A program made the translations under genes and the position numbers. From contig JAJZNW010000015.1 of NCBI GenBank assembly GCA_021811615.1, positions 1 through 64,000 on the forward strand: 64,000 nucleotides of DNA, given 5' to 3'. Positions 1-64,000 of this stretch are shown here, in pieces. A model generated the notes under the pieces. The model saw only the letters and a program-made list of their open reading frames with translations, was not told the origin of the DNA and ran no database searches. The first letter of the stretch is position 1; every line of letters starts with the position of its first letter. This stretch comes from Bacteroidota bacterium (lineage in GTDB: Bacteria > Bacteroidota > Ignavibacteria > Kryptoniales > JAKASW01).

Positions 1-126
1 CACGTTGACCTGCTCGTACTGGTTGACTTTTTTGTATTGATCGCGCGAGAGAGAGACCATCTCATAACATCCTGCAAAGAAGAACATGGATATTGCGAGA
101 AGCATCGACACAACTGACCTCAACAT
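1..126 (-). CDS. Lipoprotein, N-terminal part only (runs off the left edge)
   Basis: A minus-strand reading frame starts with ATG at 126 and stays open to the window edge, giving 42 residues. It begins MLRSVVSMLLAISMFFFAGC: a hydrophobic signal segment followed by a lipobox (FAGC), so the mature protein should be lipidated at Cys20. The ribosome binding site GGAGG lies about 8 bases upstream of the start (plus-strand cctcc near 132-136), which supports this start. After the cysteine the visible part (YEMVSLSRDQYKKVNQYEQV) is polar. No family can be assigned from so little. It is divergent from hisS, so 127-261 should hold both promoters. Confidence 0.7.
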   Translation of the reverse strand, partial: MLRSVVSMLLAISMFFFAGCYEMVSLSRDQYKKVNQYEQVNV

Positions 127-261
127 CGGAGCCTCCAGTTTGGAACCGGGATATCGACCGGCGGAGTGTAATCAGATACGAGTAGAATTGACGCCATTTA
201 TGATTAAATTAAACACAAATCCCTTTGAAAGAAATTGTAACCACAAGGACGGTCATAGAAA

Positions 262-1731
262 TTGAAAGAGTCAGAGCCAATTACTCCGGCATCCAGGAAA
301 TCGGAAACGATAGAGCCTCAAAACGTCAAAGGCTTCCGGGACCTTCTCCCGAGAGACGCATACAGGAAAAACGAAATCGTGTCGGTCATAAGGCGAGTTT
401 ATGAAAGCTACGGATTTCTGCCGGTAGAGACACCCGGACTTGAATACCTGGAGATCCTCCTCGGCGAGTACGGCGATGAGAACACGAAACAAATCTTCCG
501 TTTCAAAAGCCCGGAGGAACAGGATGTCGCTCTAAGGTTCGACCTAACGGTGCCCCTCGCAAGGATAGTGGCACAGTATGCCGACCTGCCGAAACCGTTC
601 AAGCGTTACCAGGTCGGGTCGGTGTGGCGGGCGGATAAGCCGGACCCCGGACGATTCCGTGAATTCACGCAGTTCGATGTGGATGTAGTGGGCACATCGA
701 GCCAGCTGGCTGAGGCAGAGGTGATTTCAGCCGTCGTCAAATCTTTGCGGGAAATTGGAGTGGGGGATTTCACCGTTAATGTGAATAGCCGACGCGTCTT
801 AAACGCGGCAATCTCTAAAGCTGGGATTGCTCCACATAACGCTAAGAAAGTTCTACGAATCCTTGACAAGTTCTTCAAGATTGGGCATCAAAATGTCATG
901 CTTGAGCTGACAGAGGGAAGAATAGACTCTTCGGGAGACAAAATTCCAGGACTCGGTCTAAAAGAAAACAGCGCAACACTCATTACGTCCGTGTTCGTTA
1001 TAGCATTGTCAAGCCCTGGCACCTCCAGAAAAAAGATGCTGGATTTTCTGACCGAACACTTCGGTGAAGAAAGTTGTTCGGACCTTATAAATCTTGATGA
1101 ACTTCTGGAGTCGCTTGGTTTGGGCAGTAACGTAGTGCGATTTGACCCGACAATAGCAAGAGGACTTGATTACTACACAGGCCCTGTTTTTGAAGTCAAC
1201 CTTAATAACAAGCCTCTATTCGGGAGTGTCGCCGGAGGCGGAAGGTACGATAATCTTGTAAGTAGGTTCACTGGCGTGCAGCTTCCTGCGGTCGGGTTTT
1301 CTATTGGAGTTGATAGGTTGCTCGCCGCGATAAGTAGTGAGGCGACTAATGCCAATCTTGTGGATGTCGTGGTAACCATAATGGAGCGAAATAAGTTGGA
1401 TGAGTATCTGAAAATTGCAGAGGAATTGAGAGCGGCAGGCATACGCACAGACTTATACCTCGGAACAGAAAAGAGCCTCCGTAAACAGCTCCAATACGCA
1501 GATAAGTTGAACGCTCGATTTGCAGTTATCGTGGGTTCGAATGAGTTCCAGAACGGGATGGTGACAATTAAGAGTCTAGAATCTGGTTCAACGCTTGCAA
1601 GTGAGACCAGCGATCGAACCCAGTGGCTGAAAGAATCCAGGGAGAAACAGTTGGAAATTGCGAGGCGCGATCTAGTAACTGAGATGAAAAGGTTAGTGGA
1701 CAAGAGAAAGCTGCTGATCACTTTAGAATAA
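262..1731 (+). CDS. hisS: Histidyl-tRNA synthetase
   Basis: Class II aminoacyl-tRNA synthetase that charges tRNA-His with histidine in the cytoplasm. All hallmark elements are present: class II motif 1 (VKGFRDLLP start and the following helix), motif 2 with the RYQVGSVWRAD and GRFREFTQFDVD stretches, the histidine-specific LDYYTGPVFE segment, motif 3 around GGGRYDNLV and GFSIGVDRL, and a C-terminal anticodon-binding domain of the Rossmann-like HGTP type. At 489 residues it is longer than the usual 420-430, with about 20 extra N-terminal residues and a basic C-terminal tail. The start is TTG at 262, with AAGGAC about 12 bases upstream. It stands alone, divergent from the lipoprotein gene. Confidence 0.97.
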   Translation: MKESEPITPASRKSETIEPQNVKGFRDLLPRDAYRKNEIVSVIRRVYESYGFLPVETPGLEYLEILLGEYGDENTKQIFRFKSPEEQDVALRFDLTVPLARIVAQYADLPKPFKRYQVGSVWRADKPDPGRFREFTQFDVDVVGTSSQLAEAEVISAVVKSLREIGVGDFTVNVNSRRVLNAAISKAGIAPHNAKKVLRILDKFFKIGHQNVMLELTEGRIDSSGDKIPGLGLKENSATLITSVFVIALSSPGTSRKKMLDFLTEHFGEESCSDLINLDELLESLGLGSNVVRFDPTIARGLDYYTGPVFEVNLNNKPLFGSVAGGGRYDNLVSRFTGVQLPAVGFSIGVDRLLAAISSEATNANLVDVVVTIMERNKLDEYLKIAEELRAAGIRTDLYLGTEKSLRKQLQYADKLNARFAVIVGSNEFQNGMVTIKSLESGSTLASETSDRTQWLKESREKQLEIARRDLVTEMKRLVDKRKLLITLE

Positions 1732-1998
1732 ATCCGGAACCACTCTATTCTCTGATACAGCTAATTACAGTGCAATAGCCGCGAAATACAACGCGAGATA
1801 CCGAGAATCGGCTTCGCCACGGAAATTGTGAAGCTCCTTTCCGAACTCTGAGTTGCCGGCGATCGCTAGCCGGTCAAATCCGCGACGCACATTATGCCGG
1901 TGTTTTTTTACCCACCGGGCATTCATCCCGTAATCGATATCTGCCGGCAGAACCGTGCCGGCCAATATTACTATTTCCATAAAAGTGAGGGGGAGGAA

Positions 1999-2982
1999 AT
2001 GGCAGGCTTAATTGAGAGTATGTTCGCGCGGCAGCTCGAAGAGAGAAAGCAGCGGCTGCAGGAGGCGGCAACCAGGGCAAGCGATCCGAGGCAAATCCAC
2101 GATTTGTTGGACGATGTCGATCGTGCGCTGGCGAAAATCTCATCCGGTAATTACGGACTCTGCGAGAGCTGCCACGAGCCGATCGAACCCGACCGGCTTG
2201 CTCTCGATCCGATGACAAGGTACTGCGTAGACCATCTTACGGAAAACGAGCAGCATGCGCTTGAGAGGGATATCGAACTGGCGCGACAAATGCAAAACAG
2301 GCTTCTGCCGGCTCGGGATCTCATCCTGCCAGGCTGGACCAGTCACTTCCACTACGAGCCGTCCGGTCAGGTAAGCGGCGACTACTGCGACATAATTGCC
2401 GGGGATAATCCGGCAGAATCGTTCTATTTCATTGTAGGAGACGTCACAGGGAAAGGGATAGCCGCATCTCTTCTTATGTCACAGCTTCACGCGATGTTCA
2501 GGACCCTGGCAGGTTCAGATTTTTCACTTAGCGAGTTGATGGAGCGGATCAACCGGCTTTTCTGCGAGGCGAGCCTTTCCACCCATTTCGCGACACTTGT
2601 GTGCGGGCTGGCTCACAAGACCGGAGAAATAGAGTTTTCAAATGCGGGCCATTGCCTTCCATTTATTATTCGTGAGAGAGGGATCGAGAGACTTTCCACC
2701 TCCGGTCTACCGCTCGGATTTGCCTGCGACGCGCATTACCATACGGAGAAAAAAGCACTCCTGAGCGGTGATACCCTTTTCCTGTACACTGACGGGCTCA
2801 CGGAATCGGCAGCGCATTCGGGTGAACTTTACGGAGAGAACAGATTGCTCGATCTGCTTAAGGGAGCATCATCCGTATCCCCGAAGGAGCTGCTGGAGTC
2901 TTGCCTCCACGATCTCACTCGATTCAGTGGACGTGGACGGAGAAGCGACGATCTGACTTTGATGGTACTTAGGAAAGAATGA
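1999..2982 (+). CDS. DksA/TraR-type zinc finger fused to an RsbU/SpoIIE-type PP2C phosphatase
   Basis: 327 residues from the ATG at 1999, which is preceded by a purine-rich GAGGGGGAGG. The frame is open further upstream to 1894, but no motif lies there. Residues 1-80 form a coiled-coil-rich segment and a C4-like zinc finger (CESC, then YCVDH about 20 residues later) of the DksA/TraR kind, including the GNYGLCESC and EPIEPDRL signatures. Residues about 85-325 form a SpoIIE/RsbU phosphatase. Its opening helix RDIELARQMQNRLLP and the metal-binding aspartate motifs SGDYCD, VGDVTGKG, LYTDGLTE and SDDLTLMVL are all intact, so catalysis is expected. RsbU-type enzymes dephosphorylate anti-anti-sigma factors; none is encoded nearby. 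The zinc finger may tether the phosphatase to RNA polymerase or sense redox or zinc, which is inference. Confidence 0.9.
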   Translation: MAGLIESMFARQLEERKQRLQEAATRASDPRQIHDLLDDVDRALAKISSGNYGLCESCHEPIEPDRLALDPMTRYCVDHLTENEQHALERDIELARQMQNRLLPARDLILPGWTSHFHYEPSGQVSGDYCDIIAGDNPAESFYFIVGDVTGKGIAASLLMSQLHAMFRTLAGSDFSLSELMERINRLFCEASLSTHFATLVCGLAHKTGEIEFSNAGHCLPFIIRERGIERLSTSGLPLGFACDAHYHTEKKALLSGDTLFLYTDGLTESAAHSGELYGENRLLDLLKGASSVSPKELLESCLHDLTRFSGRGRRSDDLTLMVLRKE

Positions 2983-3065
2983 CGTTTGCCGAAAGTCACG
3001 TCCCGCTATGGCAACGATCAGAAATCCGGTCTTACCGGCGGCGGTGTGAATGAGCCGAAAGAGAT

Positions 3066-3941
3066 CTATCGTGCACGAGGTGGTATCCAGTCGTCCCTGC
3101 TTATGCTCTTCAATTTGACGACGATACTTCCCAGGATTACCTTGAGATCGGCTCGTAACGGAACCTCCGCGGAGTCAGCTGAGATCCACCCGTTGAATTG
3201 TCCAGTTACTCCGAAGGTCCCTGTGAAATTGATATGACCCGAAAGCCTTTCGGCTTCGATGGGAAAATCGAACGCGTCGACTTCGCATTTCCCGTGCTTT
3301 TCATTTATCGTCAACGTCACAGTGGATCGGACGGTATCTGAGACGATCGGGATTTCCAGCGTTTCCTTTTTCCCATCCGATGTCCTGCAAGCTTCTCTCA
3401 CGTAGTAAAAAAAACTCAAACCGTCCGTGTAAGTAGTATCGAGGGGCATTTCGACTTTTTTAACTACCACTCCTTTAACAGACTCCTCCCATGTCAAAAT
3501 CTTGCGGACGTAGTTGAATATGTAATCGCTTCGCACCTTCTTGTCGCCCTCGTCCTTTTCGTTGTAGGTGGAGAGGCACGTGAGATCCCGGGCATTGGCA
3601 CAAGTTTCATATACTGCATGATAATCGACGAAAGGTATCCCGCTGTAGGAATCGATGAAAGCACGGATCCGGTATGACGGTACTCCATCGCAAACCTCTT
3701 TCCCAAGCAGCTCAAACTTGACAGTGCCGAGTTTGAAGAAAAGATAACTCGCCTCGAATGTTACCGATTCCCTCGGCTGCATTATGTATCTCTCCTCAGA
3801 CATACTCCACCCGCTGGTTCGCATCGCCGTGCCCATGTCATTCAACAGAGACGAGGCAACGATGACTTTCAACAAGAAAAGAGTGGAAATTGAAACCCCT
3901 GGAATCGCCACGAAGGCTGCGGAACGCTTTAGCAAGGACAT
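3066..3941 (-). CDS. DUF3108 family exported protein
   Basis: 291 residues starting at an ATG followed by a hydrophobic segment (residues about 8-30), so probably exported or membrane anchored. The body matches the DUF3108 pattern: an N-terminal part around ESVTFEASYLFFKLGTVKFE, a central DYIFNYVRKILTWE segment, the TYTDGLSFFYYVRE block, and a C-terminal DLKVILGSIVVKLKS strand pair. Family members are periplasmic beta-rich proteins of unknown function in Gram-negative bacteria. The gene lies 284 bases beyond the usher-like gene on the same strand. It could be the last member of that operon, but the gap is too large to be sure. Confidence 0.75.
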   Translation of the reverse strand: MSLLKRSAAFVAIPGVSISTLFLLKVIVASSLLNDMGTAMRTSGWSMSEERYIMQPRESVTFEASYLFFKLGTVKFELLGKEVCDGVPSYRIRAFIDSYSGIPFVDYHAVYETCANARDLTCLSTYNEKDEGDKKVRSDYIFNYVRKILTWEESVKGVVVKKVEMPLDTTYTDGLSFFYYVREACRTSDGKKETLEIPIVSDTVRSTVTLTINEKHGKCEVDAFDFPIEAERLSGHINFTGTFGVTGQFNGWISADSAEVPLRADLKVILGSIVVKLKSISRDDWIPPRAR

Positions 3942-4225
3942 CCTCCTCGAATGACTTACCTGTTGTGGATTTCAAAAATTCGCTGCCGGTTTCAGAACAC
4001 GCCTGCCTGGCACATGGAACCACACGGACATCAAAACAGGCAAACTAACCACTTCAGCTTTCGTCCGCCCGAAGCACATTTTTCACCGGAATATCATCCA
4101 AAGAACATAGAAGAATCCAGTCACATAGAACAATTTTCCGATTTTTCTGACTTACGTGGGAAAAGGGTGTCGGGCAACTTTCTCCTGCCGTCCTTTCATT
4201 ATCCCCTTTCCGACGGGCCTCTTCT

Positions 4226-7200
4226 TCACTGCACGCTGATGATCTTCATCGACTTAAACAGTTTGAGGGTTTCAAGCTCATTCATGAGCGACTTTGCCGT
4301 CTTGCGATAGGGAGTCGGTGTTGTGTAGACCTCGAACCTGAGTGTGGTGGAGTCGAAATCTATCAGGGCATCTATGCCGCGACGGTCGAACAGGCCGCTG
4401 GCGAACGCAAGGGCGCTCCGGTAGTTGTCAAACTCGCCAAGGAGCACCGCATACCTGTCCACGATATAACGACCCGCGAAAAGCAACTCCGCCCGCCTGA
4501 ATTGCCGGAAGGTTCTCACTTTATCGAGGAGATTCTGTGCATCGGTTTCATTTCCGAACGCACCGACGATCACTTCGTACAAGCGCAATGGAGAATTGTA
4601 ACCGAGCCTGGTTTTCATGCCCAGCATCGCACGCGATTCGGAAGCGAATCTCTCCGCGTCGGACAGAGACCGGAAGAATCCGAGGCGGACTGAGAATGTG
4701 TACCGAACATTCGAGTCAGGAAGAACCATAACGAATGCGTCTCTGATTCCGTAATCGTAAATCAGTCTTTGCTCAAGCCGGTAGGCTTCCTCCCCTTCCT
4801 TCATAGTGTCGAGTTGGACGGCGTACAGGCTGGATTTCGGATTGTACCTTACATGGACAACTCTGCCGATCCTTCTTTGGAGTTCGGAGGCAAACAATCT
4901 TGCCCTGTCGCGCTCGGAGAACGCTCCCAGCTGAATCATGTATCTCATTGCACGGATTGCGGCAGCTTTCTTCTCTCGGGCCGCTACTACGGCAGGCGGA
5001 GGAGGGGCGCTCAGGACAAAACTGAGACCCTTAATGAAATCGCCCGATTTCTTCGACTCGACCGTGAAATCCCTGTACATCGGTGCCGACGTGTCGCCGA
5101 GCGCGGATACCTGGCTCGGGTCGACATAGATCTTGTAGTCTCCAGGCGGGACTCCCACATAGTAAATGCTCCCGTCATTAAACGCCGAAATGGTTTTTCT
5201 GTACTTCCCGTGTATCGCTTCGACGATTACCTCAATCCCTGGAACTGCTCTTTGCCTTCCTTTCACAACCCTCTTCACGCTCCCCTGAATGACACCGGCA
5301 GTATAGAACGGTATGTCTATCGGCTTGTATACGTTGGGATCGGTAATAAACGAAAAGGATTTTCTGACCGGCATCCATAACGGGTTTTGCAGAGAGCCCG
5401 ATTGAATGTCGGCACTGTACTGAGTGTAAGGGAGAAGATCCCACGCCCTAATGATCCCAGACGTGAAAAGATCTGACGACACCGCCTGTCGAAGAACTAT
5501 ATCTCCGTTCTTTATGAGCACGTCGCCCTTATCGAACTTCCCGTCCTGATTATTGTCCAGGTACATGCGCATCGATACTGCCGACTGACCGGCCCACTGT
5601 ACACGATTGAAAAGGAATTCCCCGTAGTGCGAATCGTACCCCACCGAACCGCTGACAAATTGAGTCGAGTTCCTTTGACCTCCCTGAACGGTAGTGGAAC
5701 TCGATGCTTGCATGAAAGGCAAATCCCAAGTGAGCTGGAGGTTGAATGATATATCGTGATTAAGCAAGTCTCCATTCACCGAGAACTGGGCCGAGACCGC
5801 ATTCCCAATGTACTGCGATAAATCCAATCTGACCGTCGTGATGGAATTCGACCCCAAATCGTAATCCGCGGTGAGTCCGGCAAGCGTTCCGTTTACGAAA
5901 CTGAAAGCTCCGTTGCCAAGGAAGAAAGAGTACAGCAATGCCGCCGTAAGAGTCTTGCCTATAGCCGGGCTCTGAGATGCATAAGCCTGATAGGAGCCTG
6001 TATAGTTGAACGAAATATTGAATCTCGACACGCTTGCCTCGACGCCTCCGGAGTAGCTCAAGGTTTTGCTGCCGCCATAGTAATTCTGGCCATTGCCGGC
6101 GAAATCAAGGTCAAGCATATTTGTTCCGAATGGGAATGGAAGGTAAACGGTGCCGGACAGCTGGTTGAGTTCTCCGGATGGGTTGTAGAGTCCGTTTTTG
6201 TAGTAGTGGTAATATGTCAGGTTGACTGAGGCCTGCGAAGGGTACACAGCCTCGAGAGTACTCTCATACAGCATTGAAGGCGCCGCCGTCAAAGTAAGAA
6301 TATACGGTGAACCTATTCTCATCGTGAAAGAATTGTAAGGCACCGGTTTGTTGAAGAGCGGACTCTGAAGATAGTCTGCTCCGACCTCCTCGGTCAGCCA
6401 GCCGGTAAGCCCGTAGGATGCGTTCACCTGTACAAGGTTGCTGTTCGATGTGCTTAGCTTACCGGCATTGATAGTGTAATCGAACTCACCCTTAGGAATC
6501 AGGTTGAAGGGTATCTGAAGACGCCTGTCTAATTCTTCAAACTGCCCGGAAGGTCCGAAGGTTTTCAGCTGGAGATATGAAGATCCGTAAACAAGAGGGA
6601 TATCATAATGTACTCTTCCGAACGCGTTGGCCTGGGCAAAGCCCACCCGCTCTCCGTTCAGATAGAGCTCGGTCTGCCAACCTGGCTGAACGTTCGCGTC
6701 GAATGCATAACTTCCGAAGAACCTCCTGAGTTGAACCGGTTGATTTGTTATCTGGACTCCCCGAAAGTCGTACTGGTTTATTCCGTTGCTGAAAAGATTG
6801 CCAACGGAAAAGCTCGTTATCACCCTGGTAGAATCGATAACGTATCGCCAGTGAATTTCTTTTGTGTAAATAGTCGATTGTTTACCGACCATTTCACCGC
6901 TGAGAGTTCCCTCGATATCTCCGCCGAGCAATTCTCCGCCTGCGAGGAAATTGTAGGAGTATGAAGGGGTGCTGCCGCTGTAGTATGATCCGAGGGAGTA
7001 GTCCATGACCCCGCCGTTCAGGAGGGACCAGTTTCTCGGATATTCAAGAGGTGCCTGCGGTCTGAAGATGCCGAGCGGTTGAGTCTGATACTGCATGTTC
7101 ACTTTTCGCTGATAGCTCGAGATAATCGGCAGCTTGAGCGTGGTTTTCAGCAATATCGTCAGCCTGTTCATATCGAGAGAGAAATCCAGCTTAAACATCT

Positions 7201-7651
7201 TGCGGAAGAACGCGGGAAGCACATAGAAATCGACCGGACCCCTGATAAAATCGGTGGAGTCGAACGTAAACTTCTTCCCCCCAACGTGAACGGTCAGCCT
7301 ATCGAAGCTGATCGTATATTTATCAGACTCCTTGATGTAAAAACCCGAGATGGTCCCTTTGCGGATATCGAGATGGTTATCCAACTGTAAATCGTTGAAG
7401 AGCGTATGAACGGGGAGGTAAATTGAGTTGCCTGCGTAGAGAGCTGTGACATAGGTATCGACGAGCCCTCCGTAGCCGAACGTAAATATCACCGGTTGCT
7501 GATGTACAGGGGTGGAGAAACCCGCCGGCTCCGGGTCGGAGGAATTATTTTTCCCGGCACGCGGCGTTGCGGACACCACCGACGCAAGAAAAAAGGCTGT
7601 TATCGGCAAAACTAATCGCAGGGACTGCCTGCAGAAAGATCTATAGTCCAT
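4226..7651 (-). CDS. Usher-like outer-membrane protein with three C-terminal SPOR-like repeats
   Basis: 1141 residues with a signal peptide ending near SVVSATP. Residues about 50-180 form a small alpha/beta domain with NSIYLPVHTLFNDL and LTILLKTTLKLP strands. Residues about 200-780 are aromatic-rich alternating strands typical of a beta-barrel. They include an usher-like turn (ELYLNGERVGFAQ, about 330) and an YLDNNQDGKFDKGD segment (about 697) as seen in usher C-terminal regions. A carboxypeptidase-regulatory-like beta domain follows (GVIQGSVKRV to GDYKIYVDPS). From about 900 come three tandem SPOR-like repeats, opening RYMIQLGAFSERDRARLFAS, RYTFSVRLGFFRSLSDAERF and RYAVLLGEFDNYRSALAFAS. SPOR domains bind denuded peptidoglycan. 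It is the last gene after the four DUF4402-like subunits and the chaperone, so the likely role is export and assembly of those subunits. No clear ribosome binding site precedes the start. Confidence 0.8.
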   Translation of the reverse strand: MDYRSFCRQSLRLVLPITAFFLASVVSATPRAGKNNSSDPEPAGFSTPVHQQPVIFTFGYGGLVDTYVTALYAGNSIYLPVHTLFNDLQLDNHLDIRKGTISGFYIKESDKYTISFDRLTVHVGGKKFTFDSTDFIRGPVDFYVLPAFFRKMFKLDFSLDMNRLTILLKTTLKLPIISSYQRKVNMQYQTQPLGIFRPQAPLEYPRNWSLLNGGVMDYSLGSYYSGSTPSYSYNFLAGGELLGGDIEGTLSGEMVGKQSTIYTKEIHWRYVIDSTRVITSFSVGNLFSNGINQYDFRGVQITNQPVQLRRFFGSYAFDANVQPGWQTELYLNGERVGFAQANAFGRVHYDIPLVYGSSYLQLKTFGPSGQFEELDRRLQIPFNLIPKGEFDYTINAGKLSTSNSNLVQVNASYGLTGWLTEEVGADYLQSPLFNKPVPYNSFTMRIGSPYILTLTAAPSMLYESTLEAVYPSQASVNLTYYHYYKNGLYNPSGELNQLSGTVYLPFPFGTNMLDLDFAGNGQNYYGGSKTLSYSGGVEASVSRFNISFNYTGSYQAYASQSPAIGKTLTAALLYSFFLGNGAFSFVNGTLAGLTADYDLGSNSITTVRLDLSQYIGNAVSAQFSVNGDLLNHDISFNLQLTWDLPFMQASSSTTVQGGQRNSTQFVSGSVGYDSHYGEFLFNRVQWAGQSAVSMRMYLDNNQDGKFDKGDVLIKNGDIVLRQAVSSDLFTSGIIRAWDLLPYTQYSADIQSGSLQNPLWMPVRKSFSFITDPNVYKPIDIPFYTAGVIQGSVKRVVKGRQRAVPGIEVIVEAIHGKYRKTISAFNDGSIYYVGVPPGDYKIYVDPSQVSALGDTSAPMYRDFTVESKKSGDFIKGLSFVLSAPPPPAVVAAREKKAAAIRAMRYMIQLGAFSERDRARLFASELQRRIGRVVHVRYNPKSSLYAVQLDTMKEGEEAYRLEQRLIYDYGIRDAFVMVLPDSNVRYTFSVRLGFFRSLSDAERFASESRAMLGMKTRLGYNSPLRLYEVIVGAFGNETDAQNLLDKVRTFRQFRRAELLFAGRYIVDRYAVLLGEFDNYRSALAFASGLFDRRGIDALIDFDSTTLRFEVYTTPTPYRKTAKSLMNELETLKLFKSMKIISVQ

Positions 7652-7963
7652 GTGTCATTGTATGGGGAGGCGAGGAATTGTGCCTCCGTCGGCAAAGAGT
7701 CGCCCGGCTGACTATATCTCAGCCGGCGGGGTTGATCTCTTTAGTCCTTGTCGTGTCGATTGAGCCGGACCACGACTACTTTCCCCATACAGGCCCTGCC
7801 GCTTCCGCTCAGGCTTTGGGCCTGCCGGAGTCAGACACTTTTCTCGGGATGTTCTACTCCTATTTTCGTTGTTCTCAAAAGGTTGCCGTTGTCGGGAAGC
7901 CCGGCTCCAAATGCTCAGAAGGTTCATGTGGCAATCGCGAGCACACCCGATGTAACCACATTC
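7652..7963. other. 312-base gap between chaperone and usher genes
   Basis: No coding frame here shows family features or a ribosome binding site. The only structure I see is an 8-bp stem-loop at 7704-7726, listed separately. The gap is unusual inside an otherwise tightly spaced operon and may hold a promoter, a processing site or a decayed gene. Confidence 0.5.
7704..7726 (-). promoter_or_regulatory. Stem-loop between chaperone and usher genes
   Basis: CCGGCTGA at 7704-7711 pairs with TCAGCCGG at 7719-7726 around a 7-base loop. Transcription runs leftward and no U tract follows, so it is not a classical intrinsic terminator. In operons where subunits outnumber the usher, such hairpins often act as RNA stability or attenuation elements; that role is inference. 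Confidence 0.4.
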
Positions 7964-8788
7964 TTACTTCACTGTGAAGGTAAACGACTTTGACACAGGG
8001 ATCATCTTAAGCTGTTGGTTGGGAGGGATGTCGGATCTGTTGGTGGAAAGCGTCAGAGTGGCACTGTAATTTCCCGCAGGCAGCTTGGAGAGTGGTATGT
8101 CGAATCTTTTCACGAAGCTCATGTAGACCGCGATCAGTCCTTCATTGGCATAAACGATGTCTCCGTTTTGGTTTGAGACATGGATCGAGACGGTGCCGAG
8201 GAAAGGGGCGTTCCCTGTCCGCTTCAGGTCGGCGTACAGATTCACCGAAGCAGAATCTTGAGCCGAGTGGAATCCATCGATCTGAACTCCAGTTGCAAGA
8301 TTGCCCTTCTCGTACATGACTGAAGTGATTTGCCGGAAAACGAAGATGATGTTCGCAGTTATACCCGATTTTATCTGTCCGACGAATCTCTGCTGGGGCT
8401 GCGATATTGTAACGAGCCGGGACCAGTAAACGCCGTCGTTCAGACTATCCGGGCTGGACACCGACATGTGCACAACCTGTTCCTGACCGGGATTGAGGAC
8501 GAATTTAGTCGGGAATGCGCTGAGCCAGGAGGCGCACGAAAAATCTTTCGCACTTCCGGTGCTGTCGTTGTAATCCATGAATATGTTCCCGACCGAATCG
8601 GTGTTGGGATAGCCGAACTTGAATTTGATATCGACTTCCTGCGGCACGGTGGAAACGTTAGAGACTACAAACGTCCCGTAAGGAAGTTGATCGGAAATAA
8701 AAACTATGGGTGGAGCGATTACGACCTGTGCGCCGGCATCGATGGCGAACAGCATCATCGCAAGAAATACTAAAGCTCTCTTCTTCAA
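7964..8788 (-). CDS. PapD-like periplasmic fimbrial chaperone
   Basis: 274 residues. The start is TTG at 8788 with an AAGGAG box five bases upstream that overlaps the stop of the preceding gene, so translation is probably coupled. A signal peptide ends at IDAGAQ. The mature protein has the two-immunoglobulin-fold layout of pilus chaperones. The first domain has the edge strands APPIVFISDQLPYGTFVVSN, and the G1-strand region includes PTKFVLNPGQEQVVHMSV and DGVYWSRLVT. The second domain runs from about 165 to the end. It resembles chaperones paired with DUF4402/Csu-type subunits more than classical PapD. It probably stabilises the four small subunits encoded just upstream before delivery to the usher-like protein. 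Confidence 0.75.
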   Translation of the reverse strand: MKKRALVFLAMMLFAIDAGAQVVIAPPIVFISDQLPYGTFVVSNVSTVPQEVDIKFKFGYPNTDSVGNIFMDYNDSTGSAKDFSCASWLSAFPTKFVLNPGQEQVVHMSVSSPDSLNDGVYWSRLVTISQPQQRFVGQIKSGITANIIFVFRQITSVMYEKGNLATGVQIDGFHSAQDSASVNLYADLKRTGNAPFLGTVSIHVSNQNGDIVYANEGLIAVYMSFVKRFDIPLSKLPAGNYSATLTLSTNRSDIPPNQQLKMIPVSKSFTFTVK

Positions 8789-8797
8789 TCTTACTCC

Positions 8798-9379
8798 TTA
8801 ATCTTCGTCGTGATCTATGTTTACTTGAACTCTGATATCGCCTTCATACTGACCGGAGGGTTGCTGAGGCTGGACGTAGATCGTCGCACCGAGCCAGAGA
8901 TAGAGTTTACCCGTAACGAGAGCCGACGAAGGAAGTTGTAACCTCGAATTTGGATTGAAAGTAGTCGCGTTGCCTGGGTCGTTATATGGCGACCATGCGG
9001 CGCTGCTTCCATCGAATTGAATTTGCAGGTGACCGTCCCCCGACTGAAGGAATGCAGGCAGGTAGAAGATCAAGGAAACGGTCTCATTTTTTCCAAAGCC
9101 GTCGACAAGAGCCCTTGCAGCGTCAGAATCGGTAAATGGGATCCTCTTTTGAAGATCGCGTCCGATTACAACGGTTCCGAAAGAGAGATTATTCAATACC
9201 TGCACAGACAGGTTCTCTCCCCGGTTGCCGTTCCATCTTGCATAAGCAGGGACCGCAAAGATAATTGCGCCGCCAAGGGAGGCCACCAGAAAGGCCAGGC
9301 CGAAAAAGAAGCCGTCCAATCGTCGATTCACCGCGGCCTGAGGGGACATTACAGGTCTCATCTTCGTCACTTGTGCCAT
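8798..9379 (-). CDS. DUF4402-like secreted subunit (fourth of four)
   Basis: 193 residues from ATG at 9379, with GGAG/AAGG just upstream. The N-terminus is long (about 24 residues) before a hydrophobic export segment that ends near VPAYA. The mature part has the DUF4402 layout seen in the neighbouring genes: SVQVLNNLSFGTVVIGRD at the start, a central strand block, a KLYLWLGATIYVQPQQPSGQ motif and a final strand (YEGDIRVQVNI). In related loci such proteins are the structural or tip subunits handled by a PapD-like chaperone. It ends 9 bases before the chaperone start. The acidic tail DHDED is distinctive. Confidence 0.65.
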   Translation of the reverse strand: MAQVTKMRPVMSPQAAVNRRLDGFFFGLAFLVASLGGAIIFAVPAYARWNGNRGENLSVQVLNNLSFGTVVIGRDLQKRIPFTDSDAARALVDGFGKNETVSLIFYLPAFLQSGDGHLQIQFDGSSAAWSPYNDPGNATTFNPNSRLQLPSSALVTGKLYLWLGATIYVQPQQPSGQYEGDIRVQVNIDHDED

Positions 9380-9470
9380 CCTTGCTCCATTCTCATTGGC
9401 ATCCTGAATTTCTCCTTGTTCATCGTGCTCGAAAGCATATTCATAAGTAAGTCGATTCCAGAAGAGCCTT

Positions 9471-9989
9471 CTAGAGAATCAACGTGATTTCATATTTCCC
9501 GGTGTATGTGCCGCTGGGCAAATTCTTCGGTATAAGGAGATTCCCGAACAGATAAACATATGCAAACCCCGTCCAATGCTCCCGGTTCGCACTCAGCGTA
9601 AATGATGCGAGCCTTTTTCCGGAAACAGGGATGTCCTTTGAAGTGGCCGGGTCGTTCGCCTTATCGTTGTAGGCCGCTCCACCAGAGTAGCGGATGCTGT
9701 CTGCGTCCCCCATCAGATACTTAGGAGCCTTGACAGACATATAGATAGGCAAGCCTCTGTACACGCCCGTGAGCAGAAACTGACCCGCTTGTCCGCTTGT
9801 CTTGGATATCTTCCGTGACCCCGATTTCATTTCGGCCGGACTGAAGTAGATTTTCCTCGTGACGGAGATAGTGAGCCCGGGATACGGAACAACAACCTTT
9901 ATGGAAGACATTTGGTGCATCAGGACTTGCTGCGAGTATGCCACACTGCTCCATAGCAGCAGGCCGCACACCGGCAATTGAAACCACAA
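9471..9989 (-). CDS. DUF4402-like secreted subunit (third of four)
   Basis: 172 residues if read from the TTG at 9989. No ribosome binding site is visible there and the frame is open further upstream, so the start is uncertain; translation may be coupled to the gene before it. A signal peptide ends at SSVAYSQ. The mature part has the conserved C-terminal signature YVYLFGNLLIPKNLPSGTYT followed by a GKYEITLIL strand, matching the LGGSVYVPPGQAPGTYTGVF and LGATIYVQPQQPSGQYEG endings of its neighbours. This shared ending supports one paralogous family. Probably a fimbrial or surface-fibre subunit. Confidence 0.6.
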   Translation of the reverse strand: MWFQLPVCGLLLWSSVAYSQQVLMHQMSSIKVVVPYPGLTISVTRKIYFSPAEMKSGSRKISKTSGQAGQFLLTGVYRGLPIYMSVKAPKYLMGDADSIRYSGGAAYNDKANDPATSKDIPVSGKRLASFTLSANREHWTGFAYVYLFGNLLIPKNLPSGTYTGKYEITLIL

Positions 9990-10026
9990 CAGGCGGGCGG
10001 CACCGGATCTAATTGTCGCCAGTTGC

Positions 10027-10593
10027 CTAGTATCCTATGGTTATGTTGAACACCCCGGTGTAAGTTCCGGGAGCCTGGCCCGGCGGCACATATACCGAAC
10101 CGCCCAGCCAAAAATAGAAGTGACCCTGACTTCCAAGAGTGAGGGACGAGCCGCTCGGTAACGGAGAGGCGGCCTGTTGCATCGTCAGCCCAGTGGCACC
10201 GACAACGTTTGGAACGAAATTGATGCTTGTCCCTCCCTGGCCGTTATGCACGAGTTGAACCGATGGGGTGTATGATATGGTAACATTCATCGTCGGTTCT
10301 CCGTTTATCGTCATCAATCCTGCCGATGGGCTCGAGTTCGGATTGACGTTCGAAGCCCGCGTACTCTGCGTCGCTACTCCGAGATTTATATTTCCCAGAC
10401 CGTCGCTGCCGGCAGAGGGTGTGACCGAAAGGCCCTGGACAAGGTCTGCCTGGACTGTTATCGGCGGGCTGGCAGCGCTTTTTTGCTGCTGCGCCATGGC
10501 GACGGCGGCCGGGAACATTATTCCCGTAAGTAAGCAGAGCGTCCGTCCAAATCTCCGGACGGACGCCCATTTATCTGAAATAGATTTTACCAT
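10027..10593 (-). CDS. DUF4402-like secreted subunit (second of four)
   Basis: 188 residues from ATG at 10593, with AAGGG eight bases upstream. The signal peptide ends near AVAMAQ. The mature sequence opens with ITVQADLVQGLSVTPSAG and ends with FYFWLGGSVYVPPGQAPGTY followed by a TGVFNITIGY strand, the typical DUF4402 first and last strand pattern. It is closest in layout to the first subunit (shared LGSxGxxYxxxGG block, FTPNV/FVPNV motif). Low-complexity Ser/Pro/Gly stretches fill the middle. Same operon as the chaperone and usher. Confidence 0.7.
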   Translation of the reverse strand: MVKSISDKWASVRRFGRTLCLLTGIMFPAAVAMAQQQKSAASPPITVQADLVQGLSVTPSAGSDGLGNINLGVATQSTRASNVNPNSSPSAGLMTINGEPTMNVTISYTPSVQLVHNGQGGTSINFVPNVVGATGLTMQQAASPLPSGSSLTLGSQGHFYFWLGGSVYVPPGQAPGTYTGVFNITIGY

Positions 10594-10636
10594 TTGACTA
10601 ACCCTTCTTCACAGACTATTCGCTAGCCGTGGAAGT

Positions 10637-11167
10637 TTAGTCGTTGGGGTAAGAGACCGTTATTTCAAACTGGCCCGAATATTGGCCGGTAGCCTGGGTG
10701 GTCAAAATGGAACTCGGCAATTTTCCGCCGACGAAGAGGTAGTAATTTCCATCGGACCCAAGGGTAACGCTGTTGCTGTTCAACGCACTCGCACCAGATG
10801 TAGTCGCGCTGCCCCAGACATTAGGAGTGAAGTTTAATGTAGCCGACCCGTTGTTAAGGGTGACGTTTGAAGTAGTGCCGGACAATGTGACCTGAGAATT
10901 GTCGTCGCCGACGATCTGCAGCTCAACCGAACCCTGTCCGTTCGGTGTAATTGTCGGAGCGGTAGTAACCGGCAGCGTCAATGTACCGAAGTCGAGCGTG
11001 GCGTTGCTGCCGACCAGGTTCATGCTAAGGCCGCGCGTCAGCTTTGCCTTAACATTGATGTTCTGCCCAACATTGTTGCTACTGGTTTGATTGTTACCTG
11101 GGCCATCCGCTAAAGCGACGGCCGCAACCGTGAACATCAACGCAATCGCTACGATTACGTTTTTCAT
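10637..11167 (-). CDS. DUF4402-like secreted subunit (first of four, likely major subunit)
   Basis: 176 residues from ATG at 11167, with a strong GGAGG six bases upstream. Signal peptide MKNVIVAIALMFTVAAVALA. The mature protein is rich in Asn, Ser, Thr and Gly and almost free of Cys. It contains NVKAKLTRGLSMNLVGSNAT, LDFGTLTLPV, FTPNVWG, TLGSDGNYYLFVGG and a final QYSGQFEITVSYPND. This is the DUF4402 pattern. First position in the operon, the strong ribosome binding site and the composition suggest the most abundant structural subunit, which is inference from position. The 11168-11833 region upstream should hold the operon promoter. Confidence 0.75.
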   Translation of the reverse strand: MKNVIVAIALMFTVAAVALADGPGNNQTSSNNVGQNINVKAKLTRGLSMNLVGSNATLDFGTLTLPVTTAPTITPNGQGSVELQIVGDDNSQVTLSGTTSNVTLNNGSATLNFTPNVWGSATTSGASALNSNSVTLGSDGNYYLFVGGKLPSSILTTQATGQYSGQFEITVSYPND

Positions 11168-11833
11168 CTTTATCCTCCGTTATGTATTTATTCGCTGCTA
11201 ACCATAAGCAACTTGCTTACGATTCCGCGCTCTCCACAACCGAATTGAAATCTGCGTCGCGACCCTGATCACGTCACTGCCGTGGATGAGCGCTCGCTCT
11301 CAGCGCCCCCTACATGCCGGGGATATCTTGCACTTACGTGGGAATTCTCTCTGTTCCGCGGGTTAGTGCAACGCCATCTCTTATTTCGATTGTGTAAAAT
11401 ATATCCGCGTGAATAGGAATTGTCAAGATGAAAAATTTACCGGCGTCACACCAAAAGGCCCCAAAGGCCGAGTAGTTTGCTCGAATACGCTGGCTTGACA
11501 CTTGCGGGCATGGGCCAGGGTGACCCCGGTCACACATTCAGGGAACGAGATCAAAACGCCCTTACGTGAAATCACGGACTCCTTCAACCTCAAGCGGAGA
11601 ATAATTGCCAGGCGTTCATTTAAATGAATCCCTTAGAGTAGATAGCCCGGTAACTGAGCGGTTACGGAGTACACCGCAGATCGAGAAGTATTACCGGGAA
11701 TTGTTTGTTATATTACAGGCAGTTTCAGGACGGTTGTAAGATCTATATAAGAAGGGTTCTTGATCGTTGATTTCATGCGTATGCAATCTTGGAGACTATG
11801 CAACGGGTGTTCGAAAATAGGGGGATGACTAAA
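11168..11833. other. 666-base divergent intergenic region
   Basis: It lies between the subunit operon (left) and the squalene/phytoene synthase (right), so it should hold both promoters. A 14-bp perfect palindrome lies at 11615-11628. A small GGCC-ccaaa-GGCC inverted repeat lies near 11457-11469. I found no convincing gene: the open frame at 11334-11537 has no family features. Confidence 0.5.
11615..11628. promoter_or_regulatory. 14-bp perfect palindrome, possible operator
   Basis: TTCATTTAAATGAA is perfectly self-complementary and lies in the divergent promoter region, 206 bases before the likely start of the synthase gene. It has the form of a binding site for a dimeric repressor or activator. 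No regulator can be named. Confidence 0.35.
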
Positions 11834-12808
11834 ATGCATTCGGGAGATATGCTCCGTGGTGTAAGCCGCACGTTCGCGCTTTCAATCGAGAGGTTACCTT
11901 CGAGCCTGCGTGATTTTGTGACGACAGCTTACCTTCTTTTCAGGGTGTCCGATTGCCTCGAAGACAACGACAAGATGATTGCGCCGCAAAAGGCGGAACT
12001 CTTGCGTTTGTGGGCACGCGTGCTCGCGGACAGCATGCCGGTTTCTTCGCTTGCAGGCGAGATAGTGGAGCTTGACGAAAAAGACCCTGAGGTATACGTT
12101 GCAAAACACGCGGACCAGGTACTCGAAGGGTTGCGGCGATTTCCCCAGCCGATACAGGACATAATCACGCACCACGTGAATGAGACATCACTTGGGATGG
12201 CGCGCTGGCAGGAGATCGGGCCGAACGTTCAGACAGAAGAGGAGATGGACGATTACATGCACCAGGTCGCCGGGCGAGTCGGCTATATGCTCACGGATCT
12301 ATTCGCGTGGTATTCTCCCATCATACGGGAGAGAAAAGAAGAGATGCTCCCTCTCTCAAGACATTTCGGACTCGCTCTGCAGACAGTCAACATCATAAGA
12401 GGTCTTCACAAGGATTACGAGCGAGGCTGGCTGTATGTCCCGCGAAGTTATTATGAGCCCCTCGGTTTGACGAAGGAGACGCTGTTTTCACCCGAGAACG
12501 CCGCCAAAGTTCTGGAAATGATAGATAAGCTGGCGGACAAGGCTGAGCATCACTTGTTGTACGGTCTCAATTACATCACGATGATTCCGAAATGGCTGCA
12601 TGGGATACGACTAGCCTGCATCTGGCCGCTGCTGTTTGCTGTCAGGACGCTTGCCGTCAGCCGGAACAATATCAACGTCGTACTGTCGGAGGCGAAGATA
12701 ACGAGATCCGAGGTCGCAAAGATAGTACGTGACACGACGCTCCTGGGATGGTCAAACACCTGGCTGGTCAATTATTACAACCGGCTTCACACCATGCAGA
12801 CTATTTGA
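11834..12808 (+). CDS. Squalene/phytoene synthase family protein
   Basis: About 324 residues from the ATG at 11834, which has AGGGGG nine bases upstream. Upstream in-frame TTG (11789) and ATG (11798, 11825) codons are alternatives. The enzyme family condenses two prenyl diphosphates head-to-head to squalene or phytoene. Visible motifs are SRTFALSIERLP, the first Asp-rich motif SDCLEDND, the HQVAGRVGYMLTDLF helix, and the second motif QTVNIIRGLHKDYERGWLYV. In the second motif the usual Arg-Asp is Arg-Gly, so the first metal-binding Asp of the DxxxD is missing while the last Asp is kept. Product specificity (hopanoid or carotenoid precursor) cannot be told; no partner genes are nearby. It is convergent with the GH3 gene. 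Confidence 0.85.
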   Translation: MHSGDMLRGVSRTFALSIERLPSSLRDFVTTAYLLFRVSDCLEDNDKMIAPQKAELLRLWARVLADSMPVSSLAGEIVELDEKDPEVYVAKHADQVLEGLRRFPQPIQDIITHHVNETSLGMARWQEIGPNVQTEEEMDDYMHQVAGRVGYMLTDLFAWYSPIIRERKEEMLPLSRHFGLALQTVNIIRGLHKDYERGWLYVPRSYYEPLGLTKETLFSPENAAKVLEMIDKLADKAEHHLLYGLNYITMIPKWLHGIRLACIWPLLFAVRTLAVSRNNINVVLSEAKITRSEVAKIVRDTTLLGWSNTWLVNYYNRLHTMQTI

Positions 12809-12901
12809 CCGGAGTTATACGAAAACCGCCCAAGCTGCGACCTTTACGCCTGCACCGACTCACCTGTAAAGCCGCACCACGGCCAGGGTTACTCCCCTTA
12901 A

Positions 12902-15241
12902 TTACTTCAGATCGAACTTCCCCGTCAAGACTCCCTCCGAGCTTCCTCCGACTCTAACGGTGAACTCACCCCGCCCGGCATCCCACTTCCTGTTCGCGCC
13001 CCACACAGCCAGATCCGCCTGCTTCACGCGGATAGTCACCTTGACGGACTGCCCAGGGATAAGGTGAACGCGCCTGAATCCCTTCAGTGCCTCAACAGGT
13101 GTCTCGACGCTCGCCCACTTTTCGTGAAGGTATACCTGTGCCACTTCATCTCCGGGCCTTTCACCAGTGTTCTTCACTTCGAAGGAAACAAGAATGTCCT
13201 TACCGCTTCCGGCAGGAGGAGCGACGATTTCCAGATTCGAAAACTCAAATTTTGTGTAGCTTAAGCCGTACCCGAATGGATAAAGGGGCGACGATTTGCC
13301 GTCGACGTAGTTGTACCACCCAAGCTTGGATGTCCCGTGGTCGTAGTAAACGGGGAGCTGACCGGCACTCCTTGGGAAAGTCATCTCCAGGTGCCCGGAT
13401 GGATTGTTTTCGCCGAAGAGCGTCTCCGCGATCGCACGACCGCCGAATTCACCGGGATACCACGCTTCGAGGATGGCAGGGACATGTTCTGCCGCCCACG
13501 AAATCGAAAGCGGTCTGCCGTTCTGGAGTACCAACACTACCGGCGTTCCGGTCGCGACCACGGCTTCAAGGAGCTTCTCCTGGATACCCGGCAGACCCAG
13601 TCTCATCCGGTCATGATTTTCGCCGGACACGCGGCTGTTTTCCCCCAGTGCCATGATAGCGACTTTAGCCTGCCTGGCAAGAGAGACCGCTTCTTCAACG
13701 TTCTCTCCATTGGAATAAAGTACCTTCGTACCGGGTGAAACGATCTCCCTGATCTGTGCCAGCATTCCCTCTTTCGTCCTATCGTCGGGCTGAGCCGAGT
13801 AATCGCCGAGCCTCGTGCTGTCCGCATTAGGACCGATGACCGCGATGCTCGCGACTTCCCGCGACAACGGAAGAAGATCACCCTGGTTCTTCAGCAGGCA
13901 CATCGATTCCAGGGCGACTTTTAGAGCAAGAGCAAGATGTGCCGGCGAGCGGCGGACGCGCTTATCTAAATTGAGGTCGACATACGGGTGATCGAACAAG
14001 CCGAGCATGAACTTGGCTCTCAGGACAGCGGCAACGGCGCGGTTAACCACAGCCATCGAGAGCTTGCCCTCTTTGACGCCATCGATTATGGCGTCCTGAA
14101 AAGTGTCGTGCGGAAAATCATAGAACTGCATATCGACGCCAGATTTCAGTGCTAGACGGACTGCGGCCGCCGGTGTACGCGCCACATCAAATACATTATA
14201 CAATCTCTTTATCGCTCCAAGGTCGGAAACCACTATCCCCCTGAATCCCCATTCTTTTCTGAGAACGGTTGTAAGAAGCCATGAGTTGGCGGTGCAGGGC
14301 AAGCCGTCTACGCTATTGTAAGCTGCCATGATCCCCATAATGTGACCTTCACGGACAAGCGGCTCGAACGGCTTCAGGAAGACTGACCGCATCTCTCTCT
14401 CGCCGGCGTGAGTCGGGGCGGTGTTCATTCCGCTTTCAGGTTCCCCGTAAGCGGCAAAGTGCTTTGGCTCCGATATACAGGTAGAGTCAGTAGCCAACGA
14501 AGTGCCTTGCATCCCTTCCACGTAAGCGAGTCCGATTTTTGCTGAAAGGTATGGATCTTCGCCGAACGTTTCTTCCACTCTTCCCCACCTCGGGTCGCGG
14601 GCCAAATTGACAACCGGCGCAAGGAGCATATCGACCCCGTCGGCCCGGGCTTCGGAAGCAATTGCGGCCCCTTCTTCCTTCGCGAGCTTCACATCCCATG
14701 TGGACGCAAGGTTTACACTTTGAGGAAATACTGTCTGATCAAGTCCCAGATATCCGTGCAGCCCCTCCTCGAGAAACAGAGCCGGTATTCCGAGACGATT
14801 CGATTTAATTACCCAGGCCTGGAGGCTGTTGTACAACCGGGGACCCGGGTAGAGATCATGGATCGCGCCAACCCCGAGGTGCCCAAGCACCTTCTCCGCC
14901 TTCCCTGGATTGAACAACGCATCCGGCTTTGCGTGAGTATTATCAGCGGTTTGATCAGGATCGAGGAACGACGAAGCTCCAGGATACATATCGAGCTGGC
15001 GGGCCTTCTCCTGTAGCGTCATCCGGCCCAACAGATCTCTAATTCGTTCTTCGATCGGAAGTCTTGGATTCCTGTAAGGTGGCACGTTCTTCCCAGCATG
15101 CGAAGAAGATCCTTTGCTCGTGCTCTCCTTCTGTGCGGCTACGACTACGCCAGTTGAAAACAACAGGACAACCAATAGCGCCGGAATTGCTGGCATGAAC
15201 AGCCTGTCACGGAAAGCGGTGCTCCTGGAAAAGAAATTCAT
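12902..15241 (-). CDS. Glycoside hydrolase family 3 beta-glucosidase/xylosidase, exported
   Basis: 779 residues from ATG at 15241 with GGAG seven bases upstream. A signal segment (residues about 14-36) implies export to the periplasm or beyond. The N-terminal GH3 barrel contains NLARDPRWGRVEETFGEDPY, KHFAAYGEPE and the nucleophile region GIVVSDLGAI, where Asp is the expected nucleophile. The C-terminal alpha/beta sandwich contains ALGENSRVSGENHDRMRLGL, where the acid/base is expected. A fibronectin-III-like domain closes the protein. Such enzymes release glucose, xylose or related sugars from the ends of plant-type oligosaccharides. With the GH28-like protein at 20471 it suggests use of plant polysaccharide fragments. 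Confidence 0.93.
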   Translation of the reverse strand: MNFFSRSTAFRDRLFMPAIPALLVVLLFSTGVVVAAQKESTSKGSSSHAGKNVPPYRNPRLPIEERIRDLLGRMTLQEKARQLDMYPGASSFLDPDQTADNTHAKPDALFNPGKAEKVLGHLGVGAIHDLYPGPRLYNSLQAWVIKSNRLGIPALFLEEGLHGYLGLDQTVFPQSVNLASTWDVKLAKEEGAAIASEARADGVDMLLAPVVNLARDPRWGRVEETFGEDPYLSAKIGLAYVEGMQGTSLATDSTCISEPKHFAAYGEPESGMNTAPTHAGEREMRSVFLKPFEPLVREGHIMGIMAAYNSVDGLPCTANSWLLTTVLRKEWGFRGIVVSDLGAIKRLYNVFDVARTPAAAVRLALKSGVDMQFYDFPHDTFQDAIIDGVKEGKLSMAVVNRAVAAVLRAKFMLGLFDHPYVDLNLDKRVRRSPAHLALALKVALESMCLLKNQGDLLPLSREVASIAVIGPNADSTRLGDYSAQPDDRTKEGMLAQIREIVSPGTKVLYSNGENVEEAVSLARQAKVAIMALGENSRVSGENHDRMRLGLPGIQEKLLEAVVATGTPVVLVLQNGRPLSISWAAEHVPAILEAWYPGEFGGRAIAETLFGENNPSGHLEMTFPRSAGQLPVYYDHGTSKLGWYNYVDGKSSPLYPFGYGLSYTKFEFSNLEIVAPPAGSGKDILVSFEVKNTGERPGDEVAQVYLHEKWASVETPVEALKGFRRVHLIPGQSVKVTIRVKQADLAVWGANRKWDAGRGEFTVRVGGSSEGVLTGKFDLK

Positions 15242-15651
15242 GGGAATACTCCGATGTGTTTACATCCTACGACTTTAAGATCATATCTCAAACGGTGGCC
15301 CTTCCGAGTGGTCTTCCATCGACGGTGGGACTCTCAGTTACGGATCAGACTTGGCAGAAGTTCACTTGCTGAAAATGAATTTACCCGGTGATCCGCTGAA
15401 TTGCAATTTAGCCTGGTGGACAGTTCGGGATGAAGATCTTTGATGAAAGCTCGGCCAAGCCCCGTCGACGGCTGCAGGGATCAGGAGACTTGCCCTCGAC
15501 GATAATGAAATGTGGCCCAGGATGGAGCGGGAGAAAATCCCAGATGACGGGATCTAAACGGACAAATGCCCCTTGCCCGGTCAACTGCGCTTTGTAAGCA
15601 ACTGAGCTCCGATCACGGACACCCCGTTGCTTACATCGCGCTTCCTCCGCA
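15242..15651. other. 410-base intergenic region
   Basis: It holds the upstream region of the GH3 gene and the space after the small secreted protein gene. An open minus-strand frame (15408-15686) overlaps the end of the next gene, has no ribosome binding site and resembles nothing I know. I see no RNA gene or repeat. Confidence 0.4.
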
Positions 15652-16104
15652 TCACCTGTTCCTCTCGGCAGGATTGACGCCGTCATAAGCGAGAAATCTC
15701 TGCTCGAGTTGATCTGCTATCTGTTTGAACAGATATTCGTGGCTATCCGCGTTGGCGACCGGTGTGACCTGAATGGCCGGCGCGTGGGTCAAGTACATGC
15801 TGACGAGATATGCTTTATACCTGATTGCCGGATTGTCATTTTTCTGGGCCACTCTATCGACGATCTTCATAATGCCCGAGTAATCGAAATTCGGATAGCG
15901 GTTTTTGCATTCGGCGACCGTATAGAGTGCAGATTCGACAAACCCAGGAACATTGCTGCTTTCAAGGGCAATCTTCAGCGCTTCGAAAGTTCGCTTCTCG
16001 TTGAATTTAAATGCCGTTGGTTTTGTCGTCTGAGCGACGGCACCCGATATCGCGAGCAGGAATACAAACGTCGCGACGCCTAACTGCTTAAGATATGTCT
16101 TCAT
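15652..16104 (-). CDS. Small exported protein of unknown function
   Basis: 150 residues from ATG at 16104, with GGAGG six bases upstream. A clear signal peptide ends at SGAVAQ. The mature part looks mainly helical, with repeating amphipathic segments (FEALKIALESSNVPGFVESA, MKIVDRVAQKNDNPAIRYKA) reminiscent of HEAT-like helical pairs. I do not recognise a named family. It is a single gene with its own ribosome binding site. Gaps of about 400 bases lie on both sides, so it is probably monocistronic. Confidence 0.75.
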   Translation of the reverse strand: MKTYLKQLGVATFVFLLAISGAVAQTTKPTAFKFNEKRTFEALKIALESSNVPGFVESALYTVAECKNRYPNFDYSGIMKIVDRVAQKNDNPAIRYKAYLVSMYLTHAPAIQVTPVANADSHEYLFKQIADQLEQRFLAYDGVNPAERNR

Positions 16105-16563
16105 TGATCCTCCAATTATTTTTAAGGTGTTGTATCGTTACATAATCTTAAGGATCAATCGGCATGCCGCTGATGTTTTCGTTCAAGAACGAACGGAATC
16201 CAGGAAGAACGATGCGTATTCATTCAAGAGGAGTGCCACGGAATTTCTCGACGGCCATGGGATGGGTCAACAAGAATCAGAAGCACAAAGGTTTAGAAAG
16301 AGACCGACACTGTGGCTTATCGCAGAAATGTGGCAGGGGTATGGCCCAAAATCTGCCTGACAGATCGTGACTCGCCTTCATCGATTCACAAATACAGAAG
16401 AACTTATTCCAAGGTTAGCCGCAGTTACGCAGCTGTGCTTACCGCACCTGGCATGGGATATTCCGGGTGCGGCCATCCTGTCCGCGTGACAAAGGAGCTC
16501 ATTCGAAACCCCGGTCGATTTTCTTCCAAGCGGTACCTCGTCGAGGTTGCCTGCGAGAGCGCG
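16105..16563. other. 459-base intergenic region
   Basis: It lies between the small secreted protein gene and the end of the NtrC-type regulator. No coding frame is convincing and no terminator-like hairpin was found. The promoter of the 16104 gene must lie near its right-adjacent end (16105-16200). Confidence 0.4.
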
Positions 16564-18009
16564 TCATGGTTTCCCGTCATCGGTTCGGCGGAGCCGGTTG
16601 TTCAAGGCGCGTCGTGAAATCCCGAGGAGTTCGGCGGCAATGGTCTGATTGCCTTCGGCACGCTTCAGCGCCTCGTTGATCAACGCTTCTTCCGCCTCTT
16701 TGAGCGTAGGAAACCTGCCCGGGAAGTTTACAAGTTCCACCGAGGCAGGATCGTTCTCCACGGACTTCGAATTTAATCCGTTGGGTGATGCACGATCCTG
16801 AATGTGTTCGGAAATTTTTGCTCTGATGGATTCGAGGGAAAGGACTCCTCCCTTATGGAGACTCACAGCGTCAAATATCATCCCTTCGAGCTCCCTGACG
16901 TTCCCCGGGAAATCATAGTTGTTGAGAAGTGTGTACAATTCCTTCGGCGGAGTCGGCCTTTTCTTCTTCAAGGCCTCCGCCGCCTTAGCTATGAAGTAGT
17001 CTATCAGGAAGGGCAAATCCTCCTTCCGCTCACGGAGGGGAGGGATCGCTACATGGTGAGACTTCAACCGGTAATACAGGTCCTGACGGAAACTATCGCT
17101 CGACTGCATCGCCCTGATGTCGCGATGAGTCGCAACGACCATTCTCGCGTCCGAAGACTTTGCGACGTCGGAACCGATCGGATAGTAGCTTCCGTCCTGC
17201 AGGAGCCTGAGGAGTTTCACCTGCGATGCGGTGCTGAGGTCGCCGATTTCATCCAGGAAGAGGGTACCATGTCCCGCTTTTTCGATGAGCCCCTTCCTTT
17301 CTTCGTCCGCCCCGGTGAAAGCTCCCTTCCTGTGGCCGAACAGCGTGTCGGAAAAGAAATCGTCGTCTACTCCCGCGACATTGACGGAGACAAGCTCGCC
17401 TGTCCTTCCGCTGGCCTTATGGACAGCCTGTGCGAAGAGTTCCTTACCGGTGCCGGTCTCTCCAGTGATCAGCACCGGAAGACTTGTCTTCGCGATAGCT
17501 TCGATATACCGGAAAATCATTTGAAGCGATGAGCTTCTGGTCACTATCGCACTGAAGGCTTCCGGCTTTTCAATGTTGCCGCTGAGAAGGAGTTGCTTCA
17601 GCATCTCGTTTTCGCTTCGGATCTCCGTCAACTCGAGTCCTCTCCTCACAGTAGAGACGAGCTTGGTCTCGTCTATCGGCTTCACGACGTAATCGAACGC
17701 TCCCTGTTTGATGCATCGAACCGCGCTGTCGATATCGTTGATAGCCGTTATCATTACAACCGGTATCTCAGGATAATTTGCAACGATCGTTTCAAGTATG
17801 GCGAGGCCAGAAACATTAGGCATGTTGATATCGAGTGCGATCAGCGAATATTTGCGGTTCCTTAGACGCTCATTCACTTCACGGCTGTCGGAGCAAGTCT
17901 CCACGTTTCCGATACCGTTCGAAGAGAGTGTCAGCTCTGCGCTCAGGAGAAAATCTTCCTCGTCATCGACCAGTAGTATTGGATTTGACGGAAATGCCAT
18001 TGAACTCAT
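16564..18009 (-). CDS. NtrC-type sigma-54-dependent response regulator
   Basis: 481 residues in three domains. A receiver (about 9-125) has acidic pocket DDEED, phosphorylation site Asp in LIALDINMP, and Lys in VVKPID. A sigma-54-interacting AAA+ domain (about 155-390) has Walker A GETGTGKE, the GAFTGA loop that contacts sigma-54, Walker B TLFLDEIGDL and arginine residues in FRQDLYYRL. A C-terminal Fis-type helix-turn-helix has GNQTIAAELLGISRRALNNR. It should activate sigma-54 promoters after phosphorylation. Its partner is the PAS kinase ending 9 bases upstream, so the two form an operon. I found no convincing -24/-12 promoter in the window that would name a target. Confidence 0.95.
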   Translation of the reverse strand: MSSMAFPSNPILLVDDEEDFLLSAELTLSSNGIGNVETCSDSREVNERLRNRKYSLIALDINMPNVSGLAILETIVANYPEIPVVMITAINDIDSAVRCIKQGAFDYVVKPIDETKLVSTVRRGLELTEIRSENEMLKQLLLSGNIEKPEAFSAIVTRSSSLQMIFRYIEAIAKTSLPVLITGETGTGKELFAQAVHKASGRTGELVSVNVAGVDDDFFSDTLFGHRKGAFTGADEERKGLIEKAGHGTLFLDEIGDLSTASQVKLLRLLQDGSYYPIGSDVAKSSDARMVVATHRDIRAMQSSDSFRQDLYYRLKSHHVAIPPLRERKEDLPFLIDYFIAKAAEALKKKRPTPPKELYTLLNNYDFPGNVRELEGMIFDAVSLHKGGVLSLESIRAKISEHIQDRASPNGLNSKSVENDPASVELVNFPGRFPTLKEAEEALINEALKRAEGNQTIAAELLGISRRALNNRLRRTDDGKP

Positions 18010-18018
18010 ACGATGATT

Positions 18019-19206
18019 CTACTTTCCCTCGTTTAGAATTGCCGGAAAAGAGACCCGGGCAGTACTTCCCTGCCCCGGCTTGCTGCTCAGGATGAGCGTG
18101 CCGCCATGGCTTTTCACAATATTATACGAGACTGACAGGCCGAGCCCCGTCCCACCCATTTCTCTCTTCGTGGTGAAAAAAGGATCCATGATGTACTTCA
18201 AGTCGTCCGGCCGGATACCTTCACCCTGATCCTCCACTTTGACACGCACCTTCTTCCGCTGCGGGTTGAAATAGGTCGATATTTTTATCTCGGCCGACGG
18301 ATCCTTGAGCGACTGGCACGCGTTGTTTATTAGGTTGATCACCACCTGCTCAAGTTGCTGCGCATTCCCGCGAATCAACGGGAGGTCCTTTCCATATTCC
18401 ACCTTGAAATTGTTAGTCGATTTCTTGATCAGGTTCTCGGCGATCAGGATTGCTACTTCAACGACCTTGTTGATCTCAACAGGGTCGTTCAGCGTGTTTG
18501 TGTCTGCTCTCGCATAATCCGTAAGGTTCTTCGTTATGTTCTTGATTCGATCCGAACCTTTCAGGACTCCTTCAAGCAGTTGCGGCATTTTCTCTTTGGA
18601 AGAGCCGTACGACATTCCGGCAACTATGAAATCCCCGTTCTCTTCAAGATACCTGTCGAGAATGGGTGTAATGTCTTTCCAGATTTTCGAGAAAAGCTGA
18701 ATATTCAAGAGGATGAAGTTGTTGGGATTGTTGATCTCGTGCGCGATGCCCGACACGAGTATGCCCAGCGACGCCATCTTATCGGCCTGGATTAGCTGTC
18801 TCGTATGAAGGGCGGCTGCGGCTTCAGCCCTCTTAAGACTGGTGATGTCGTTTATTAAGCCATCGTACCCGACCGTATTTCCTTCGCCATCCTTCGTGAC
18901 CACCACCATGCTCCGAATCCACCTCATCGTCCCATCCCTGTGGATTATCCGATGCTCGATAGGGTCGACTTCTTTGCCCGCGAGCGCGGCCTGCGCCTGC
19001 TCAAGAACCTTCGCGCGGTCCTTGCGGTGTACCATCTTGTACCAGAGATCCGGCTCCCTCTTGAAATCGCCCGGAGTGTAGCCGGTAACGGCGACACATC
19101 CCGGACCGTGAGTCGTCTCCACGGCAATCCCGTCGCGGATTTTCACAGTATAGATGTAATCCGTAAGATAATTGACTAGCTTCTCGTACTTGCCTTCAAT
19201 GTCCAT
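18019..19206 (-). CDS. PAS-domain sensor histidine kinase
   Basis: 395 residues with no obvious membrane segment, so a cytoplasmic kinase. The PAS domain with PAC region lies at about 10-130 (GYTPGDFKREPDLWYKMVHR, RIIHRDGTMRWIRSMVVVTK). The dimerisation helix carries the phospho-accepting His in GIAHEINNPNNFI. The ATPase domain has N-box NLINNACQSL, G1 DQGEGI, F-box region DPFFTTK and G2 GTGLGLS. It resembles the kinases that pair with NtrC-type regulators. The regulator gene starts 9 bases after its stop. The ribosome binding site is weak. Confidence 0.93.
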   Translation of the reverse strand: MDIEGKYEKLVNYLTDYIYTVKIRDGIAVETTHGPGCVAVTGYTPGDFKREPDLWYKMVHRKDRAKVLEQAQAALAGKEVDPIEHRIIHRDGTMRWIRSMVVVTKDGEGNTVGYDGLINDITSLKRAEAAAALHTRQLIQADKMASLGILVSGIAHEINNPNNFILLNIQLFSKIWKDITPILDRYLEENGDFIVAGMSYGSSKEKMPQLLEGVLKGSDRIKNITKNLTDYARADTNTLNDPVEINKVVEVAILIAENLIKKSTNNFKVEYGKDLPLIRGNAQQLEQVVINLINNACQSLKDPSAEIKISTYFNPQRKKVRVKVEDQGEGIRPDDLKYIMDPFFTTKREMGGTGLGLSVSYNIVKSHGGTLILSSKPGQGSTARVSFPAILNEGK

Positions 19207-19721
19207 CTGTAATTCTGGATTCTTCTCATCGATAATTCACGTCTGCAGCAGATTCGAAAGTATAGATTTACTCCTTTCATAATATAGCAATTGGTACGCG
19301 GATTTTTGAAGACAGGCGGGAAGCCGCATGAATCATCTATGATGCTGAAAATTGAAGGCTGTAATAATATCAGAGTTTCGTGGTCGGCGTTTACCCAAGA
19401 AGAGTGGCTGCCCGGGGAAGCGGATGCGGTCGTTATCCAGGCGACAGGCACGCCCGCTTTGGCCGGAGAGTACGGTTTGTTTTGATTTGATTTACAGATT
19501 CAGATTAGTAAGAGACCCGGCTCTTTTCCCTGCAGACCGGATTGGATCGTCGGCCGCTTTCCCCCGGCCGGAATTCCGGTTGAGTTTTCAGTTTTCCCAA
19601 TAATGATGGCTTATCCATACCGATGCTTGCCGGCTCAAGTGGCTCAAACTCTCATCCCCGCCAGAAGCATCACACGTTTGCTTCCGTCCCCCTACCCGAT
19701 GCTGAAACAGGCTGTAGTCAG
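19207..19721. other. 515-base intergenic region
   Basis: Upstream region of the kinase-regulator operon. The only marked feature is a 12-bp perfect palindrome, CCGGAATTCCGG, at 19568-19579, within GC-rich sequence just before the end of the next receiver gene. Plus-strand open frames here have no family features. Confidence 0.4.
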
Positions 19722-20201
19722 TCAGCTATCCAGCCTCACCTTGCTATGCAAGGTATCGTGTACTCTAAGAAGTATCTCGCCGCTCAGATACGGCTTCGAA
19801 AGATAATCCGCCGCTCCTATTTCGAGAGCGACCGATTGAACTTCAGGCTCGATGGAGCCGCTTACCGCGATGACCTTCGCACAAGATTTCAATGCCAGAA
19901 TCATGGACAGCACTTCTTCGCCACTAAGCCTTGGTAGTCCCATGTCGAGCAGGACTAAGTCAATTCCATCCATCTGTTCTGAAAACCTCCGTACCGCCTC
20001 GGTACCGTCCGATGCTAGAACGACTTTATATCCGTTCTCACCTAGAACTGCCTGGAGGAAGTCTCTCAGCATCTCTTCGTCCTCTACAACGAGTATCGTC
20101 TCGCCTTCCCCTTTGGGAAACTCCAGCATATTCAATTCTTCCGGCATCTCACTCTCCTCACAAGCTGTCATACTTACGTTTTGTATATCCGTCTCAAACA
20201 T
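19722..20201 (-). CDS. Single-domain response regulator (receiver only)
   Basis: 159 residues from ATG at 20201, chosen because AAGGAG lies about 8 bases upstream; the frame is open to 20246. A 35-residue acidic N-terminal leader precedes a complete receiver: acidic pocket VVEDEE, phosphorylation Asp in LVLLDMGLP, conserved Ser in AVSGS and Lys in YLSKPY. There is no output domain, so it probably acts through protein contacts or as a phosphate relay. It lies upstream of the kinase operon but 515 bases away, so a functional link is possible, not shown. Confidence 0.88.
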   Translation of the reverse strand: MFETDIQNVSMTACEESEMPEELNMLEFPKGEGETILVVEDEEMLRDFLQAVLGENGYKVVLASDGTEAVRRFSEQMDGIDLVLLDMGLPRLSGEEVLSMILALKSCAKVIAVSGSIEPEVQSVALEIGAADYLSKPYLSGEILLRVHDTLHSKVRLDS

Positions 20202-20470
20202 TGTTCTTTCTCCTTTTGGACTAGGACGTGTTGATATAAGAATCAACGAGCGTGCCGCTCAGAAAGGCGTGAAAAAAGGAAAAACAGGTGAACTAGTGAA
20301 ATGATGGTGTGCGGTTTTGATACAAAGATGTTCGGTATCGATACAGAGGCCGTGAAATCCATCCGGCCTGTCGAACTTGTCCGACCTGGTGATCGGCAGG
20401 GACTCGATAATAAATGGCTCGCGCCGTTAAATGATTGAAGAGTCCCCTGCCGGTCGTGGTTACTATCCTT

Positions 20471-22180
20471 TCATTTCCTTCCGGGCCCCGCAGTTTTTGA
20501 AGCCCTATGCGCGACTAAATTGCCGGACATTACCATGAAGCCTGGTCTGGAAGGCACAGTTGAACGCTTCGCATCGTTAAGATCGTTATCGATGAATTGA
20601 CGCCTGTCTTTGACATCCTTCAGATAAAGGAAGGTCCCTGTTCCCCCGGAGGCCCTGCAGTTCAGGATCGAAATATCCGCTCCGTGCTCTAACACGACGG
20701 CCGGGTCTGACCCTTTGGTTTGCGCCTGTCTGCCGTCAAACCCGTCGATCCTGACATTTTTGAAATGCTCAAAGTAGATACCGTTGGAGAAATAGCTCGG
20801 GACGGAATCAGCCCATTCCAATTTGAAATCGTTAATGCGCAGCCCCTCAACGTATTGAGCGTATATACCGGGAATGTAGTGTTTAAAAAGACTCAATGAA
20901 GGATCGGCGCCCAACCCTCGAAGATCGAAATTCCCTCCGACTGCGTCTGCGTTGACGCCGCCTTTTATTTTGATTCGGATGTGATCGAAAGAGATATTCT
21001 TAATTACGTTCTGACGGGTTCCGTAAATTATCACGCCGTCCTCGGCGTTGGCCGTGATGTTAGTGAAGCGAACATTCTTGATGAGGGTTCTGCCGTCGAA
21101 GGGCTGATCGAGCCTGACTGCAATATAGATCGGTTCCGCTTTCCCCCACCAGTCACCGGTGTATTGATGAGTCTGCATGATGATGTTCGAGAAGAGGACA
21201 TAGCGGGCGGAATCATAGACACCTATTCCACGATTAGAATTCCGGAAGATCAGGTTATCGAAGGTGCAATATCTTCCGCCGTCAAATCTGATCGCGGAAG
21301 AGCGTGACGAGATGACGCAGTTGGTGACGGTTAGATTGTCGCACTGGTTGGCTGCGATGCCGTCATCTGCAGTCCAGATATTGCAGTCCGAGATCCTGGC
21401 ATTTTTCGCCATGATGTTGATGCCGTCATTGTTCGGAATCAGCGGGCTGTTCAAGACATCAATTCCCCTGACATCCACATTCCGGCAGTCTTCGATGTTT
21501 ACGGTCCAGTTCGGCGAGTCCTTGATGGTTATATCTTTGATGAGGACGTTTTCGCTCTGGGCAAGTATGATGAGCGCGCCGGGCCGGTCAGCCCAGGGCA
21601 TCCACGGTTTTATCGGACCGTCCGATTCACCGAACTTCGGGCTGAGGAAATCCTGTCCCTGCCATGTCATGCTCTTTACGAAGTCCCCGCCGTAATGCGG
21701 AGTCTTCGCGTTCATGAAGTACATTCCGTTTCCTTGTATCGTCCCGTGTCCCACGATGGCAATGTTCTTCGCGTGGTTTGCGACTATGATTCCGGCTCTC
21801 AGCCCTTCGCCGGATTGACCGCTCTTATAAGCTCTCAGTTTGAAATACGACTTGAGCTTATACTGTGAAGTATCCCGGCTCCCTTCGAGGACAGATCCGG
21901 TTCCGAGCCTCAGGGTGACATTGCTCAGAATCTCGAACGTGCCGGTCACGTAAGTCCCGGCAGGAAAGAAGACCGTGCCTCCGCCATTCTTTGACGCAGC
22001 CTCGATTGCCCTGTTAATCGCGGGTGTATCCAGCGTCTTTCCGTCGCCGACTGCACCGAAATGCGTCACGTTAAACATACCGGTAACTTCCTGCGCTGGA
22101 CACACCGGGACAGAAAGCGCAAGAAGTGAAAAGGCGAGTAGAGCAGATGACCTGAAAAAGAATATCAATTTGCTTTTCAC
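20471..22180 (-). CDS. GH28-like right-handed beta-helix glycosidase, exported
   Basis: 569 residues starting at GTG 22180, with AAGGAGG just upstream. The signal peptide ends at VPVCPAQ. It opens with the pectate-lyase-like start FNVTHFGAVGDGKTLDTPAI and GGGTVFFPAGTYVTGT, then many beta-helix coils. GH28 aspartate motifs appear as NNDGIN and ADDGIA. The GHG and RIK motifs of classical polygalacturonases are not visible, and SSRSSAIRFDGG occupies the expected place. It may therefore act on another polyuronide or rhamnogalacturonan-like substrate. It is followed (transcriptionally) by an intergenic stretch and preceded by MarC. Confidence 0.85.
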   Translation of the reverse strand: MKSKLIFFFRSSALLAFSLLALSVPVCPAQEVTGMFNVTHFGAVGDGKTLDTPAINRAIEAASKNGGGTVFFPAGTYVTGTFEILSNVTLRLGTGSVLEGSRDTSQYKLKSYFKLRAYKSGQSGEGLRAGIIVANHAKNIAIVGHGTIQGNGMYFMNAKTPHYGGDFVKSMTWQGQDFLSPKFGESDGPIKPWMPWADRPGALIILAQSENVLIKDITIKDSPNWTVNIEDCRNVDVRGIDVLNSPLIPNNDGINIMAKNARISDCNIWTADDGIAANQCDNLTVTNCVISSRSSAIRFDGGRYCTFDNLIFRNSNRGIGVYDSARYVLFSNIIMQTHQYTGDWWGKAEPIYIAVRLDQPFDGRTLIKNVRFTNITANAEDGVIIYGTRQNVIKNISFDHIRIKIKGGVNADAVGGNFDLRGLGADPSLSLFKHYIPGIYAQYVEGLRINDFKLEWADSVPSYFSNGIYFEHFKNVRIDGFDGRQAQTKGSDPAVVLEHGADISILNCRASGGTGTFLYLKDVKDRRQFIDNDLNDAKRSTVPSRPGFMVMSGNLVAHRASKTAGPGRK

Positions 22181-22241
22181 TTGACCTCCTTGGAATCACA
22201 TTCTGGTTCGAAATGGTTTTGGTTTCGAGTCGCGGTTACTT

Positions 22242-22913
22242 TCAGCCGTGGATCAGATTTGTAATGCCGCCGACCGCAATTTGTAAACCGACACAGAAGA
22301 TAAGGAACGCCATCAGGCGGTTTACGATTTTCTCGTTGTGAGAGCCCATGTATTTGATAAGCCGGCCGGCGTTCACAAAAAAGATAAAGATCAGGATACA
22401 GATTGCAAGTATGGATATCAGCAGGGCAGCGTTGTTCAGCATATATCCGGAGAAAGTCTTTTCCTGTACGTGGGCGCTTAGAGTGAAAAGCACGGCGATC
22501 GTTCCTGCACCCGTTGTCATCGGAAAAGTGATGGGGTAGAAGAGCTTGCCCTCCAGCTCAGAAAGCTCCTTGTCGCCCGGACCCTGCGGGACGGGATCGG
22601 GCGAGTCGCCCGACTTATCGGAAGTAAGAAACTCCCACCCGATTTTACAGATCATGATGCCGCCTCCTAGCTGTATTATCGGCACGGACAACCCGAACAG
22701 CTCGAGTATCCAGTGACCGACAAACAGCGTGAAGACGCAGATTCCCATCGCGTATAGTGAGATTTTCCTTACCGCCTTCACCCTTTCGCTTCTCGAAAGG
22801 CCGGTGAAATACTGGTCGACCATCAGCGCCGTACCGATCGGATTCACTACCGGAAACAACGCGATAAAACCCAGGAAGACAATCTCCAGGAAGGATTGAA
22901 TATGTGTAAACAT
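22242..22913 (-). CDS. MarC/UPF0056 family inner-membrane protein
   Basis: 223 residues with six hydrophobic segments. The typical family opening is present: LGFIALFPVVNPIGTALMVD, then YAMGICVFTLFVGHWILELF, VPIIQLGGGIMICKIGWEFL and a hydrophilic loop before FYPITFPMTTGAGTIAVLFT. The N-terminal NPIG and central P-T-GAG motifs define the family. Its function is not well established; members were once linked to antibiotic resistance but this is not supported for MarC itself. It lies between the GH28-like gene and the TonB-dependent receptor, with short gaps. Confidence 0.92.
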   Translation of the reverse strand: MFTHIQSFLEIVFLGFIALFPVVNPIGTALMVDQYFTGLSRSERVKAVRKISLYAMGICVFTLFVGHWILELFGLSVPIIQLGGGIMICKIGWEFLTSDKSGDSPDPVPQGPGDKELSELEGKLFYPITFPMTTGAGTIAVLFTLSAHVQEKTFSGYMLNNAALLISILAICILIFIFFVNAGRLIKYMGSHNEKIVNRLMAFLIFCVGLQIAVGGITNLIHG

Positions 22914-22969
22914 GTATTAGCCGCTTTTTCTCAAGTTAACGAGAAGGCAGCATAGTCTACAAGTTGTCT

Positions 22970-25276
22970 CTAAAATTCATATTCGATTCCAAACACCGGG
23001 AGTATTCCCCACTGGTAGATTGTTCCCTGAACGTTTTTTACCTGATTCCAAAAGTACTGTGCGACGTTCTTCCGGTTGTACACGTTCCATATACTGAGGT
23101 AGCACGCGATGTCGGACCCGCTGAAGTTGAAACGCTTGTCGAAGCGAACGTTGAGGCAATGGTACGGTGGAAGCCTCTTCCCGTTGATCCTACTTGCGTC
23201 AAGGACTCCCCTGTCGAGTCTACTGGAAGCCGCCGGGTCATAGGGAGTATAGGGGACACCTCCGGCGTAAATCCATCTCGCGCTGAATTCCCACTCGCTG
23301 TTCGGTCTGTAACCGCCGTCGATACAGAATATTATCCGGTTATCGTATACCCTGTTTATCCATGCGCCACCGGCGCCAAGGTATTGACTGCTCGAGTAAG
23401 AGGCGCTTATCATCCCATAGAAATCCTTCGCCATCTTTTTCTGCAGGATGAGTTCGACGCCTTTCGACCTCGCTTTCCCGTCACCGGCCAGATCTCCATG
23501 ATCGAAGAAAAAACCGTAGCGGTAGTAAAGCTCATCGATGAGAAAGAGCGAAGGCTGCTGTGGGTCGACCGGGAAATTGCTATAGTTTTTCTGGTATACA
23601 TCGATGCTCAACTTCGTGCTCTCAGTCAGCAGTCTCTCGAAACCGATTATGTAATGGACCGCATTAAGGTCGGCGAGGTTAGCGTTGCCCGGGTTCTGTG
23701 CCAGGAGAATAAGCGGCAGCGTCTGGTAGTAAACACCCGCCGAGGCGGAGACCGACGATTTCTCATCGAGCTTGAGGGTCAGCGAAGCCCGGGGCGACAG
23801 GTCAACATTGCGGTTGTACGAAAAGTAATCCGCCCGAAGGCCCACAATCGATGAGAGAAACGGCGTCAGGTGGGATAAAAGACTCACGAACGCACCTGCC
23901 TTGCGGGCACGAATGCCGGTGTTCATTACAGAGCCATCAACGGGATTGCCTACGGCATCTGTGTAGCTGCCATAGACGATATTATAATTTCCGATAATAC
24001 CTTTCAGCTCTATTCCGAATTCGGCGACGTTGGCGGTGTCCAGCCGCAGATGGTTGATGTTTCTCAATCCAAATGACTCTTCGAGAGAACGATTGTCCTC
24101 CAGCAAAAGGCCCGAGCCGGTTTCGAAAGATTGTTCATTGAAACTCTCGGTAGTCAGCGAAAGAGAAGTATTGGAATATCCTGCGTTTCCCCAGAGTGCC
24201 CGCCAGTTGAGACCGTTCGTCGTCTGGTAATGGTCCTGATTTCCATAGTAGACCATGTCGTTCTCGATAGCCGCCCTGGAGTCGGGATTATTGTGGTCGT
24301 CGCCTAATATGCCGAGAAGTTCGAGAGAATTGTTCCCGTTAAGCTCGTACACCGCCTTCCACTGGTAGTCGCCGTACCGCGGAGCGACCGTCGTCCCCAT
24401 GTCGATCGTCTTTATCAGAAGGTCGAGATAGCTTCTGCGGACCGAGACAAGCCACGATCCCCTGTCGCTGAAGAGCGGTCCCTCGGCGACACCTCCGAAA
24501 CCCGCGAAATCAACGTTGAGCTGGCCCTGAAAAGTCTTCGTACTTCCCTCCCTGAATTTTATATCCATGACCGAGGAAAGCCTGTCGCCGTACTCGGCGG
24601 AGAAACCGCCGGAGTAGAAATTCACGTCACGGATCAGGTCGACATTGATGAGACCGATCGGCCCGCTCGTCGTACCCTGCGTCGGGAAGTGGTTGATATT
24701 CGGTATCTCGATGTTGTCGACGAAGAATGCGTTTTCAATCGGACTCCCTCCTCGGACGATAAGGCCGTTCGACTGGTCGTTCACCTCGCCCACACTCGGA
24801 AGGTTCATCATGATCCTGCTTACATCTCCGGCCGCTCCCGGCGCCCGACGGATCTCTTCATATGAAAATGTTACGGCACTTGTCGGATTCTCGCCCGAAC
24901 CGGGAAAAAGCCGGGGCGTAACATTAACCTCTTTAGTCTGAAATGCGGAGATCTTCAACCCGGCATCGACCCGGACAGCTCTCGCGGGTTTCACTATTAC
25001 ATCGGTTACAATAGCGGGGGCGTAGCCCATGTAGGTAAATTTCAGGTTATAGCTTCCCACAGGGACGTTCTTTATCACGTACTCCCCCCTATCGTCCGTA
25101 GCTGCTCCCAATGAACTACCGGGCACGACGACATGGGCCCCGATGAGAGGCGACTTCGTATCGGCATCGAACACCCGGCCTTCGATCGAGCCGCTTTTCG
25201 GCTGCGCGAAGATCATCTGTGAAGCGGAAAGAAGAATCGGTATTGCGAATACCAGTCCCAATAGTATCTTCATCAT
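22970..25276 (-). CDS. TonB-dependent outer-membrane receptor with carboxypeptidase-regulatory N-domain
   Basis: 768 residues. The signal peptide ends at QMIFAQ. Residues about 30-115 form a carboxypeptidase-regulatory-like domain (GSIEGRVFDADTKSPLIGAH to YNLKFTYMGY), common in Bacteroidota receptors. Then comes the plug with NPTSAVTFSYEEIRRAPGAA, GLIVRGGSPIENAFFVDNIE and GGFSAEYGDRLSSVMDI. The barrel runs to the C-terminal aromatic residue of GIEYEF. It lacks a SusD partner next door, so it is not a typical SusCD glycan pair; the substrate is unknown. An AraC-type membrane regulator follows upstream, 340 bases away. AAGG precedes the two adjacent ATG codons. Confidence 0.92.
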   Translation of the reverse strand: MMKILLGLVFAIPILLSASQMIFAQPKSGSIEGRVFDADTKSPLIGAHVVVPGSSLGAATDDRGEYVIKNVPVGSYNLKFTYMGYAPAIVTDVIVKPARAVRVDAGLKISAFQTKEVNVTPRLFPGSGENPTSAVTFSYEEIRRAPGAAGDVSRIMMNLPSVGEVNDQSNGLIVRGGSPIENAFFVDNIEIPNINHFPTQGTTSGPIGLINVDLIRDVNFYSGGFSAEYGDRLSSVMDIKFREGSTKTFQGQLNVDFAGFGGVAEGPLFSDRGSWLVSVRRSYLDLLIKTIDMGTTVAPRYGDYQWKAVYELNGNNSLELLGILGDDHNNPDSRAAIENDMVYYGNQDHYQTTNGLNWRALWGNAGYSNTSLSLTTESFNEQSFETGSGLLLEDNRSLEESFGLRNINHLRLDTANVAEFGIELKGIIGNYNIVYGSYTDAVGNPVDGSVMNTGIRARKAGAFVSLLSHLTPFLSSIVGLRADYFSYNRNVDLSPRASLTLKLDEKSSVSASAGVYYQTLPLILLAQNPGNANLADLNAVHYIIGFERLLTESTKLSIDVYQKNYSNFPVDPQQPSLFLIDELYYRYGFFFDHGDLAGDGKARSKGVELILQKKMAKDFYGMISASYSSSQYLGAGGAWINRVYDNRIIFCIDGGYRPNSEWEFSARWIYAGGVPYTPYDPAASSRLDRGVLDASRINGKRLPPYHCLNVRFDKRFNFSGSDIACYLSIWNVYNRKNVAQYFWNQVKNVQGTIYQWGILPVFGIEYEF

Positions 25277-25616
25277 TCTGCCTTCATAATGTTTCCAACA
25301 CCATAAATCACAGCAGACAATTTATGGATCGGGATACACGACGTCGTCCAGTCCCATAAGTTCGGACGACATTTTTAGTGAGATGGGGTACTATTCGACC
25401 GGATGAGACTGGCCGTAAACGCTTCCCCACGGAAGTGCAGCCCCTTGAATTTACCGGCCGCGAAATCCGGGAAGGCGCCGGGCGCGGGAAGGTGGAGCAT
25501 CCATTCTATGTGGACTTTGCGCTCCCCTTTCGCGCTTTGGTCTTAAAGAGTGTCCGGGGATTTCACGATAGAGTGCGAGTGAGGGACTGCCCGACTACCG
25601 ACTTGCAAGTACAGTC
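25277..25616. other. 340-base intergenic region
   Basis: Upstream region of the TonB-dependent receptor gene. I see no gene, hairpin or repeat here; a plus-strand open frame crossing it runs antisense into the regulator gene and has no family features. Confidence 0.4.
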
Positions 25617-26777
25617 TTATTCACCCGGATTGGCGGCAGACCTGCGATACTCCGAAGGGGTGAGAAGCGTAGCCTGTTTGAAGACCGAGTTGAAAGTCGC
25701 CTTGGAATTGAAACCGGCATCGAAGGCAATGGAAAGTATGTTCAAATCATTTTTCGAAGGATCGGCCAGATCCTTTTTGACAGCATCGATGCGATAGCCG
25801 TTGACGAAATCGAAGAAGTTCCTTCCAAACTTCGTGTTTATTACTTCAGACAAATTATGCGGTGAGATTGAAAGCATTCCGGCGAGCTGGGCGAGAGTCA
25901 GTGACGGTTCGGTGAAAGGCTTCTCCCTCTCCATTATGTCGATTAACTTCGAAGCGATGAATTCCGAAGTGTCGTCATCGAGGCCGGATCTTTCATACTT
26001 ACGCGACGAACTGCCTTTACCGGAAGCGGACCCGATTATCTCAGCCATGACGGACCTGACTGCGGGAGTCGAGAACACTTCCGACTTGAGCAGGCCGTAG
26101 TAGCCGATCGAGTAGACATATATGCCGGCACAAATCGAGGTTATGAGAAAATTCGAGACGTTGATTCCCGCCGACATCAGTGTGTTTTCGACGAGAAAGA
26201 TAATCCATGCCGACATTGCGGCCAGCGTGAGATACCTCAGCCATCCGAGCCGCACACTTTCGAGGGACGACGTCACTTCCTTTGCGGTTTGAGAATACCC
26301 GGCCAGCATATGGAGGGTCACCGAAGTATAGCCGACTCCAAAAATGACGAGCACCCAATTATAGATGCGGAAGGGAAGCGGGACCAGTGCCGCATCTTCG
26401 CCGGGAGGCAGCGCGATAAATCCATGAAACGTCAGAACGACAACGAAGACGAGCAATTCCACGGCAGCCGCTGGTAAGAAATGCAGCCAATCTCTTCCGG
26501 AGAACTCGCCCGAGTCCGAGACGAGGTATCTCGTGTACATCAAATGAGACGGCGGCACGAGGAAAGGAACGCCCAGAATCGCATAAAGAAAGAAGGGGAA
26601 CTTGTCGTAAAATCCGTTGTCCTGCAGGAGCATGTGAAGGACAGAAAGTCCGCACGCGAACATCATCAGGGCGAGAAACCTGTTCGCATAGACCGCATGG
26701 CGTTTCTGGAAAATAAGGACCGCCAAAAGGAACGATTGTGCAGATGCGAGAAGCAGCACGACTGATTCGAGCGTCAT
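25617..26777 (-). CDS. Membrane-anchored AraC-family transcriptional regulator
   Basis: 386 residues. The first about 245 residues contain seven hydrophobic segments (for example LLLASAQSFLLAVLIFQ and FPFFLYAILGVPFLVPPSHL). A short polar linker leads to a C-terminal AraC helix-turn-helix domain (about 285-380), with LTLAQLAGMLSISPHNLSEV as the first helix-turn-helix, NFFDFVNGYRIDAVKKDLAD, and ILSIAFDAGFNSKATFNSVF as the second. This seven-TM-plus-AraC layout is frequent in Bacteroidota. The membrane part presumably senses a lipid or envelope signal. The TonB receptor next to it is a candidate target. Confidence 0.93.
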   Translation of the reverse strand: MTLESVVLLLASAQSFLLAVLIFQKRHAVYANRFLALMMFACGLSVLHMLLQDNGFYDKFPFFLYAILGVPFLVPPSHLMYTRYLVSDSGEFSGRDWLHFLPAAAVELLVFVVVLTFHGFIALPPGEDAALVPLPFRIYNWVLVIFGVGYTSVTLHMLAGYSQTAKEVTSSLESVRLGWLRYLTLAAMSAWIIFLVENTLMSAGINVSNFLITSICAGIYVYSIGYYGLLKSEVFSTPAVRSVMAEIIGSASGKGSSSRKYERSGLDDDTSEFIASKLIDIMEREKPFTEPSLTLAQLAGMLSISPHNLSEVINTKFGRNFFDFVNGYRIDAVKKDLADPSKNDLNILSIAFDAGFNSKATFNSVFKQATLLTPSEYRRSAANPGE

Positions 26778-26923
26778 AACAGAAGATAATGAAAACCGCC
26801 CGGAACTCCGTGCATTTCAGACGGCAGATTCTCCTGGCGGCAAGACCCGGTCGGCCCCCGCTGCCTTGCGAAAGTGGTCAGGCCATTTCTAAGAGGCTTT
26901 CGCAGGGCCTCCCAACCCGCAGC

Positions 26924-27289
26924 TTATGCAGGGTTGGCGGTCACCAATTCGCTGTCAATGATCTCCTTCAGCTGCTCCTTCGGCAGCGCACCGACAGCCA
27001 TCTTCGGCGTACCATCTTTTGGAATGAACAGCAGCGACGGGATACTCTGAATTCCGAACACCCCGGCCAGCTCCTGCTCCACGTCCGTATTCACCTTATA
27101 GAAGTCAACTTTACCTTCATATTCCTTCGAGAGCTCTTCGATAACCGGTCCTACCGCACGGCAAGGGCCACACCACGGCGCCCAGAAATCCACAACAGCA
27201 GGTAACGTCCCCGCGAATTTCCAATCCTGGTTTTTCTCGTAATTGAAAACCTTCTCCAAAAATGTCTGCTTCGTCAATTGCTCCGGCAT
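26924..27289 (-). CDS. trxA: Thioredoxin
   Basis: 121 residues from ATG at 27289, chosen because AAGGGA lies upstream and the family normally starts here; the frame is open to 27349. The thioredoxin fold has active site WCGPC within VVDFWAPWCGPCRAV, the cis-proline in SIPSLLFIP, and the C-terminal helix LPKEQLKEIID. No signal peptide, so a cytoplasmic disulfide reductase that recycles oxidised proteins. The N-terminal extension KVFNYEKNQDWKF is typical of the Bacteroidota subfamily. A weak GAGGC/GCCTC hairpin lies just after the stop. Confidence 0.93.
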   Translation of the reverse strand: MPEQLTKQTFLEKVFNYEKNQDWKFAGTLPAVVDFWAPWCGPCRAVGPVIEELSKEYEGKVDFYKVNTDVEQELAGVFGIQSIPSLLFIPKDGTPKMAVGALPKEQLKEIIDSELVTANPA

Positions 27290-27450
27290 TGTATAATTCC
27301 CTTTTACGTTGATAGCTGTTTTGTCTTCGGTGAGATGACGAATCGGCAAAAACGATTCGCGTTTCGCTCGGGAAAATTACGATCCGCCACTTGTCCGCCA
27401 TGCGTTTCCACTGCTGCCTGAATCATAATCCGCACTTAAGTCCAAGCCAT

Positions 27451-27949
27451 TTATCGACCCGCACGCGGTCCGGGCCCTGTGCTGCCGGATGGGCATGGCA
27501 TTTTCAAAAATGATCCATCTGCCAGAACGACCGGCGTTTCGATTTGCCTTTCCGGTACGTTCCAGTATTTCCTCAGCAAAACATCTTTTTGATCTTCTGA
27601 AACAAGGACAAAACCGTGCTTCTCATAGAATCGGACTGCCCATGTCGCTGCTTTCCACGTCCCTACCAGAATGGGTTTGTTCGAGTTCTCGATTAAATAC
27701 TCCAGCAAAGCTCCACCTACGCCCTTGTTCCTTCGAACCGTTCTCACATAGGCGTGCCTTATGAGATCGACTTCTTTTTTGTTCTGAATCCCCATTACAC
27801 CTATGATAGCGCCCTTCTCGCTATAGGAGAAAAATCCGACGCCGTCACTGATCTCATCAGCCAGTTCTCACTTGGACATGTACGGTTCATGCCACAAATC
27901 TGACGGAATGATTCCTTTCCAAGTCACCTTCTTTGCGTTTACCGAATGG
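27451..27949 (-). pseudogene. GNAT-family acetyltransferase pseudogene (nonsense codon, 5' end lost)
   Basis: The downstream part reads as a GNAT acetyltransferase: GVMGIQNKKEVDLIRHAYVR, the acetyl-CoA motif RRNKGVGGALLEYL, then AVRFYEKHGFVLVS. The same frame continues upstream of the apparent start as GVGFFSYSEKGAIIGVMGIQ and ELADEISD. It then meets a TGA (plus-strand 27868-27870), and beyond it continues with family-like sequence VTWKGIIPSDLWHEPYMSK. Family members normally read through this position with Lys-Glu. The first about 12-15 residues before this are missing, and the frame runs into the end of nirK. A sequencing error could explain the stop codon but not the missing 5' end. Confidence 0.75.
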
Positions 27950-29011
27950 TTACTTTCCCGGATAAGGCTCGTCAGCCTCTTTACCGGAGAAAATGGTGGG
28001 ATTCGGTTTCCCTATGATCTTAAGCTGTCCGAGTGCGCCCTGGTAAAATGCCCTGAAGATCGAGTGATCCACTATGTTGTATGTCCCGGGAACATCGGCT
28101 GTGAACTGCACGATCGCAGCTCCGCCCGCCGGTATAAGAGTAGTCTGAATGTTATGATCCGTTATCGTGGACCCTCCGTCACCGTAGACATCCGCAAACT
28201 GCTCGCCGATGATGTGAAACGACGATATGAGGTTCGGTCCGATATTGCCGACGTATAGTCTGAGCGTCTGGCCGACTTTGGCTGTGAGAGCATGCTTCCC
28301 GAGAAGAGCCCCGACCTTTCCGTTGAACACGACATAGGTCGGCTGTTCCTCGATAGCCTTCTGAAGATCGAATTGCTGCAGCCCTTCCTCTCCGAACTTG
28401 CCGGTCGTGTAGAATTCGCTTTGCATGATGTAGTATTCCCTGTCGACGTGAGGCAGACCGTCCTTCGGCTGGACGAGGATGAGGCCGTACATTCCATTGG
28501 CTATGTGCTCTGGCACGGGAGGCATGGCACAATGGTATACAAACAGACCGGAGTGAAGGGCCGTAAACGAAAACACGGAAGTGTGTCCCGGTAGTGTCAT
28601 CGAGGCGCCCGCACCGCCTCCCGGGCCGATAACTGCGTGGAGATCGATGTTATGAGGCATGATGTTTTTCGAACTGTTGCTGAGATGCATCTCGACCAGG
28701 TCGCCCTGGCGGACGCGGATCATCGGCCCTGGCACCGTTCCGTTGAAACTCCAGAAGTTATATTTCACACCGTCCATCAGTTCCCCGACATATTCCTTGA
28801 CGAAAAGACGGACCACGACCTTCGCGGGATAGTCACGAGTTATGGGCGGAGGAACGTTTGGGGCTGTAGTCAGGATCGCCTGCTCGACGGGTTCTGCTCT
28901 TTTTGAGTCGAACCCGCTTAACATGACTGAGCATCCCGCAATTGATAAGGTTACGAGAAGTGCACTCGTCAGCTTAACCATGCTTAGGTTCTTCATTTTA
29001 TTTGCCGTCAT
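27950..29011 (-). CDS. nirK: Copper nitrite reductase, predicted lipoprotein
   Basis: 353 residues with two cupredoxin domains; reduces nitrite to nitric oxide. The copper ligands can be read. [10 protein letters not shown] gives the type 1 His, catalytic Asp and type 2 His. [17 protein letters not shown] gives type 2 His, type 1 Cys, His and Met. SFHIIGEQF supplies the distal His, and [11 protein letters not shown] the last His ligand. The N-terminus carries a signal segment ending in a lipobox (LSIAGC), so the enzyme is probably tethered to a membrane rather than free in the periplasm. ATG codons at 29011 and five codons on are both possible starts. It is probably cotranscribed with the DUF2249 gene from the FNR-type site at 29669. 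Confidence 0.93.
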
Positions 29012-29110
29012 CTTCTGATTTAGTTTGAAGCGCTATTCACCCGGACGGGCTGGTAAGTCTGCCCGGAGGTTCTTTTTTTGTTTAATGCTACGATTTCATA
29101 ATGTTCTGAA

Positions 29111-29407
29111 TCATCTGTAACCCAATTCTTCTTTCGCATAGTCGGTCATCATGGCCGGCGTCCACCCGGGCTCCCAGACGAGTTCGAGATTCACATGCCT
29201 GATGATATCCAGTGCGGTGATGACATTCGTACAGAAAACCGGCTTGTATGTTTCGCCGTCAGCTTCCGTCTTATGGACAAAGCCTTTCTTGCCCAATACC
29301 TCATACAGCAGGATCGGCTCAAAGCTGCTTAGCATAACGAGAGCCATTCTCAACTGGACGTTCCTTGCTCTACTCGTTATTTTATCTTCGTTATCAGGAC
29401 CTTCCAT
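29111..29407 (-). CDS. 98-residue conserved-looking protein between DUF2249 and nirK genes
   Basis: No named family recognised. ATG at 29407 has AAGGAC seven bases upstream, but this start overlaps the DUF2249 gene by 31 bases. A second AAGGA precedes a TTG at 29353, so a shorter 80-residue form is possible. The protein is compact and mixed alpha/beta: MALVMLSSFEPILLYEVLGK, a KPVFCTNVITALDIIRHVNL segment with a single Cys, and an EPGWTPAMMTDYAKEELG tail. Position between DUF2249 and nirK suggests a role in nitrite/nitric oxide metabolism, perhaps copper handling, which is inference. Confidence 0.6.
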   Translation of the reverse strand: MEGPDNEDKITSRARNVQLRMALVMLSSFEPILLYEVLGKKGFVHKTEADGETYKPVFCTNVITALDIIRHVNLELVWEPGWTPAMMTDYAKEELGYR

Positions 29408-29619
29408 ACTTCGGGTCCTTGCTCGAGGTACTCCCAGCTGAACTGTCCGGGTTTCTCGGCGCTGAACTCGTAGTAAAGAGGCTTGGGGTTATGATCGTTG
29501 ATAAGAGTCAGACTCTCGCCGGGATTTAGTTTTTCGAAGGTTGCATGGATCGTCGGGTGTTTTTCCCGCGGAATAATCGTCCTGACATCCAAATCTATAG
29601 ACTTATTACTGTTAGTCAT
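29377..29619 (-). CDS. DUF2249 domain protein
   Basis: 80 residues consisting of one DUF2249 domain: DLDVRTIIPREKHPTIHATF, LNPGESLTLINDHNPKPLYY, and FSWEYLEQGPEVWKVLITK. This small TusA-like fold is often encoded with hemerythrin, DUF542/RIC and denitrification genes, where it is thought to take part in nitric oxide or iron-sulfur stress responses. It is the first gene after the FNR-type palindrome at 29669-29684, about 50 bases upstream, and likely heads the DUF2249-98aa-nirK operon. Confidence 0.85.
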   Translation of the reverse strand: MTNSNKSIDLDVRTIIPREKHPTIHATFEKLNPGESLTLINDHNPKPLYYEFSAEKPGQFSWEYLEQGPEVWKVLITKIK

Positions 29620-29668
29620 GCTGAATCCTGTCTTTTGATTTAAGTTAGCTCTGACTTTCTCGCCTCAC

Positions 29669-29684
29669 CTTGACTTCAGTCAAG
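29669..29684. promoter_or_regulatory. FNR/DNR-type binding site upstream of the DUF2249-nirK operon
   Basis: CTTGACTTCAGTCAAG: perfect 6-bp arms (CTTGAC/GTCAAG) around TTCA. It matches the TTGAT-N4-ATCAA layout of Crp/Fnr-family sites with C/G at the inner position. It lies 50 bases upstream of the DUF2249 start. It differs from the site at 31988 by one central base. The Crp/Fnr regulator at 32218 is the obvious candidate binder. Confidence 0.75.
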
Positions 29685-29952
29685 AAGCCGGGGGGAAAGT
29701 AAATTTGTTTGTCTCTTCTGAATTCAATAAGGTTCCGAAGTGAATAGAGTGGAGTGAGTCGATTTATGCGACGAAGGGAACCTCAGGCCGGCCGAGAGCG
29801 AAATGAGAGATCCCTTCTCCGGCGTGAGCGAAGGTGCGCTGGACTTATCTTCCCGCGAGGCACCAGGAATAGCGCCGCAGGATGCAGGGGTAGGAGGAAC
29901 GCGGAATTCCATAATTGAAAGTCATGCCCTGTATGGAAAGAGTCCCAAGCAG

Positions 29953-30453
29953 CTATTTCAAGAGTTTCCGTAGCTCCCTTATCCTTATGATGGCTTCGCC
30001 TCGAATGGGAAAATGCATTACGTACACTTTGGACGTCCCGATGCTCGGCTGCCAGCCGAAATCGAAATCCTTCTTGCCGGAGAATTTCTCGTACGTGACC
30101 TTACCGACGAAGCAGATGATTCGCGGTCTATACCTCCTGACTACTGAAGCGATCCTTTTCCTTCCGGGCTCCTCTTCCCCTTTGCCCAGTTCCATCACAA
30201 CTCTTGTCGGCCTGTCGATGATGTTGATAAAACCATAATTATAGAACTGCGTGAATCTCCTGAGATAGATCTGCCTAAGCTTCCTGTCGTCTCTCAAGTC
30301 CTCCTCTTTTTCGTCTATTGCCCCCGATCTGTTGAGGAGGTACCAGAACATCTTGTTGTTGGAAAATGGGACGCCGCGATTGAAGGAACCATAGTGCGGA
30401 TTGATTCCGACAAAGAGGATTTTCATTTTATCGCAGAACCTGTAACGAATCAT
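29953..30453 (-). CDS. Mug/TDG-like uracil-DNA glycosylase family protein
   Basis: 166 residues. The N-terminal motif FVGINPHYGSFNRGVPF corresponds to the GINPG catalytic segment of mismatch-specific uracil/thymine glycosylases (the Asn activates water), followed by NNKMFWYLLNRSG. The C-terminal loop usually reading NPSG or SSSA is VMHFPIRGEA here, so it is a divergent branch; the reaction (removal of uracil or deaminated base) is inferred. The start ATG at 30453 overlaps the stop of the HD gene by four bases (ATGA), so translation is coupled. Uracil repair beside nitrosative-stress genes would make sense because NO-derived species deaminate cytosine. Confidence 0.7.
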   Translation of the reverse strand: MIRYRFCDKMKILFVGINPHYGSFNRGVPFSNNKMFWYLLNRSGAIDEKEEDLRDDRKLRQIYLRRFTQFYNYGFINIIDRPTRVVMELGKGEEEPGRKRIASVVRRYRPRIICFVGKVTYEKFSGKKDFDFGWQPSIGTSKVYVMHFPIRGEAIIRIRELRKLLK

Positions 30454-30941
30454 CGGGCCTTCAAATACATGCTGTCGAGGATCTGCTTTCCGGCGGCGGT
30501 CGTGAAGTAGTTCGTCCTGACCTCGTCGATGTCAGGATTATTCAGATTGCCTTCAGATATGTTGACGATGAAGTCCGACTCGACGACTATCCTGAAATCG
30601 ATATCGTCGATCTCGTCATAAGTATGGTGATTCCCCACGATGAAGCACACTCTATCCGTCATCTCTTCGGACACGCCGTGTCTGCGTAAAATCTCCCGTG
30701 CGATCGGCGGGCCTTCGACTTCCTGGAAGCGGCCGGCTCTCGAATTATGTTTCCTCTCGGCTTCTTCAATCCCGATATCATGGAGAATAGCTGCAAGCTC
30801 AGTTGCTGTCCGCTTACCGGCAGGCAGTTTTTCCAAACCGGCAATCATACTCGCAAAACCATGGACCTTCAGCGCATGCTCTATCTGCCCGATGTCATCC
30901 TTGAAGTATTCTATCATGTCCAACTTAATCTCTTCGATCAT
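30450..30941 (-). CDS. HD-domain metal-dependent phosphohydrolase
   Basis: 163 residues. The HD signature is present: His in IEHALKVHGF, the paired HD in AAILHDIGIEEAERKH, and downstream His residues in CFIVGNHHTYDEI with Asp in VVESDFIVN. Small HD proteins hydrolyse phosphate esters of nucleotides or signalling molecules; the substrate is unknown. It forms a two-gene coupled unit with the glycosylase gene (four-base overlap). Confidence 0.85.
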   Translation of the reverse strand: MIEEIKLDMIEYFKDDIGQIEHALKVHGFASMIAGLEKLPAGKRTATELAAILHDIGIEEAERKHNSRAGRFQEVEGPPIAREILRRHGVSEEMTDRVCFIVGNHHTYDEIDDIDFRIVVESDFIVNISEGNLNNPDIDEVRTNYFTTAAGKQILDSMYLKAR

Positions 30942-31041
30942 CGGCTGACCCGTCCTTTTTCATTAATCGTCGCTTGTCATGAACATCATTTGGTTCCTGC
31001 TCACATTCGCCACCTCATGAATCTCCCGGAGTGGAGGTCGA

Positions 31042-31914
31042 TCAAACGGCTGCCATTCCTTCGAAGCATTCCTTGAAGATTTTCACCCGCTCGGGGGCCC
31101 GTAGAGCTCGGTTTATCATCGGGTAGAGAATGATCTCTTCTTTCTTATTATGCACCGTCAACTTCCCGATGAGCGCATCTATGTTCTTACTGAGCGATTT
31201 CTCATCAACCGAATCGCCTGTCGTCACAAGGATCGACGTTATTTCCCTGTGCTCCGCGATCATTACCTGGACCGGCCCCGTCTGACCTGGCGCTGCGTGT
31301 TCTCCGAATGCCGGGAACAACACCGCCTCCTCAAGCTCGATATGTTTCAAAAGCTGCGCACGGACTTTCGAAAAAATGCCTTTAGCTGTTTCCGAATTTC
31401 CGGCGGACTTTCTCAGCCTGGAAATATTGAAATCGATTCTCTTATGATCATGTTCGAAGAGCGACCATAGATCACTCTTCTTCTTCTCGGCTTCTATCTG
31501 GTGCGCTTCCTGTATGAGCCCTTCCAGTTCCTCCTGCGTAAGCTTCCTGGCCAACTTCGGCATGAGCGTGTTTTCTTCTTCACCGAAATGCTTGTTCAGC
31601 AACGTAATGAACTCCTGCGTCTCAGAAACAATCGCGGCAGAATCGCCTTTCCCGTAGGCACTGCCGACTGCCTCCAGGGTATCTTTGATTGCCCTGTGCT
31701 CGTGTATCATGTTTTCAACAAAGCCGGTGTCAGTGTCGGCCCTGTAAAGTGTCGCCTCTTCAGCTTCCGCATGAGAGATGAGATACTCACTGCAAAATGT
31801 AATCAATAGTGACGCTTCTGCATTATCGGATTTCGTTCGTTCGGCAAGATCCCGAATAGTGCCGATGAGCTTTTCATGATGAACGTGTAATTTTTCGGCG
31901 GGTGTCATAACCAC
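31042..31914 (-). CDS. Tandem hemerythrin-domain protein
   Basis: 290 residues with two hemerythrin HHE-type four-helix domains. The first (about 5-135) has likely iron ligands in HVHHEKL, ISHAEAEEATLY, IHEHRAI and LNKHFGEEENTL. The second (about 150-275) has them in FEHDHKRIDF, LKHIELEEAVLF, IAEHREI and VHNKKEEIILY. Each domain could hold a di-iron site. Such proteins bind oxygen or nitric oxide and assist repair of iron-sulfur clusters (ScdA/YtfE-like) under nitrosative stress, although the N-terminal DUF542 motif is absent. An FNR-type palindrome lies 74 bases upstream of the start. The partner Crp/Fnr gene is the next upstream gene. Confidence 0.9.
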   Translation of the reverse strand: MVMTPAEKLHVHHEKLIGTIRDLAERTKSDNAEASLLITFCSEYLISHAEAEEATLYRADTDTGFVENMIHEHRAIKDTLEAVGSAYGKGDSAAIVSETQEFITLLNKHFGEEENTLMPKLARKLTQEELEGLIQEAHQIEAEKKKSDLWSLFEHDHKRIDFNISRLRKSAGNSETAKGIFSKVRAQLLKHIELEEAVLFPAFGEHAAPGQTGPVQVMIAEHREITSILVTTGDSVDEKSLSKNIDALIGKLTVHNKKEEIILYPMINRALRAPERVKIFKECFEGMAAV

Positions 31915-32217
31915 TCCATCCTTTTCTTCAATCTATTTTTTGTTGACTGCTTTTTGTTCCAAGTTATCCCACCCTCCTGCCTCCCGCCTTGACTTCGGTC
32001 AAGTGATCAGGAGCAGCAGGGATTGTCTGACAAATGCCGGCAGGGCATCGAGCACCCGGCGGACACGAGCGATGAATTTTCAATAGGGATGGCCCTGCTT
32101 CGGATGCGGAGGCTTTCCGGCCGGACAGAGGACTGACTGCGAGATGTTTGACGGGGAACTTGGCACTCCGGAGAATTTCAGGGATGGCATAACGAAAGCC
32201 TCCGGAAATCGGGCCAT
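31915..32217. other. 303-base intergenic region with an FNR-type site
   Basis: Between the Crp/Fnr gene and the hemerythrin gene. It holds the palindrome at 31988-32003; the rest shows no gene or hairpin that I can support. Confidence 0.5.
31988..32003. promoter_or_regulatory. FNR/DNR-type binding site upstream of the hemerythrin gene
   Basis: CTTGACTTCGGTCAAG: perfect 6-bp arms CTTGAC/GTCAAG around TTCG. Same arms as the site at 29669, and the centre differs only by A to G. It lies 74 bases before the hemerythrin start, a fitting distance for an activator site at about -41 of a leftward promoter. Confidence 0.75.
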
Positions 32218-32901
32218 TTACTCAGATAACTTCCGCAGTTGAACCGGATCGACCACGATTATTTCGTCCCCATCCTCGCGCACGATTCTGCTGTCCTTGA
32301 GTTTCCTCAGATTCCTGGAGAGCGTTTCGACGGCAATTCCCAACTGTCCCGCAAGCTCCTTCTTTGCCATCGAAAGGACAAATGCCGGCCTCTTTGATTT
32401 CGACGTCCCGTTGAGGTCGACTTCGTTCATTATGTATCGGGCGAGTCTCTTCTCGACGTTGACCGACAGCTGCCCGAACTTCCGGTTGAGTTCCATTAGC
32501 CGGGAAGCAAATGCCTCGGTGATTTTCAACGTCAACGACGGACTCTCTTCCATCACTCTTTTGAATTCCACTTTAGGAACGTAATACAGAGTGGACTCAA
32601 CGGTCGTCTCGGCACAAGCCGGATAAACATCGGAACTCGTGAAGAGCGGGGTTTCGGCAAAACTCTTGAACGGCCTCAGGAGGTGAAGCAGAGTTTCATT
32701 TCCGTCCGCACCGAGTTTGTAAACCTTGACCTCCCCATCGAGCACGACATAGAAGCCCGCAAACGGCTCCCCTTCCAGGAATATTACTTCCTCCTTGCCA
32801 TAAGCCTTGCTATGGCCGATCCGGGCAACGAGGGTCAATTCCTCCTCTGTCAGTTTCTCGAACAAAGGGGCATTCTTGATAAGGTCTTCGGTTCCCTTCA
32901 T
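32218..32901 (-). CDS. Crp/Fnr-family transcriptional regulator
   Basis: 227 residues. A cyclic-nucleotide-binding-type beta-barrel (about 10-120; YVVLDGEVKVYKLGADGNET and FKSFAETPLF), a long dimer helix, and a winged helix with recognition helix ELAGQLGIAVETLSRNLRKL. The N-terminal cysteine cluster of oxygen-sensing FNR is absent and the only Cys is in YPACAETT. It is therefore more like the DNR/NNR or CooA-like group that senses nitric oxide through heme, though this cannot be shown from sequence. The Glu/Ser/Arg pattern of its recognition helix agrees with a TTGA-type site, and two such palindromes lie in this island. Confidence 0.9.
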   Translation of the reverse strand: MKGTEDLIKNAPLFEKLTEEELTLVARIGHSKAYGKEEVIFLEGEPFAGFYVVLDGEVKVYKLGADGNETLLHLLRPFKSFAETPLFTSSDVYPACAETTVESTLYYVPKVEFKRVMEESPSLTLKITEAFASRLMELNRKFGQLSVNVEKRLARYIMNEVDLNGTSKSKRPAFVLSMAKKELAGQLGIAVETLSRNLRKLKDSRIVREDGDEIIVVDPVQLRKLSE

Positions 32902-32927
32902 GATTAATTATATCCAGTTAACGGAAC

Positions 32928-33500
32928 TTACTCAAGTTTGATTAGTTGAATCCCCCAGTGATAGGGCTCAAGTATCCGTTCATTACCCACGAACCGCAGA
33001 TCAAGACCTTCGACAGAATCAAGTATCATCTTCCTGTCGGGTCTGGATTCCACGACCGGTCCGCGCGGCGTGTCGATATCTTTTCTCCAGTGGATTACGG
33101 CGACAATACCGTTTGGCTTCAAGATCCGATATGCCTCCTGGAGCAGGACACGCCTATCATTGAAATGGAGAATGTTGAAGAGAAGCACAAATCCCGCACT
33201 ATCGGGTTCCAGGCCGGTGCCTTTCGCGATGGCGTCGCGGACCGAGACGTGTATATTCCTCAGTTCTGCCTTCTCAGCATTTCCACGCGTGCGGTCGGCC
33301 ATTACGGGTTCGATGTCGAATGCATAGACATCGCCGGATATTTCCCTGGCGATCGGTATCGTGAATGTGCCGTAGCCGCAGCCGATTTCAACTACGGGGT
33401 CACCCACACCTCTCAGATTCAACCATTTGAGAATAACGGGGATGTCGAAAAGACTGTTCCAGTAAGTTTCTTCAGGCATTCCACTGTCAAAGACCTTCAT
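32928..33500 (-). CDS. Class I SAM-dependent methyltransferase
   Basis: 190 residues with a complete class I core: motif I VVEIGCGYGTFTIP, an acidic residue after strand 2 (VYAFDIEP), SVRDAIAKG, motif IV region FVLLFNILHF, and the post-motif helix ILKPNGIVAVIHWRKD. It is predicted to be a small-molecule or protein methyltransferase of unknown substrate. It ends 26 bases before the Crp/Fnr start, on the same strand, so they are probably cotranscribed. Confidence 0.88.
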   Translation of the reverse strand: MKVFDSGMPEETYWNSLFDIPVILKWLNLRGVGDPVVEIGCGYGTFTIPIAREISGDVYAFDIEPVMADRTRGNAEKAELRNIHVSVRDAIAKGTGLEPDSAGFVLLFNILHFNDRRVLLQEAYRILKPNGIVAVIHWRKDIDTPRGPVVESRPDRKMILDSVEGLDLRFVGNERILEPYHWGIQLIKLE

Positions 33501-33650
33501 CTTCGAGCACCGTCGGCACTATGCTTCATGCAACTGACACTGTTTCCCATCAACGTCCGTCAGCTTTCATGCAAAAGCTATAAATCACCAGGTGGCATAG
33601 GGACAAATCCAAGGGCAATTACCTCTTAAGTTCTGCGTCCACTCCTCAAT

Positions 33651-33866
33651 TCAGGAGTAGGGGTTATCCGCATCCTCGACCTGTTTCGGCGGACACTTAA
33701 CGTCTCCATATGAACAGAAGACACAGTCATCCCCTTTCTTAGGTGTGAGTACCGAACCGCAATCGGGACACTTGTAAATAATCTGACACGATTCTGTGGG
33801 CATATCCAAATTCCGACGTGAATGACACGCAGGGCAAGATATCGTGGCTGTCGTTACTAAATTCAC
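33651..33866 (-). CDS. GDCCVxC-like small cysteine-rich protein
   Basis: 71 residues from a GTG at 33866, chosen because AGGAG lies five bases upstream and family members start about here; the frame is open to 33998. It has two CxxC pairs (ISCPACHS and YKCPDCGSVL) and the signature KKGDDCVFCSYGDVKCPPKQ, where the usual GDCC reads GDDC. Small proteins of this kind bind metal, likely zinc, and occur in heavy-metal or redox contexts; function unknown. It is preceded by the chemoreceptor gene on the same strand. Confidence 0.8.
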   Translation of the reverse strand: MNLVTTATISCPACHSRRNLDMPTESCQIIYKCPDCGSVLTPKKGDDCVFCSYGDVKCPPKQVEDADNPYS

Positions 33867-34077
33867 TAGATCTCCTAGAAACATAATAATATAATCGCTT
33901 GAAGATGCAACCGGAAAGGGGGACACCGGAGGCATGTGCCGTTGCGGGTTGGTCACGAGCCGACGTATTCTGCGGCGAGGAGGATTTAGTGACGGCAACG
34001 AATATATCTGCCTCTAAGGAAGTTTTCAGGCAATGTGCGTAAGGCCGCAGATCTATTTATGCCCGCCAGCTAATGGA

Positions 34078-35859
34078 TCAATTTGAATGGTAATCCGCGG
34101 CCTCGGTATTCACAGAATCCCTCTCTCCTTCCGACAGCTTGAATCTCGAGACCAGGTTCTTCAGATTCTCGGTCATGCGATTAAGATTGTCGGCGGCCTG
34201 TGCAATTTGAGCTACTCCGTTCGCTGATTCGGTCGACACGGTCGAGATCGATTCCGTGTTCTGCGAAATCTCTTCGCTTGTCGCAGATTGCTCCTCACTC
34301 GCGGCGGCTATCTGGTTTATCATGTCGATCGAGACTTTAGTTCGTTCCTCTATAGAGCTCATCGCTTCGCGGGCCCGCTCCGCCAGGACAATTCCTTCGT
34401 TTACTTCCTTGGTCCCGCTCCGCATCGATGAGACAGCAATTTCTGTCTCGGCCTGTATAGACTTGATCATACCCTCGATTTCTTTTGTCGCCTGAGTGGT
34501 TCGCTCGGCGAGCTTTCTTACCTCATCCGCAACCACCGCGAACCCTTTTCCCTGCTCGCCGGCTCTCGCCGCTTCTATTGCGGCATTCAGAGCAAGAAGG
34601 TTGGTCTGGTCTGCAATGCCGTCAATTACGGAGATGATCTCCCCGATCTCCTTGCTCGCATCCCCCAATCTCGTCACGGTCGCGGCAGAATCGCCCACCA
34701 CTTTCGATATCTTCTTCATCTTCTCGGTGGTTTCAGAGACCACTCTCGCTCCTTCTTCTGCGAGCTTCCCGTTTTCGGCAGCCGCGTCGGCCGTGGATTG
34801 AGCATTCCTGGAATTTTCGAGGACTGTTTTTGTCATCTCTTCAACGGCAGCCGCCACATCGCCGGATTGAGCCGACTGTTCCTGAACCCCGGCCGCCAGT
34901 TGTTCTGAAGTGCTGCTTATTTCGGTTGCGGCACTCGCGGCGGTCTCTATCGCGCTGGCGAGATCCCTCATTATTTCGGCGATGTTTTTCACCGAACGAT
35001 TAAATCCCGAGAAGAGTCTGCCGACAGCCTCGTCGGACTCCTGGGGCAACGACACACTCAGATCGCCGGAGGCAAAGAGCTCCATCTCGTGCAGTATCTC
35101 GTCCACTTTGGCCGCAAGATAATGTTTCTCCTCCTCTATTGCGGTGCTCAGCTTCTTCATTTCTGAAATATCGATCAGGACTTCAAACCCACGTGAAATT
35201 TCTCCGGTCGAGTTGTCCGTCATGAAGGAGGCGTTATACAACGCCGGAAATTCTCCTCCATCATAGCGAAGATTTGATTCGCCTGTAATAGTCCTGCGTT
35301 CCTTCCACGCGCGAGCCACAGGGCATCTGTCGGTCCTGCACTCGGGCAGATGAAATACCTCGTAACATTTTTTCTTCTGGATAACATCCTCAATCCCTTT
35401 CCCCAGAATTTGCAGGGCAGTCCGGCTCGCATAAAGCAAAGTAAAGTCTTTGTCCACACCGTAATAGGGGACCGTTACGCTGTCCATATATCCTACCGTT
35501 TTCTCGAGGAGCGACGACATAACGTTGACATTCCTGGTCAACTCGGCAATTTCGTCGCTGCCTTCGACCTTTGCCTGCCTGCCCCATCCAAGAAAATTGA
35601 TTTTTCCCGGAGTGGTAAGTCGATGGAGATTCCTGATCGGGCGCAAGATCTCGAAATAGATGAGAGCCACTCCTATGACCGTGAGTAGGACGAGCGCGGC
35701 TTCCGACAGTCCCACCGCGTTCTTCAATTGATCCGCCGTCCTCGTGGCGGATAGCGCAGTCTCATATATTTTGAAATTGAGCCAGAACATCGCTGCAATG
35801 AAGACTAAAGCAGATACGATTACTCTGGCGGTCAAGTTGAATCGTTTATGAAAATACAT
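34078..35859 (-). CDS. Methyl-accepting chemotaxis protein with a cysteine-containing PAS domain
   Basis: 593 residues from ATG at 35859, with AAGGG seven bases upstream (frame open to 35898). Two membrane segments (about 12-32 and 53-72) enclose a very short periplasmic loop, so it senses inside the cell. Then come HAMP-like linkers, a PAS domain (about 130-245) with [20 protein letters not shown], and a second HAMP-like part. The signalling domain has the hairpin tip [20 protein letters not shown] followed by [20 protein letters not shown]. No other chemotaxis genes are in the window, so it is an orphan receptor. The three clustered Cys could bind a metal, heme or Fe-S group, or sense redox. 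Confidence 0.93.
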
Positions 35860-36229
35860 GATGCACCCTTCACGAGAATATTTATATGGATTGGACAATA
35901 CTCAGAAGCTGTATAGAGGAGAGAGCCCAGGCAAAAGTAATACAGCCGAAACCGCCGGGTACGGTTTCAGTTAGTCGACAAAGATAAGAACCGCGGGCCT
36001 ATACTGCTCTGGGCGGGATAATTCTTAAGCCGCACGGAAGCGCATACACTGATTCTGTCGGAAGTCTTCGGCGAAACTAAAGGATAAAGATATCTGACGG
36101 GTATGATACGGGTGCGAAGGATAATCGCAGATTGTTTTTCAAATCCTAATTCGCCGGAATCAGTGGTTTCGGTCAAACACGTGAGCCATCTGGAAGGACC
36201 GCAGTATGATGAATCCGCAGCGAAGTGCT
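35860..36229. other. 370-base intergenic region with a 7-bp stem-loop
   Basis: Between the glutaredoxin gene and the chemoreceptor gene, both leftward. GAAACCG at 35948-35954 pairs with CGGTTTC at 35962-35968 around a 7-base loop; in the leftward direction a T-containing run (plus-strand aaaag near 35935) follows about a dozen bases on. It could be a weak terminator or an RNA element in the receptor leader. No gene seen. Confidence 0.4.
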
Positions 36230-36709
36230 CTACTTGTTTGCCGTAAGGAACTCTACGAGTTGAGCGGTTGTGGCATTCCCTACCCAATAACGTCCATTTG
36301 ATTCGATGACAGGAACCGATCTCAATCCCTTTTCCTTGATTTTATCCTGCCGAAAGGTGACATCTATCTCTTCGAGCTCGAAATGCAATTCGGACTGCAG
36401 TTCAGCGAGCCGCTTTTTGATTATCGGGCAGAAGGGACAGACATTTGCAGTGTACAAAACAACCCTGGTCACCCCTTTGGCCTCTGCCGGAACACTCGCC
36501 GTTACATCTTCTACGGAGCCATAACCGAGCAACCGCGATATCCTCGGAAATATCTTCACGTAACCGGCTTGCGCAACTACTCCTGCAAGGAGAACTATTA
36601 TGCCCGCCCACCAGGCTTCAAGCACCCACATGGCTGCGGCCAGAGCAGGGATACCCAACCAGGTAAGCCACACATTCAACAACGGACACTCTTGCCTCAT
36701 TCGATTCAT
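36230..36709 (-). CDS. Membrane-anchored glutaredoxin-like protein
   Basis: 159 residues from ATG at 36709 with GGAGG nine bases upstream. Two hydrophobic segments (about 11-30 and 33-52) precede a glutaredoxin-type domain with active site CPFC in VVLYTANVCPFCPIIKKRL, the cis-Pro region RSVPVIESNGRYWVG, and a C-terminal helix. It would face the cytoplasm or periplasm depending on topology and reduce disulfides or carry electrons. It follows the transglutaminase-like gene by 25 bases and may be its operon partner. Confidence 0.82.
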   Translation of the reverse strand: MNRMRQECPLLNVWLTWLGIPALAAAMWVLEAWWAGIIVLLAGVVAQAGYVKIFPRISRLLGYGSVEDVTASVPAEAKGVTRVVLYTANVCPFCPIIKKRLAELQSELHFELEEIDVTFRQDKIKEKGLRSVPVIESNGRYWVGNATTAQLVEFLTANK

Positions 36710-36734
36710 GACCTAAGCCTCCATCGTGTGATAT

Positions 36735-38231
36735 TCACTCAACGACCTTCGCACTCATATGAAGATACTTCGGCATGGCCTCGCCGATAGGAGCTCCGAT
36801 GTATGTCGGATCGCAGATAATGTATTTTTCGTTTCCGTACGTGACATAATCTCCTGAAACGTCCGTCGTGAACTTTACGGCTGTGGACAAATGATCCGTA
36901 TACTCCAGGCCGATCACCCTGAGTCCCAGCAGATCCTTCACGAGATAAGAAAAGAATATCGCCCTGTCTGCGCAATCGGTATACCCATAATACAAATTTT
37001 CCTCCGGAAAAAAGAATTTCTGGTAACCGAATTGCTCCGAGTCGGTCTTGTACCCCGTCGCGTACTGTACGAAATGCAGGAGGAAACTCACAGCTTCGGT
37101 CTGACTCATACCTTGAACCGCTGATCTCAATTCGGTGAGCAGCGTTTCACGTGCGGGTCGTGACATTTGAGATGCAAAATAGATGGACAGATCCGTAGTC
37201 GGATAATATCTGTAGAACTCTATTAGATCCTTGTTGTAGTCAATATGAAAGGAATAGTGTTTGTCTCCATAGTCGACCTTAATCACTCTTTTGTCAATCG
37301 CGTTGCCCAATTGGGGGAGAGACGTGAATCCGAAATTTAGCCGGCGGGAGGCTTCGGGGTAGTTATTTTTGTAGGTTAGTATCGCTCCTGACGGCTCCTT
37401 CTCCGGGCTTCTTAGCAACAAGACGTAGTATCTTGCTCCTCCATTTCCCATGTGAAAGAAGGGCACATTATAGAGAAGATTCTCCGTGGAAATCAGGAGA
37501 TAGACGTCGTCACCCTGATAGCCGATTCGTGAGAGGTAACCCGACTTGACGAGCATGAACCATGTCAGAAGATAGCTGCTGTTTCGGTCGTTGTCATCAA
37601 TCCTCCGGGCCGTTTCGAATATCAGTTTGCAATACCCCCAGTCGTTCAAGTCCAGTTCGTTCCTTAGCACACCCAGCCTGTCCAACAGAACCTTGTAATC
37701 CGTCCGGCAAAGCTTCGTCCAATAATCGGCCACAGCATCATTGGATATCGCACCCATAAATGGAATGGATAAAGATCTCTCTTCGGGAACGGTGACCACT
37801 TTACCAAAATAGTCTATTCTCAAAGTAGGAGTCCCGGGATGAATTGTCGTCTGCGCATTCGCGGCCGGTGGAATTTTCGCGGCAGGCTGATTCATGGTTT
37901 GCTGACTGGGGGACGGCGACGGGTAAACGCTCGTTGACTTCTCAGGCGGCCCGGAGATAGGACTCTCGACCGGCTGTTCATGTGTCTCCCGCGGCGAAAA
38001 AACCACGGGTTTCGGTGACTCGGGTAAACGGAATGGACCCGTACCCTGGTTCACCGGGACGTTTATCCAGTTCTCCTTAAGAAATCCGATGAACTCTCTG
38101 TCCTGCCTGGACACGAACTCCTTATATTCCCTCTCCTGCTCCTTCGCCCACTTGTTATAATCTTCCTGCCCGAAGACCGACTGTGCCATGATGATCAGCA
38201 TCATTAGAGAAAAGCCAAGAGTTATTTTCAT
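36735..38231 (-). CDS. Exported transglutaminase-like protein
   Basis: 498 residues; signal peptide ending QSVFGQ. Residues about 25-60 form a charged helix, about 65-130 a Pro/Ser-rich linker. Residues about 130-490 form a globular part whose last third carries a papain-like transglutaminase core: Cys in YTDCADRAIFFSYLVKDLLG, His in GLEYTDHLSTAVKF and Asp in YIICDPTYIGA. The order and spacing fit the Cys-His-Asp triad of the superfamily, which can act as a protease, peptidase or cross-linker. It is part of the cluster with the M48 protease, the caspase-like protein and the CHASE2 cyclase. Its substrate is unknown. Confidence 0.75.
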   Translation of the reverse strand: MKITLGFSLMMLIIMAQSVFGQEDYNKWAKEQEREYKEFVSRQDREFIGFLKENWINVPVNQGTGPFRLPESPKPVVFSPRETHEQPVESPISGPPEKSTSVYPSPSPSQQTMNQPAAKIPPAANAQTTIHPGTPTLRIDYFGKVVTVPEERSLSIPFMGAISNDAVADYWTKLCRTDYKVLLDRLGVLRNELDLNDWGYCKLIFETARRIDDNDRNSSYLLTWFMLVKSGYLSRIGYQGDDVYLLISTENLLYNVPFFHMGNGGARYYVLLLRSPEKEPSGAILTYKNNYPEASRRLNFGFTSLPQLGNAIDKRVIKVDYGDKHYSFHIDYNKDLIEFYRYYPTTDLSIYFASQMSRPARETLLTELRSAVQGMSQTEAVSFLLHFVQYATGYKTDSEQFGYQKFFFPEENLYYGYTDCADRAIFFSYLVKDLLGLRVIGLEYTDHLSTAVKFTTDVSGDYVTYGNEKYIICDPTYIGAPIGEAMPKYLHMSAKVVE

Positions 38232-38286
38232 GTTGTCACCGAAATGTTTTGTTGAGATAGGAGGGCGAGGGACGTTTCGCCGCCGA

Positions 38287-39030
38287 TTACCTCGCTCTCG
38301 TCCTCACGAGCACGTAGTAAAGTCCGTCGTTCACGTCTCGCCACCTGCCGACCACTTGTATATCCCGAAGTTCCGCCGATATGGTCACGTTACTGATGTC
38401 CTGACCCGAATTGTTATCGAGCTTCTCCAATGCCTCAACCGTCGACTTGAGATCCCTGGCAAGATTGAACCTGGCTTTCATCTCAGCAGAATGCCATGAG
38501 CTGGATTCGTAGAAGTATTCAGGAGCGACGCCCTCATCGTAAATATAACCGTGCTCTTGTGGGAGCGAGTCGACCCAGCGAGGCCTTATCTGCGGACACT
38601 TCACGAGCTCGTCCATCGACTGAGGAAGAGAGCAATCGCTCTCCGACACCAGCACGATAGTCATCTCTTTTGAGGAGTACGAGGCCAACTTCCTGCATTT
38701 GGTCACAGACTGGTGAAGGAAAGAACTGTCGACCGCCTCCTTCAGGTCATTGCCCATCCAGTATACGCCCGCTTCGGTCGCCCAATACGCCTCGCCGCCT
38801 TCGATCTTCACGAAGCGGTCGATCGCAAGGCTCCGGCACGCGTCGACAAACGCTACGGAATCGGACGATTTTCTGTGATAATAATCCCCGGCGTACCCGC
38901 AGGCGGTAAGGCCGCAATGCAGTTCTCCCGGATCGAGGAACCACCTCGGATACGTTTGCGCCCGGGAACACACGGAGAAAAGCGCGACAAGCAGGAATCC
39001 CCCCGTCGTCCCTGGCCACGACGCCGTCAT
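38287..39030 (-). CDS. Exported LPP20-like protein
   Basis: 247 residues; N-terminal hydrophobic segment ending near SVCSRAQ. The mature part opens with YPRWFLDPGELHCGLTACGY, then a helix rich in Ala/Asp with DSVAFVDACRSLAIDRFVKI, and ends with an LVRTRAR strand. This resembles the W-x-P...A...A...R...LA layout of LPP20-type envelope proteins, as in the 42488 gene, but similarity is moderate. Its ATG overlaps the stop of the M48 gene by four bases (ATGA), so the two are translationally coupled and probably act together. Confidence 0.6.
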   Translation of the reverse strand: MTASWPGTTGGFLLVALFSVCSRAQTYPRWFLDPGELHCGLTACGYAGDYYHRKSSDSVAFVDACRSLAIDRFVKIEGGEAYWATEAGVYWMGNDLKEAVDSSFLHQSVTKCRKLASYSSKEMTIVLVSESDCSLPQSMDELVKCPQIRPRWVDSLPQEHGYIYDEGVAPEYFYESSSWHSAEMKARFNLARDLKSTVEALEKLDNNSGQDISNVTISAELRDIQVVGRWRDVNDGLYYVLVRTRAR

Positions 39031-40268
39031 CGAAGTATCCTCTCGAGCTCAACTTTAAATCTGGCTTCCATTCGTGCGCCCGGATCTTTCCTCGAAAAGT
39101 TCTTATCGACAAATTTCTTTATCAACTCATACCTCTCGGCCGGATCGTTGTGCAGCGAAAAATCCGACCCGAATATATCGGGATTCATCGTCTTTGTCAT
39201 TTCTTCCACTCTCTCATCCATCCTCACAATGCCCCACGGGTCGTAGCCCGCATTTGCGCAAAGGACGGCAGACATCTCGTCGGCCTCTTTCTCGTACCTG
39301 AACAGCCTTCTATGCACCACCATGTCGTAACTGTCTCGCGCCATCGCCTCGAGATCTTCATCGGTCCTGGAATCCCAATCGGTTTCTTCGTCGAGTTCCG
39401 TAAATGCGCTGTCGGCTGTTATGTCGACTGCGCGCTTCGTCATCTCCTCCAGTCCGTTCCTGCGTATAACATGTCCCATCTCGTGCGCGATTATGGCCGC
39501 AAGCATGGACTCATCCTTACAGGCTTTTACCGCCCCGAGGGTCACAAAGATGTATCCACCCGGGCACGCGAACCCGTCGATAGTGCTGTCGTTCAATATG
39601 AAGACTGTGAAATCCCAGTCGTACACATCAGAATTCTGTGCTAACACTGCGGCGATCATGTTGACATACCTTACAAGTGAAGGCATCGTCACTATCCCTC
39701 TCGACACAAGCCGGGCGGCGATGCCGACGCCGATTGCCTTCTCATCCAGGGTGGGATCGTAGACCGGAGTCTTGAAGTCGAGGTCGTCGATATCCAGCCT
39801 TCCGATATTGGACGACTTCGAATCAAGGAGCGGCTTCTCGAAGGCGGCCACCTCGCTTGCCGTAAAATCCTTGTGGGCGTAAGCAAACACCGCATCGACA
39901 TTGCCGGGGCTCACTTTGCCGTACTTCTGTGCGAAGCCCTTGATAGCAGCGGCGAGCGCTGATTCAGAAGATCTCGCCGAACTCCAGCCGCTGCTTATCT
40001 TGTTGAACATTCTTGCCTGGGACCGTCTGTCGGTCAGGCAATTCGAAGCAATCCATCCTTCCTTGTTTTCCGGCACCTTCACGTGAACCCAGCTGCCCGA
40101 TTCGCCGATCTTCTGTATGCTGGCGCCGAACTGCAGCACCACTACGAAAGGATAATACGAACCGGGTCCTTGACGGACATACGCGTCGTTTCTCCTGACA
40201 TACATGGTCTGCGATCTCGCATCCAACGCCAGGAATAACATCGCTGCGACGAAGATGGCTTTTCTCAT
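39027..40268 (-). CDS. M48-type metalloprotease with N-terminal SH3-like domain
   Basis: 413 residues from ATG at 40268 (GGGAG upstream; a GTG at 40283 is an alternative). Signal peptide ends DARSQ. A bacterial SH3 domain follows (about 22-85; NDAYVRQGPGSYYPFVVVLQ and GWIASNCL), then a long linker. The peptidase domain has zinc motif HEMGH in LAAIIAHEMGHVIRR and a downstream Glu in FRYEKEADEMSAVL as third ligand. It is thus a periplasmic zinc protease that may attach to peptidoglycan through the SH3 domain. M48 relatives such as BepA/LoiP take part in outer-membrane quality control. It starts 17 bases after the cyclase stop. Confidence 0.9.
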   Translation of the reverse strand: MRKAIFVAAMLFLALDARSQTMYVRRNDAYVRQGPGSYYPFVVVLQFGASIQKIGESGSWVHVKVPENKEGWIASNCLTDRRSQARMFNKISSGWSSARSSESALAAAIKGFAQKYGKVSPGNVDAVFAYAHKDFTASEVAAFEKPLLDSKSSNIGRLDIDDLDFKTPVYDPTLDEKAIGVGIAARLVSRGIVTMPSLVRYVNMIAAVLAQNSDVYDWDFTVFILNDSTIDGFACPGGYIFVTLGAVKACKDESMLAAIIAHEMGHVIRRNGLEEMTKRAVDITADSAFTELDEETDWDSRTDEDLEAMARDSYDMVVHRRLFRYEKEADEMSAVLCANAGYDPWGIVRMDERVEEMTKTMNPDIFGSDFSLHNDPAERYELIKKFVDKNFSRKDPGARMEARFKVELERILR

Positions 40269-40285
40269 CTGCCTCACTCCCACAG

Positions 40286-42439
40286 TTACTTTGTTTTGAG
40301 CCTGTAAACACCGTCCCAGTTATCCGGCACGCCGGTCCCGCTGAGGGTTTCACACCGCGCAATATATGTTCGCGACGGTCCGTCGTCCGGTTTTTCTCTA
40401 AGGACTCTTTGAAATATGTTCTCTGCACGCTTCCACTCTCTTCGCCTGTAGCTTTCGAGACCTTCATGGAACAGCTGAAACAGGCTGGTCTCGTCATGCC
40501 CGAGTCTTCCCTTTTCGGAAACCAGCTCGTAGATTCGCACGGGAATGTTCTTCCCCTTTACTCTGACGAGGTCCAGCTCCCTCGCTTCGATCACTCCTTT
40601 GGCCTTTTCATACGTGGACTCACTGATAATTATCTTCGTCCCGAACTCCTTGTTCACGCCTTCCAGACGGGAGGCGAGGTTGACGCTGTCCCCGATCACG
40701 GTATAATCCGTCCTTCTCTCCGAACCGATGTTGCCGATGATCATGCTTCCGGAATTCAATCCGATTCTGGTCTCAAAGACCGGCTTATCACCGGCACGGC
40801 TGGAGTAGTATCCTGCCAGCGCAGACTGCAACTGAAGCGCCGTCAGACAAGCCTTTGCGGCATGATCCTCTCCCGGCAGCGGTGCGCCAAATACCGCCAT
40901 GATGGCATCTCCGATATACTTGTCGAGCATCGCGCCGTTATTCAGGATCAGCTCGGTTGCCAGGTTGAAATACTCGTTCAGATTCGAGATCAGTTCCTTC
41001 GGATGGAGCCGCTCGGACACGGCGGTGAATTCGCGGATATCCGAGAAGAAAACTGTCGCCTCGATCTCACGTCCTTTGAAATCGACAGTATCAGGATCGG
41101 ATGAGATCTCGTCGACCACTTCCGGACTTATATATCTGTTCATAAGTTTTCTAAGCTCCCTTCGCTGACGTCCCTCTGTGACGTAACTGATCACTCCTGC
41201 GAGCGCGAAGGCGGTCAGTCCGGCGATTTCCGGACCCGCCAACGGCAGCCACAACCTTGAAGCCGACAGCAGCAGGAAAGCTGTTGCAAGGTAAATTCCG
41301 AGTACTACCAGAACCGTGACAATCGAGATCAAAACCCTTTTTATCCTGAAAAGTGTTCCTGCCGCAAGCGCAGAGAGTCCTATCATAAGGAGGAGATCGA
41401 CTACCGACGGCGGCTCGATAAGATAGTCTCGCTGAAGCAGGTTGCTCAGGATCGTCGCGTGAATTTCGACGCCGGGGAAAGGCTGTAGGGAAGTAAATGG
41501 AGTCGAGACATAGTCCATGAGTCCGATAGCGGTTCCGCCGATAATCACATACTTGTTCCTGAATACCATCGGAGAGATCTGCGGCTTAATTCCCTGCTTC
41601 ATCTGGACAGCGGAAAGGATCAGTGAACCGATCGAGTAGTACTTGAAAACGCCGCCCGGTCCCCCTTTACCGTACCAGTTTATTATGTAATTACCAGCCC
41701 GGTCAGTGGGAATTGTCTTAATAAACTTCTCGAGACCTGGCTGCGATAGTCTGTTTCCCACGGCGTAAGCAGCAAGCGATAACTGCGGAAGAACTCGGCT
41801 GTCAATCCTGAACAACAGAGGCAGCCTGCGGGCAACTCCATCGATATCGACGAAATAGTTGGCGACGCCGATGCCACCTGCCCCTTTTTGAAATTCTTTC
41901 CGTGGAGCTACACACGAATTGAAGCGCGGCTCACGAACTTTCGTATCGAAGGCCGGCAGGAAAAAGGAGGAGCCGATCGCCGATGCGAAAGATGCGGAAG
42001 AATCGACGGTCGTGGTCAGGACGGCGATCAGCACGGCGTTTCCGCTTTTCCGGATGGCCGAGGCAAAAGAGCTGTCGGATTCGGACGCATCGACATTGAG
42101 CCTGTCCATATCTCTCTGAGAAAAGTCTATGTCGAACACAACCGCTTTCGCACCTCCCTCGTGCAGGTAGTTGAGCAGGATCCCGTAGAATTCCCGGGGC
42201 CAGGGCCACGCGACTCCGTTCTTCTGGAAAAAGGTGAGACTCCTTTGATCGATAGCGGCGATGACGACGGAGCTGTCGGGCTTCCTCGTGCCGGATGCCG
42301 CACGCATCCGCCAATCGAGTGTCTCCCTTTCGACAGTGGTGCCGAACTGCGAATTCGCAAAGAGTATCGCGATAAAAGCCGAAGCGGCTACCGTCAGGAC
42401 ATAATGCATCGCCTTCGATTTAAGAAAGAACTTTTTCAT
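40286..42439 (-). CDS. CHASE2-domain class III adenylate/guanylate cyclase with TPR-like tail
   Basis: 717 residues from ATG at 42439 (AGGGA eight bases upstream; ATG at 42448 possible). A first membrane helix near the start is followed by a large periplasmic CHASE2 sensor (about 35-340; SSVVIAAIDQRSLTFF, KAVVFDIDFSQ, and NKYVIIGGTAIGLMDYVSTP). Three membrane helices follow (about 345-430). The class III cyclase domain (about 455-640) has metal ligands in VFFSDIREFT and the DKYIGDAIMAVFG loop. The Lys there and TDYTVIGD favour ATP. The transition-state residues are in NLASRLEGV. A C-terminal TPR-like helix pair (SYRRREWKRAENIFQRVL) ends it. It should make cAMP in response to a periplasmic signal. 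Confidence 0.93.
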   Translation of the reverse strand: MKKFFLKSKAMHYVLTVAASAFIAILFANSQFGTTVERETLDWRMRAASGTRKPDSSVVIAAIDQRSLTFFQKNGVAWPWPREFYGILLNYLHEGGAKAVVFDIDFSQRDMDRLNVDASESDSSFASAIRKSGNAVLIAVLTTTVDSSASFASAIGSSFFLPAFDTKVREPRFNSCVAPRKEFQKGAGGIGVANYFVDIDGVARRLPLLFRIDSRVLPQLSLAAYAVGNRLSQPGLEKFIKTIPTDRAGNYIINWYGKGGPGGVFKYYSIGSLILSAVQMKQGIKPQISPMVFRNKYVIIGGTAIGLMDYVSTPFTSLQPFPGVEIHATILSNLLQRDYLIEPPSVVDLLLMIGLSALAAGTLFRIKRVLISIVTVLVVLGIYLATAFLLLSASRLWLPLAGPEIAGLTAFALAGVISYVTEGRQRRELRKLMNRYISPEVVDEISSDPDTVDFKGREIEATVFFSDIREFTAVSERLHPKELISNLNEYFNLATELILNNGAMLDKYIGDAIMAVFGAPLPGEDHAAKACLTALQLQSALAGYYSSRAGDKPVFETRIGLNSGSMIIGNIGSERRTDYTVIGDSVNLASRLEGVNKEFGTKIIISESTYEKAKGVIEARELDLVRVKGKNIPVRIYELVSEKGRLGHDETSLFQLFHEGLESYRRREWKRAENIFQRVLREKPDDGPSRTYIARCETLSGTGVPDNWDGVYRLKTK

Positions 42440-42487
42440 CGAGAACATCCCTGCGGAGATCGATGCAAATCCCCGCAGGAATAATAG

Positions 42488-43066
42488 CTAGTGACCGGTC
42501 GTCTGTTGCTGATCCTGTTTGTCCTTATTGTACTTATCGACTTCGTTCTGAAGCTCTTTAAAAGCCTGAGACGCCCTGAAGCGCGTGTACATCTGGTTAT
42601 TGTTCTTAATCTGCTGCATCAGCGCAGTGTTTGCAGCGCCGATGGGATATTGCACCAATACGTATGCCCGCCACATGCTGCCGTCTTTCACTATCTTCTG
42701 GTTTTTTACAGTGCTGCCGGTGAGAGTCTCGTCCACCACAGTCTTCTCTGCCTGCGTGAACATCTGAAGGAGCTGCGCATCGCTTCCGGTGCCCGTCTCT
42801 TCGGTGAATCTCTTTTGCAATCCCTCGACCTTCGTTTGAAGCTGCCGCGCTATGTCCGCACGCGCTCCCTCGGTCGCCTTATCCACGGCAAGCTGCATAT
42901 CCTGGGATGTCTGCGAGTTTGCGGCAAACAAATAATTGGGATCCTGCGGGATGTTCGAGTACCAGACGGGTATATCGCCTGTCGCGGTCGACTGCATGGA
43001 TTGCGAGCCGCCGCAGCCGATCATTGCCGCGCCCAGAATCGGAACAAGAAGCATCATGAACTTTTT
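42488..43066 (-). CDS. LPP20-like lipoprotein
   Basis: 192 residues from ATG at 43066, chosen because AAAGGAAA precedes it and the signal peptide begins there (frame open to 43108). Signal segment ending in lipobox AAMIGC, so lipid-anchored. The mature part has IPVWYSNIPQDPNYLFAANS, a long Ala-rich helix (AVDKATEGARADIARQLQTK), an IVKDGSMWRAYVLVQYPIGA strand pair and a Gln-rich tail. This is the LPP20 layout; these are outer-membrane or surface lipoproteins of unknown role. The gene lies between the giant T9SS protein and the cyclase. Confidence 0.8.
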   Translation of the reverse strand, partial: KKFMMLLVPILGAAMIGCGGSQSMQSTATGDIPVWYSNIPQDPNYLFAANSQTSQDMQLAVDKATEGARADIARQLQTKVEGLQKRFTEETGTGSDAQLLQMFTQAEKTVVDETLTGSTVKNQKIVKDGSMWRAYVLVQYPIGAANTALMQQIKNNNQMYTRFRASQAFKELQNEVDKYNKDKQDQQQTTGH

Positions 43067-43108
43067 CATTTCGATTTCCTTTGATTTGTTGGCTGATAGT
43101 GACATCAA

Positions 43109-46100
43109 TTACTTCAAGAGCATCATCTTCTTTACCTGTGACGATCTTCCCGCGACAATCCGGTAGAAGTAGACACCGCTCGCATAGCGTGTCCCATCGA
43201 ACGGGACTTCGTAGTAACCGGGAGTAACTTCGCCGTCCATCAATGTCTCCACACGCCTTCCGAGCACATCGTAGACAGTCAGGCTCACATGCTCTGTCGA
43301 CGGGATTTCAAATCTTATCACGGTTACAGGGTTGAACGGGTTCGGATAATTTTGGTAGAGCACGAACTCGTGCGGGACCAGCTCGGCGAGTTTTCTATCG
43401 ACGTAGGACTTATCTCCGATCAGAATTGCAAAATCTTTGACCTTGTTATAGGAAGGGATCACGATCCTGCTGGTATCGTTCAGATCGTAAGACCTGCTGA
43501 GATCCTTGTCGACAAGGTACACCTCGTAGCCGGCGAACCCGTCTCCAACATCGAAGTGAAGATCCAGGTTCTGACCCGTTTTGTTCGACACAAAGAAATC
43601 GAACTGCCGCCCGCTCCCGACTGAATCGACATAATCGCAAGCCAGTTCTTTCCACTCCGAACCGGCGCTTGAATCGATGACGCACATCCCCGCCCGTTCG
43701 AAACCTGCCGGCGGAGAAAAAATGTCCGCCGTTCCCTGGTTGGCACCCAGACCTACTGACACAGAGGATACCTGCCCGGAGCCGTCAAGAAGCATCGCAG
43801 TGACGGTAGGATTCTTCTGAGCAGCGGGTTTTGTTGCGCTTCTTAGTGAGGCGGGAGCCGGGCTGTACATGTACGGGACACGGAGAGAAGCAAGATCCGT
43901 GGAATTATAGAAGTAATAACCCTGGTACGGCTCCAAAGTCGAAGATTGAGACCATGACCCGTTGGTAAATGCCCAAAGAGGGTTGGTAGATCCGTTGACG
44001 GCAGCGACGTCCGACCAGTTGACAGCTTTTTCGAACGGATCCGAAATCAAGTTCCAGCCGTTGTGGAGCGGAATTGAGTAACAATCACCGGTATCTATCG
44101 GGACTGTCTGGAAATCGCTTGCAATATCGAACGAGTTTTGGCTTAATAGCCAAAACGCTTTACCGGGTGTAAAATCAAACATGGAAGAGCCGTCATATTC
44201 TACAAAGTAGCTCTGATCCGTGCCGTTATCCCAGTAGGCATTCCAGTCTTTTCCCTGGGTTCCAGTCATGACGCTGGACAGCGGAATATTGATCGCGCCG
44301 GGTAATCCGATTATTTCATAATCAGTCTGACTGATCGAAGCCGGAGGCGTGTAGTGCTCCGTAAGTGATATCGAAGACGGGTAGGTAAATGTCGTAAAGC
44401 TCCAGACTGGCGACCAGCCGCTTGAGCCGTAGGAATTGCTTGCATCGACACGCCAAAAATACCTTGCCCCTTGCGACAGCCCGGGAATTTCCTGTACAGT
44501 AGCTGGAATATTCCTGCCGTCGTAATATGCATTCGCAAAAGTCGAATCCGTCGACACCTGAATCTCATACGTGGAATCATACATCGAACCGGTCCATGAC
44601 AACTGCGGATTAGTCGCTATGTTCCCGGAAGAATCAAACGGGTAAAGCAATGCAGGTACTGACAATCCGGATGTTGTAGTGAAACTCCATACTTGCGACC
44701 ATTCACTCATCACCTGCGCATACGAGGCCCTCACACGCCAATAGTAATTCGTGAACATCGCCAAACCGTTTACGGCCTGGGAGTCCAAACCCGCCGCGGT
44801 TGAATCATATTTCGCGGTCCTATCATACGTATATGAATCAAACATAGAATCGGCAGATACTTCCACCTCGTAGATGCCGGATCCGTTTTCTCTGTACCAT
44901 GAAAGTATCGGACTTGTCGATAATCCTGTAGTGCCGCTTGACGGTGCCGCGAGGACCGGCCCTGCCGGAAGTGCTGTCGTGAAGCTCCATACGTCAGACC
45001 AGCGGCTATTTCCTGCTGAGTCGCTCGCGTCGACTCTCCAGTAGTACGTGGTGCCAGGGGATAGCATTGTGTCCACGCTGTCGGTACTGGCTGTCAACCC
45101 TGCGGCATCGCTCACCACCGCGGAGAAGGAGGTATCCGTTGCGATCTGCAGCTCATACGTCCTCGCCCCGGCAGAAGAGTTCCACCTGAATCTGATCGAA
45201 GCAGGGAGCCCTGTCGCTCCGTTAACGGGCGAAGCCAGGATAGGCGCCGGAGGGAGCTGGGCTTGTCCGCCTGCAGTAGTGAAATGCCAGACATCGGACC
45301 AGGTGCTCGTTCCGGCTGAGTTCGCAGCGCTGACTCTCCAATAGTAAGTCGTGCCGATGAACAGGCCTGTGCTGATGCTGTCGCTCGGCAGGGTTAGATT
45401 CGGGACGATCACGAACGTGCCGAACGTAGAATCCGTCGATATCTCGAGCCGATATGTGCTCGCCCCGGGCGATGGATTCCATATGAACCGAAGCTGGGTC
45501 GGCAATCCTGTGGCACTGTCGAACGGTGAAACAAGTACGGGCGCAGAGAGCGTATTCAATCCGGTAGCCGTCGTGAATCGCCAGACTTCCGACCAGGAGC
45601 TTGTGCCTGCGGAATTTGCCGCATCCACTCTCCAATAGTAAGCTGTCCCACCCGCCAGTCCACTGAGCGAGAGAGAAGTAGAAGTCAGACCGGCCCGGTC
45701 CAGAAATGTTGTCCCGAATGTAGAGTCCGTCGACACCTGTAGTTCGTAGCTTGACGCAGATGCGGAAGCGCTCCACGTTAATGTCAGACTCGTATCTGCA
45801 CCGGTTGTGTCGTTTGCGGGAAACGCTAGCATCGGCGATTGCGGAGGCGCTTTAGCACTCGCCACTTCGACTCTCGCATCCGCCCAGTAAGACCAATCTT
45901 CAAATGTCACCCCGTTGGGATCCGTTATTAGGCGCAGGGTCACGACCGAGTCTTTCCACCTCGACAGGCTTGCGCCAAAAATCCTCCAGCCCGCGGAGTC
46001 GTCGACGGTCGAATCCAGAATGGTCGTGTATACGTTATTGTCCTTCACCTGTACCACGAACCTGACGTCGGCATATGTTGATTGCCTGCCGTCGCCGAGA

Positions 46101-49100
46101 CCGTACTTCAAGCTGATCGAGTCGGGATAGCTCAGTGTGTAATCAGCCACCGTGGCCATGTCCGTACTATCGGTGGGAGCGTAAATGGCATCGCTGTCCG
46201 CCACTCCTCCGCTTGTGACAGCCCCGTGCTGAACGAATTCCCCCCAATCGGTTGTTCCCGATCCATTCGGCGTCTGCCATCCAGTTGAGGTCTTGACGAA
46301 CGGTTTTATGGAAGTTGTCCAGTTATTCAAACTGTCGGCTGAGTAAACAGTGGCGCTGAAAATGCTGTCCCTAAGATCTATTATCGAAAGGACAGGAGTC
46401 ACTCCGGTTCCGCTCACACTGACATATTGTGATGCCGAGTCTGCGCTGGTATTCGATATCGTACCGGAGTAAGCTGTCGCAGAAGCCGGCGCAAACTTCA
46501 CCCAGACGGTGTCCATTATCGTACCACTAGTTTCGTTCAGACTTATCGAGTCTGAATAGCTTCCGCTTTCAGACCGGGACACAAGGAAGCCGTTCGGCGC
46601 CTGCACTGTCACAGGCGATATCAGGTTGCTGCCATAGACTATGTAGGTCTGGACTGCTGAACTCGTGTTTAGAGGGACTGCCCCGAAGTTGATATTCCCG
46701 GGATTTACGGTAATTGAAGGCGGCGGGGCTACGGTTTCGAAATTCCAGACGGGCGACCAACCTCCGCTTCCAGCGGCATTGCTCGCATTCACGCGCCAGT
46801 AGTACTTCGTGCTGTTCGCAAGCCCTCCGATCACTTCCGTAGTATCGGCAAGGTTCGATTGGTCAAATTTAGTCGAGAGAAAAGTAGAATCAGCCGATAC
46901 CTGGAGCCTGTAACTTTCTGCGCCCTGGGACACATGCCATGTAAGGATTGGGGACGTTGCTATCCCTGACGATCCATTTGAAGGAGTGGAAAGCATAGGT
47001 GGATATGGAGCTGAACTCACTGAGAATGAATCCGGGCCGCCGAACTCTCCTGCACCACTTGGATTAGTACCCTGGACTTGCCAGTGATATTCCTTGCCCG
47101 CCGTCAGTGTCACGACGTTTAGGGTATCGGAAGTCGAGTCATTTATTACAAAAGTCCCGAACGAAAGATTAGCTGATACCTGCCAATGATATTCCGAAGC
47201 ACCCGGTGCGGCGCTGCACTTCAGAGTGTCGACATCCGGTTGATTGAAAGCATTGTTCAACGGGCTAAGGAGTGTAGGTGTGGCGATAGGCGTAGCGCTC
47301 ACCTCATTACTATACCCGCTTTGTAGACCCATGCTGTCAACCGCGGCAAGTTTGAAATAATAAGTCATTCCATTTGTCAGCCCGGTTTCAACCAGTGTGG
47401 TATCATTTATACCCAAAGCAGAATCGACTAACGTCTCACTTCCGGAAGTCTTTCCGAGGTAAAGGCGATATTCCAGGAAGTCTGGCTCGGAATTTCTGTC
47501 ACACTTTATGACAACTTGCCCGCTCCCTGCGATTGCATTCACGCCTTTGGGAGCCGCAGGTGAATCCCATCCGTTACTGTGAAACAGCGAGTCTATCTCA
47601 GCCTTACCGATTGCGTAGTTATAAATCCGAATGCCGTCGATCTTTCCATCGAATCCAGCGGTGCCCTCGCTCCCGAGCGTGTTGTAACCGTATCCAATCT
47701 CCAAGTCTTGTGAAGTCGCAGGACTCATTAGAAAGTTCTCAGTGTTTTCTAACTTTCCGTCCCAATACAGCGACGCTATTTGTGTCGAGCTGTCATATGT
47801 GAAGACAACCTGGTGCCATGTGTTTGATGTAAGGGTATCGGTACAGTAAAATCCTTGCCAGGCGCCGCTGTGAGACGGCTCCGCTCCAACGAAATATCCG
47901 TTGCCCACAAAAATCGCCCACCCATCACTCCCTTTAGCCGCCTTGTTAATTATCGTCGGAGCATTTACGGCCGGAAGGGAGTCAAGATAGTCTATCCAGC
48001 ACATTACAGAGACACTACTAGACTGGAGAGAGCTGTTGTTGCCGCAGTTAATGTTTTGAGAGATACCGTCGAATTGGTATGCCGCGTTGGGATTGCCGAA
48101 TCGGTCGGAAGTGAGAGATGCTCCGTTTACGGTTCCATTGTTTCCGTTTCCGCTGGAGTCGCTGGCATCTCCGGTGAATGGGTACCATGCTACGAGGCCC
48201 TGTGAAAGAACATTCGGCGCTGCCTTTGCCTCGTTGCTGAATCCGCTCTCCAAGCCGGAGCTGTCCACTGCGGTAATCTTGAAATAATAAGTTTTACCGT
48301 TTGTCAGCCCGGTTTCTGTCTGGGTCGTATCCGCTATTCCGCCTGTCGCAGAATCGACTAATACTTCTCCGCCTGATGTTGTGCCGCGATAAATGCGATA
48401 TCGTAGGAAGCCAGACCCGGTATTCTCATCCCACCTTAGCGTCACCTGCTCGCTGCCGGCGTAGGCCGAAAGATTTTGAGGCGGTGCCGGGGCACCATTT
48501 GCAACAACCTTGAGAGCGATGCTCTTCGCACCTTCGAATCCACTCGAATCAACGGAAGAAATCCTGTAAAAATAAGTTCCGAGCGCGGGCACGATATCTT
48601 GCATGGACAAAGAAGCGGTTGAATCTACGAGCACCACGTCGTTCGAATCTGTGCCGCGATATATCCTGTATTTCATCAAAGGTGCAGCACCGCCGCCATT
48701 TTGCCATGACAAATTCACCGTTGTGTCGATGACATTTGCGTTCAAATTCACCGGTGGAAGCTGCAGATCAAACTCTTGTGGCGGGCGTATTACATCCGAA
48801 ATCCTGACTTCATCTATCTTTCCGTCGACAAAATAAACGGGGCTCGAGCCGTTGCGCCCTATGTACAAAGGGTCGCTGGTAGTCGTCAGGTTAGCGGAAG
48901 CGATCGTCGTATCCTCACTGAGCACGCCGTCTATATATATCTTGAACTCCTTCGTTGAATTGTCGAAACTGGCGGCCACGTGTGTCCATGTGTTTAGCTG
49001 AATCGGAGCGGAGGTCTGCGCTTCCTGCCAGGGATATCCAGAATAAACCCCAAACCCGACCTGGTTGCTTGGATTGACATAAAGCTGATACGCACCGGAT

Positions 49101-51529
49101 GAGGCAGGGTTGATATCCTTCGAGAGAAGATTTTGATTCTGAGAAACGGCCAGGTCGACCCACATTTCGACGGTTATTTGATTTGTCATATCGAGCGAAC
49201 CAGCATCGTTGACCTGCAAATAGTCCGACGAGCCATTGAAGCTTCTACCTTCTCCGAATCTGCCGGCTGATATACCGGTTCCGACTGCAGTCGCGTTGTT
49301 TCCAAAGGCACTGGCATCTACTGCCGTCGAGCCGCTCGTTTCATCCATGTGCAGAAGCAAAACGGTACTTGTATCGGGATTATACTCATAAAGAGAATTA
49401 AGCAAGGAGGGCCTCGTCAGCACTTCATTTGAATAAGCACTCTCCAGCCCAGTGCTGTCAACTGCACTTACCTTGAAATAATACGTTGTTCCATTGAGGA
49501 GTCTCTGTTCCACCTTCGTTGTATCCGCTGCCCCACCCGAAGTTGAGTCGGCCAGAACTTCTCCGCCCGACGTAGTGCCGCGATAAATGCGATATCGCAA
49601 GACGCCAGAGCCGGTATCCTCATCCCACCTAAGCGTCACCTGACCGCTGCCGGCAACAGCGGCGAGATTTTGAGGAACTAAAGGGACTGAATTGTCCGTT
49701 GAGCTGACCGACCTATAAACTCCACCACCATTCGTAGCCGCAAAAACGTAGCCAGCTGAGTCAATAGCAAGTGAATAAACATTAGTATTTGTGAGTCCGC
49801 TGTTTATTTGCGTCCACGATGTGCCGTTATCCGTCGAATAGTATATGCCGCTGCCATAGACTCCCGCGAATATATAGCCCGACGAGTTGATTGAAAGTGA
49901 GGTAACCTCCGCGCTTGGGAGGCCATTGTTCACTGCGCTCCAATTTGTTCCATTGTTTGTCGATAGATAAACTCCACCATCGGTTCCCGCGAATATGTAG
50001 CCCAAGGAATTGACGGCAAGTGCATGGACATTTGTATTTCCTAGGCCACTGTTAGACGGCGCCCAAGACGATCCGTTATTCGTTGATGTGTACACGCCAT
50101 AGCCGTAAACACCGGCGAAGATGTAACCGGAGGAGTTGATGGTCAGCGCCAGAACCTCTGTGTTTGGTAATCCGCTACCCACTGAAGTCCAATTCGACCC
50201 ATTGTCCGTTGACAGGTACACGTCGGCACCATTCGTTCCTGCAAATATGTCGCCAGATGAGTCAAATGCGAATGAATAAACATATTTGTCTATTAAACCG
50301 ATATTAACGGCACCCCAACTCGCTCCATTATCCGTTGTCAAAAACACACCGGAGCCATTAGTTGCGGCAAGAACGTACCCTTTCGAATTGATGGCTAATG
50401 AAGTAACATTGGCATAATCAATTGACCGGCCGGTAATCGAATGTGTCCAATTCGTTCCATTGTCTGTGGACAAAAAGATGCCACGCATCCAAGTCCCTAC
50501 GAAAACAGTCCCCGCTGAATTGATCAAGAGGGATCTCGCGTCTACATCTGTCAAAGCACTGTTTAGAGCTTTCCAGTTTGTCCCATCATTTGTAGATACA
50601 CACACATTGCCTAAATCGGTTCCAGCGATAACGTAACCAGACGAGTTGATAGCGAGAGAAGAAATCAAGGTGCTCGCCAGTCCGTAATTTATTGCTGTCC
50701 AGCTTGTTCCGCCATTCGTTGATACGTAGACACCATCACCCGAGCATCCTGCGAAAATATCCCCGGCAGAGTTGACAGCGAGAGCCTCAACGAAGGCACC
50801 TGTCGAATCGCGACTCACCGACGTCCAGCTCGATCCATTGTCGGTTGATAAGTACACCGTTCCACCAGATGTTCCAGCGAAAAGGTAACCCGACGAGTTA
50901 ATGGCGAGTGAATAGATGGAGTTGCCCGGCAAACCATTGTAGAGCGCGGTCCAACTTGTTCCATTGTCTGTCGACAAATACACATCACCAACCGACCCCG
51001 CCGCAAAGATATTGCCTGACCCATTAATAGCGAGCGAAAAGACCATGCCTCCCGTCCATCCGATATTTGCAGCTGTCCAGATAGCGCCATTATTTGTGGA
51101 TAAATAAACGCCGTCATTTGTCCCGGCAAAGATATATCCCGAGGAATTAATGGCAAAACAGTTGATTGTTGCGCTCGGTAGGCCGTTACTCGTTGCTACC
51201 CAGCTCACGCCATTGTCTGTCGATAAATAAACCCCACTATCCGATCCGGCAAAAATGTAACCCGATGAATTTATGACAAGAGAATAAATGTTCAGATCGG
51301 TTAGTCCATTATTCATAGGGGACCAAGTTGTACCGGCATCAGTCGACAAATAAACACCAGAGCCATCAGTTCCGGCAAAGATGTATCCTGAAGAATTGAC
51401 CGCTAGCGCTTTGACAGTCCCCCCAAAAGGCACATTAGTCTGCGACCAGGAGATCGTATTGGCTTCCGCGTGATATGTAACTGACCCGGAAAGCGCAAAT
51501 ATAAGCAGAAGAAGAAGGGTTCGTCTCAT
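43109..51529 (-). CDS. Giant type IX-secreted protein: beta-propeller repeats, LamG, Fn3 and sorting domain
   Basis: 2806 residues. The signal peptide ends at YHAEA. Residues about 39-620 hold 14 repeats of about 42 residues (SLAINSSGYIFAGT..GVYLSTDNG pattern), enough for two seven-bladed propellers. Then come fibronectin-III domains (RYRIYRGTTSGGE type), two LamG/concanavalin-like domains (about 716-910 and 1113-1316), and a series of Fn3-like domains ending in TYYWRVDAS..WS..WSFTT. A segment like DUF1573/ASPM-SPD2 sits at about 1600 (NPGNINFGAVPL). The last 85 residues form a T9SS sorting domain (YQNYPNPFNPVTVIRFEIP and DVLGRRV). It is predicted to be exported through the type IX system and displayed on the cell surface. 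An adhesin or polysaccharide-binding role is inferred. Confidence 0.92.
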   Translation of the reverse strand: MRRTLLLLLIFALSGSVTYHAEANTISWSQTNVPFGGTVKALAVNSSGYIFAGTDGSGVYLSTDAGTTWSPMNNGLTDLNIYSLVINSSGYIFAGSDSGVYLSTDNGVSWVATSNGLPSATINCFAINSSGYIFAGTNDGVYLSTNNGAIWTAANIGWTGGMVFSLAINGSGNIFAAGSVGDVYLSTDNGTSWTALYNGLPGNSIYSLAINSSGYLFAGTSGGTVYLSTDNGSSWTSVSRDSTGAFVEALAVNSAGDIFAGCSGDGVYVSTNGGTSWTAINYGLASTLISSLAINSSGYVIAGTDLGNVCVSTNDGTNWKALNSALTDVDARSLLINSAGTVFVGTWMRGIFLSTDNGTNWTHSITGRSIDYANVTSLAINSKGYVLAATNGSGVFLTTDNGASWGAVNIGLIDKYVYSFAFDSSGDIFAGTNGADVYLSTDNGSNWTSVGSGLPNTEVLALTINSSGYIFAGVYGYGVYTSTNNGSSWAPSNSGLGNTNVHALAVNSLGYIFAGTDGGVYLSTNNGTNWSAVNNGLPSAEVTSLSINSSGYIFAGVYGSGIYYSTDNGTSWTQINSGLTNTNVYSLAIDSAGYVFAATNGGGVYRSVSSTDNSVPLVPQNLAAVAGSGQVTLRWDEDTGSGVLRYRIYRGTTSGGEVLADSTSGGAADTTKVEQRLLNGTTYYFKVSAVDSTGLESAYSNEVLTRPSLLNSLYEYNPDTSTVLLLHMDETSGSTAVDASAFGNNATAVGTGISAGRFGEGRSFNGSSDYLQVNDAGSLDMTNQITVEMWVDLAVSQNQNLLSKDINPASSGAYQLYVNPSNQVGFGVYSGYPWQEAQTSAPIQLNTWTHVAASFDNSTKEFKIYIDGVLSEDTTIASANLTTTSDPLYIGRNGSSPVYFVDGKIDEVRISDVIRPPQEFDLQLPPVNLNANVIDTTVNLSWQNGGGAAPLMKYRIYRGTDSNDVVLVDSTASLSMQDIVPALGTYFYRISSVDSSGFEGAKSIALKVVANGAPAPPQNLSAYAGSEQVTLRWDENTGSGFLRYRIYRGTTSGGEVLVDSATGGIADTTQTETGLTNGKTYYFKITAVDSSGLESGFSNEAKAAPNVLSQGLVAWYPFTGDASDSSGNGNNGTVNGASLTSDRFGNPNAAYQFDGISQNINCGNNSSLQSSSVSVMCWIDYLDSLPAVNAPTIINKAAKGSDGWAIFVGNGYFVGAEPSHSGAWQGFYCTDTLTSNTWHQVVFTYDSSTQIASLYWDGKLENTENFLMSPATSQDLEIGYGYNTLGSEGTAGFDGKIDGIRIYNYAIGKAEIDSLFHSNGWDSPAAPKGVNAIAGSGQVVIKCDRNSEPDFLEYRLYLGKTSGSETLVDSALGINDTTLVETGLTNGMTYYFKLAAVDSMGLQSGYSNEVSATPIATPTLLSPLNNAFNQPDVDTLKCSAAPGASEYHWQVSANLSFGTFVINDSTSDTLNVVTLTAGKEYHWQVQGTNPSGAGEFGGPDSFSVSSAPYPPMLSTPSNGSSGIATSPILTWHVSQGAESYRLQVSADSTFLSTKFDQSNLADTTEVIGGLANSTKYYWRVNASNAAGSGGWSPVWNFETVAPPPSITVNPGNINFGAVPLNTSSAVQTYIVYGSNLISPVTVQAPNGFLVSRSESGSYSDSISLNETSGTIMDTVWVKFAPASATAYSGTISNTSADSASQYVSVSGTGVTPVLSIIDLRDSIFSATVYSADSLNNWTTSIKPFVKTSTGWQTPNGSGTTDWGEFVQHGAVTSGGVADSDAIYAPTDSTDMATVADYTLSYPDSISLKYGLGDGRQSTYADVRFVVQVKDNNVYTTILDSTVDDSAGWRIFGASLSRWKDSVVTLRLITDPNGVTFEDWSYWADARVEVASAKAPPQSPMLAFPANDTTGADTSLTLTWSASASASSYELQVSTDSTFGTTFLDRAGLTSTSLSLSGLAGGTAYYWRVDAANSAGTSSWSEVWRFTTATGLNTLSAPVLVSPFDSATGLPTQLRFIWNPSPGASTYRLEISTDSTFGTFVIVPNLTLPSDSISTGLFIGTTYYWRVSAANSAGTSTWSDVWHFTTAGGQAQLPPAPILASPVNGATGLPASIRFRWNSSAGARTYELQIATDTSFSAVVSDAAGLTASTDSVDTMLSPGTTYYWRVDASDSAGNSRWSDVWSFTTALPAGPVLAAPSSGTTGLSTSPILSWYRENGSGIYEVEVSADSMFDSYTYDRTAKYDSTAAGLDSQAVNGLAMFTNYYWRVRASYAQVMSEWSQVWSFTTTSGLSVPALLYPFDSSGNIATNPQLSWTGSMYDSTYEIQVSTDSTFANAYYDGRNIPATVQEIPGLSQGARYFWRVDASNSYGSSGWSPVWSFTTFTYPSSISLTEHYTPPASISQTDYEIIGLPGAINIPLSSVMTGTQGKDWNAYWDNGTDQSYFVEYDGSSMFDFTPGKAFWLLSQNSFDIASDFQTVPIDTGDCYSIPLHNGWNLISDPFEKAVNWSDVAAVNGSTNPLWAFTNGSWSQSSTLEPYQGYYFYNSTDLASLRVPYMYSPAPASLRSATKPAAQKNPTVTAMLLDGSGQVSSVSVGLGANQGTADIFSPPAGFERAGMCVIDSSAGSEWKELACDYVDSVGSGRQFDFFVSNKTGQNLDLHFDVGDGFAGYEVYLVDKDLSRSYDLNDTSRIVIPSYNKVKDFAILIGDKSYVDRKLAELVPHEFVLYQNYPNPFNPVTVIRFEIPSTEHVSLTVYDVLGRRVETLMDGEVTPGYYEVPFDGTRYASGVYFYRIVAGRSSQVKKMMLLK
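49706..51415 (-). repeat. 14 tandem repeats of about 126 bp inside the giant gene
   Basis: The repeat unit codes for about 42 residues with the core INSSGYIFAGT and YLSTDNGTSW. Copies differ in sequence, so the array is old or under diversifying pressure rather than freshly duplicated. Copy 8 and the last copy deviate most. Fourteen units would fit two seven-bladed propellers. Confidence 0.85.
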
Positions 51530-51789
51530 TCTAAGTTACGCCCCGCTTGGTTTGCCCTTGTGACACCTCTACGCCCATCGTCAGGTTTGGCAGTCAAGCC
51601 CGTAAGTCCCTCTATAACTTTGTACACGCCAGAATAGCAGCGTCCTTTTGCACGGGTCCATCTCGTCCGGCCAGAAAAAGCCGGATCATGACTTGCACCT
51701 GAACTAGGCATGTTCAAATCGCTCCCCCAATTACACCCCAATCCGGCCTCTTAGGACCGAAAGTATCAATCTCCAACTTCTCCCCTCTT

Positions 51790-52806
51790 TCACCGGCCTG
51801 CTACTCCTTCATATATCACCCAGTCGCTTCCGTAAAACGTCGGTGTCTGAGTCCGGCCGTTCAACCGCCGGGACCAGTATGGTACACCATCGACGTCATC
51901 GTCGACGTAATTGAATATTTCCTTTGCCGTAACCGTGTCGAGCCGGCCAGCCAAAACGTCCGTTTGAATCCCTTTGAGAAAGAAATAAGTGAACAGGCTG
52001 TGCTTCTTCGCATCGTACCAGCCGCTCACCTGGTCGCCGGTCGAACTCGTTATGATCGTCGTGTTGGGAGATGCCATCACATCCTTGTCCACAGTGATGT
52101 ATATCGGGCTGACGTTTGCCAGAAGCGTGCCGTTGACTGCGGCTCCGGAAAAACACGCGTCGAGAACCACGGTGATGTGCTTTAGCTGCTTTGCCTGGTC
52201 GATCTTGTCGAGATTCGAATAAAGAGTCTTAAGTGAATATCCATTCAGGACAACGGAGCTCGGATCGCAGTCCACCGGGACAAGGTATCCCTCCTTCGTC
52301 TCCGGATCGGGAGCACCGTGGCCGCAATAGTATATGAATACCTGACTCAAGCCCTTTCTTACATAATCGTAAAGCTGCCCCTTGTAGTCCGTCTCACTGC
52401 CGAAAACCCGGATCAACTCCCCCTGCGTCGCGTCTTCGAGATATATGATGTTTCCCGGCCTGTACCCCAATGCATCGATGACGTACTTCTTCATAAGCGA
52501 TGCGTCGTTCAACGCGTAATCCACCGACGGTGCGTATTTGTAATCTTTGTTTCCGATAATGACAGCTATCGCGTTCTTCAACACACGGCCTGAAACCGGA
52601 ATGCTGTCCGAAACACTCATCTCATTATCCGCAAGCGGCGTCAACACGCTCTTCTGAATTAACGGCGCCGGGCTGATCGGCAGCTGATTTACGATTGGGC
52701 TGGCCGTCGCCGGCGTCAACGAACCCGGTGCACTGTTCCCTGTCGAAGTCTGCGCGAGTGCAGTCCCCGCAAATGCGATCAAGACGATAAAGATATTTCT
52801 TATCAT
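51790..52806 (-). CDS. Exported caspase-like (peptidase C14) protease
   Basis: 338 residues. Signal peptide ends GTALAQ, then a Thr/Pro/Ser-rich linker to about 78, then a caspase-fold domain. The catalytic His lies in FIYYCGHGAPDPETKEGYLV and the catalytic Cys in HITVVLDACFSGA; both fit the C14 dyad. NAIAVIIGNKDYKYAPSVDY is the typical first strand, and YALNDASLMKKYVIDALGY its following helix. An Asp-rich YVDDDVDG lies near the C-terminus. Secreted caspase-like proteins are rarer than cytoplasmic ones. Downstream is the giant surface protein; upstream, 18 bases away, the small beta protein. Confidence 0.9.
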   Translation of the reverse strand: MIRNIFIVLIAFAGTALAQTSTGNSAPGSLTPATASPIVNQLPISPAPLIQKSVLTPLADNEMSVSDSIPVSGRVLKNAIAVIIGNKDYKYAPSVDYALNDASLMKKYVIDALGYRPGNIIYLEDATQGELIRVFGSETDYKGQLYDYVRKGLSQVFIYYCGHGAPDPETKEGYLVPVDCDPSSVVLNGYSLKTLYSNLDKIDQAKQLKHITVVLDACFSGAAVNGTLLANVSPIYITVDKDVMASPNTTIITSSTGDQVSGWYDAKKHSLFTYFFLKGIQTDVLAGRLDTVTAKEIFNYVDDDVDGVPYWSRRLNGRTQTPTFYGSDWVIYEGVAGR

Positions 52807-52824
52807 GGTTGTATCCCCGCCATC

Positions 52825-53331
52825 CTACGGCCTTCCCGGCGGCGTCGGGAAGGGAATTGCCCCGCTCTTTCCGATCAAGTCGGATTTGTAAAGAACCGCG
52901 GCGGCGGCCCCACCGACCAGAATCACGCCTCCCACGTAGTAAAGCCACGATGCATCACCGCCGGCATCGAGAAGAGTCGCACTTACCTGGAAATAAAAGT
53001 CGCTTCCACTGAGTCCGTCGGGAAAATCGCTGTAAAGGTGCCAGACGATTTGCCTGCTGTTCCCCTCGAAATCCCCCCTGCCCACATCCCCCGTTACATC
53101 GATCGGGATGAACTTGAATCCCTGGAAGCTTTTTCTCCTGAGGATCAGGCTTACCCAGTACGGACGGCTCTTAGGACCGCTGAGATTATAGTTCACGACC
53201 ACGGTACTGTCTACCAGGGAGAACCTGACATTGCTGACCCTGACTTCCTGCGATAGTCCCGGTTTGAATGCCAGGAAAACTGAAGCGAGCATAACCGGAA
53301 AGATCAAGCGGTAGCTGATAGTCTCTTTCAT
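52825..53331 (-). CDS. Exported beta-sandwich protein with C-terminal membrane helix
   Basis: 168 residues from ATG at 53331, which overlaps the previous stop by four bases (ATGA) and has AAAGGAG upstream; the longer frame to 53400 lies inside the previous gene. Signal segment ends near FKPGLSQ. The mature part is a beta-rich domain (SLVDSTVVVNYNLSG, PYWVSLILRRKSFQGFKFIP, IDVTGDVGRG, QIVWHLYSDFPDGLSGSDFY), a pattern seen in Bacteroidota surface proteins although I know no Pfam name. A membrane helix at about 129-145 (LYYVGGVILVGGAAAAVLY) leaves a short proline-rich tail. It is coupled to the DUF4384 protein and precedes the caspase-like gene. Confidence 0.75.
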   Translation of the reverse strand: MKETISYRLIFPVMLASVFLAFKPGLSQEVRVSNVRFSLVDSTVVVNYNLSGPKSRPYWVSLILRRKSFQGFKFIPIDVTGDVGRGDFEGNSRQIVWHLYSDFPDGLSGSDFYFQVSATLLDAGGDASWLYYVGGVILVGGAAAAVLYKSDLIGKSGAIPFPTPPGRP

Positions 53332-54248
53332 TGCTCCTTTCTTATCGTAAATGAAGCAGAAGCTGAAGTCCTCATGTTCTGCGGTATCATGACCAGCCAT
53401 TTCTGAAGATCGAGGATCGCGCTTTTGTATGTCGGGATTATCCCGAGTGCCCCCTTCGTCATGTGAGGCGAGAAGAAGTCGACTCTCTTCTTGAGCGCGA
53501 CAAGGTATAGCATTTCGGTCGCACTGTTCTTTCCCGGAGGCAGCCCCACTCTTAATTTGATGGGAAGAGAGTTCAGCTTTTTCTGAAATCCCGCCGGCCC
53601 ATCCACCGCCGAATATAAATTGTTCGTGAAATACCGATCCGGTATCAGAAGCAATACGGAATCATTCGACATTATGTCGAACAGGTACAAGTAACAATTC
53701 TCGCTTGCGGTAACGGAGAATTTAACGGCATCGTTGATGTCCGGAGATCCCCTGTCAAAGTAAATACTCTTATTCAAATGAATACCGACCTTGAATCCAG
53801 GATCCGGATTCCCCGTATCTTTCGCCACCTTCGCACGAATTTGCACCGTGTAAACCGGGTAGTTGTTCTCGATCAGGAGGTTCTTACTTAAGACTTGTTC
53901 GGCCACGACACGGCCCGCTGTTGTCGAACTGGATAGCTCCGAAAAGACACTGAAGTAATCGCTCTCGACGTTGGCCGAACCCATAGATTCCGCTTTGACT
54001 CCGAAAGTTGCGTCCATGATCCTTATGCCGAGGATATCTCTCACTGCGTTCGCCTCAGCGTCCAGACGTGCCCGCCGCCATCCCTCGTCAGGCGTTACAT
54101 CGGTGCTATAGCATCGGCCGGTCGCGACTGTCCAGCTCGTATCCGATTGAGCGAAAGCCGACGCATGAGCCATGATAAGCAGCAGCACCAGAGAGAGGTA
54201 AAGCCGTATCCAAGGTTGATTCAAAGTGTCAGGCGCATCCAATCTCAA
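53328..54248 (-). CDS. DUF4384-domain envelope protein
   Basis: 306 residues with a signal segment (about 12-33, ending ASAFAQ). The N-terminal half has the flagellar-assembly-T/LPP20-like pattern TGRCYSTDVTPDEGWRRARL and EANAVRDILGI. The C-terminal half is DUF4384: GFKVGIHLNKSIYFDRGSPD, a beta segment SVTASENCYLYLFDI, then VLLLIPDRYF. This is a periplasmic or surface beta domain that often accompanies caspase- or subtilase-like genes. It is the first gene of the minus-strand series that includes the caspase-like, cyclase and M48 genes. Confidence 0.8.
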   Translation of the reverse strand: MRLDAPDTLNQPWIRLYLSLVLLLIMAHASAFAQSDTSWTVATGRCYSTDVTPDEGWRRARLDAEANAVRDILGIRIMDATFGVKAESMGSANVESDYFSVFSELSSSTTAGRVVAEQVLSKNLLIENNYPVYTVQIRAKVAKDTGNPDPGFKVGIHLNKSIYFDRGSPDINDAVKFSVTASENCYLYLFDIMSNDSVLLLIPDRYFTNNLYSAVDGPAGFQKKLNSLPIKLRVGLPPGKNSATEMLYLVALKKRVDFFSPHMTKGALGIIPTYKSAILDLQKWLVMIPQNMRTSASASFTIRKEQ

Positions 54249-54839
54249 ATTCCCATTTCCCTTCTCCTCTCGTTGTGCACGTAACGGATCATTGAAGAAA
54301 TTCTACTGCAGGGCAAAGAAGTCTTCACGTTGACTCAAATCCGGACAAACCGCCGGCAGTCGACCAGCATTTGTTGCCGTCTCGGCTGCGCTACGGCAAT
54401 TTCCGCGTTACTACTCCCCAAGACGAGCAAGACTCAAAGCCACGTATTCAAACGAAACTGCGCCTATGAATCCCTGACGATTCACAGTTTGGCTGCCCCC
54501 ATCAGAGGCGACAGGCCAATTTACTCGGAGACTGTGGTATCATCGTTCTTACGGCGACTTCACAGAGTGAAGAGCCGCCCTTGCAACTCGGGGTTCTTCA
54601 AGTAGGTCGTTTCAGTTGGAGACCGCCGCTGAAAATTTCTTTGGCCTGCTCCCAGAATTCCGGATGACGGGACCAGGAGCCTGCCGGTGAGTCGCCCGAT
54701 GTTTGAGGATGAGCGAATAGGTTTCTTACTATAGCGCACTTAACGATTTGTAGGCAAAAGGGCTTAAATTAGATGAAATCATCGGCATTGCAGTAATTTC
54801 ACATCTTGAGCTTGAATCAGAACCAATCCTGGAAAGATT
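54249..54839. other. 591-base divergent intergenic region
   Basis: It lies between the DUF4384 gene (left) and queA (right) and should hold both promoters. A short hairpin, CTTCAC-AGA-GTGAAG, occurs at 54558-54572. No coding frame has family features or a ribosome binding site. Confidence 0.4.
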
Positions 54840-55886
54840 ATGAGAACATCCGATTTCAATTATGATCTCCCCGAGTCGTTCATCGCACAGAAACCGGTCG
54901 AGCCGCGTGACTCTTCACGACTAATGATTCTCGATCGACGAATGGGGACGATCCGGCACGATATATTTCGCAACATCGGCGAATATCTGAAGCCGGGTGA
55001 TCTGATGGTCCTGAATCAGACCAGGGTAATCCCTGCACGCCTTCGCGCGCGCAAATCCACCGGGGGAGAAGTGGAAATACTCCTGTTGCGGAAGGAGAAC
55101 GAATTGATCTGGGAGACGCTCGTCGGCGGGAGAGGGATGCTGGAAGGGCGGGCCGTTACTTTACAAGACGGACTCAATGCCGAAATCGTGAAGGTACTGG
55201 ATGGATCGCGCCGGATGATTCGATTTTCCGAACCTGTCGAAAACCATCTCGACAATGACGGCCAGGTTCCCCTCCCTCCTTATATCCATGAGAAGTTACA
55301 GGACCCTGAACGTTATCAAACTGTCTACGCACACATTCCGGGATCGGCAGCAGCGCCGACGGCAGGGCTGCATTTCACAGATCCACTGCTACAGAAACTC
55401 AAGGCCGATGGTGTAAACCTCGCTTACATTACGCTCCATGTCGGACTAGATACCTTTGCACCCGTCACGGAAGAAGCACCGACCGATCACAAAATTCACA
55501 CAGAATGGTGCGAACTAAATTCCCTGGTCGCAAATCAAATTAACGAAACGAGGAAGAAAGGCGGCCGGATCGTGGCAGTCGGGACAACCTCTGTGCGCAC
55601 GCTCGAGTCTGCAGCAACTCCGGCATCGGGAACGAAATACAGCACAACCGCTCATGCCGGCTCCGTGGTTCAACCTTTTGCCGGGCCCACTTCTCTCTAT
55701 ATTTTACCCGGGTATGAATTTAAAGTGGTCGACGCGATGGTTACCAATTTCCATTTGCCGAAATCTACCCTGCTCATGCTGGTCAGCGCGTTTACCAGCC
55801 GCGAGACTATCCTGAAGGCTTACGAGACCGCAAAACATGAGGGCTACCGTTTCTTTTCCTTTGGCGATGCGATGTTCATCGCCTGA
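54840..55886 (+). CDS. queA: S-adenosylmethionine:tRNA ribosyltransferase-isomerase
   Basis: 348 residues from ATG at 54840 with GGAAAG upstream. It transfers and isomerises the ribose of SAM to 7-aminomethyl-7-deazaguanine in tRNA to make epoxyqueuosine. Family stretches are clear: FNYDLPESFIAQKPVEPRDS, VLNQTRVIPARLRARKSTGG, GSAAAPTAGLHFTDPLL, TLHVGLDTFAPVTEE, VAVGTTSVRTLESAA, and the ending NFHLPKSTLLMLVSAFTSRE plus GYRFFSFGDAMFIA. Length matches the family norm. It is the only queuosine-pathway gene in the window. Confidence 0.96.
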   Translation: MRTSDFNYDLPESFIAQKPVEPRDSSRLMILDRRMGTIRHDIFRNIGEYLKPGDLMVLNQTRVIPARLRARKSTGGEVEILLLRKENELIWETLVGGRGMLEGRAVTLQDGLNAEIVKVLDGSRRMIRFSEPVENHLDNDGQVPLPPYIHEKLQDPERYQTVYAHIPGSAAAPTAGLHFTDPLLQKLKADGVNLAYITLHVGLDTFAPVTEEAPTDHKIHTEWCELNSLVANQINETRKKGGRIVAVGTTSVRTLESAATPASGTKYSTTAHAGSVVQPFAGPTSLYILPGYEFKVVDAMVTNFHLPKSTLLMLVSAFTSRETILKAYETAKHEGYRFFSFGDAMFIA

Positions 55887-56160
55887 GTTCTGATCCGGCT
55901 TCCATTGAAGGATAAGTTTTTGCTGATCGACTGAGATGACCCAATTCATAAGATGGAACGGAGTGCAAATAACTCTGGCCTGCCGGAATGGAGTGGGGTT
56001 TCATTTCGCCTGACGCTGTTCACTGGGCGGAAAGGATTTCAGAAATCCGGACGGGAACTTTATGAATAAGACCTGATTCCCCGTCGAAGCCATTTGTCCA
56101 TCGTTCTTTGAATCCTAACCGTAGATTGGTTAAGTTTTTTGCGTCAAGCGGAAGGGACAA

Positions 56161-56505
56161 GTGGTGCAAGTTGCATCGGACCAGATCGAACGGAAACAAC
56201 ATTGGCTTGTTGACGTCGGCACTTATCATCATTCCACAGCGGCTCAGTCTGATGTGATAAGGGCACGGGTTGAAAATGGATTTACGCCGGTACTTCTCTC
56301 ACTTCATCCGGCCGGTTCGCCGCCCGGGATCCTCGATGCAGGCTGCGGATTGGGCTTCCCGTCACACCTCGCCGCAAAGTGTTTTCCGAAATCGCGCGTG
56401 ACCTGGGTCGATTTGATTGAGCACAGGAGTATTTCCGGAGTGTCGATCGGGGAAGCGGGTGCGAATATGAGATGGCTCCGCGTGGCATCCAGGATTTCAA
56501 GGTGA
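56161..56505 (+). pseudogene. Truncated class I methyltransferase gene remnant
   Basis: Read from GTG at 56161, with GAAGGGAC upstream. The 114 residues begin like a small methyltransferase and reach SAM motif I, GILDAGCGLGFPSHLAAKCF, followed by SRVTWVDLIEHRSISGVS. The frame then ends after ANMRWLRVASRISR. The remaining motifs (acidic DxxxLPF loop, GG strand) do not appear in this frame or in obvious continuation afterwards. About half the expected fold is missing, so it is probably a decayed gene. Confidence 0.5.
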
Positions 56506-56680
56506 ACGATACTTTTTCCCTCGCCCTGCGCTGTGGTACGGAAACACCGCAGCATGGAAATATCGGGGGGACGGTTCCTTTTGTAAGTGATCATCGGAAG
56601 CCGTTAGTTATATAGATGAGTAAAACACTTTACAATAAGTTCACATTGGCTTAATGGAAGCTTTACAATGAAACCTTACT

Positions 56681-58189
56681 GTGAATGACGGGGAGAGAAC
56701 TGAACTTCAAAAATTGAAACTGGACGATTACGTGGCAAAGAAAACGGAATTTGGACAAAGGAACCAGATTGCAGTAGCACTTGACGAGGCTACGTTAGGT
56801 TTATTCCATTTAAGGGCCGTTATAATCTCAGGTGTCGGCTTTTTCACAGATGCTTACGATTTATTCATCATCGGGGCCGCAATCCTGCTTATCAACAGCG
56901 AGTGGCATTTGACCAACACCCAGATAGGACTCTTAGGCAGTACTTCATTGATAGCGGCGTTTGTTGGGGCTTTCGTTTTCGGACGCATGGCGGATCTCTG
57001 GGGGCGAAAGAAGCTTTACGGTCTCGAAGCGGCTATTATGGCTATCGGCTCGATCGTTTCCGCCTTCTCACCAAATTTCACCTGGTTGATCGTCTCCCGC
57101 TTCGTTATGGGACTTGGAATTGGTGGAGATTATCCCGTCAGCGCCGTCATCATGAGTGAGTACTCCAACCGGAGGGATCGGGGCAAGCTTGTGGGAATGG
57201 TTTTTTCTATGCAAGCCGTGGGGCTGATACTTGGACCGATCGTGGCTCTTACACTTGTCGCAAGCGGGATCGGTCACGATCTGGCCTGGCGCTTGATGTT
57301 GGGCCTCGGAGCAATCCCGGCGATGGCCGTAATTTATTTCCGCCGGAGGATGCCAGAATCGCCTCGTTATGTCAGCCAGGTCCTAGGCCGCGAACAGGAC
57401 GCGGCAAACAGTCTTCGCACGTATTCCGAGGGTCAAGTTGTCGTGCGTGAGACTAAAGACGCATCCGGCAGCAAACGACTTTCCGCGTGGACTTTAGTTA
57501 CCGATCGCAGACTGCTAAAGACACTGATTGGAACTGCCGGGTCATGGTTTCTGTTCGATTATGCCTACTATGGAAATTCAATTTCCACACCGCTGATCAT
57601 GAAGATGATCGCTCCTCACGCCAGCCTGGCGACGAACATAGCATGGTCGGTGATCATATTTTCGCTCGCCGCCGTTCCGGGGTATATCCTGGCTTTCATG
57701 AATATCGACCGGATCGGTCATAGACGCCTCCAGCTGATCGGGTTCGCGGTCATGGGCCTGGCATTCCTGGCTATGGGAATTATCCCTGGTATAACATCGA
57801 TGGTCGTGCCGTTCCTCCTCCTGTACGGCATCAGTTACTTCTTCGCTGAGTTCGGTCCAAATACCACGACGTTCATACTCCCTGCAGAACTTTTCCCGGT
57901 CAGCCTGCGGACCACCGGGCACGGTTTATCTGCGGGTATTGCGAAAATGGGTGCGTTCATAGGAGTATTTGCATTCCCGATCTTGACCGAAACCCTGGGG
58001 CTGAGCGGGACATTGACTGTGACTTTCGTGTTCGCCGTGGCAGGCTTCCTGGTGACACTTTTACTTCCAGAACCGGCCATGCAATCTATGGAAAGCTTGA
58101 GTGAAAAGCTGGAGAGTGTCAGCCCAAAATTGGAAAGTCTTGCCGGTATAAGCGTGCAGGCCGACAAGGTCACCGTCGAGGAAGGCTGA
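56681..58189 (+). CDS. MFS transporter, phosphate:proton symporter-like
   Basis: 502 residues from GTG at 56681. About twelve membrane segments. The sugar/phosphate-porter signature is intact: LFHLRAVIISGVGFFTDAYD (Asp in helix 1), the cytoplasmic loop GRMADLWGRKKLYG, GLGIGGDYPVSAVIMSEYS in helix 4-5, MPESPRYV, and in the second half AELFPVSLRTTGHGLSAGIA. This is most like Pho84-type phosphate/proton symporters, but the substrate is not certain. The tail after the last helix is hydrophilic. It has no ribosome binding site I can point to. Confidence 0.88.
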   Translation: MNDGERTELQKLKLDDYVAKKTEFGQRNQIAVALDEATLGLFHLRAVIISGVGFFTDAYDLFIIGAAILLINSEWHLTNTQIGLLGSTSLIAAFVGAFVFGRMADLWGRKKLYGLEAAIMAIGSIVSAFSPNFTWLIVSRFVMGLGIGGDYPVSAVIMSEYSNRRDRGKLVGMVFSMQAVGLILGPIVALTLVASGIGHDLAWRLMLGLGAIPAMAVIYFRRRMPESPRYVSQVLGREQDAANSLRTYSEGQVVVRETKDASGSKRLSAWTLVTDRRLLKTLIGTAGSWFLFDYAYYGNSISTPLIMKMIAPHASLATNIAWSVIIFSLAAVPGYILAFMNIDRIGHRRLQLIGFAVMGLAFLAMGIIPGITSMVVPFLLLYGISYFFAEFGPNTTTFILPAELFPVSLRTTGHGLSAGIAKMGAFIGVFAFPILTETLGLSGTLTVTFVFAVAGFLVTLLLPEPAMQSMESLSEKLESVSPKLESLAGISVQADKVTVEEG

Positions 58190-58508
58190 TTTACAGGCAT
58201 AGGTCCCGTCTACGTCGGTGAACTCCCGTTCCATCGGATTTCTTTTGTTGCGGAAAAGAATCTCGAAAGTGGCGAAGCGTTCTTGTGAGTCGAAGTCTTT
58301 TTCTGACAAGGGCTGAACGCCTGGACGGCTGACTTCCTGATTCTTGCAATTCTCATGACTCTCTTGCACCAAAACCCTCCCGGTTCTCCATTAAGCCGAC
58401 GGCGAAAATCGTTCCGCAACCGGTGGTGAAGCTCTCTGCCATCATCCGGCTTACTTCCCTGCTCACCAAAAGAAGTTTGAAGTTTCGACCGCTTTTGCGG
58501 GCAGTACC
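58190..58508. other. 319-base intergenic region
   Basis: Between the transporter and the DUF72 gene. No RNA gene or clear terminator was seen. A minus-strand open frame here is antisense to the transporter end and has no ribosome binding site. Confidence 0.35.
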
Positions 58509-59450
58509 ATGTTGCTATATTGCAGCATGAAACCGAGCCCCATCTCAGTCTATCAATTGGCGCCGGGATTCAAGAGCCATTTACATATCGGTACCTGCTC
58601 CTGGAATTATCCCGAGTGGCAGGAAATCGGCATCTATTCTCACAAGCAGAGTAAGCACTATGAATACCTGCCGGAATATGCCGAGCACTTCGACTCGGCC
58701 GAAATCGATCAATGGTTCTGGAGTCTCGAATCTCCTGAGTCGGTACGACTTCCGAAGGAGGAAGACGTCGAAGCATACTCAAGGCTTACCCCGGATACGT
58801 TCAGGTTCACGGTAAAGGCGCCCAACTCGATCACTCTGACCCACTTCTACAAGCAGGCTTCCAGGGAACTCGCGGAAAAACCGAATCCCCATTTCCTGAG
58901 CAGGAAGCTGATGACAGCCTTTTCAAAATCGCTCGAACCGCTCAAAAACAAGATCGGCGTAATAATGTTCGAGTTTGAATACCTGAACAAATCAAAGATG
59001 CCTTCCCTCGATGCGTTCTTCGATCAGGTCGGGCCATTCCTGGATGATCTGTCCGGCGATTACCAATATGCTATCGAGATAAGGAACCCAAATTACCTGA
59101 AGGAGGAATACTTCGACTTCCTGAAGAAACACAAGACGGGTCATGTGCTCGTGGACGGTTATTATATGCCACCCGCCTCAGGTGTCTTCCAGAAGTTCGG
59201 CACCGCATCGCTGCCCACGAAGACTGCCGTCATTCGACTTCTGGGGTCCGACCGTCAGGGAATAGAGAAGAAAACGCGTAAGCACTGGACTGAAATTGTC
59301 GATCCGCGGGACAAAACCATCGAAGAAATATCTGAACTCATAAAGAAACTGATACCGAAGAAGTTCGACGTGTACGCGAACTTCAATAACCATCTCGAAG
59401 GAAGTGCACCGCTCTCAATTCAGAAACTGTTGGAAGTTCTCGCGAGGTAG
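58509..59450 (+). CDS. DUF72 family protein (TIM-barrel-like)
   Basis: 313 residues if read from 58509; ATG at 58527 is an alternative start and there is no ribosome binding site to choose by. The DUF72 pattern is clear: LHIGTCSWNYPEWQ, YAEHFDSAEIDQWFW, FRFTVKAPNSITLTH, GVIMFEFEYLN, YQYAIEIRNPNY, and a final YANFNNHLEGSAPLSIQKL. The family adopts a TIM barrel and has been linked to endonuclease or sugar-related activities without firm proof. A single gene with no obvious operon. Confidence 0.9.
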   Translation: MLLYCSMKPSPISVYQLAPGFKSHLHIGTCSWNYPEWQEIGIYSHKQSKHYEYLPEYAEHFDSAEIDQWFWSLESPESVRLPKEEDVEAYSRLTPDTFRFTVKAPNSITLTHFYKQASRELAEKPNPHFLSRKLMTAFSKSLEPLKNKIGVIMFEFEYLNKSKMPSLDAFFDQVGPFLDDLSGDYQYAIEIRNPNYLKEEYFDFLKKHKTGHVLVDGYYMPPASGVFQKFGTASLPTKTAVIRLLGSDRQGIEKKTRKHWTEIVDPRDKTIEEISELIKKLIPKKFDVYANFNNHLEGSAPLSIQKLLEVLAR

Positions 59451-59542
59451 GATCCTTCTCCAACAGGTCATGAAATAATATGACCCATTCAGCCGGCCAA
59501 ATCTCCTCCATTGGCGAAGGGCATCGACAATATCGGTCACAC

Positions 59543-59923
59543 TTACAGAGCGCTGATCATAACGTAATACCCATCCGGATCTCTGAGCGCAAACTCCATG
59601 GTCCCGGTGCTCGGATTAATGTGAGGCTCCTCGGCAAGTTTAGGGACGAGGTGGAGTGCCCTCGAGAGAGCCGCGTCGAAATCATCCAGCCGGAAAAACA
59701 ACAGTAGACCGTTGCCCGAATTCCCTCCGTCCGGGCTCGCAAGCGGCGGATGTTCGTGTGCACCCCAGCGGTGGAGACAAAGCAGAACCGTCCCGTCTTC
59801 GTCGCATATTTGCCCGAAGTCATCATGGGCCGGAGACGTCTCGGCCTGGCCAAACAGCGACTGGTACCACCTGAAGCTTCCGGCAACATCTTCAACGCCG
59901 ATTATTGTCCATATGCGTTTCAT
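59543..59923 (-). CDS. VOC/glyoxalase-like small protein
   Basis: 126 residues. One vicinal-oxygen-chelate domain: TIIGVEDVAGSFRWYQSLFG, GTVLLCLHRWGAHEHPP, and FALRDPDGYYVMIS. The family includes glyoxalases, dioxygenases and bleomycin-resistance proteins; members bind a metal using His/Glu residues. The substrate cannot be told. It is a lone minus-strand gene between plus-strand neighbours. Confidence 0.85.
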   Translation of the reverse strand: MKRIWTIIGVEDVAGSFRWYQSLFGQAETSPAHDDFGQICDEDGTVLLCLHRWGAHEHPPLASPDGGNSGNGLLLFFRLDDFDAALSRALHLVPKLAEEPHINPSTGTMEFALRDPDGYYVMISAL

Positions 59924-60433
59924 ACCATCCTCCTGCAGCCGATACTTTTGTACATCTTATTGCCGACTTACGCTGGTCCGGGTCTTCGTCAAGCCTGGAC
60001 ATGTCGTTCTTTTATGAGTCTTTATCGATCTGGATGCCGGCTTAGCCAACCATCAGACTTGAACGCAAGCCATCCTTTCCGGGTTCCGTTTCAAACTATC
60101 GGAATCGGCACCCGTCCTCTGCAAGTTTCGTGGTACTATGAAACGGAGATTGCCGGGGAATGCCGTTAGCCGTACAGTATCGATTGAACTTCTACGAGGG
60201 TCCCGCACCTTTATCCAGTCCTCTGGCCACACTGGGCAGCCGCTAACCCGACGGCGGGCCAGTGATATCCTCGAACGCCAGTTTGCAGATGCAGTCTGAA
60301 TACATGTCGATAAACGCTCTCGGTTCTTTCAACCTGTAACGCGCGGCGAAGGCGGAGCAGTCTGAAACAAGGCGGGTCCCGGCAAGGAACGAGGTCGACC
60401 CCGGAAATGTTGCCCTAAGAAAAGGAGAATCCA
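59924..60433. other. 510-base divergent intergenic region
   Basis: Upstream region of both the VOC gene and the peroxiredoxin gene. I see no gene, no RNA and no clear repeat; several short open frames here have no ribosome binding site and no family features. Confidence 0.35.
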
Positions 60434-60976
60434 ATGCTTAAGAGAAGAGTAGCACCTTTGATAATACTAATGCTGGCTTTCGCTGCGACCGCCAGCGCGA
60501 AAATAACCCTCAAGCCGGGCGAAATGGCCCCGAATTTCAAGCTCGAGGGAAGCGACGGCGCGTGGCACCAGTTGAGCAGCTTCCGGGGTCAGTACGTCGT
60601 CCTTTACTTCTATCCGATGGACGAGACTCCAGGCTGCACGACGGAGGCATGCACGTTCAGAGATCACCTTTCCTCAATAACAAAAGAGGGCGCAAAGGTG
60701 ATCGGGGTCAGCGTCCAGACTGTCAAGTCTCATCTCGCTTTCATCAAGAAGTACCATCTCAATTTCCTGTTACTCGCCGATCCGACTCACAAGGTTGCAA
60801 ATGAGTATGGAGTATATAACGCGAAATGGAAGGTCGACAACCGGGTCACTTTCCTTTTGAACCCTGAAGGGAAGATTGTGAAGATCTATCCGAAGGTAGA
60901 TCCGAAAATGAATGCAGGCCAGATTATGGCAGAGATGAGAATGCTCAAATCAAAGATCAAAGCTCACAAAAGCTAA
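60434..60976 (+). CDS. bcp: Exported Bcp-type peroxiredoxin
   Basis: 180 residues from ATG at 60434 with AAGGAG upstream. Unusually for the family it has a signal peptide (residues 1-22, ending TASA), so it acts in the periplasm. The domain has LKPGEMAPNFKLEGSDG and the peroxidatic Cys with second Cys five residues on in DETPGCTTEACTFRDH, the Bcp arrangement, then VIGVSVQTVKSHLAFIKKYH and VDNRVTFLLNPEGKIVKIY. It reduces hydrogen and organic peroxides. A terminator follows directly. Confidence 0.92.
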   Translation: MLKRRVAPLIILMLAFAATASAKITLKPGEMAPNFKLEGSDGAWHQLSSFRGQYVVLYFYPMDETPGCTTEACTFRDHLSSITKEGAKVIGVSVQTVKSHLAFIKKYHLNFLLLADPTHKVANEYGVYNAKWKVDNRVTFLLNPEGKIVKIYPKVDPKMNAGQIMAEMRMLKSKIKAHKS

Positions 60977-61365
60977 TTTCAAATAGAGTCGGAGCCGCCT
61001 TCTCTTTCGGCGGCTCCTCCTCACCCTCTTCGGCTGCATTTGAATTTCCACCGGTAGATAATTGTCGACCGGCCGCATGAGCGCTTTGAAGATGCGAGAT
61101 GCGGGATGAAGCCGGCTGGCGACGATCCGCAATGCGATATGCAGGGGCTGTCCCGTTACCTGCGCCTCAATCGATCATTCGGCTCAATGATATGCCAACT
61201 CAACATGCCCATCCAGAAAACGCTTTTCATAGTCTTATATGACAAGTATTCTTTCGCAGCTTATTGAATTGATCCATTGTTTTTTTGAAATTGACAACTG
61301 TGATTGAAGTTTGCGCGTAAATATCTGTCATGAATCAGATTTCCCTGAACGGGAGAAGGACATAA
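60977..61365. other. 389-base intergenic region
   Basis: Begins with the terminator at 60991 and ends with the upstream region of the PBP2 gene, which has a purine-rich GGGAGAAGG before the start. No further gene seen. Confidence 0.45.
60991..61017 (+). terminator. Rho-independent-type terminator after the peroxiredoxin gene
   Basis: GGAGCCGCC at 60991-60999 pairs perfectly with GGCGGCTCC at 61009-61017 around a 9-base pyrimidine-rich loop. The following bases (tcctcaccctctt) are pyrimidine-rich, though the T run is not long. It begins 15 bases after the stop codon, which fits a terminator. Confidence 0.7.
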
Positions 61366-63216
61366 ATGTTTGAAGCCGATTTCGGCTCGCGCGCCAGGGC
61401 GTTCATGATGAGAGGAGTGGTTCTCCTCGTACTCTGCACGATTGGCGCCAAGCTCGGAGATATGCAGCTGATCGATGAAGTCATCTACGGAAAAAAATCG
61501 CAGGACATCACGACGCGCGTCGAAGTGGTTGAGCCGCTTCGCGGAAAGATTTTTTCGCGGAACGGGCAGGTTATGGTGGAGAATGCCCCGGCGTACGAAG
61601 TGTCGTTGATACCTTCCGAGTTCAACACGGACGAGATACCCCAGCTCGCAGAACTCCTCGGCATAGACAGCACTGAAATAGTCAGCCGGCTGAAGCGAGG
61701 TGAAAGGATATCGCCGTACTTCCCTGTTAGACTGAAACGCGACATTTCTCCGAGGTCGATGTACTCAATAGAGGAGCACCTGGACGAGTTCAGAGGGGTC
61801 TTCTTCCAATTTGATGCTAAACGCATATATGTCGGCAAGGCTGTGGCTGCACACATACTCGGATTCTGCAAAGAGATATCTGAGCACCAGCTCAAGACGA
61901 TGGGAGATTATTACCAACCGGGGGACGTCGTAGGTTACACCGGTCTTGAGGCGAGCTATGAGACGCTCCTTCGGGGGGAGAAAGGATATAACTATTACGC
62001 CATCAACAACGTGGGAAAGGTCATAGGCCCATACGAAAACGGCCGACTCGACGTGCCTTCTCAGAACGGACTGGATCTCCATCTATGCGTCGATGAAGAC
62101 TTGCAGGCGATGGCAGAGAAACTTCTGAAGGGCAAGGAAGGAGCGATTGTCGCGCTCGATCCGAACAATGGAGGCGTTCTTGCCTTGGCCAGTTCTCCCA
62201 CATACGACCCTTCAGTTTTCTCCGGGTACACCTCCGATGCGGAATGGAAGAAGCTCATAGACAATCCTCACAAACCCCTCTTCAACCGTGCTACTATGGC
62301 AGCTCTTTCCCCGGGGTCAACTTTCAAAATGGTTCTTGCAACGGCTGCGCTCCAGGACGATGTCGTGAATCTGAATTGGACGACTGATTGTAAGAGCTGG
62401 ATGGTCTACGGTGGGAGGAAATGGCATAACGCCGATGACATAGCAAGCGGCGTCATCAATCTCATGACGGCGACTGAGGTGTCGAACGATGTATTCTATT
62501 ATAAGCTGATGTTGAAGGTCGGTTTGAGAAAGTGGACGCACTTCGGCCGATTGTATGGTTTTGGCAGAAAGACCGGAATAGATTTAGACAACGAGAACCC
62601 GGGGATCCTTCCATCGCGAGGATACTTCAACACCCTTTTCGGCAAGTATGGCTGGACCAGGGGCTATCTTCTTAATCTCGCGATCGGTCAGGGAGAGGTC
62701 ACGGTTACGCCGCTTCAGATGGCGGCATATGTTGCCGCAATTGCGAACGACGGCACTTACTACCAGCCTCACATAGTAAACTATATCGAAAACGAGAAGA
62801 CCGGCCAAGTCTATTACAACCAGTACAGTGAACACAAGATTCCTGTGAGCAAGAGCGTATTCAATATCATCCACGAAGCTATGTACCTGGTCGTAAACGG
62901 GCCGCTCGGTACGGCCCAGGCGGCGAGACTTCCGAACATCGCGGTATGCGGGAAAACCGGGACCGCACAAAATTCCAGGGGAAAGGACGATGCATGGTTT
63001 GTCGCCTATGCACCTTTTGATCATCCTAAGATTGCGCTATGCGTCATGGTGGAACACGGCGGTTATGGCGGCGCAGCTTGTGCCCCGATTGCGAGGCAAC
63101 TAATTGAGTACTATATGGTTGAACATGGATATAAATCCGGGCCCGTTCCGGAAAGCATACTGGCAAGCAGATATATGAAAGCTGTGAGCCACAGTACGAC
63201 ACCGAGCTATGAGTGA
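61366..63216 (+). CDS. mrdA: Penicillin-binding protein 2 (cell elongation transpeptidase)
   Basis: 616 residues from ATG at 61366 with a purine-rich GGGAGAAGG upstream. One N-terminal membrane anchor (about 12-32), a pedestal domain with PLRGKIFSRNGQVMVENAPA, and a transpeptidase domain with SxxK in LSPGSTFKMVLATAA, SxD-type motif TEVSNDVFYYKL and KTG in VCGKTGTAQNS. IGQGEVTVTPLQMAAYVAAI is also typical. It cross-links lateral-wall peptidoglycan for rod elongation with RodA and MreC; neither is in the window, so the gene is separated from the usual mre-rod cluster. Confidence 0.95.
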   Translation: MFEADFGSRARAFMMRGVVLLVLCTIGAKLGDMQLIDEVIYGKKSQDITTRVEVVEPLRGKIFSRNGQVMVENAPAYEVSLIPSEFNTDEIPQLAELLGIDSTEIVSRLKRGERISPYFPVRLKRDISPRSMYSIEEHLDEFRGVFFQFDAKRIYVGKAVAAHILGFCKEISEHQLKTMGDYYQPGDVVGYTGLEASYETLLRGEKGYNYYAINNVGKVIGPYENGRLDVPSQNGLDLHLCVDEDLQAMAEKLLKGKEGAIVALDPNNGGVLALASSPTYDPSVFSGYTSDAEWKKLIDNPHKPLFNRATMAALSPGSTFKMVLATAALQDDVVNLNWTTDCKSWMVYGGRKWHNADDIASGVINLMTATEVSNDVFYYKLMLKVGLRKWTHFGRLYGFGRKTGIDLDNENPGILPSRGYFNTLFGKYGWTRGYLLNLAIGQGEVTVTPLQMAAYVAAIANDGTYYQPHIVNYIENEKTGQVYYNQYSEHKIPVSKSVFNIIHEAMYLVVNGPLGTAQAARLPNIAVCGKTGTAQNSRGKDDAWFVAYAPFDHPKIALCVMVEHGGYGGAACAPIARQLIEYYMVEHGYKSGPVPESILASRYMKAVSHSTTPSYE

Positions 63217-63734
63217 GGTAATCTCATGGCTATTGGAGTTACCTTCTACAGCTTCGAGAGATCACTGGACTCCAGGACATCGGTCGACCCGATGCAGGGT
63301 AATTCAGCTTACCTCGTCCGTTCCGGTTTCACAGGTCGGCCGGGTGCGGCAATATTTAGACCAGACAGGCTCCCTTAGGTATCCGTTACCGGATCATCCC
63401 CTCCGATACGTTCAAACCACGCTGACGGATATTTCTGTGGCTGAAAAAATTAGAGCCGCTTGTTTTGCGGTAGGCTGTCAAATTCGACAGCCGGGAATTC
63501 CGAACGGCTTCGTCAGAAACTCAACCGGATCTACGGCAACTTCTCATATCATCTCAGAAAGAGAATCTTGAGCGACGACCGGAAATGCTCCCGGACTATT
63601 GTTTGGCTCAAATAAATCCGGGAGTCAGGGATCGCCGGCGCCCGGAGATTCAATTACCGTTTCTGACGAAGACCCAGTTCGGAATCGCATGACACTATCA
63701 CTTCATTATCTGAAATGATCGGACTCGCGTCTCT
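63217..63734. other. 518-base intergenic region
   Basis: Between PBP2 and the cytochrome c gene (convergent). A plus-strand open frame at 63209-63571 starts inside the end of the PBP2 gene and has no family features. I see no terminator, RNA gene or repeat. Confidence 0.35.
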
Positions 63735-64000
63735 CTATTTGGGGTAATGAGCTCTCGGGTGGCTCAAAATAAACGCGGCAACATCAATCGCCTGCTTCTT
63801 GGTCAGATTGGCAACGCGGTAAGGCATGTTGTTGTGTACAAATGCTGCGAGCGTTCCGATGTTCGTCATTTGAGAGCCGTCGCTGAACGACTCATTCCCC
63901 CAAAGTGGGGGTGCGATCTTCGTTCCCATTCCATCACCACCGTGACAAGTGGCGCAGATAGTCTTGAAAACCGTAAACCCTGAGTCGACGTTTGGTCTAT
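63735..64000 (-). CDS. Cytochrome c domain, C-terminal part (runs off the right edge)
   Basis: The frame is open from the window edge to the stop at 63735. It contains a heme c motif CATCH in FKTICATCHGGDGMG, then APPLWGNESFSDGSQMTNIG, a likely axial Met in HNNMPYRVANL, and ends with AIDVAAFILSHPRAHYPK. This closely resembles the second heme domain of TsdA-type thiosulfate dehydrogenases and SoxA-like cytochromes. The first heme domain and signal peptide would lie beyond the window. It is likely a periplasmic electron carrier or enzyme. Confidence 0.8.
   Translation of the reverse strand, partial: RPNVDSGFTVFKTICATCHGGDGMGTKIAPPLWGNESFSDGSQMTNIGTLAAFVHNNMPYRVANLTKKQAIDVAAFILSHPRAHYPK

Follow-up and report, generated by a model that had tools for sequence, protein, structure and literature searches.

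A putative archaic-like chaperone-usher pilus operon in Bacteroidota whose usher ends in SPOR repeats and may be tethered to peptidoglycan

Results

We suggest that an operon in a Bacteroidota bacterium is rather likely to encode an archaic-like chaperone-usher pilus with its usher tethered to peptidoglycan, a reading in which we infer fibers, wall binding, and localization from sequence. ORF calling on the window (the whole 64,000-nucleotide stretch of DNA analyzed) gave six ORFs on the minus strand between positions 4226 and 11167 (Table 1). On that strand, four DUF4402-type pilin genes are followed by a two-domain chaperone gene and a gene for a 1141-aa usher. Most relatives keep the pilins-chaperone-usher order: among 78 usher loci examined, the chaperone gene adjoins the usher gene in 73 and pilin genes lie upstream of the usher in 71, i.e., pilin, chaperone, and usher genes sit within one operon. 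The window cluster appears to be a complete chaperone-usher operon of an archaic- or alternative-like kind.

Table 1. Coordinates of the operon genes and of the domains and residues discussed in the text
Feature	Position	Strand	Basis
DUF4402-type pilin, first operon gene, 176 aa	10637..11167	-	Pfam DUF4402 34.8 bits; conserved in L003, L004, L023
DUF4402-type pilin, 188 aa	10027..10593	-	Pfam DUF4402 37.2 bits; relatives 75-91% identical
DUF4402-like pilin	9471..10013	-	DUF4402 match in C-terminal part only, 16.5 bits, below cut-off
DUF4402-like pilin, 193 aa	8798..9379	-	Pfam DUF4402 23.4 bits, just below cut-off; conserved in relatives
Two-domain periplasmic chaperone, 274 aa	7964..8788	-	Profile match to known chaperones; adjoins usher in 73/78 loci
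Chaperone Arg124, counterpart of CsuC Arg89	8417..8419	-	Arg in 50/53 relatives; CsuC alignment
Proposed G1 donor strand, chaperone residues 143-151	8336..8362	-	Alternating hydrophobic columns, 53 relatives
Usher with C-terminal SPOR tail, 1141 aa	4226..7651	-	hhalign 98.9% against FimD-type ushers plus CsuD
Usher plug-domain region, about residues 311-383	6503..6721	-	Alignment with FimD plug region
C-terminal usher domain, CTD2-like, about residues 763-845	5117..5365	-	FimD C-terminus alignment
SPOR repeat 1, residues 902-981	4709..4948	-	Pfam 32.8 bits, tested alone
SPOR repeat 2, residues 982-1063	4463..4708	-	Pfam 33.5 bits, tested alone
SPOR-like repeat 3, residues 1064-1141	4229..4462	-	Family profile 98.7% with repeat 2

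The usher family was compared by hhalign with E. coli ushers plus CsuD. The resulting alignment (98.9%, E 3.4e-17, 589 columns) spans the barrel, plug, and C-terminal domains, the parts homologous to FimD/PapC in an outer-membrane usher, versus 1.0% for a reversed alignment and 0.2% for TonB receptors as nulls. Relatives have CarboxypepD_reg/SdrD_B matches in the C-terminal usher domain. Ahead of the barrel lie ~115 conserved residues in which PapC_N has no match, and CsuD has no PapC_N match either. In a Pfam scan of the window, no usher or chaperone model matched, PF00577 (Usher) included. Because the profile comparison is positive, we read the missing PF00577 match as divergence; relative L068 has a weak match to this model in the plug region (15.2 bits against a cut-off of 27.1). 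Pfam scans of 19 full-length family members gave no score that reached the Usher cut-off, and surveys with standard models will therefore undercount pili in this phylum.

The usher tail consists of three repeats. When tested alone, repeats 1 and 2 both exceed the curated Pfam cut-off for SPOR (PF05036; 21 bits). Pfam finds no SPOR in repeat 3, which is assigned by its family profile only (98.7% against repeat 2 and 97.1% against repeat 1); in this comparison, the scores of five further segments taken from these proteins stay at or below 2.4%. Among NCBIfam models, the tail matches RlpA best, at 33 bits and thus far below the cut-off of 201. The original prediction, which had called the large barrel protein an usher and its last 240 residues three SPOR-like repeats, therefore agrees with an alignment along almost the whole usher, with nulls at or below 1%, and with the repeat assignments.

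A search for SPOR-bearing ushers, proposed together with that prediction, found 33 of the 78 loci ending in SPOR. The window locus is not alone in this SPOR-tailed architecture, which occurs widely across the phylum; the usher family itself occurs in 89/395 sampled genomes of the phylum. Other loci carry OmpA-type peptidoglycan-binding tails (10), TPR (8), or none/other (27), and one SPOR tail additionally carries LysM. The usher tree shows at least eight changes of SPOR state when only supported branches are counted. The recurring trait would seem to be peptidoglycan binding, not SPOR itself. Literature searches, beyond whose reach most subscription papers lay, returned no description of peptidoglycan-binding ushers (with SPOR or OmpA domains) or of DUF4402.

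To the chaperone we applied the same profile approach. Its family matches known chaperones at 91-95% with the signal peptide and at 51.8% without it; signal peptides inflate these scores, and the lower figure stands. Residues 143, 145, 147, 149, and 151 are hydrophobic in 94, 89, 100, 94, and 91% of 53 relatives, respectively, and residues 144, 146, and 148 in just 8, 2, and 17%, which is the alternating pattern of a PapD-like G1 donor strand. Domain 1 also has the strand F arginine of archaic and alternative chaperones: Arg124 is equivalent to Arg89 of CsuC, whose role has been described (PMC4654587). Tyr222, present in 50/53 relatives, is one column off CsuC Tyr196 in the alignment. At the position of CsuC Arg174, the window chaperone has Thr and about half of the genus has Lys or Arg. 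The classical paired basic anchors (PapD Arg8 and Lys112) are absent; the residues aligned with them are Ile/Leu and Ser/Thr. The chaperone profile found no relative among PDB sequences. In an AlphaFold model (pLDDT 47.5), the strands fit two Ig-like domains. A Foldseek search with this model returned mostly unrelated beta-rich proteins (TM about 0.2) and was not taken as evidence. Lastly, the TTG start codon lies 10 bases past the stop of the preceding pilin gene, with AAGGAG ahead, and this spacing makes coupled pilin-chaperone translation plausible.

Two of the four pilins (10027-10593 and 10637-11167) pass the Pfam DUF4402 cut-off of 25.2 bits. The ORF list gives the third as 9471-9989, but its start is probably the ATT codon at 10013: L003 and L004 served for comparison, and L004 has ATG there. 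The pilins have in common a C-terminal G-x-Y-x-G motif, the first G and the Y of which are invariant in 21 relatives. SCPU (PF05229) has no match in the genome itself or in control genomes; as a positive control, the Csu locus gave five matching stretches with this model. The sequences are compatible with pilins that would lack a strand and polymerize by donor-strand exchange. Four secreted paralogs with a common C-terminal motif, a two-domain chaperone with coupled translation, and an FCB-type fimbrial pathway had all been predicted. The first is borne out by the DUF4402 matches and the motif, and the second by the profile match, with coupled translation plausible from the start/stop spacing. 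The pathway as a whole gains support from the usher alignment, the donor-strand pattern and arginine of the chaperone, and gene order. No two-domain tip adhesin is encoded in the window operon, and paralogous operons have one.

Discussion

From homology and motifs, we propose that the pilins would reach the periplasm, where the chaperone would cap them with its G1 strand. The capped pilins would then pass to the usher and polymerize through its barrel. In known ushers the C-terminal domain is periplasmic, so the SPOR repeats are expected beside peptidoglycan. There they may bind glycan strands, tethering the usher and the base of the fiber to the wall. Because related ushers end in OmpA-type domains or in SPOR plus LysM, we take peptidoglycan attachment as the shared function, and the anchoring idea, part of the original prediction, gains weight from finding these other domains at the same end. 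Tethering is not essential to the pathway, since 27 loci have none/other tails and eight have TPR.

The tail could instead serve as an address label that directs the usher to sites rich in denuded glycan, the septum or young poles, giving septal or polar pili, and not chiefly as a mechanical anchor. The septal ring is rich in denuded glycan strands, and SPOR domains of other proteins recognize such strands (PMC6895207). That SPOR is the commonest tail agrees with such a role, but the 10 relatives with OmpA-type domains and the one with LysM carry general peptidoglycan binders. We know of no septal preference of either domain, and we consider the address label unlikely. Less probable still, the pilin-like proteins might be exported to form a coat on the cell surface or an amorphous matrix instead of pili, with a tail that merely stabilizes a large barrel. 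The pilins resemble archaic pilins only moderately (a profile score of 25.4% once signal peptides, which inflate it, are removed), and the window operon differs from its paralogs in having no tip adhesin. Against a coat, several pilin genes per operon, a donor-strand chaperone, and an usher make up a full set for donor-strand polymerization. Finally, it is very improbable that the large protein belongs to an unrelated kind of porin or transporter, next to genes that form no chaperone-usher system. In favor of this reading, the protein has no PF00577 match, its profile found no relative among PDB sequences, and the structure check suggested earlier gave an uninformative AlphaFold model (pLDDT 28, from a shallow three-sequence alignment). 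Against it, known ushers align with the family from barrel and plug to the C-terminal domains, the nulls are negative, and a chaperone gene adjoins the usher gene in almost all loci.

Returning to a wall-tethered pilus, we lean slightly towards a phylum-wide, Bacteroidota-type class of ushers that would be fastened to peptidoglycan by interchangeable C-terminal SPOR, OmpA, or LysM domains, with wall-anchored, load-bearing pili as a separate branch undetected by current models. To our knowledge, known ushers reside in the outer membrane and have no described wall anchor. Pili withstand large pulling forces, and what keeps a pilus base in place under load becomes a testable question. The recurrence of differing wall-binding domains within a single usher family suggests that tethering is selected for. 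It also suggests that many bacteria of the phylum may hold surface fibers in the wall, in a manner undescribed for well-studied pili, within a widespread chaperone-usher branch that escapes standard models.

Like the classical FimD/HtrE pathway, the operon has an usher body colinear with FimD from the barrel to the C-terminal domains; unlike it, PapC_N is undetected, the classical chaperone anchor residues are absent from the alignment, and the usher continues where classical ushers stop, after PapC_C. The chaperone family matches alternative (alpha) EcpB at 79.1%, higher than any single classical chaperone tried, and ushers of relatives share a CarboxypepD_reg-like C-terminal domain with EcpC, yet EcpC itself fails to align with the usher family (3.9%) and neither TcfC nor CooC_C was found. 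CupB3, the P-usher of Pseudomonas aeruginosa, also bears an extra domain; that domain, a POTRA-like one with a role in protein secretion, is not a C-terminal peptidoglycan binder. RlpA and FtsN have SPOR domains too, but they are not ushers and lack a barrel, whereas here three SPOR repeats stand in tandem. Archaic (sigma) Csu pili of Acinetobacter baumannii differ in having SCPU instead of DUF4402 pilins and an usher, CsuD, without a SPOR tail, and PF00577 and PapD_N have no match here. With Csu, the operon shares the pilins-chaperone-usher order, the chaperone arginine, and the pilin C-terminal G-x-Y motif, and the two-domain pilin of the paralogous operons resembles CsuE, which carries two SCPU matches.

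Operon content and table of features

Reading the minus strand from 11167 to 4226, we found four short exported proteins, followed by a 274-aa protein and then a 1141-aa protein. Two of the four small proteins exceeded the Pfam cut-off for DUF4402, a third was slightly under it, and the fourth matched only over its C-terminal portion. The 274-aa protein had no relevant match in a Pfam scan, and SPOR was the sole relevant match in the 1141-aa protein. A DUF3108 protein lies after this last gene, as it does after the usher in the three closest relatives (60-91% identity); the paralogous operons showed no copy of it.

Features in the window and at loci of relatives (L-numbers); repeats are in usher residues
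Feature	Position	Strand	Length
Exported protein 1	10637-11167	-	176 aa
Exported protein 2	10027-10593	-	188 aa
Exported protein 3	9471-9989	-	172 aa
Exported protein 4	8798-9379	-	193 aa
Chaperone	7964-8788	-	274 aa
Usher	4226-7651	-	1141 aa
Usher repeat 1	902-981	-	
Usher repeat 2	982-1063	-	
Usher repeat 3	1064-1141	-	
DUF3108 protein	3066-3941	-	
Three DUF4402-like pilins (window's genome, contig C127)	L147:5708-7602		
Usher ending within first SPOR repeat	L033:4550-7099		
Site at a TPR-tailed usher	L130:9802-12204		
Site at a TPR-tailed usher	L134:9889-12297		
Site at a TPR-tailed usher	L139:9902-12561		
Site at a TPR-tailed usher	L069:8083-10451		

The 1141-aa protein belongs to a divergent usher family

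Since a sequence search of the PDB found no relative of the 1141-aa protein, we collected its relatives for profile comparison. They occur in 12 of 20 genomes of the order (all in one genus), 66 of 294 of the class, and 89 of 395 of the phylum; MAGs SKS5.bin54 and DX1.bin11 carry homologues at 91% and 86% identity, respectively, which places the window in a MAG lineage labelled Bacteroidetes. A core family profile (58 sequences, signal peptides and tails excluded) matched Escherichia coli FimD, HtrE, ElfC, YehB, and YraJ at 98.1% (E 9.5e-14, 506 columns), and the E. coli ushers plus CsuD, the usher of the archaic Csu pili of Acinetobacter baumannii, at 98.9% (E 3.4e-17, 589 columns). With CsuD included, the alignment began in the barrel, spanned the plug, and reached FimD residue 848 of 878. 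Individual ushers differed, with FimD at 5.4% and HtrE and CsuD each at 96.2%, and EcpC did not align (3.9%). Null comparisons gave 1.0% for a reversed usher alignment, 0.2% for an alignment of four TonB-dependent receptors, and at most 0.3% for FhuA, LptD, or BamA alone. The match to known ushers, set against these nulls, supports the original prediction for the large barrel protein. We conclude from these profiles that it is an usher of a divergent branch beyond the reach of PF00577.

In the usher genes of five relatives (L024, L027, L028, L029, and L033), no ATG, GTG, or TTG precedes the conserved region, and a common GGGAG followed by ATCTGCGC suggests an ATC start.

A donor-strand signature and pilin-like subunits

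The chaperone family (53 sequences) matched classical chaperones at 91.2%, falling to 51.8% once signal peptides were removed, and a set including CsuC and EcpB at 95.0%. Positions 143, 145, 147, 149, and 151 carry a hydrophobic residue in 94, 89, 100, 94, and 91% of relatives, and positions 144, 146, and 148 in 8, 2, and 17%; such an alternation is what a G1 donor strand needs. Arg124 lies in a Y-W-x-R motif, is shared by 50 of 53 relatives, and aligns with CsuC Arg89. That CsuC residue anchors the carboxylate of the pilin and has been described as the one most characteristic of archaic and alternative chaperones (PMC4654587). Both classical anchor residues are absent from the family in its alignment with classical chaperones. 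For this chaperone, the donor-strand pattern and Arg124 weigh more than the profile scores.

The DUF4402 family aligned with Csu pilins over its full length at 91.0% (25.4% without signal peptides), and the match of classical pilins to it was confined to the C-terminal strand. Judged by sequence only, the DUF4402 proteins are, with moderate certainty, pilin-like. Gene order adds support: the chaperone adjoins the usher in 73 of 78 usher loci, and DUF4402-type pilins lie upstream in 71. Paralogous operons of the genus have a two-domain pilin (305-368 aa) adjoining the chaperone, which recalls the two-domain CsuE with its two SCPU matches; it is absent from the window operon. The third pilin probably starts at an ATT at 10013, where L004 has an ATG at the equivalent site. 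Elsewhere in the same genome, three consecutive DUF4402-like pilins have no adjoining chaperone or usher.

The system appears to work like a chaperone-usher pilus system and shows the tested defining features of that pathway, recognition by curated models excepted. It differs from that pathway in its pilin type and usher tail. Because the chaperone groups with archaic/alternative chaperones, but the usher family aligns with classical ushers and CsuD and not with EcpC, we assign no named subgroup.

SPOR repeats and exchange of wall-binding tails

The usher C-terminus consists of a CTD2-like domain, a short linker, and three repeats, whereas E. coli ushers and CsuD terminate after PapC_C or CooC_C. 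Scanned alone, repeats 1 and 2 exceeded the Pfam SPOR cut-off and repeat 3 did not; family profiles matched repeat 3 to repeat 2 at 98.7% and to repeat 1 at 97.1%, with five usher-body segments as controls at no more than 2.4%. Hence, the predicted three SPOR-like repeats are upheld. The L033 usher ends within its first repeat, which may reflect a genuine truncation or a fault in the assembly.

Among the 78 loci, 33 ushers end in SPOR, 10 in OmpA, 8 in TPR, and 27 have no tail or an unrecognised one, frequencies that are descriptive since the loci are best matches and a non-random sample. Calls rest on Pfam scans for every OmpA case (PF00691; 9/10 above cut-off) and a large share of SPOR and TPR cases, and on homology for other members of the window's genus; a few SPOR matches (L068, L070, and L129) were marginally below cut-off. 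Some SPOR tails are mixed, with LysM in L073 and TPR in L068. Outside the class, most members of family f43 have SPOR, in some cases behind an acidic linker several hundred residues long. A maximum-likelihood tree built from usher cores requires 14 changes among the four tail states and 9 for the SPOR state, 8 of the latter forced by well-supported branches. Counts are approximate, as the tree was quickly built and has several long branches; gain and loss are indistinguishable.

Operon content and order, usher homology, the donor-strand and anchor signature, the SPOR repeats, and the exchange of wall-binding domains are the established part of the following model. The pilins would be polymerised through the usher. 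Given that known ushers have a periplasmic CTD2, the tail of the usher would also lie in the periplasm. There, the SPOR repeats may bind peptidoglycan, as established for other SPOR proteins (PMC6895207), and so tether the base of the fibre. Septal or polar placement of SPOR-tailed ushers is a serious rival. OmpA and LysM domains at the place of SPOR in relatives argue that the common denominator of the tails is wall attachment, not septal targeting. In the literature searched, coverage of which was incomplete, we found no description of ushers with peptidoglycan-binding domains, and the novelty of such tails is therefore provisional. The nearest precedent for an usher carrying an extra domain is reportedly the P-usher CupB3.

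Four TPR-tailed ushers (L130, L134, L139, and L069) are directly followed by a 620-690 aa protein with FliG-like domains, to which two of these proteins add a FliF_C-like match, and then by a small TPR protein. Six other ushers (L078, L075, L099, L101, L105, and L065) carry long N-terminal extensions preceding the usher core that, by eye, resemble fibronectin-type-III-like domain repeats.
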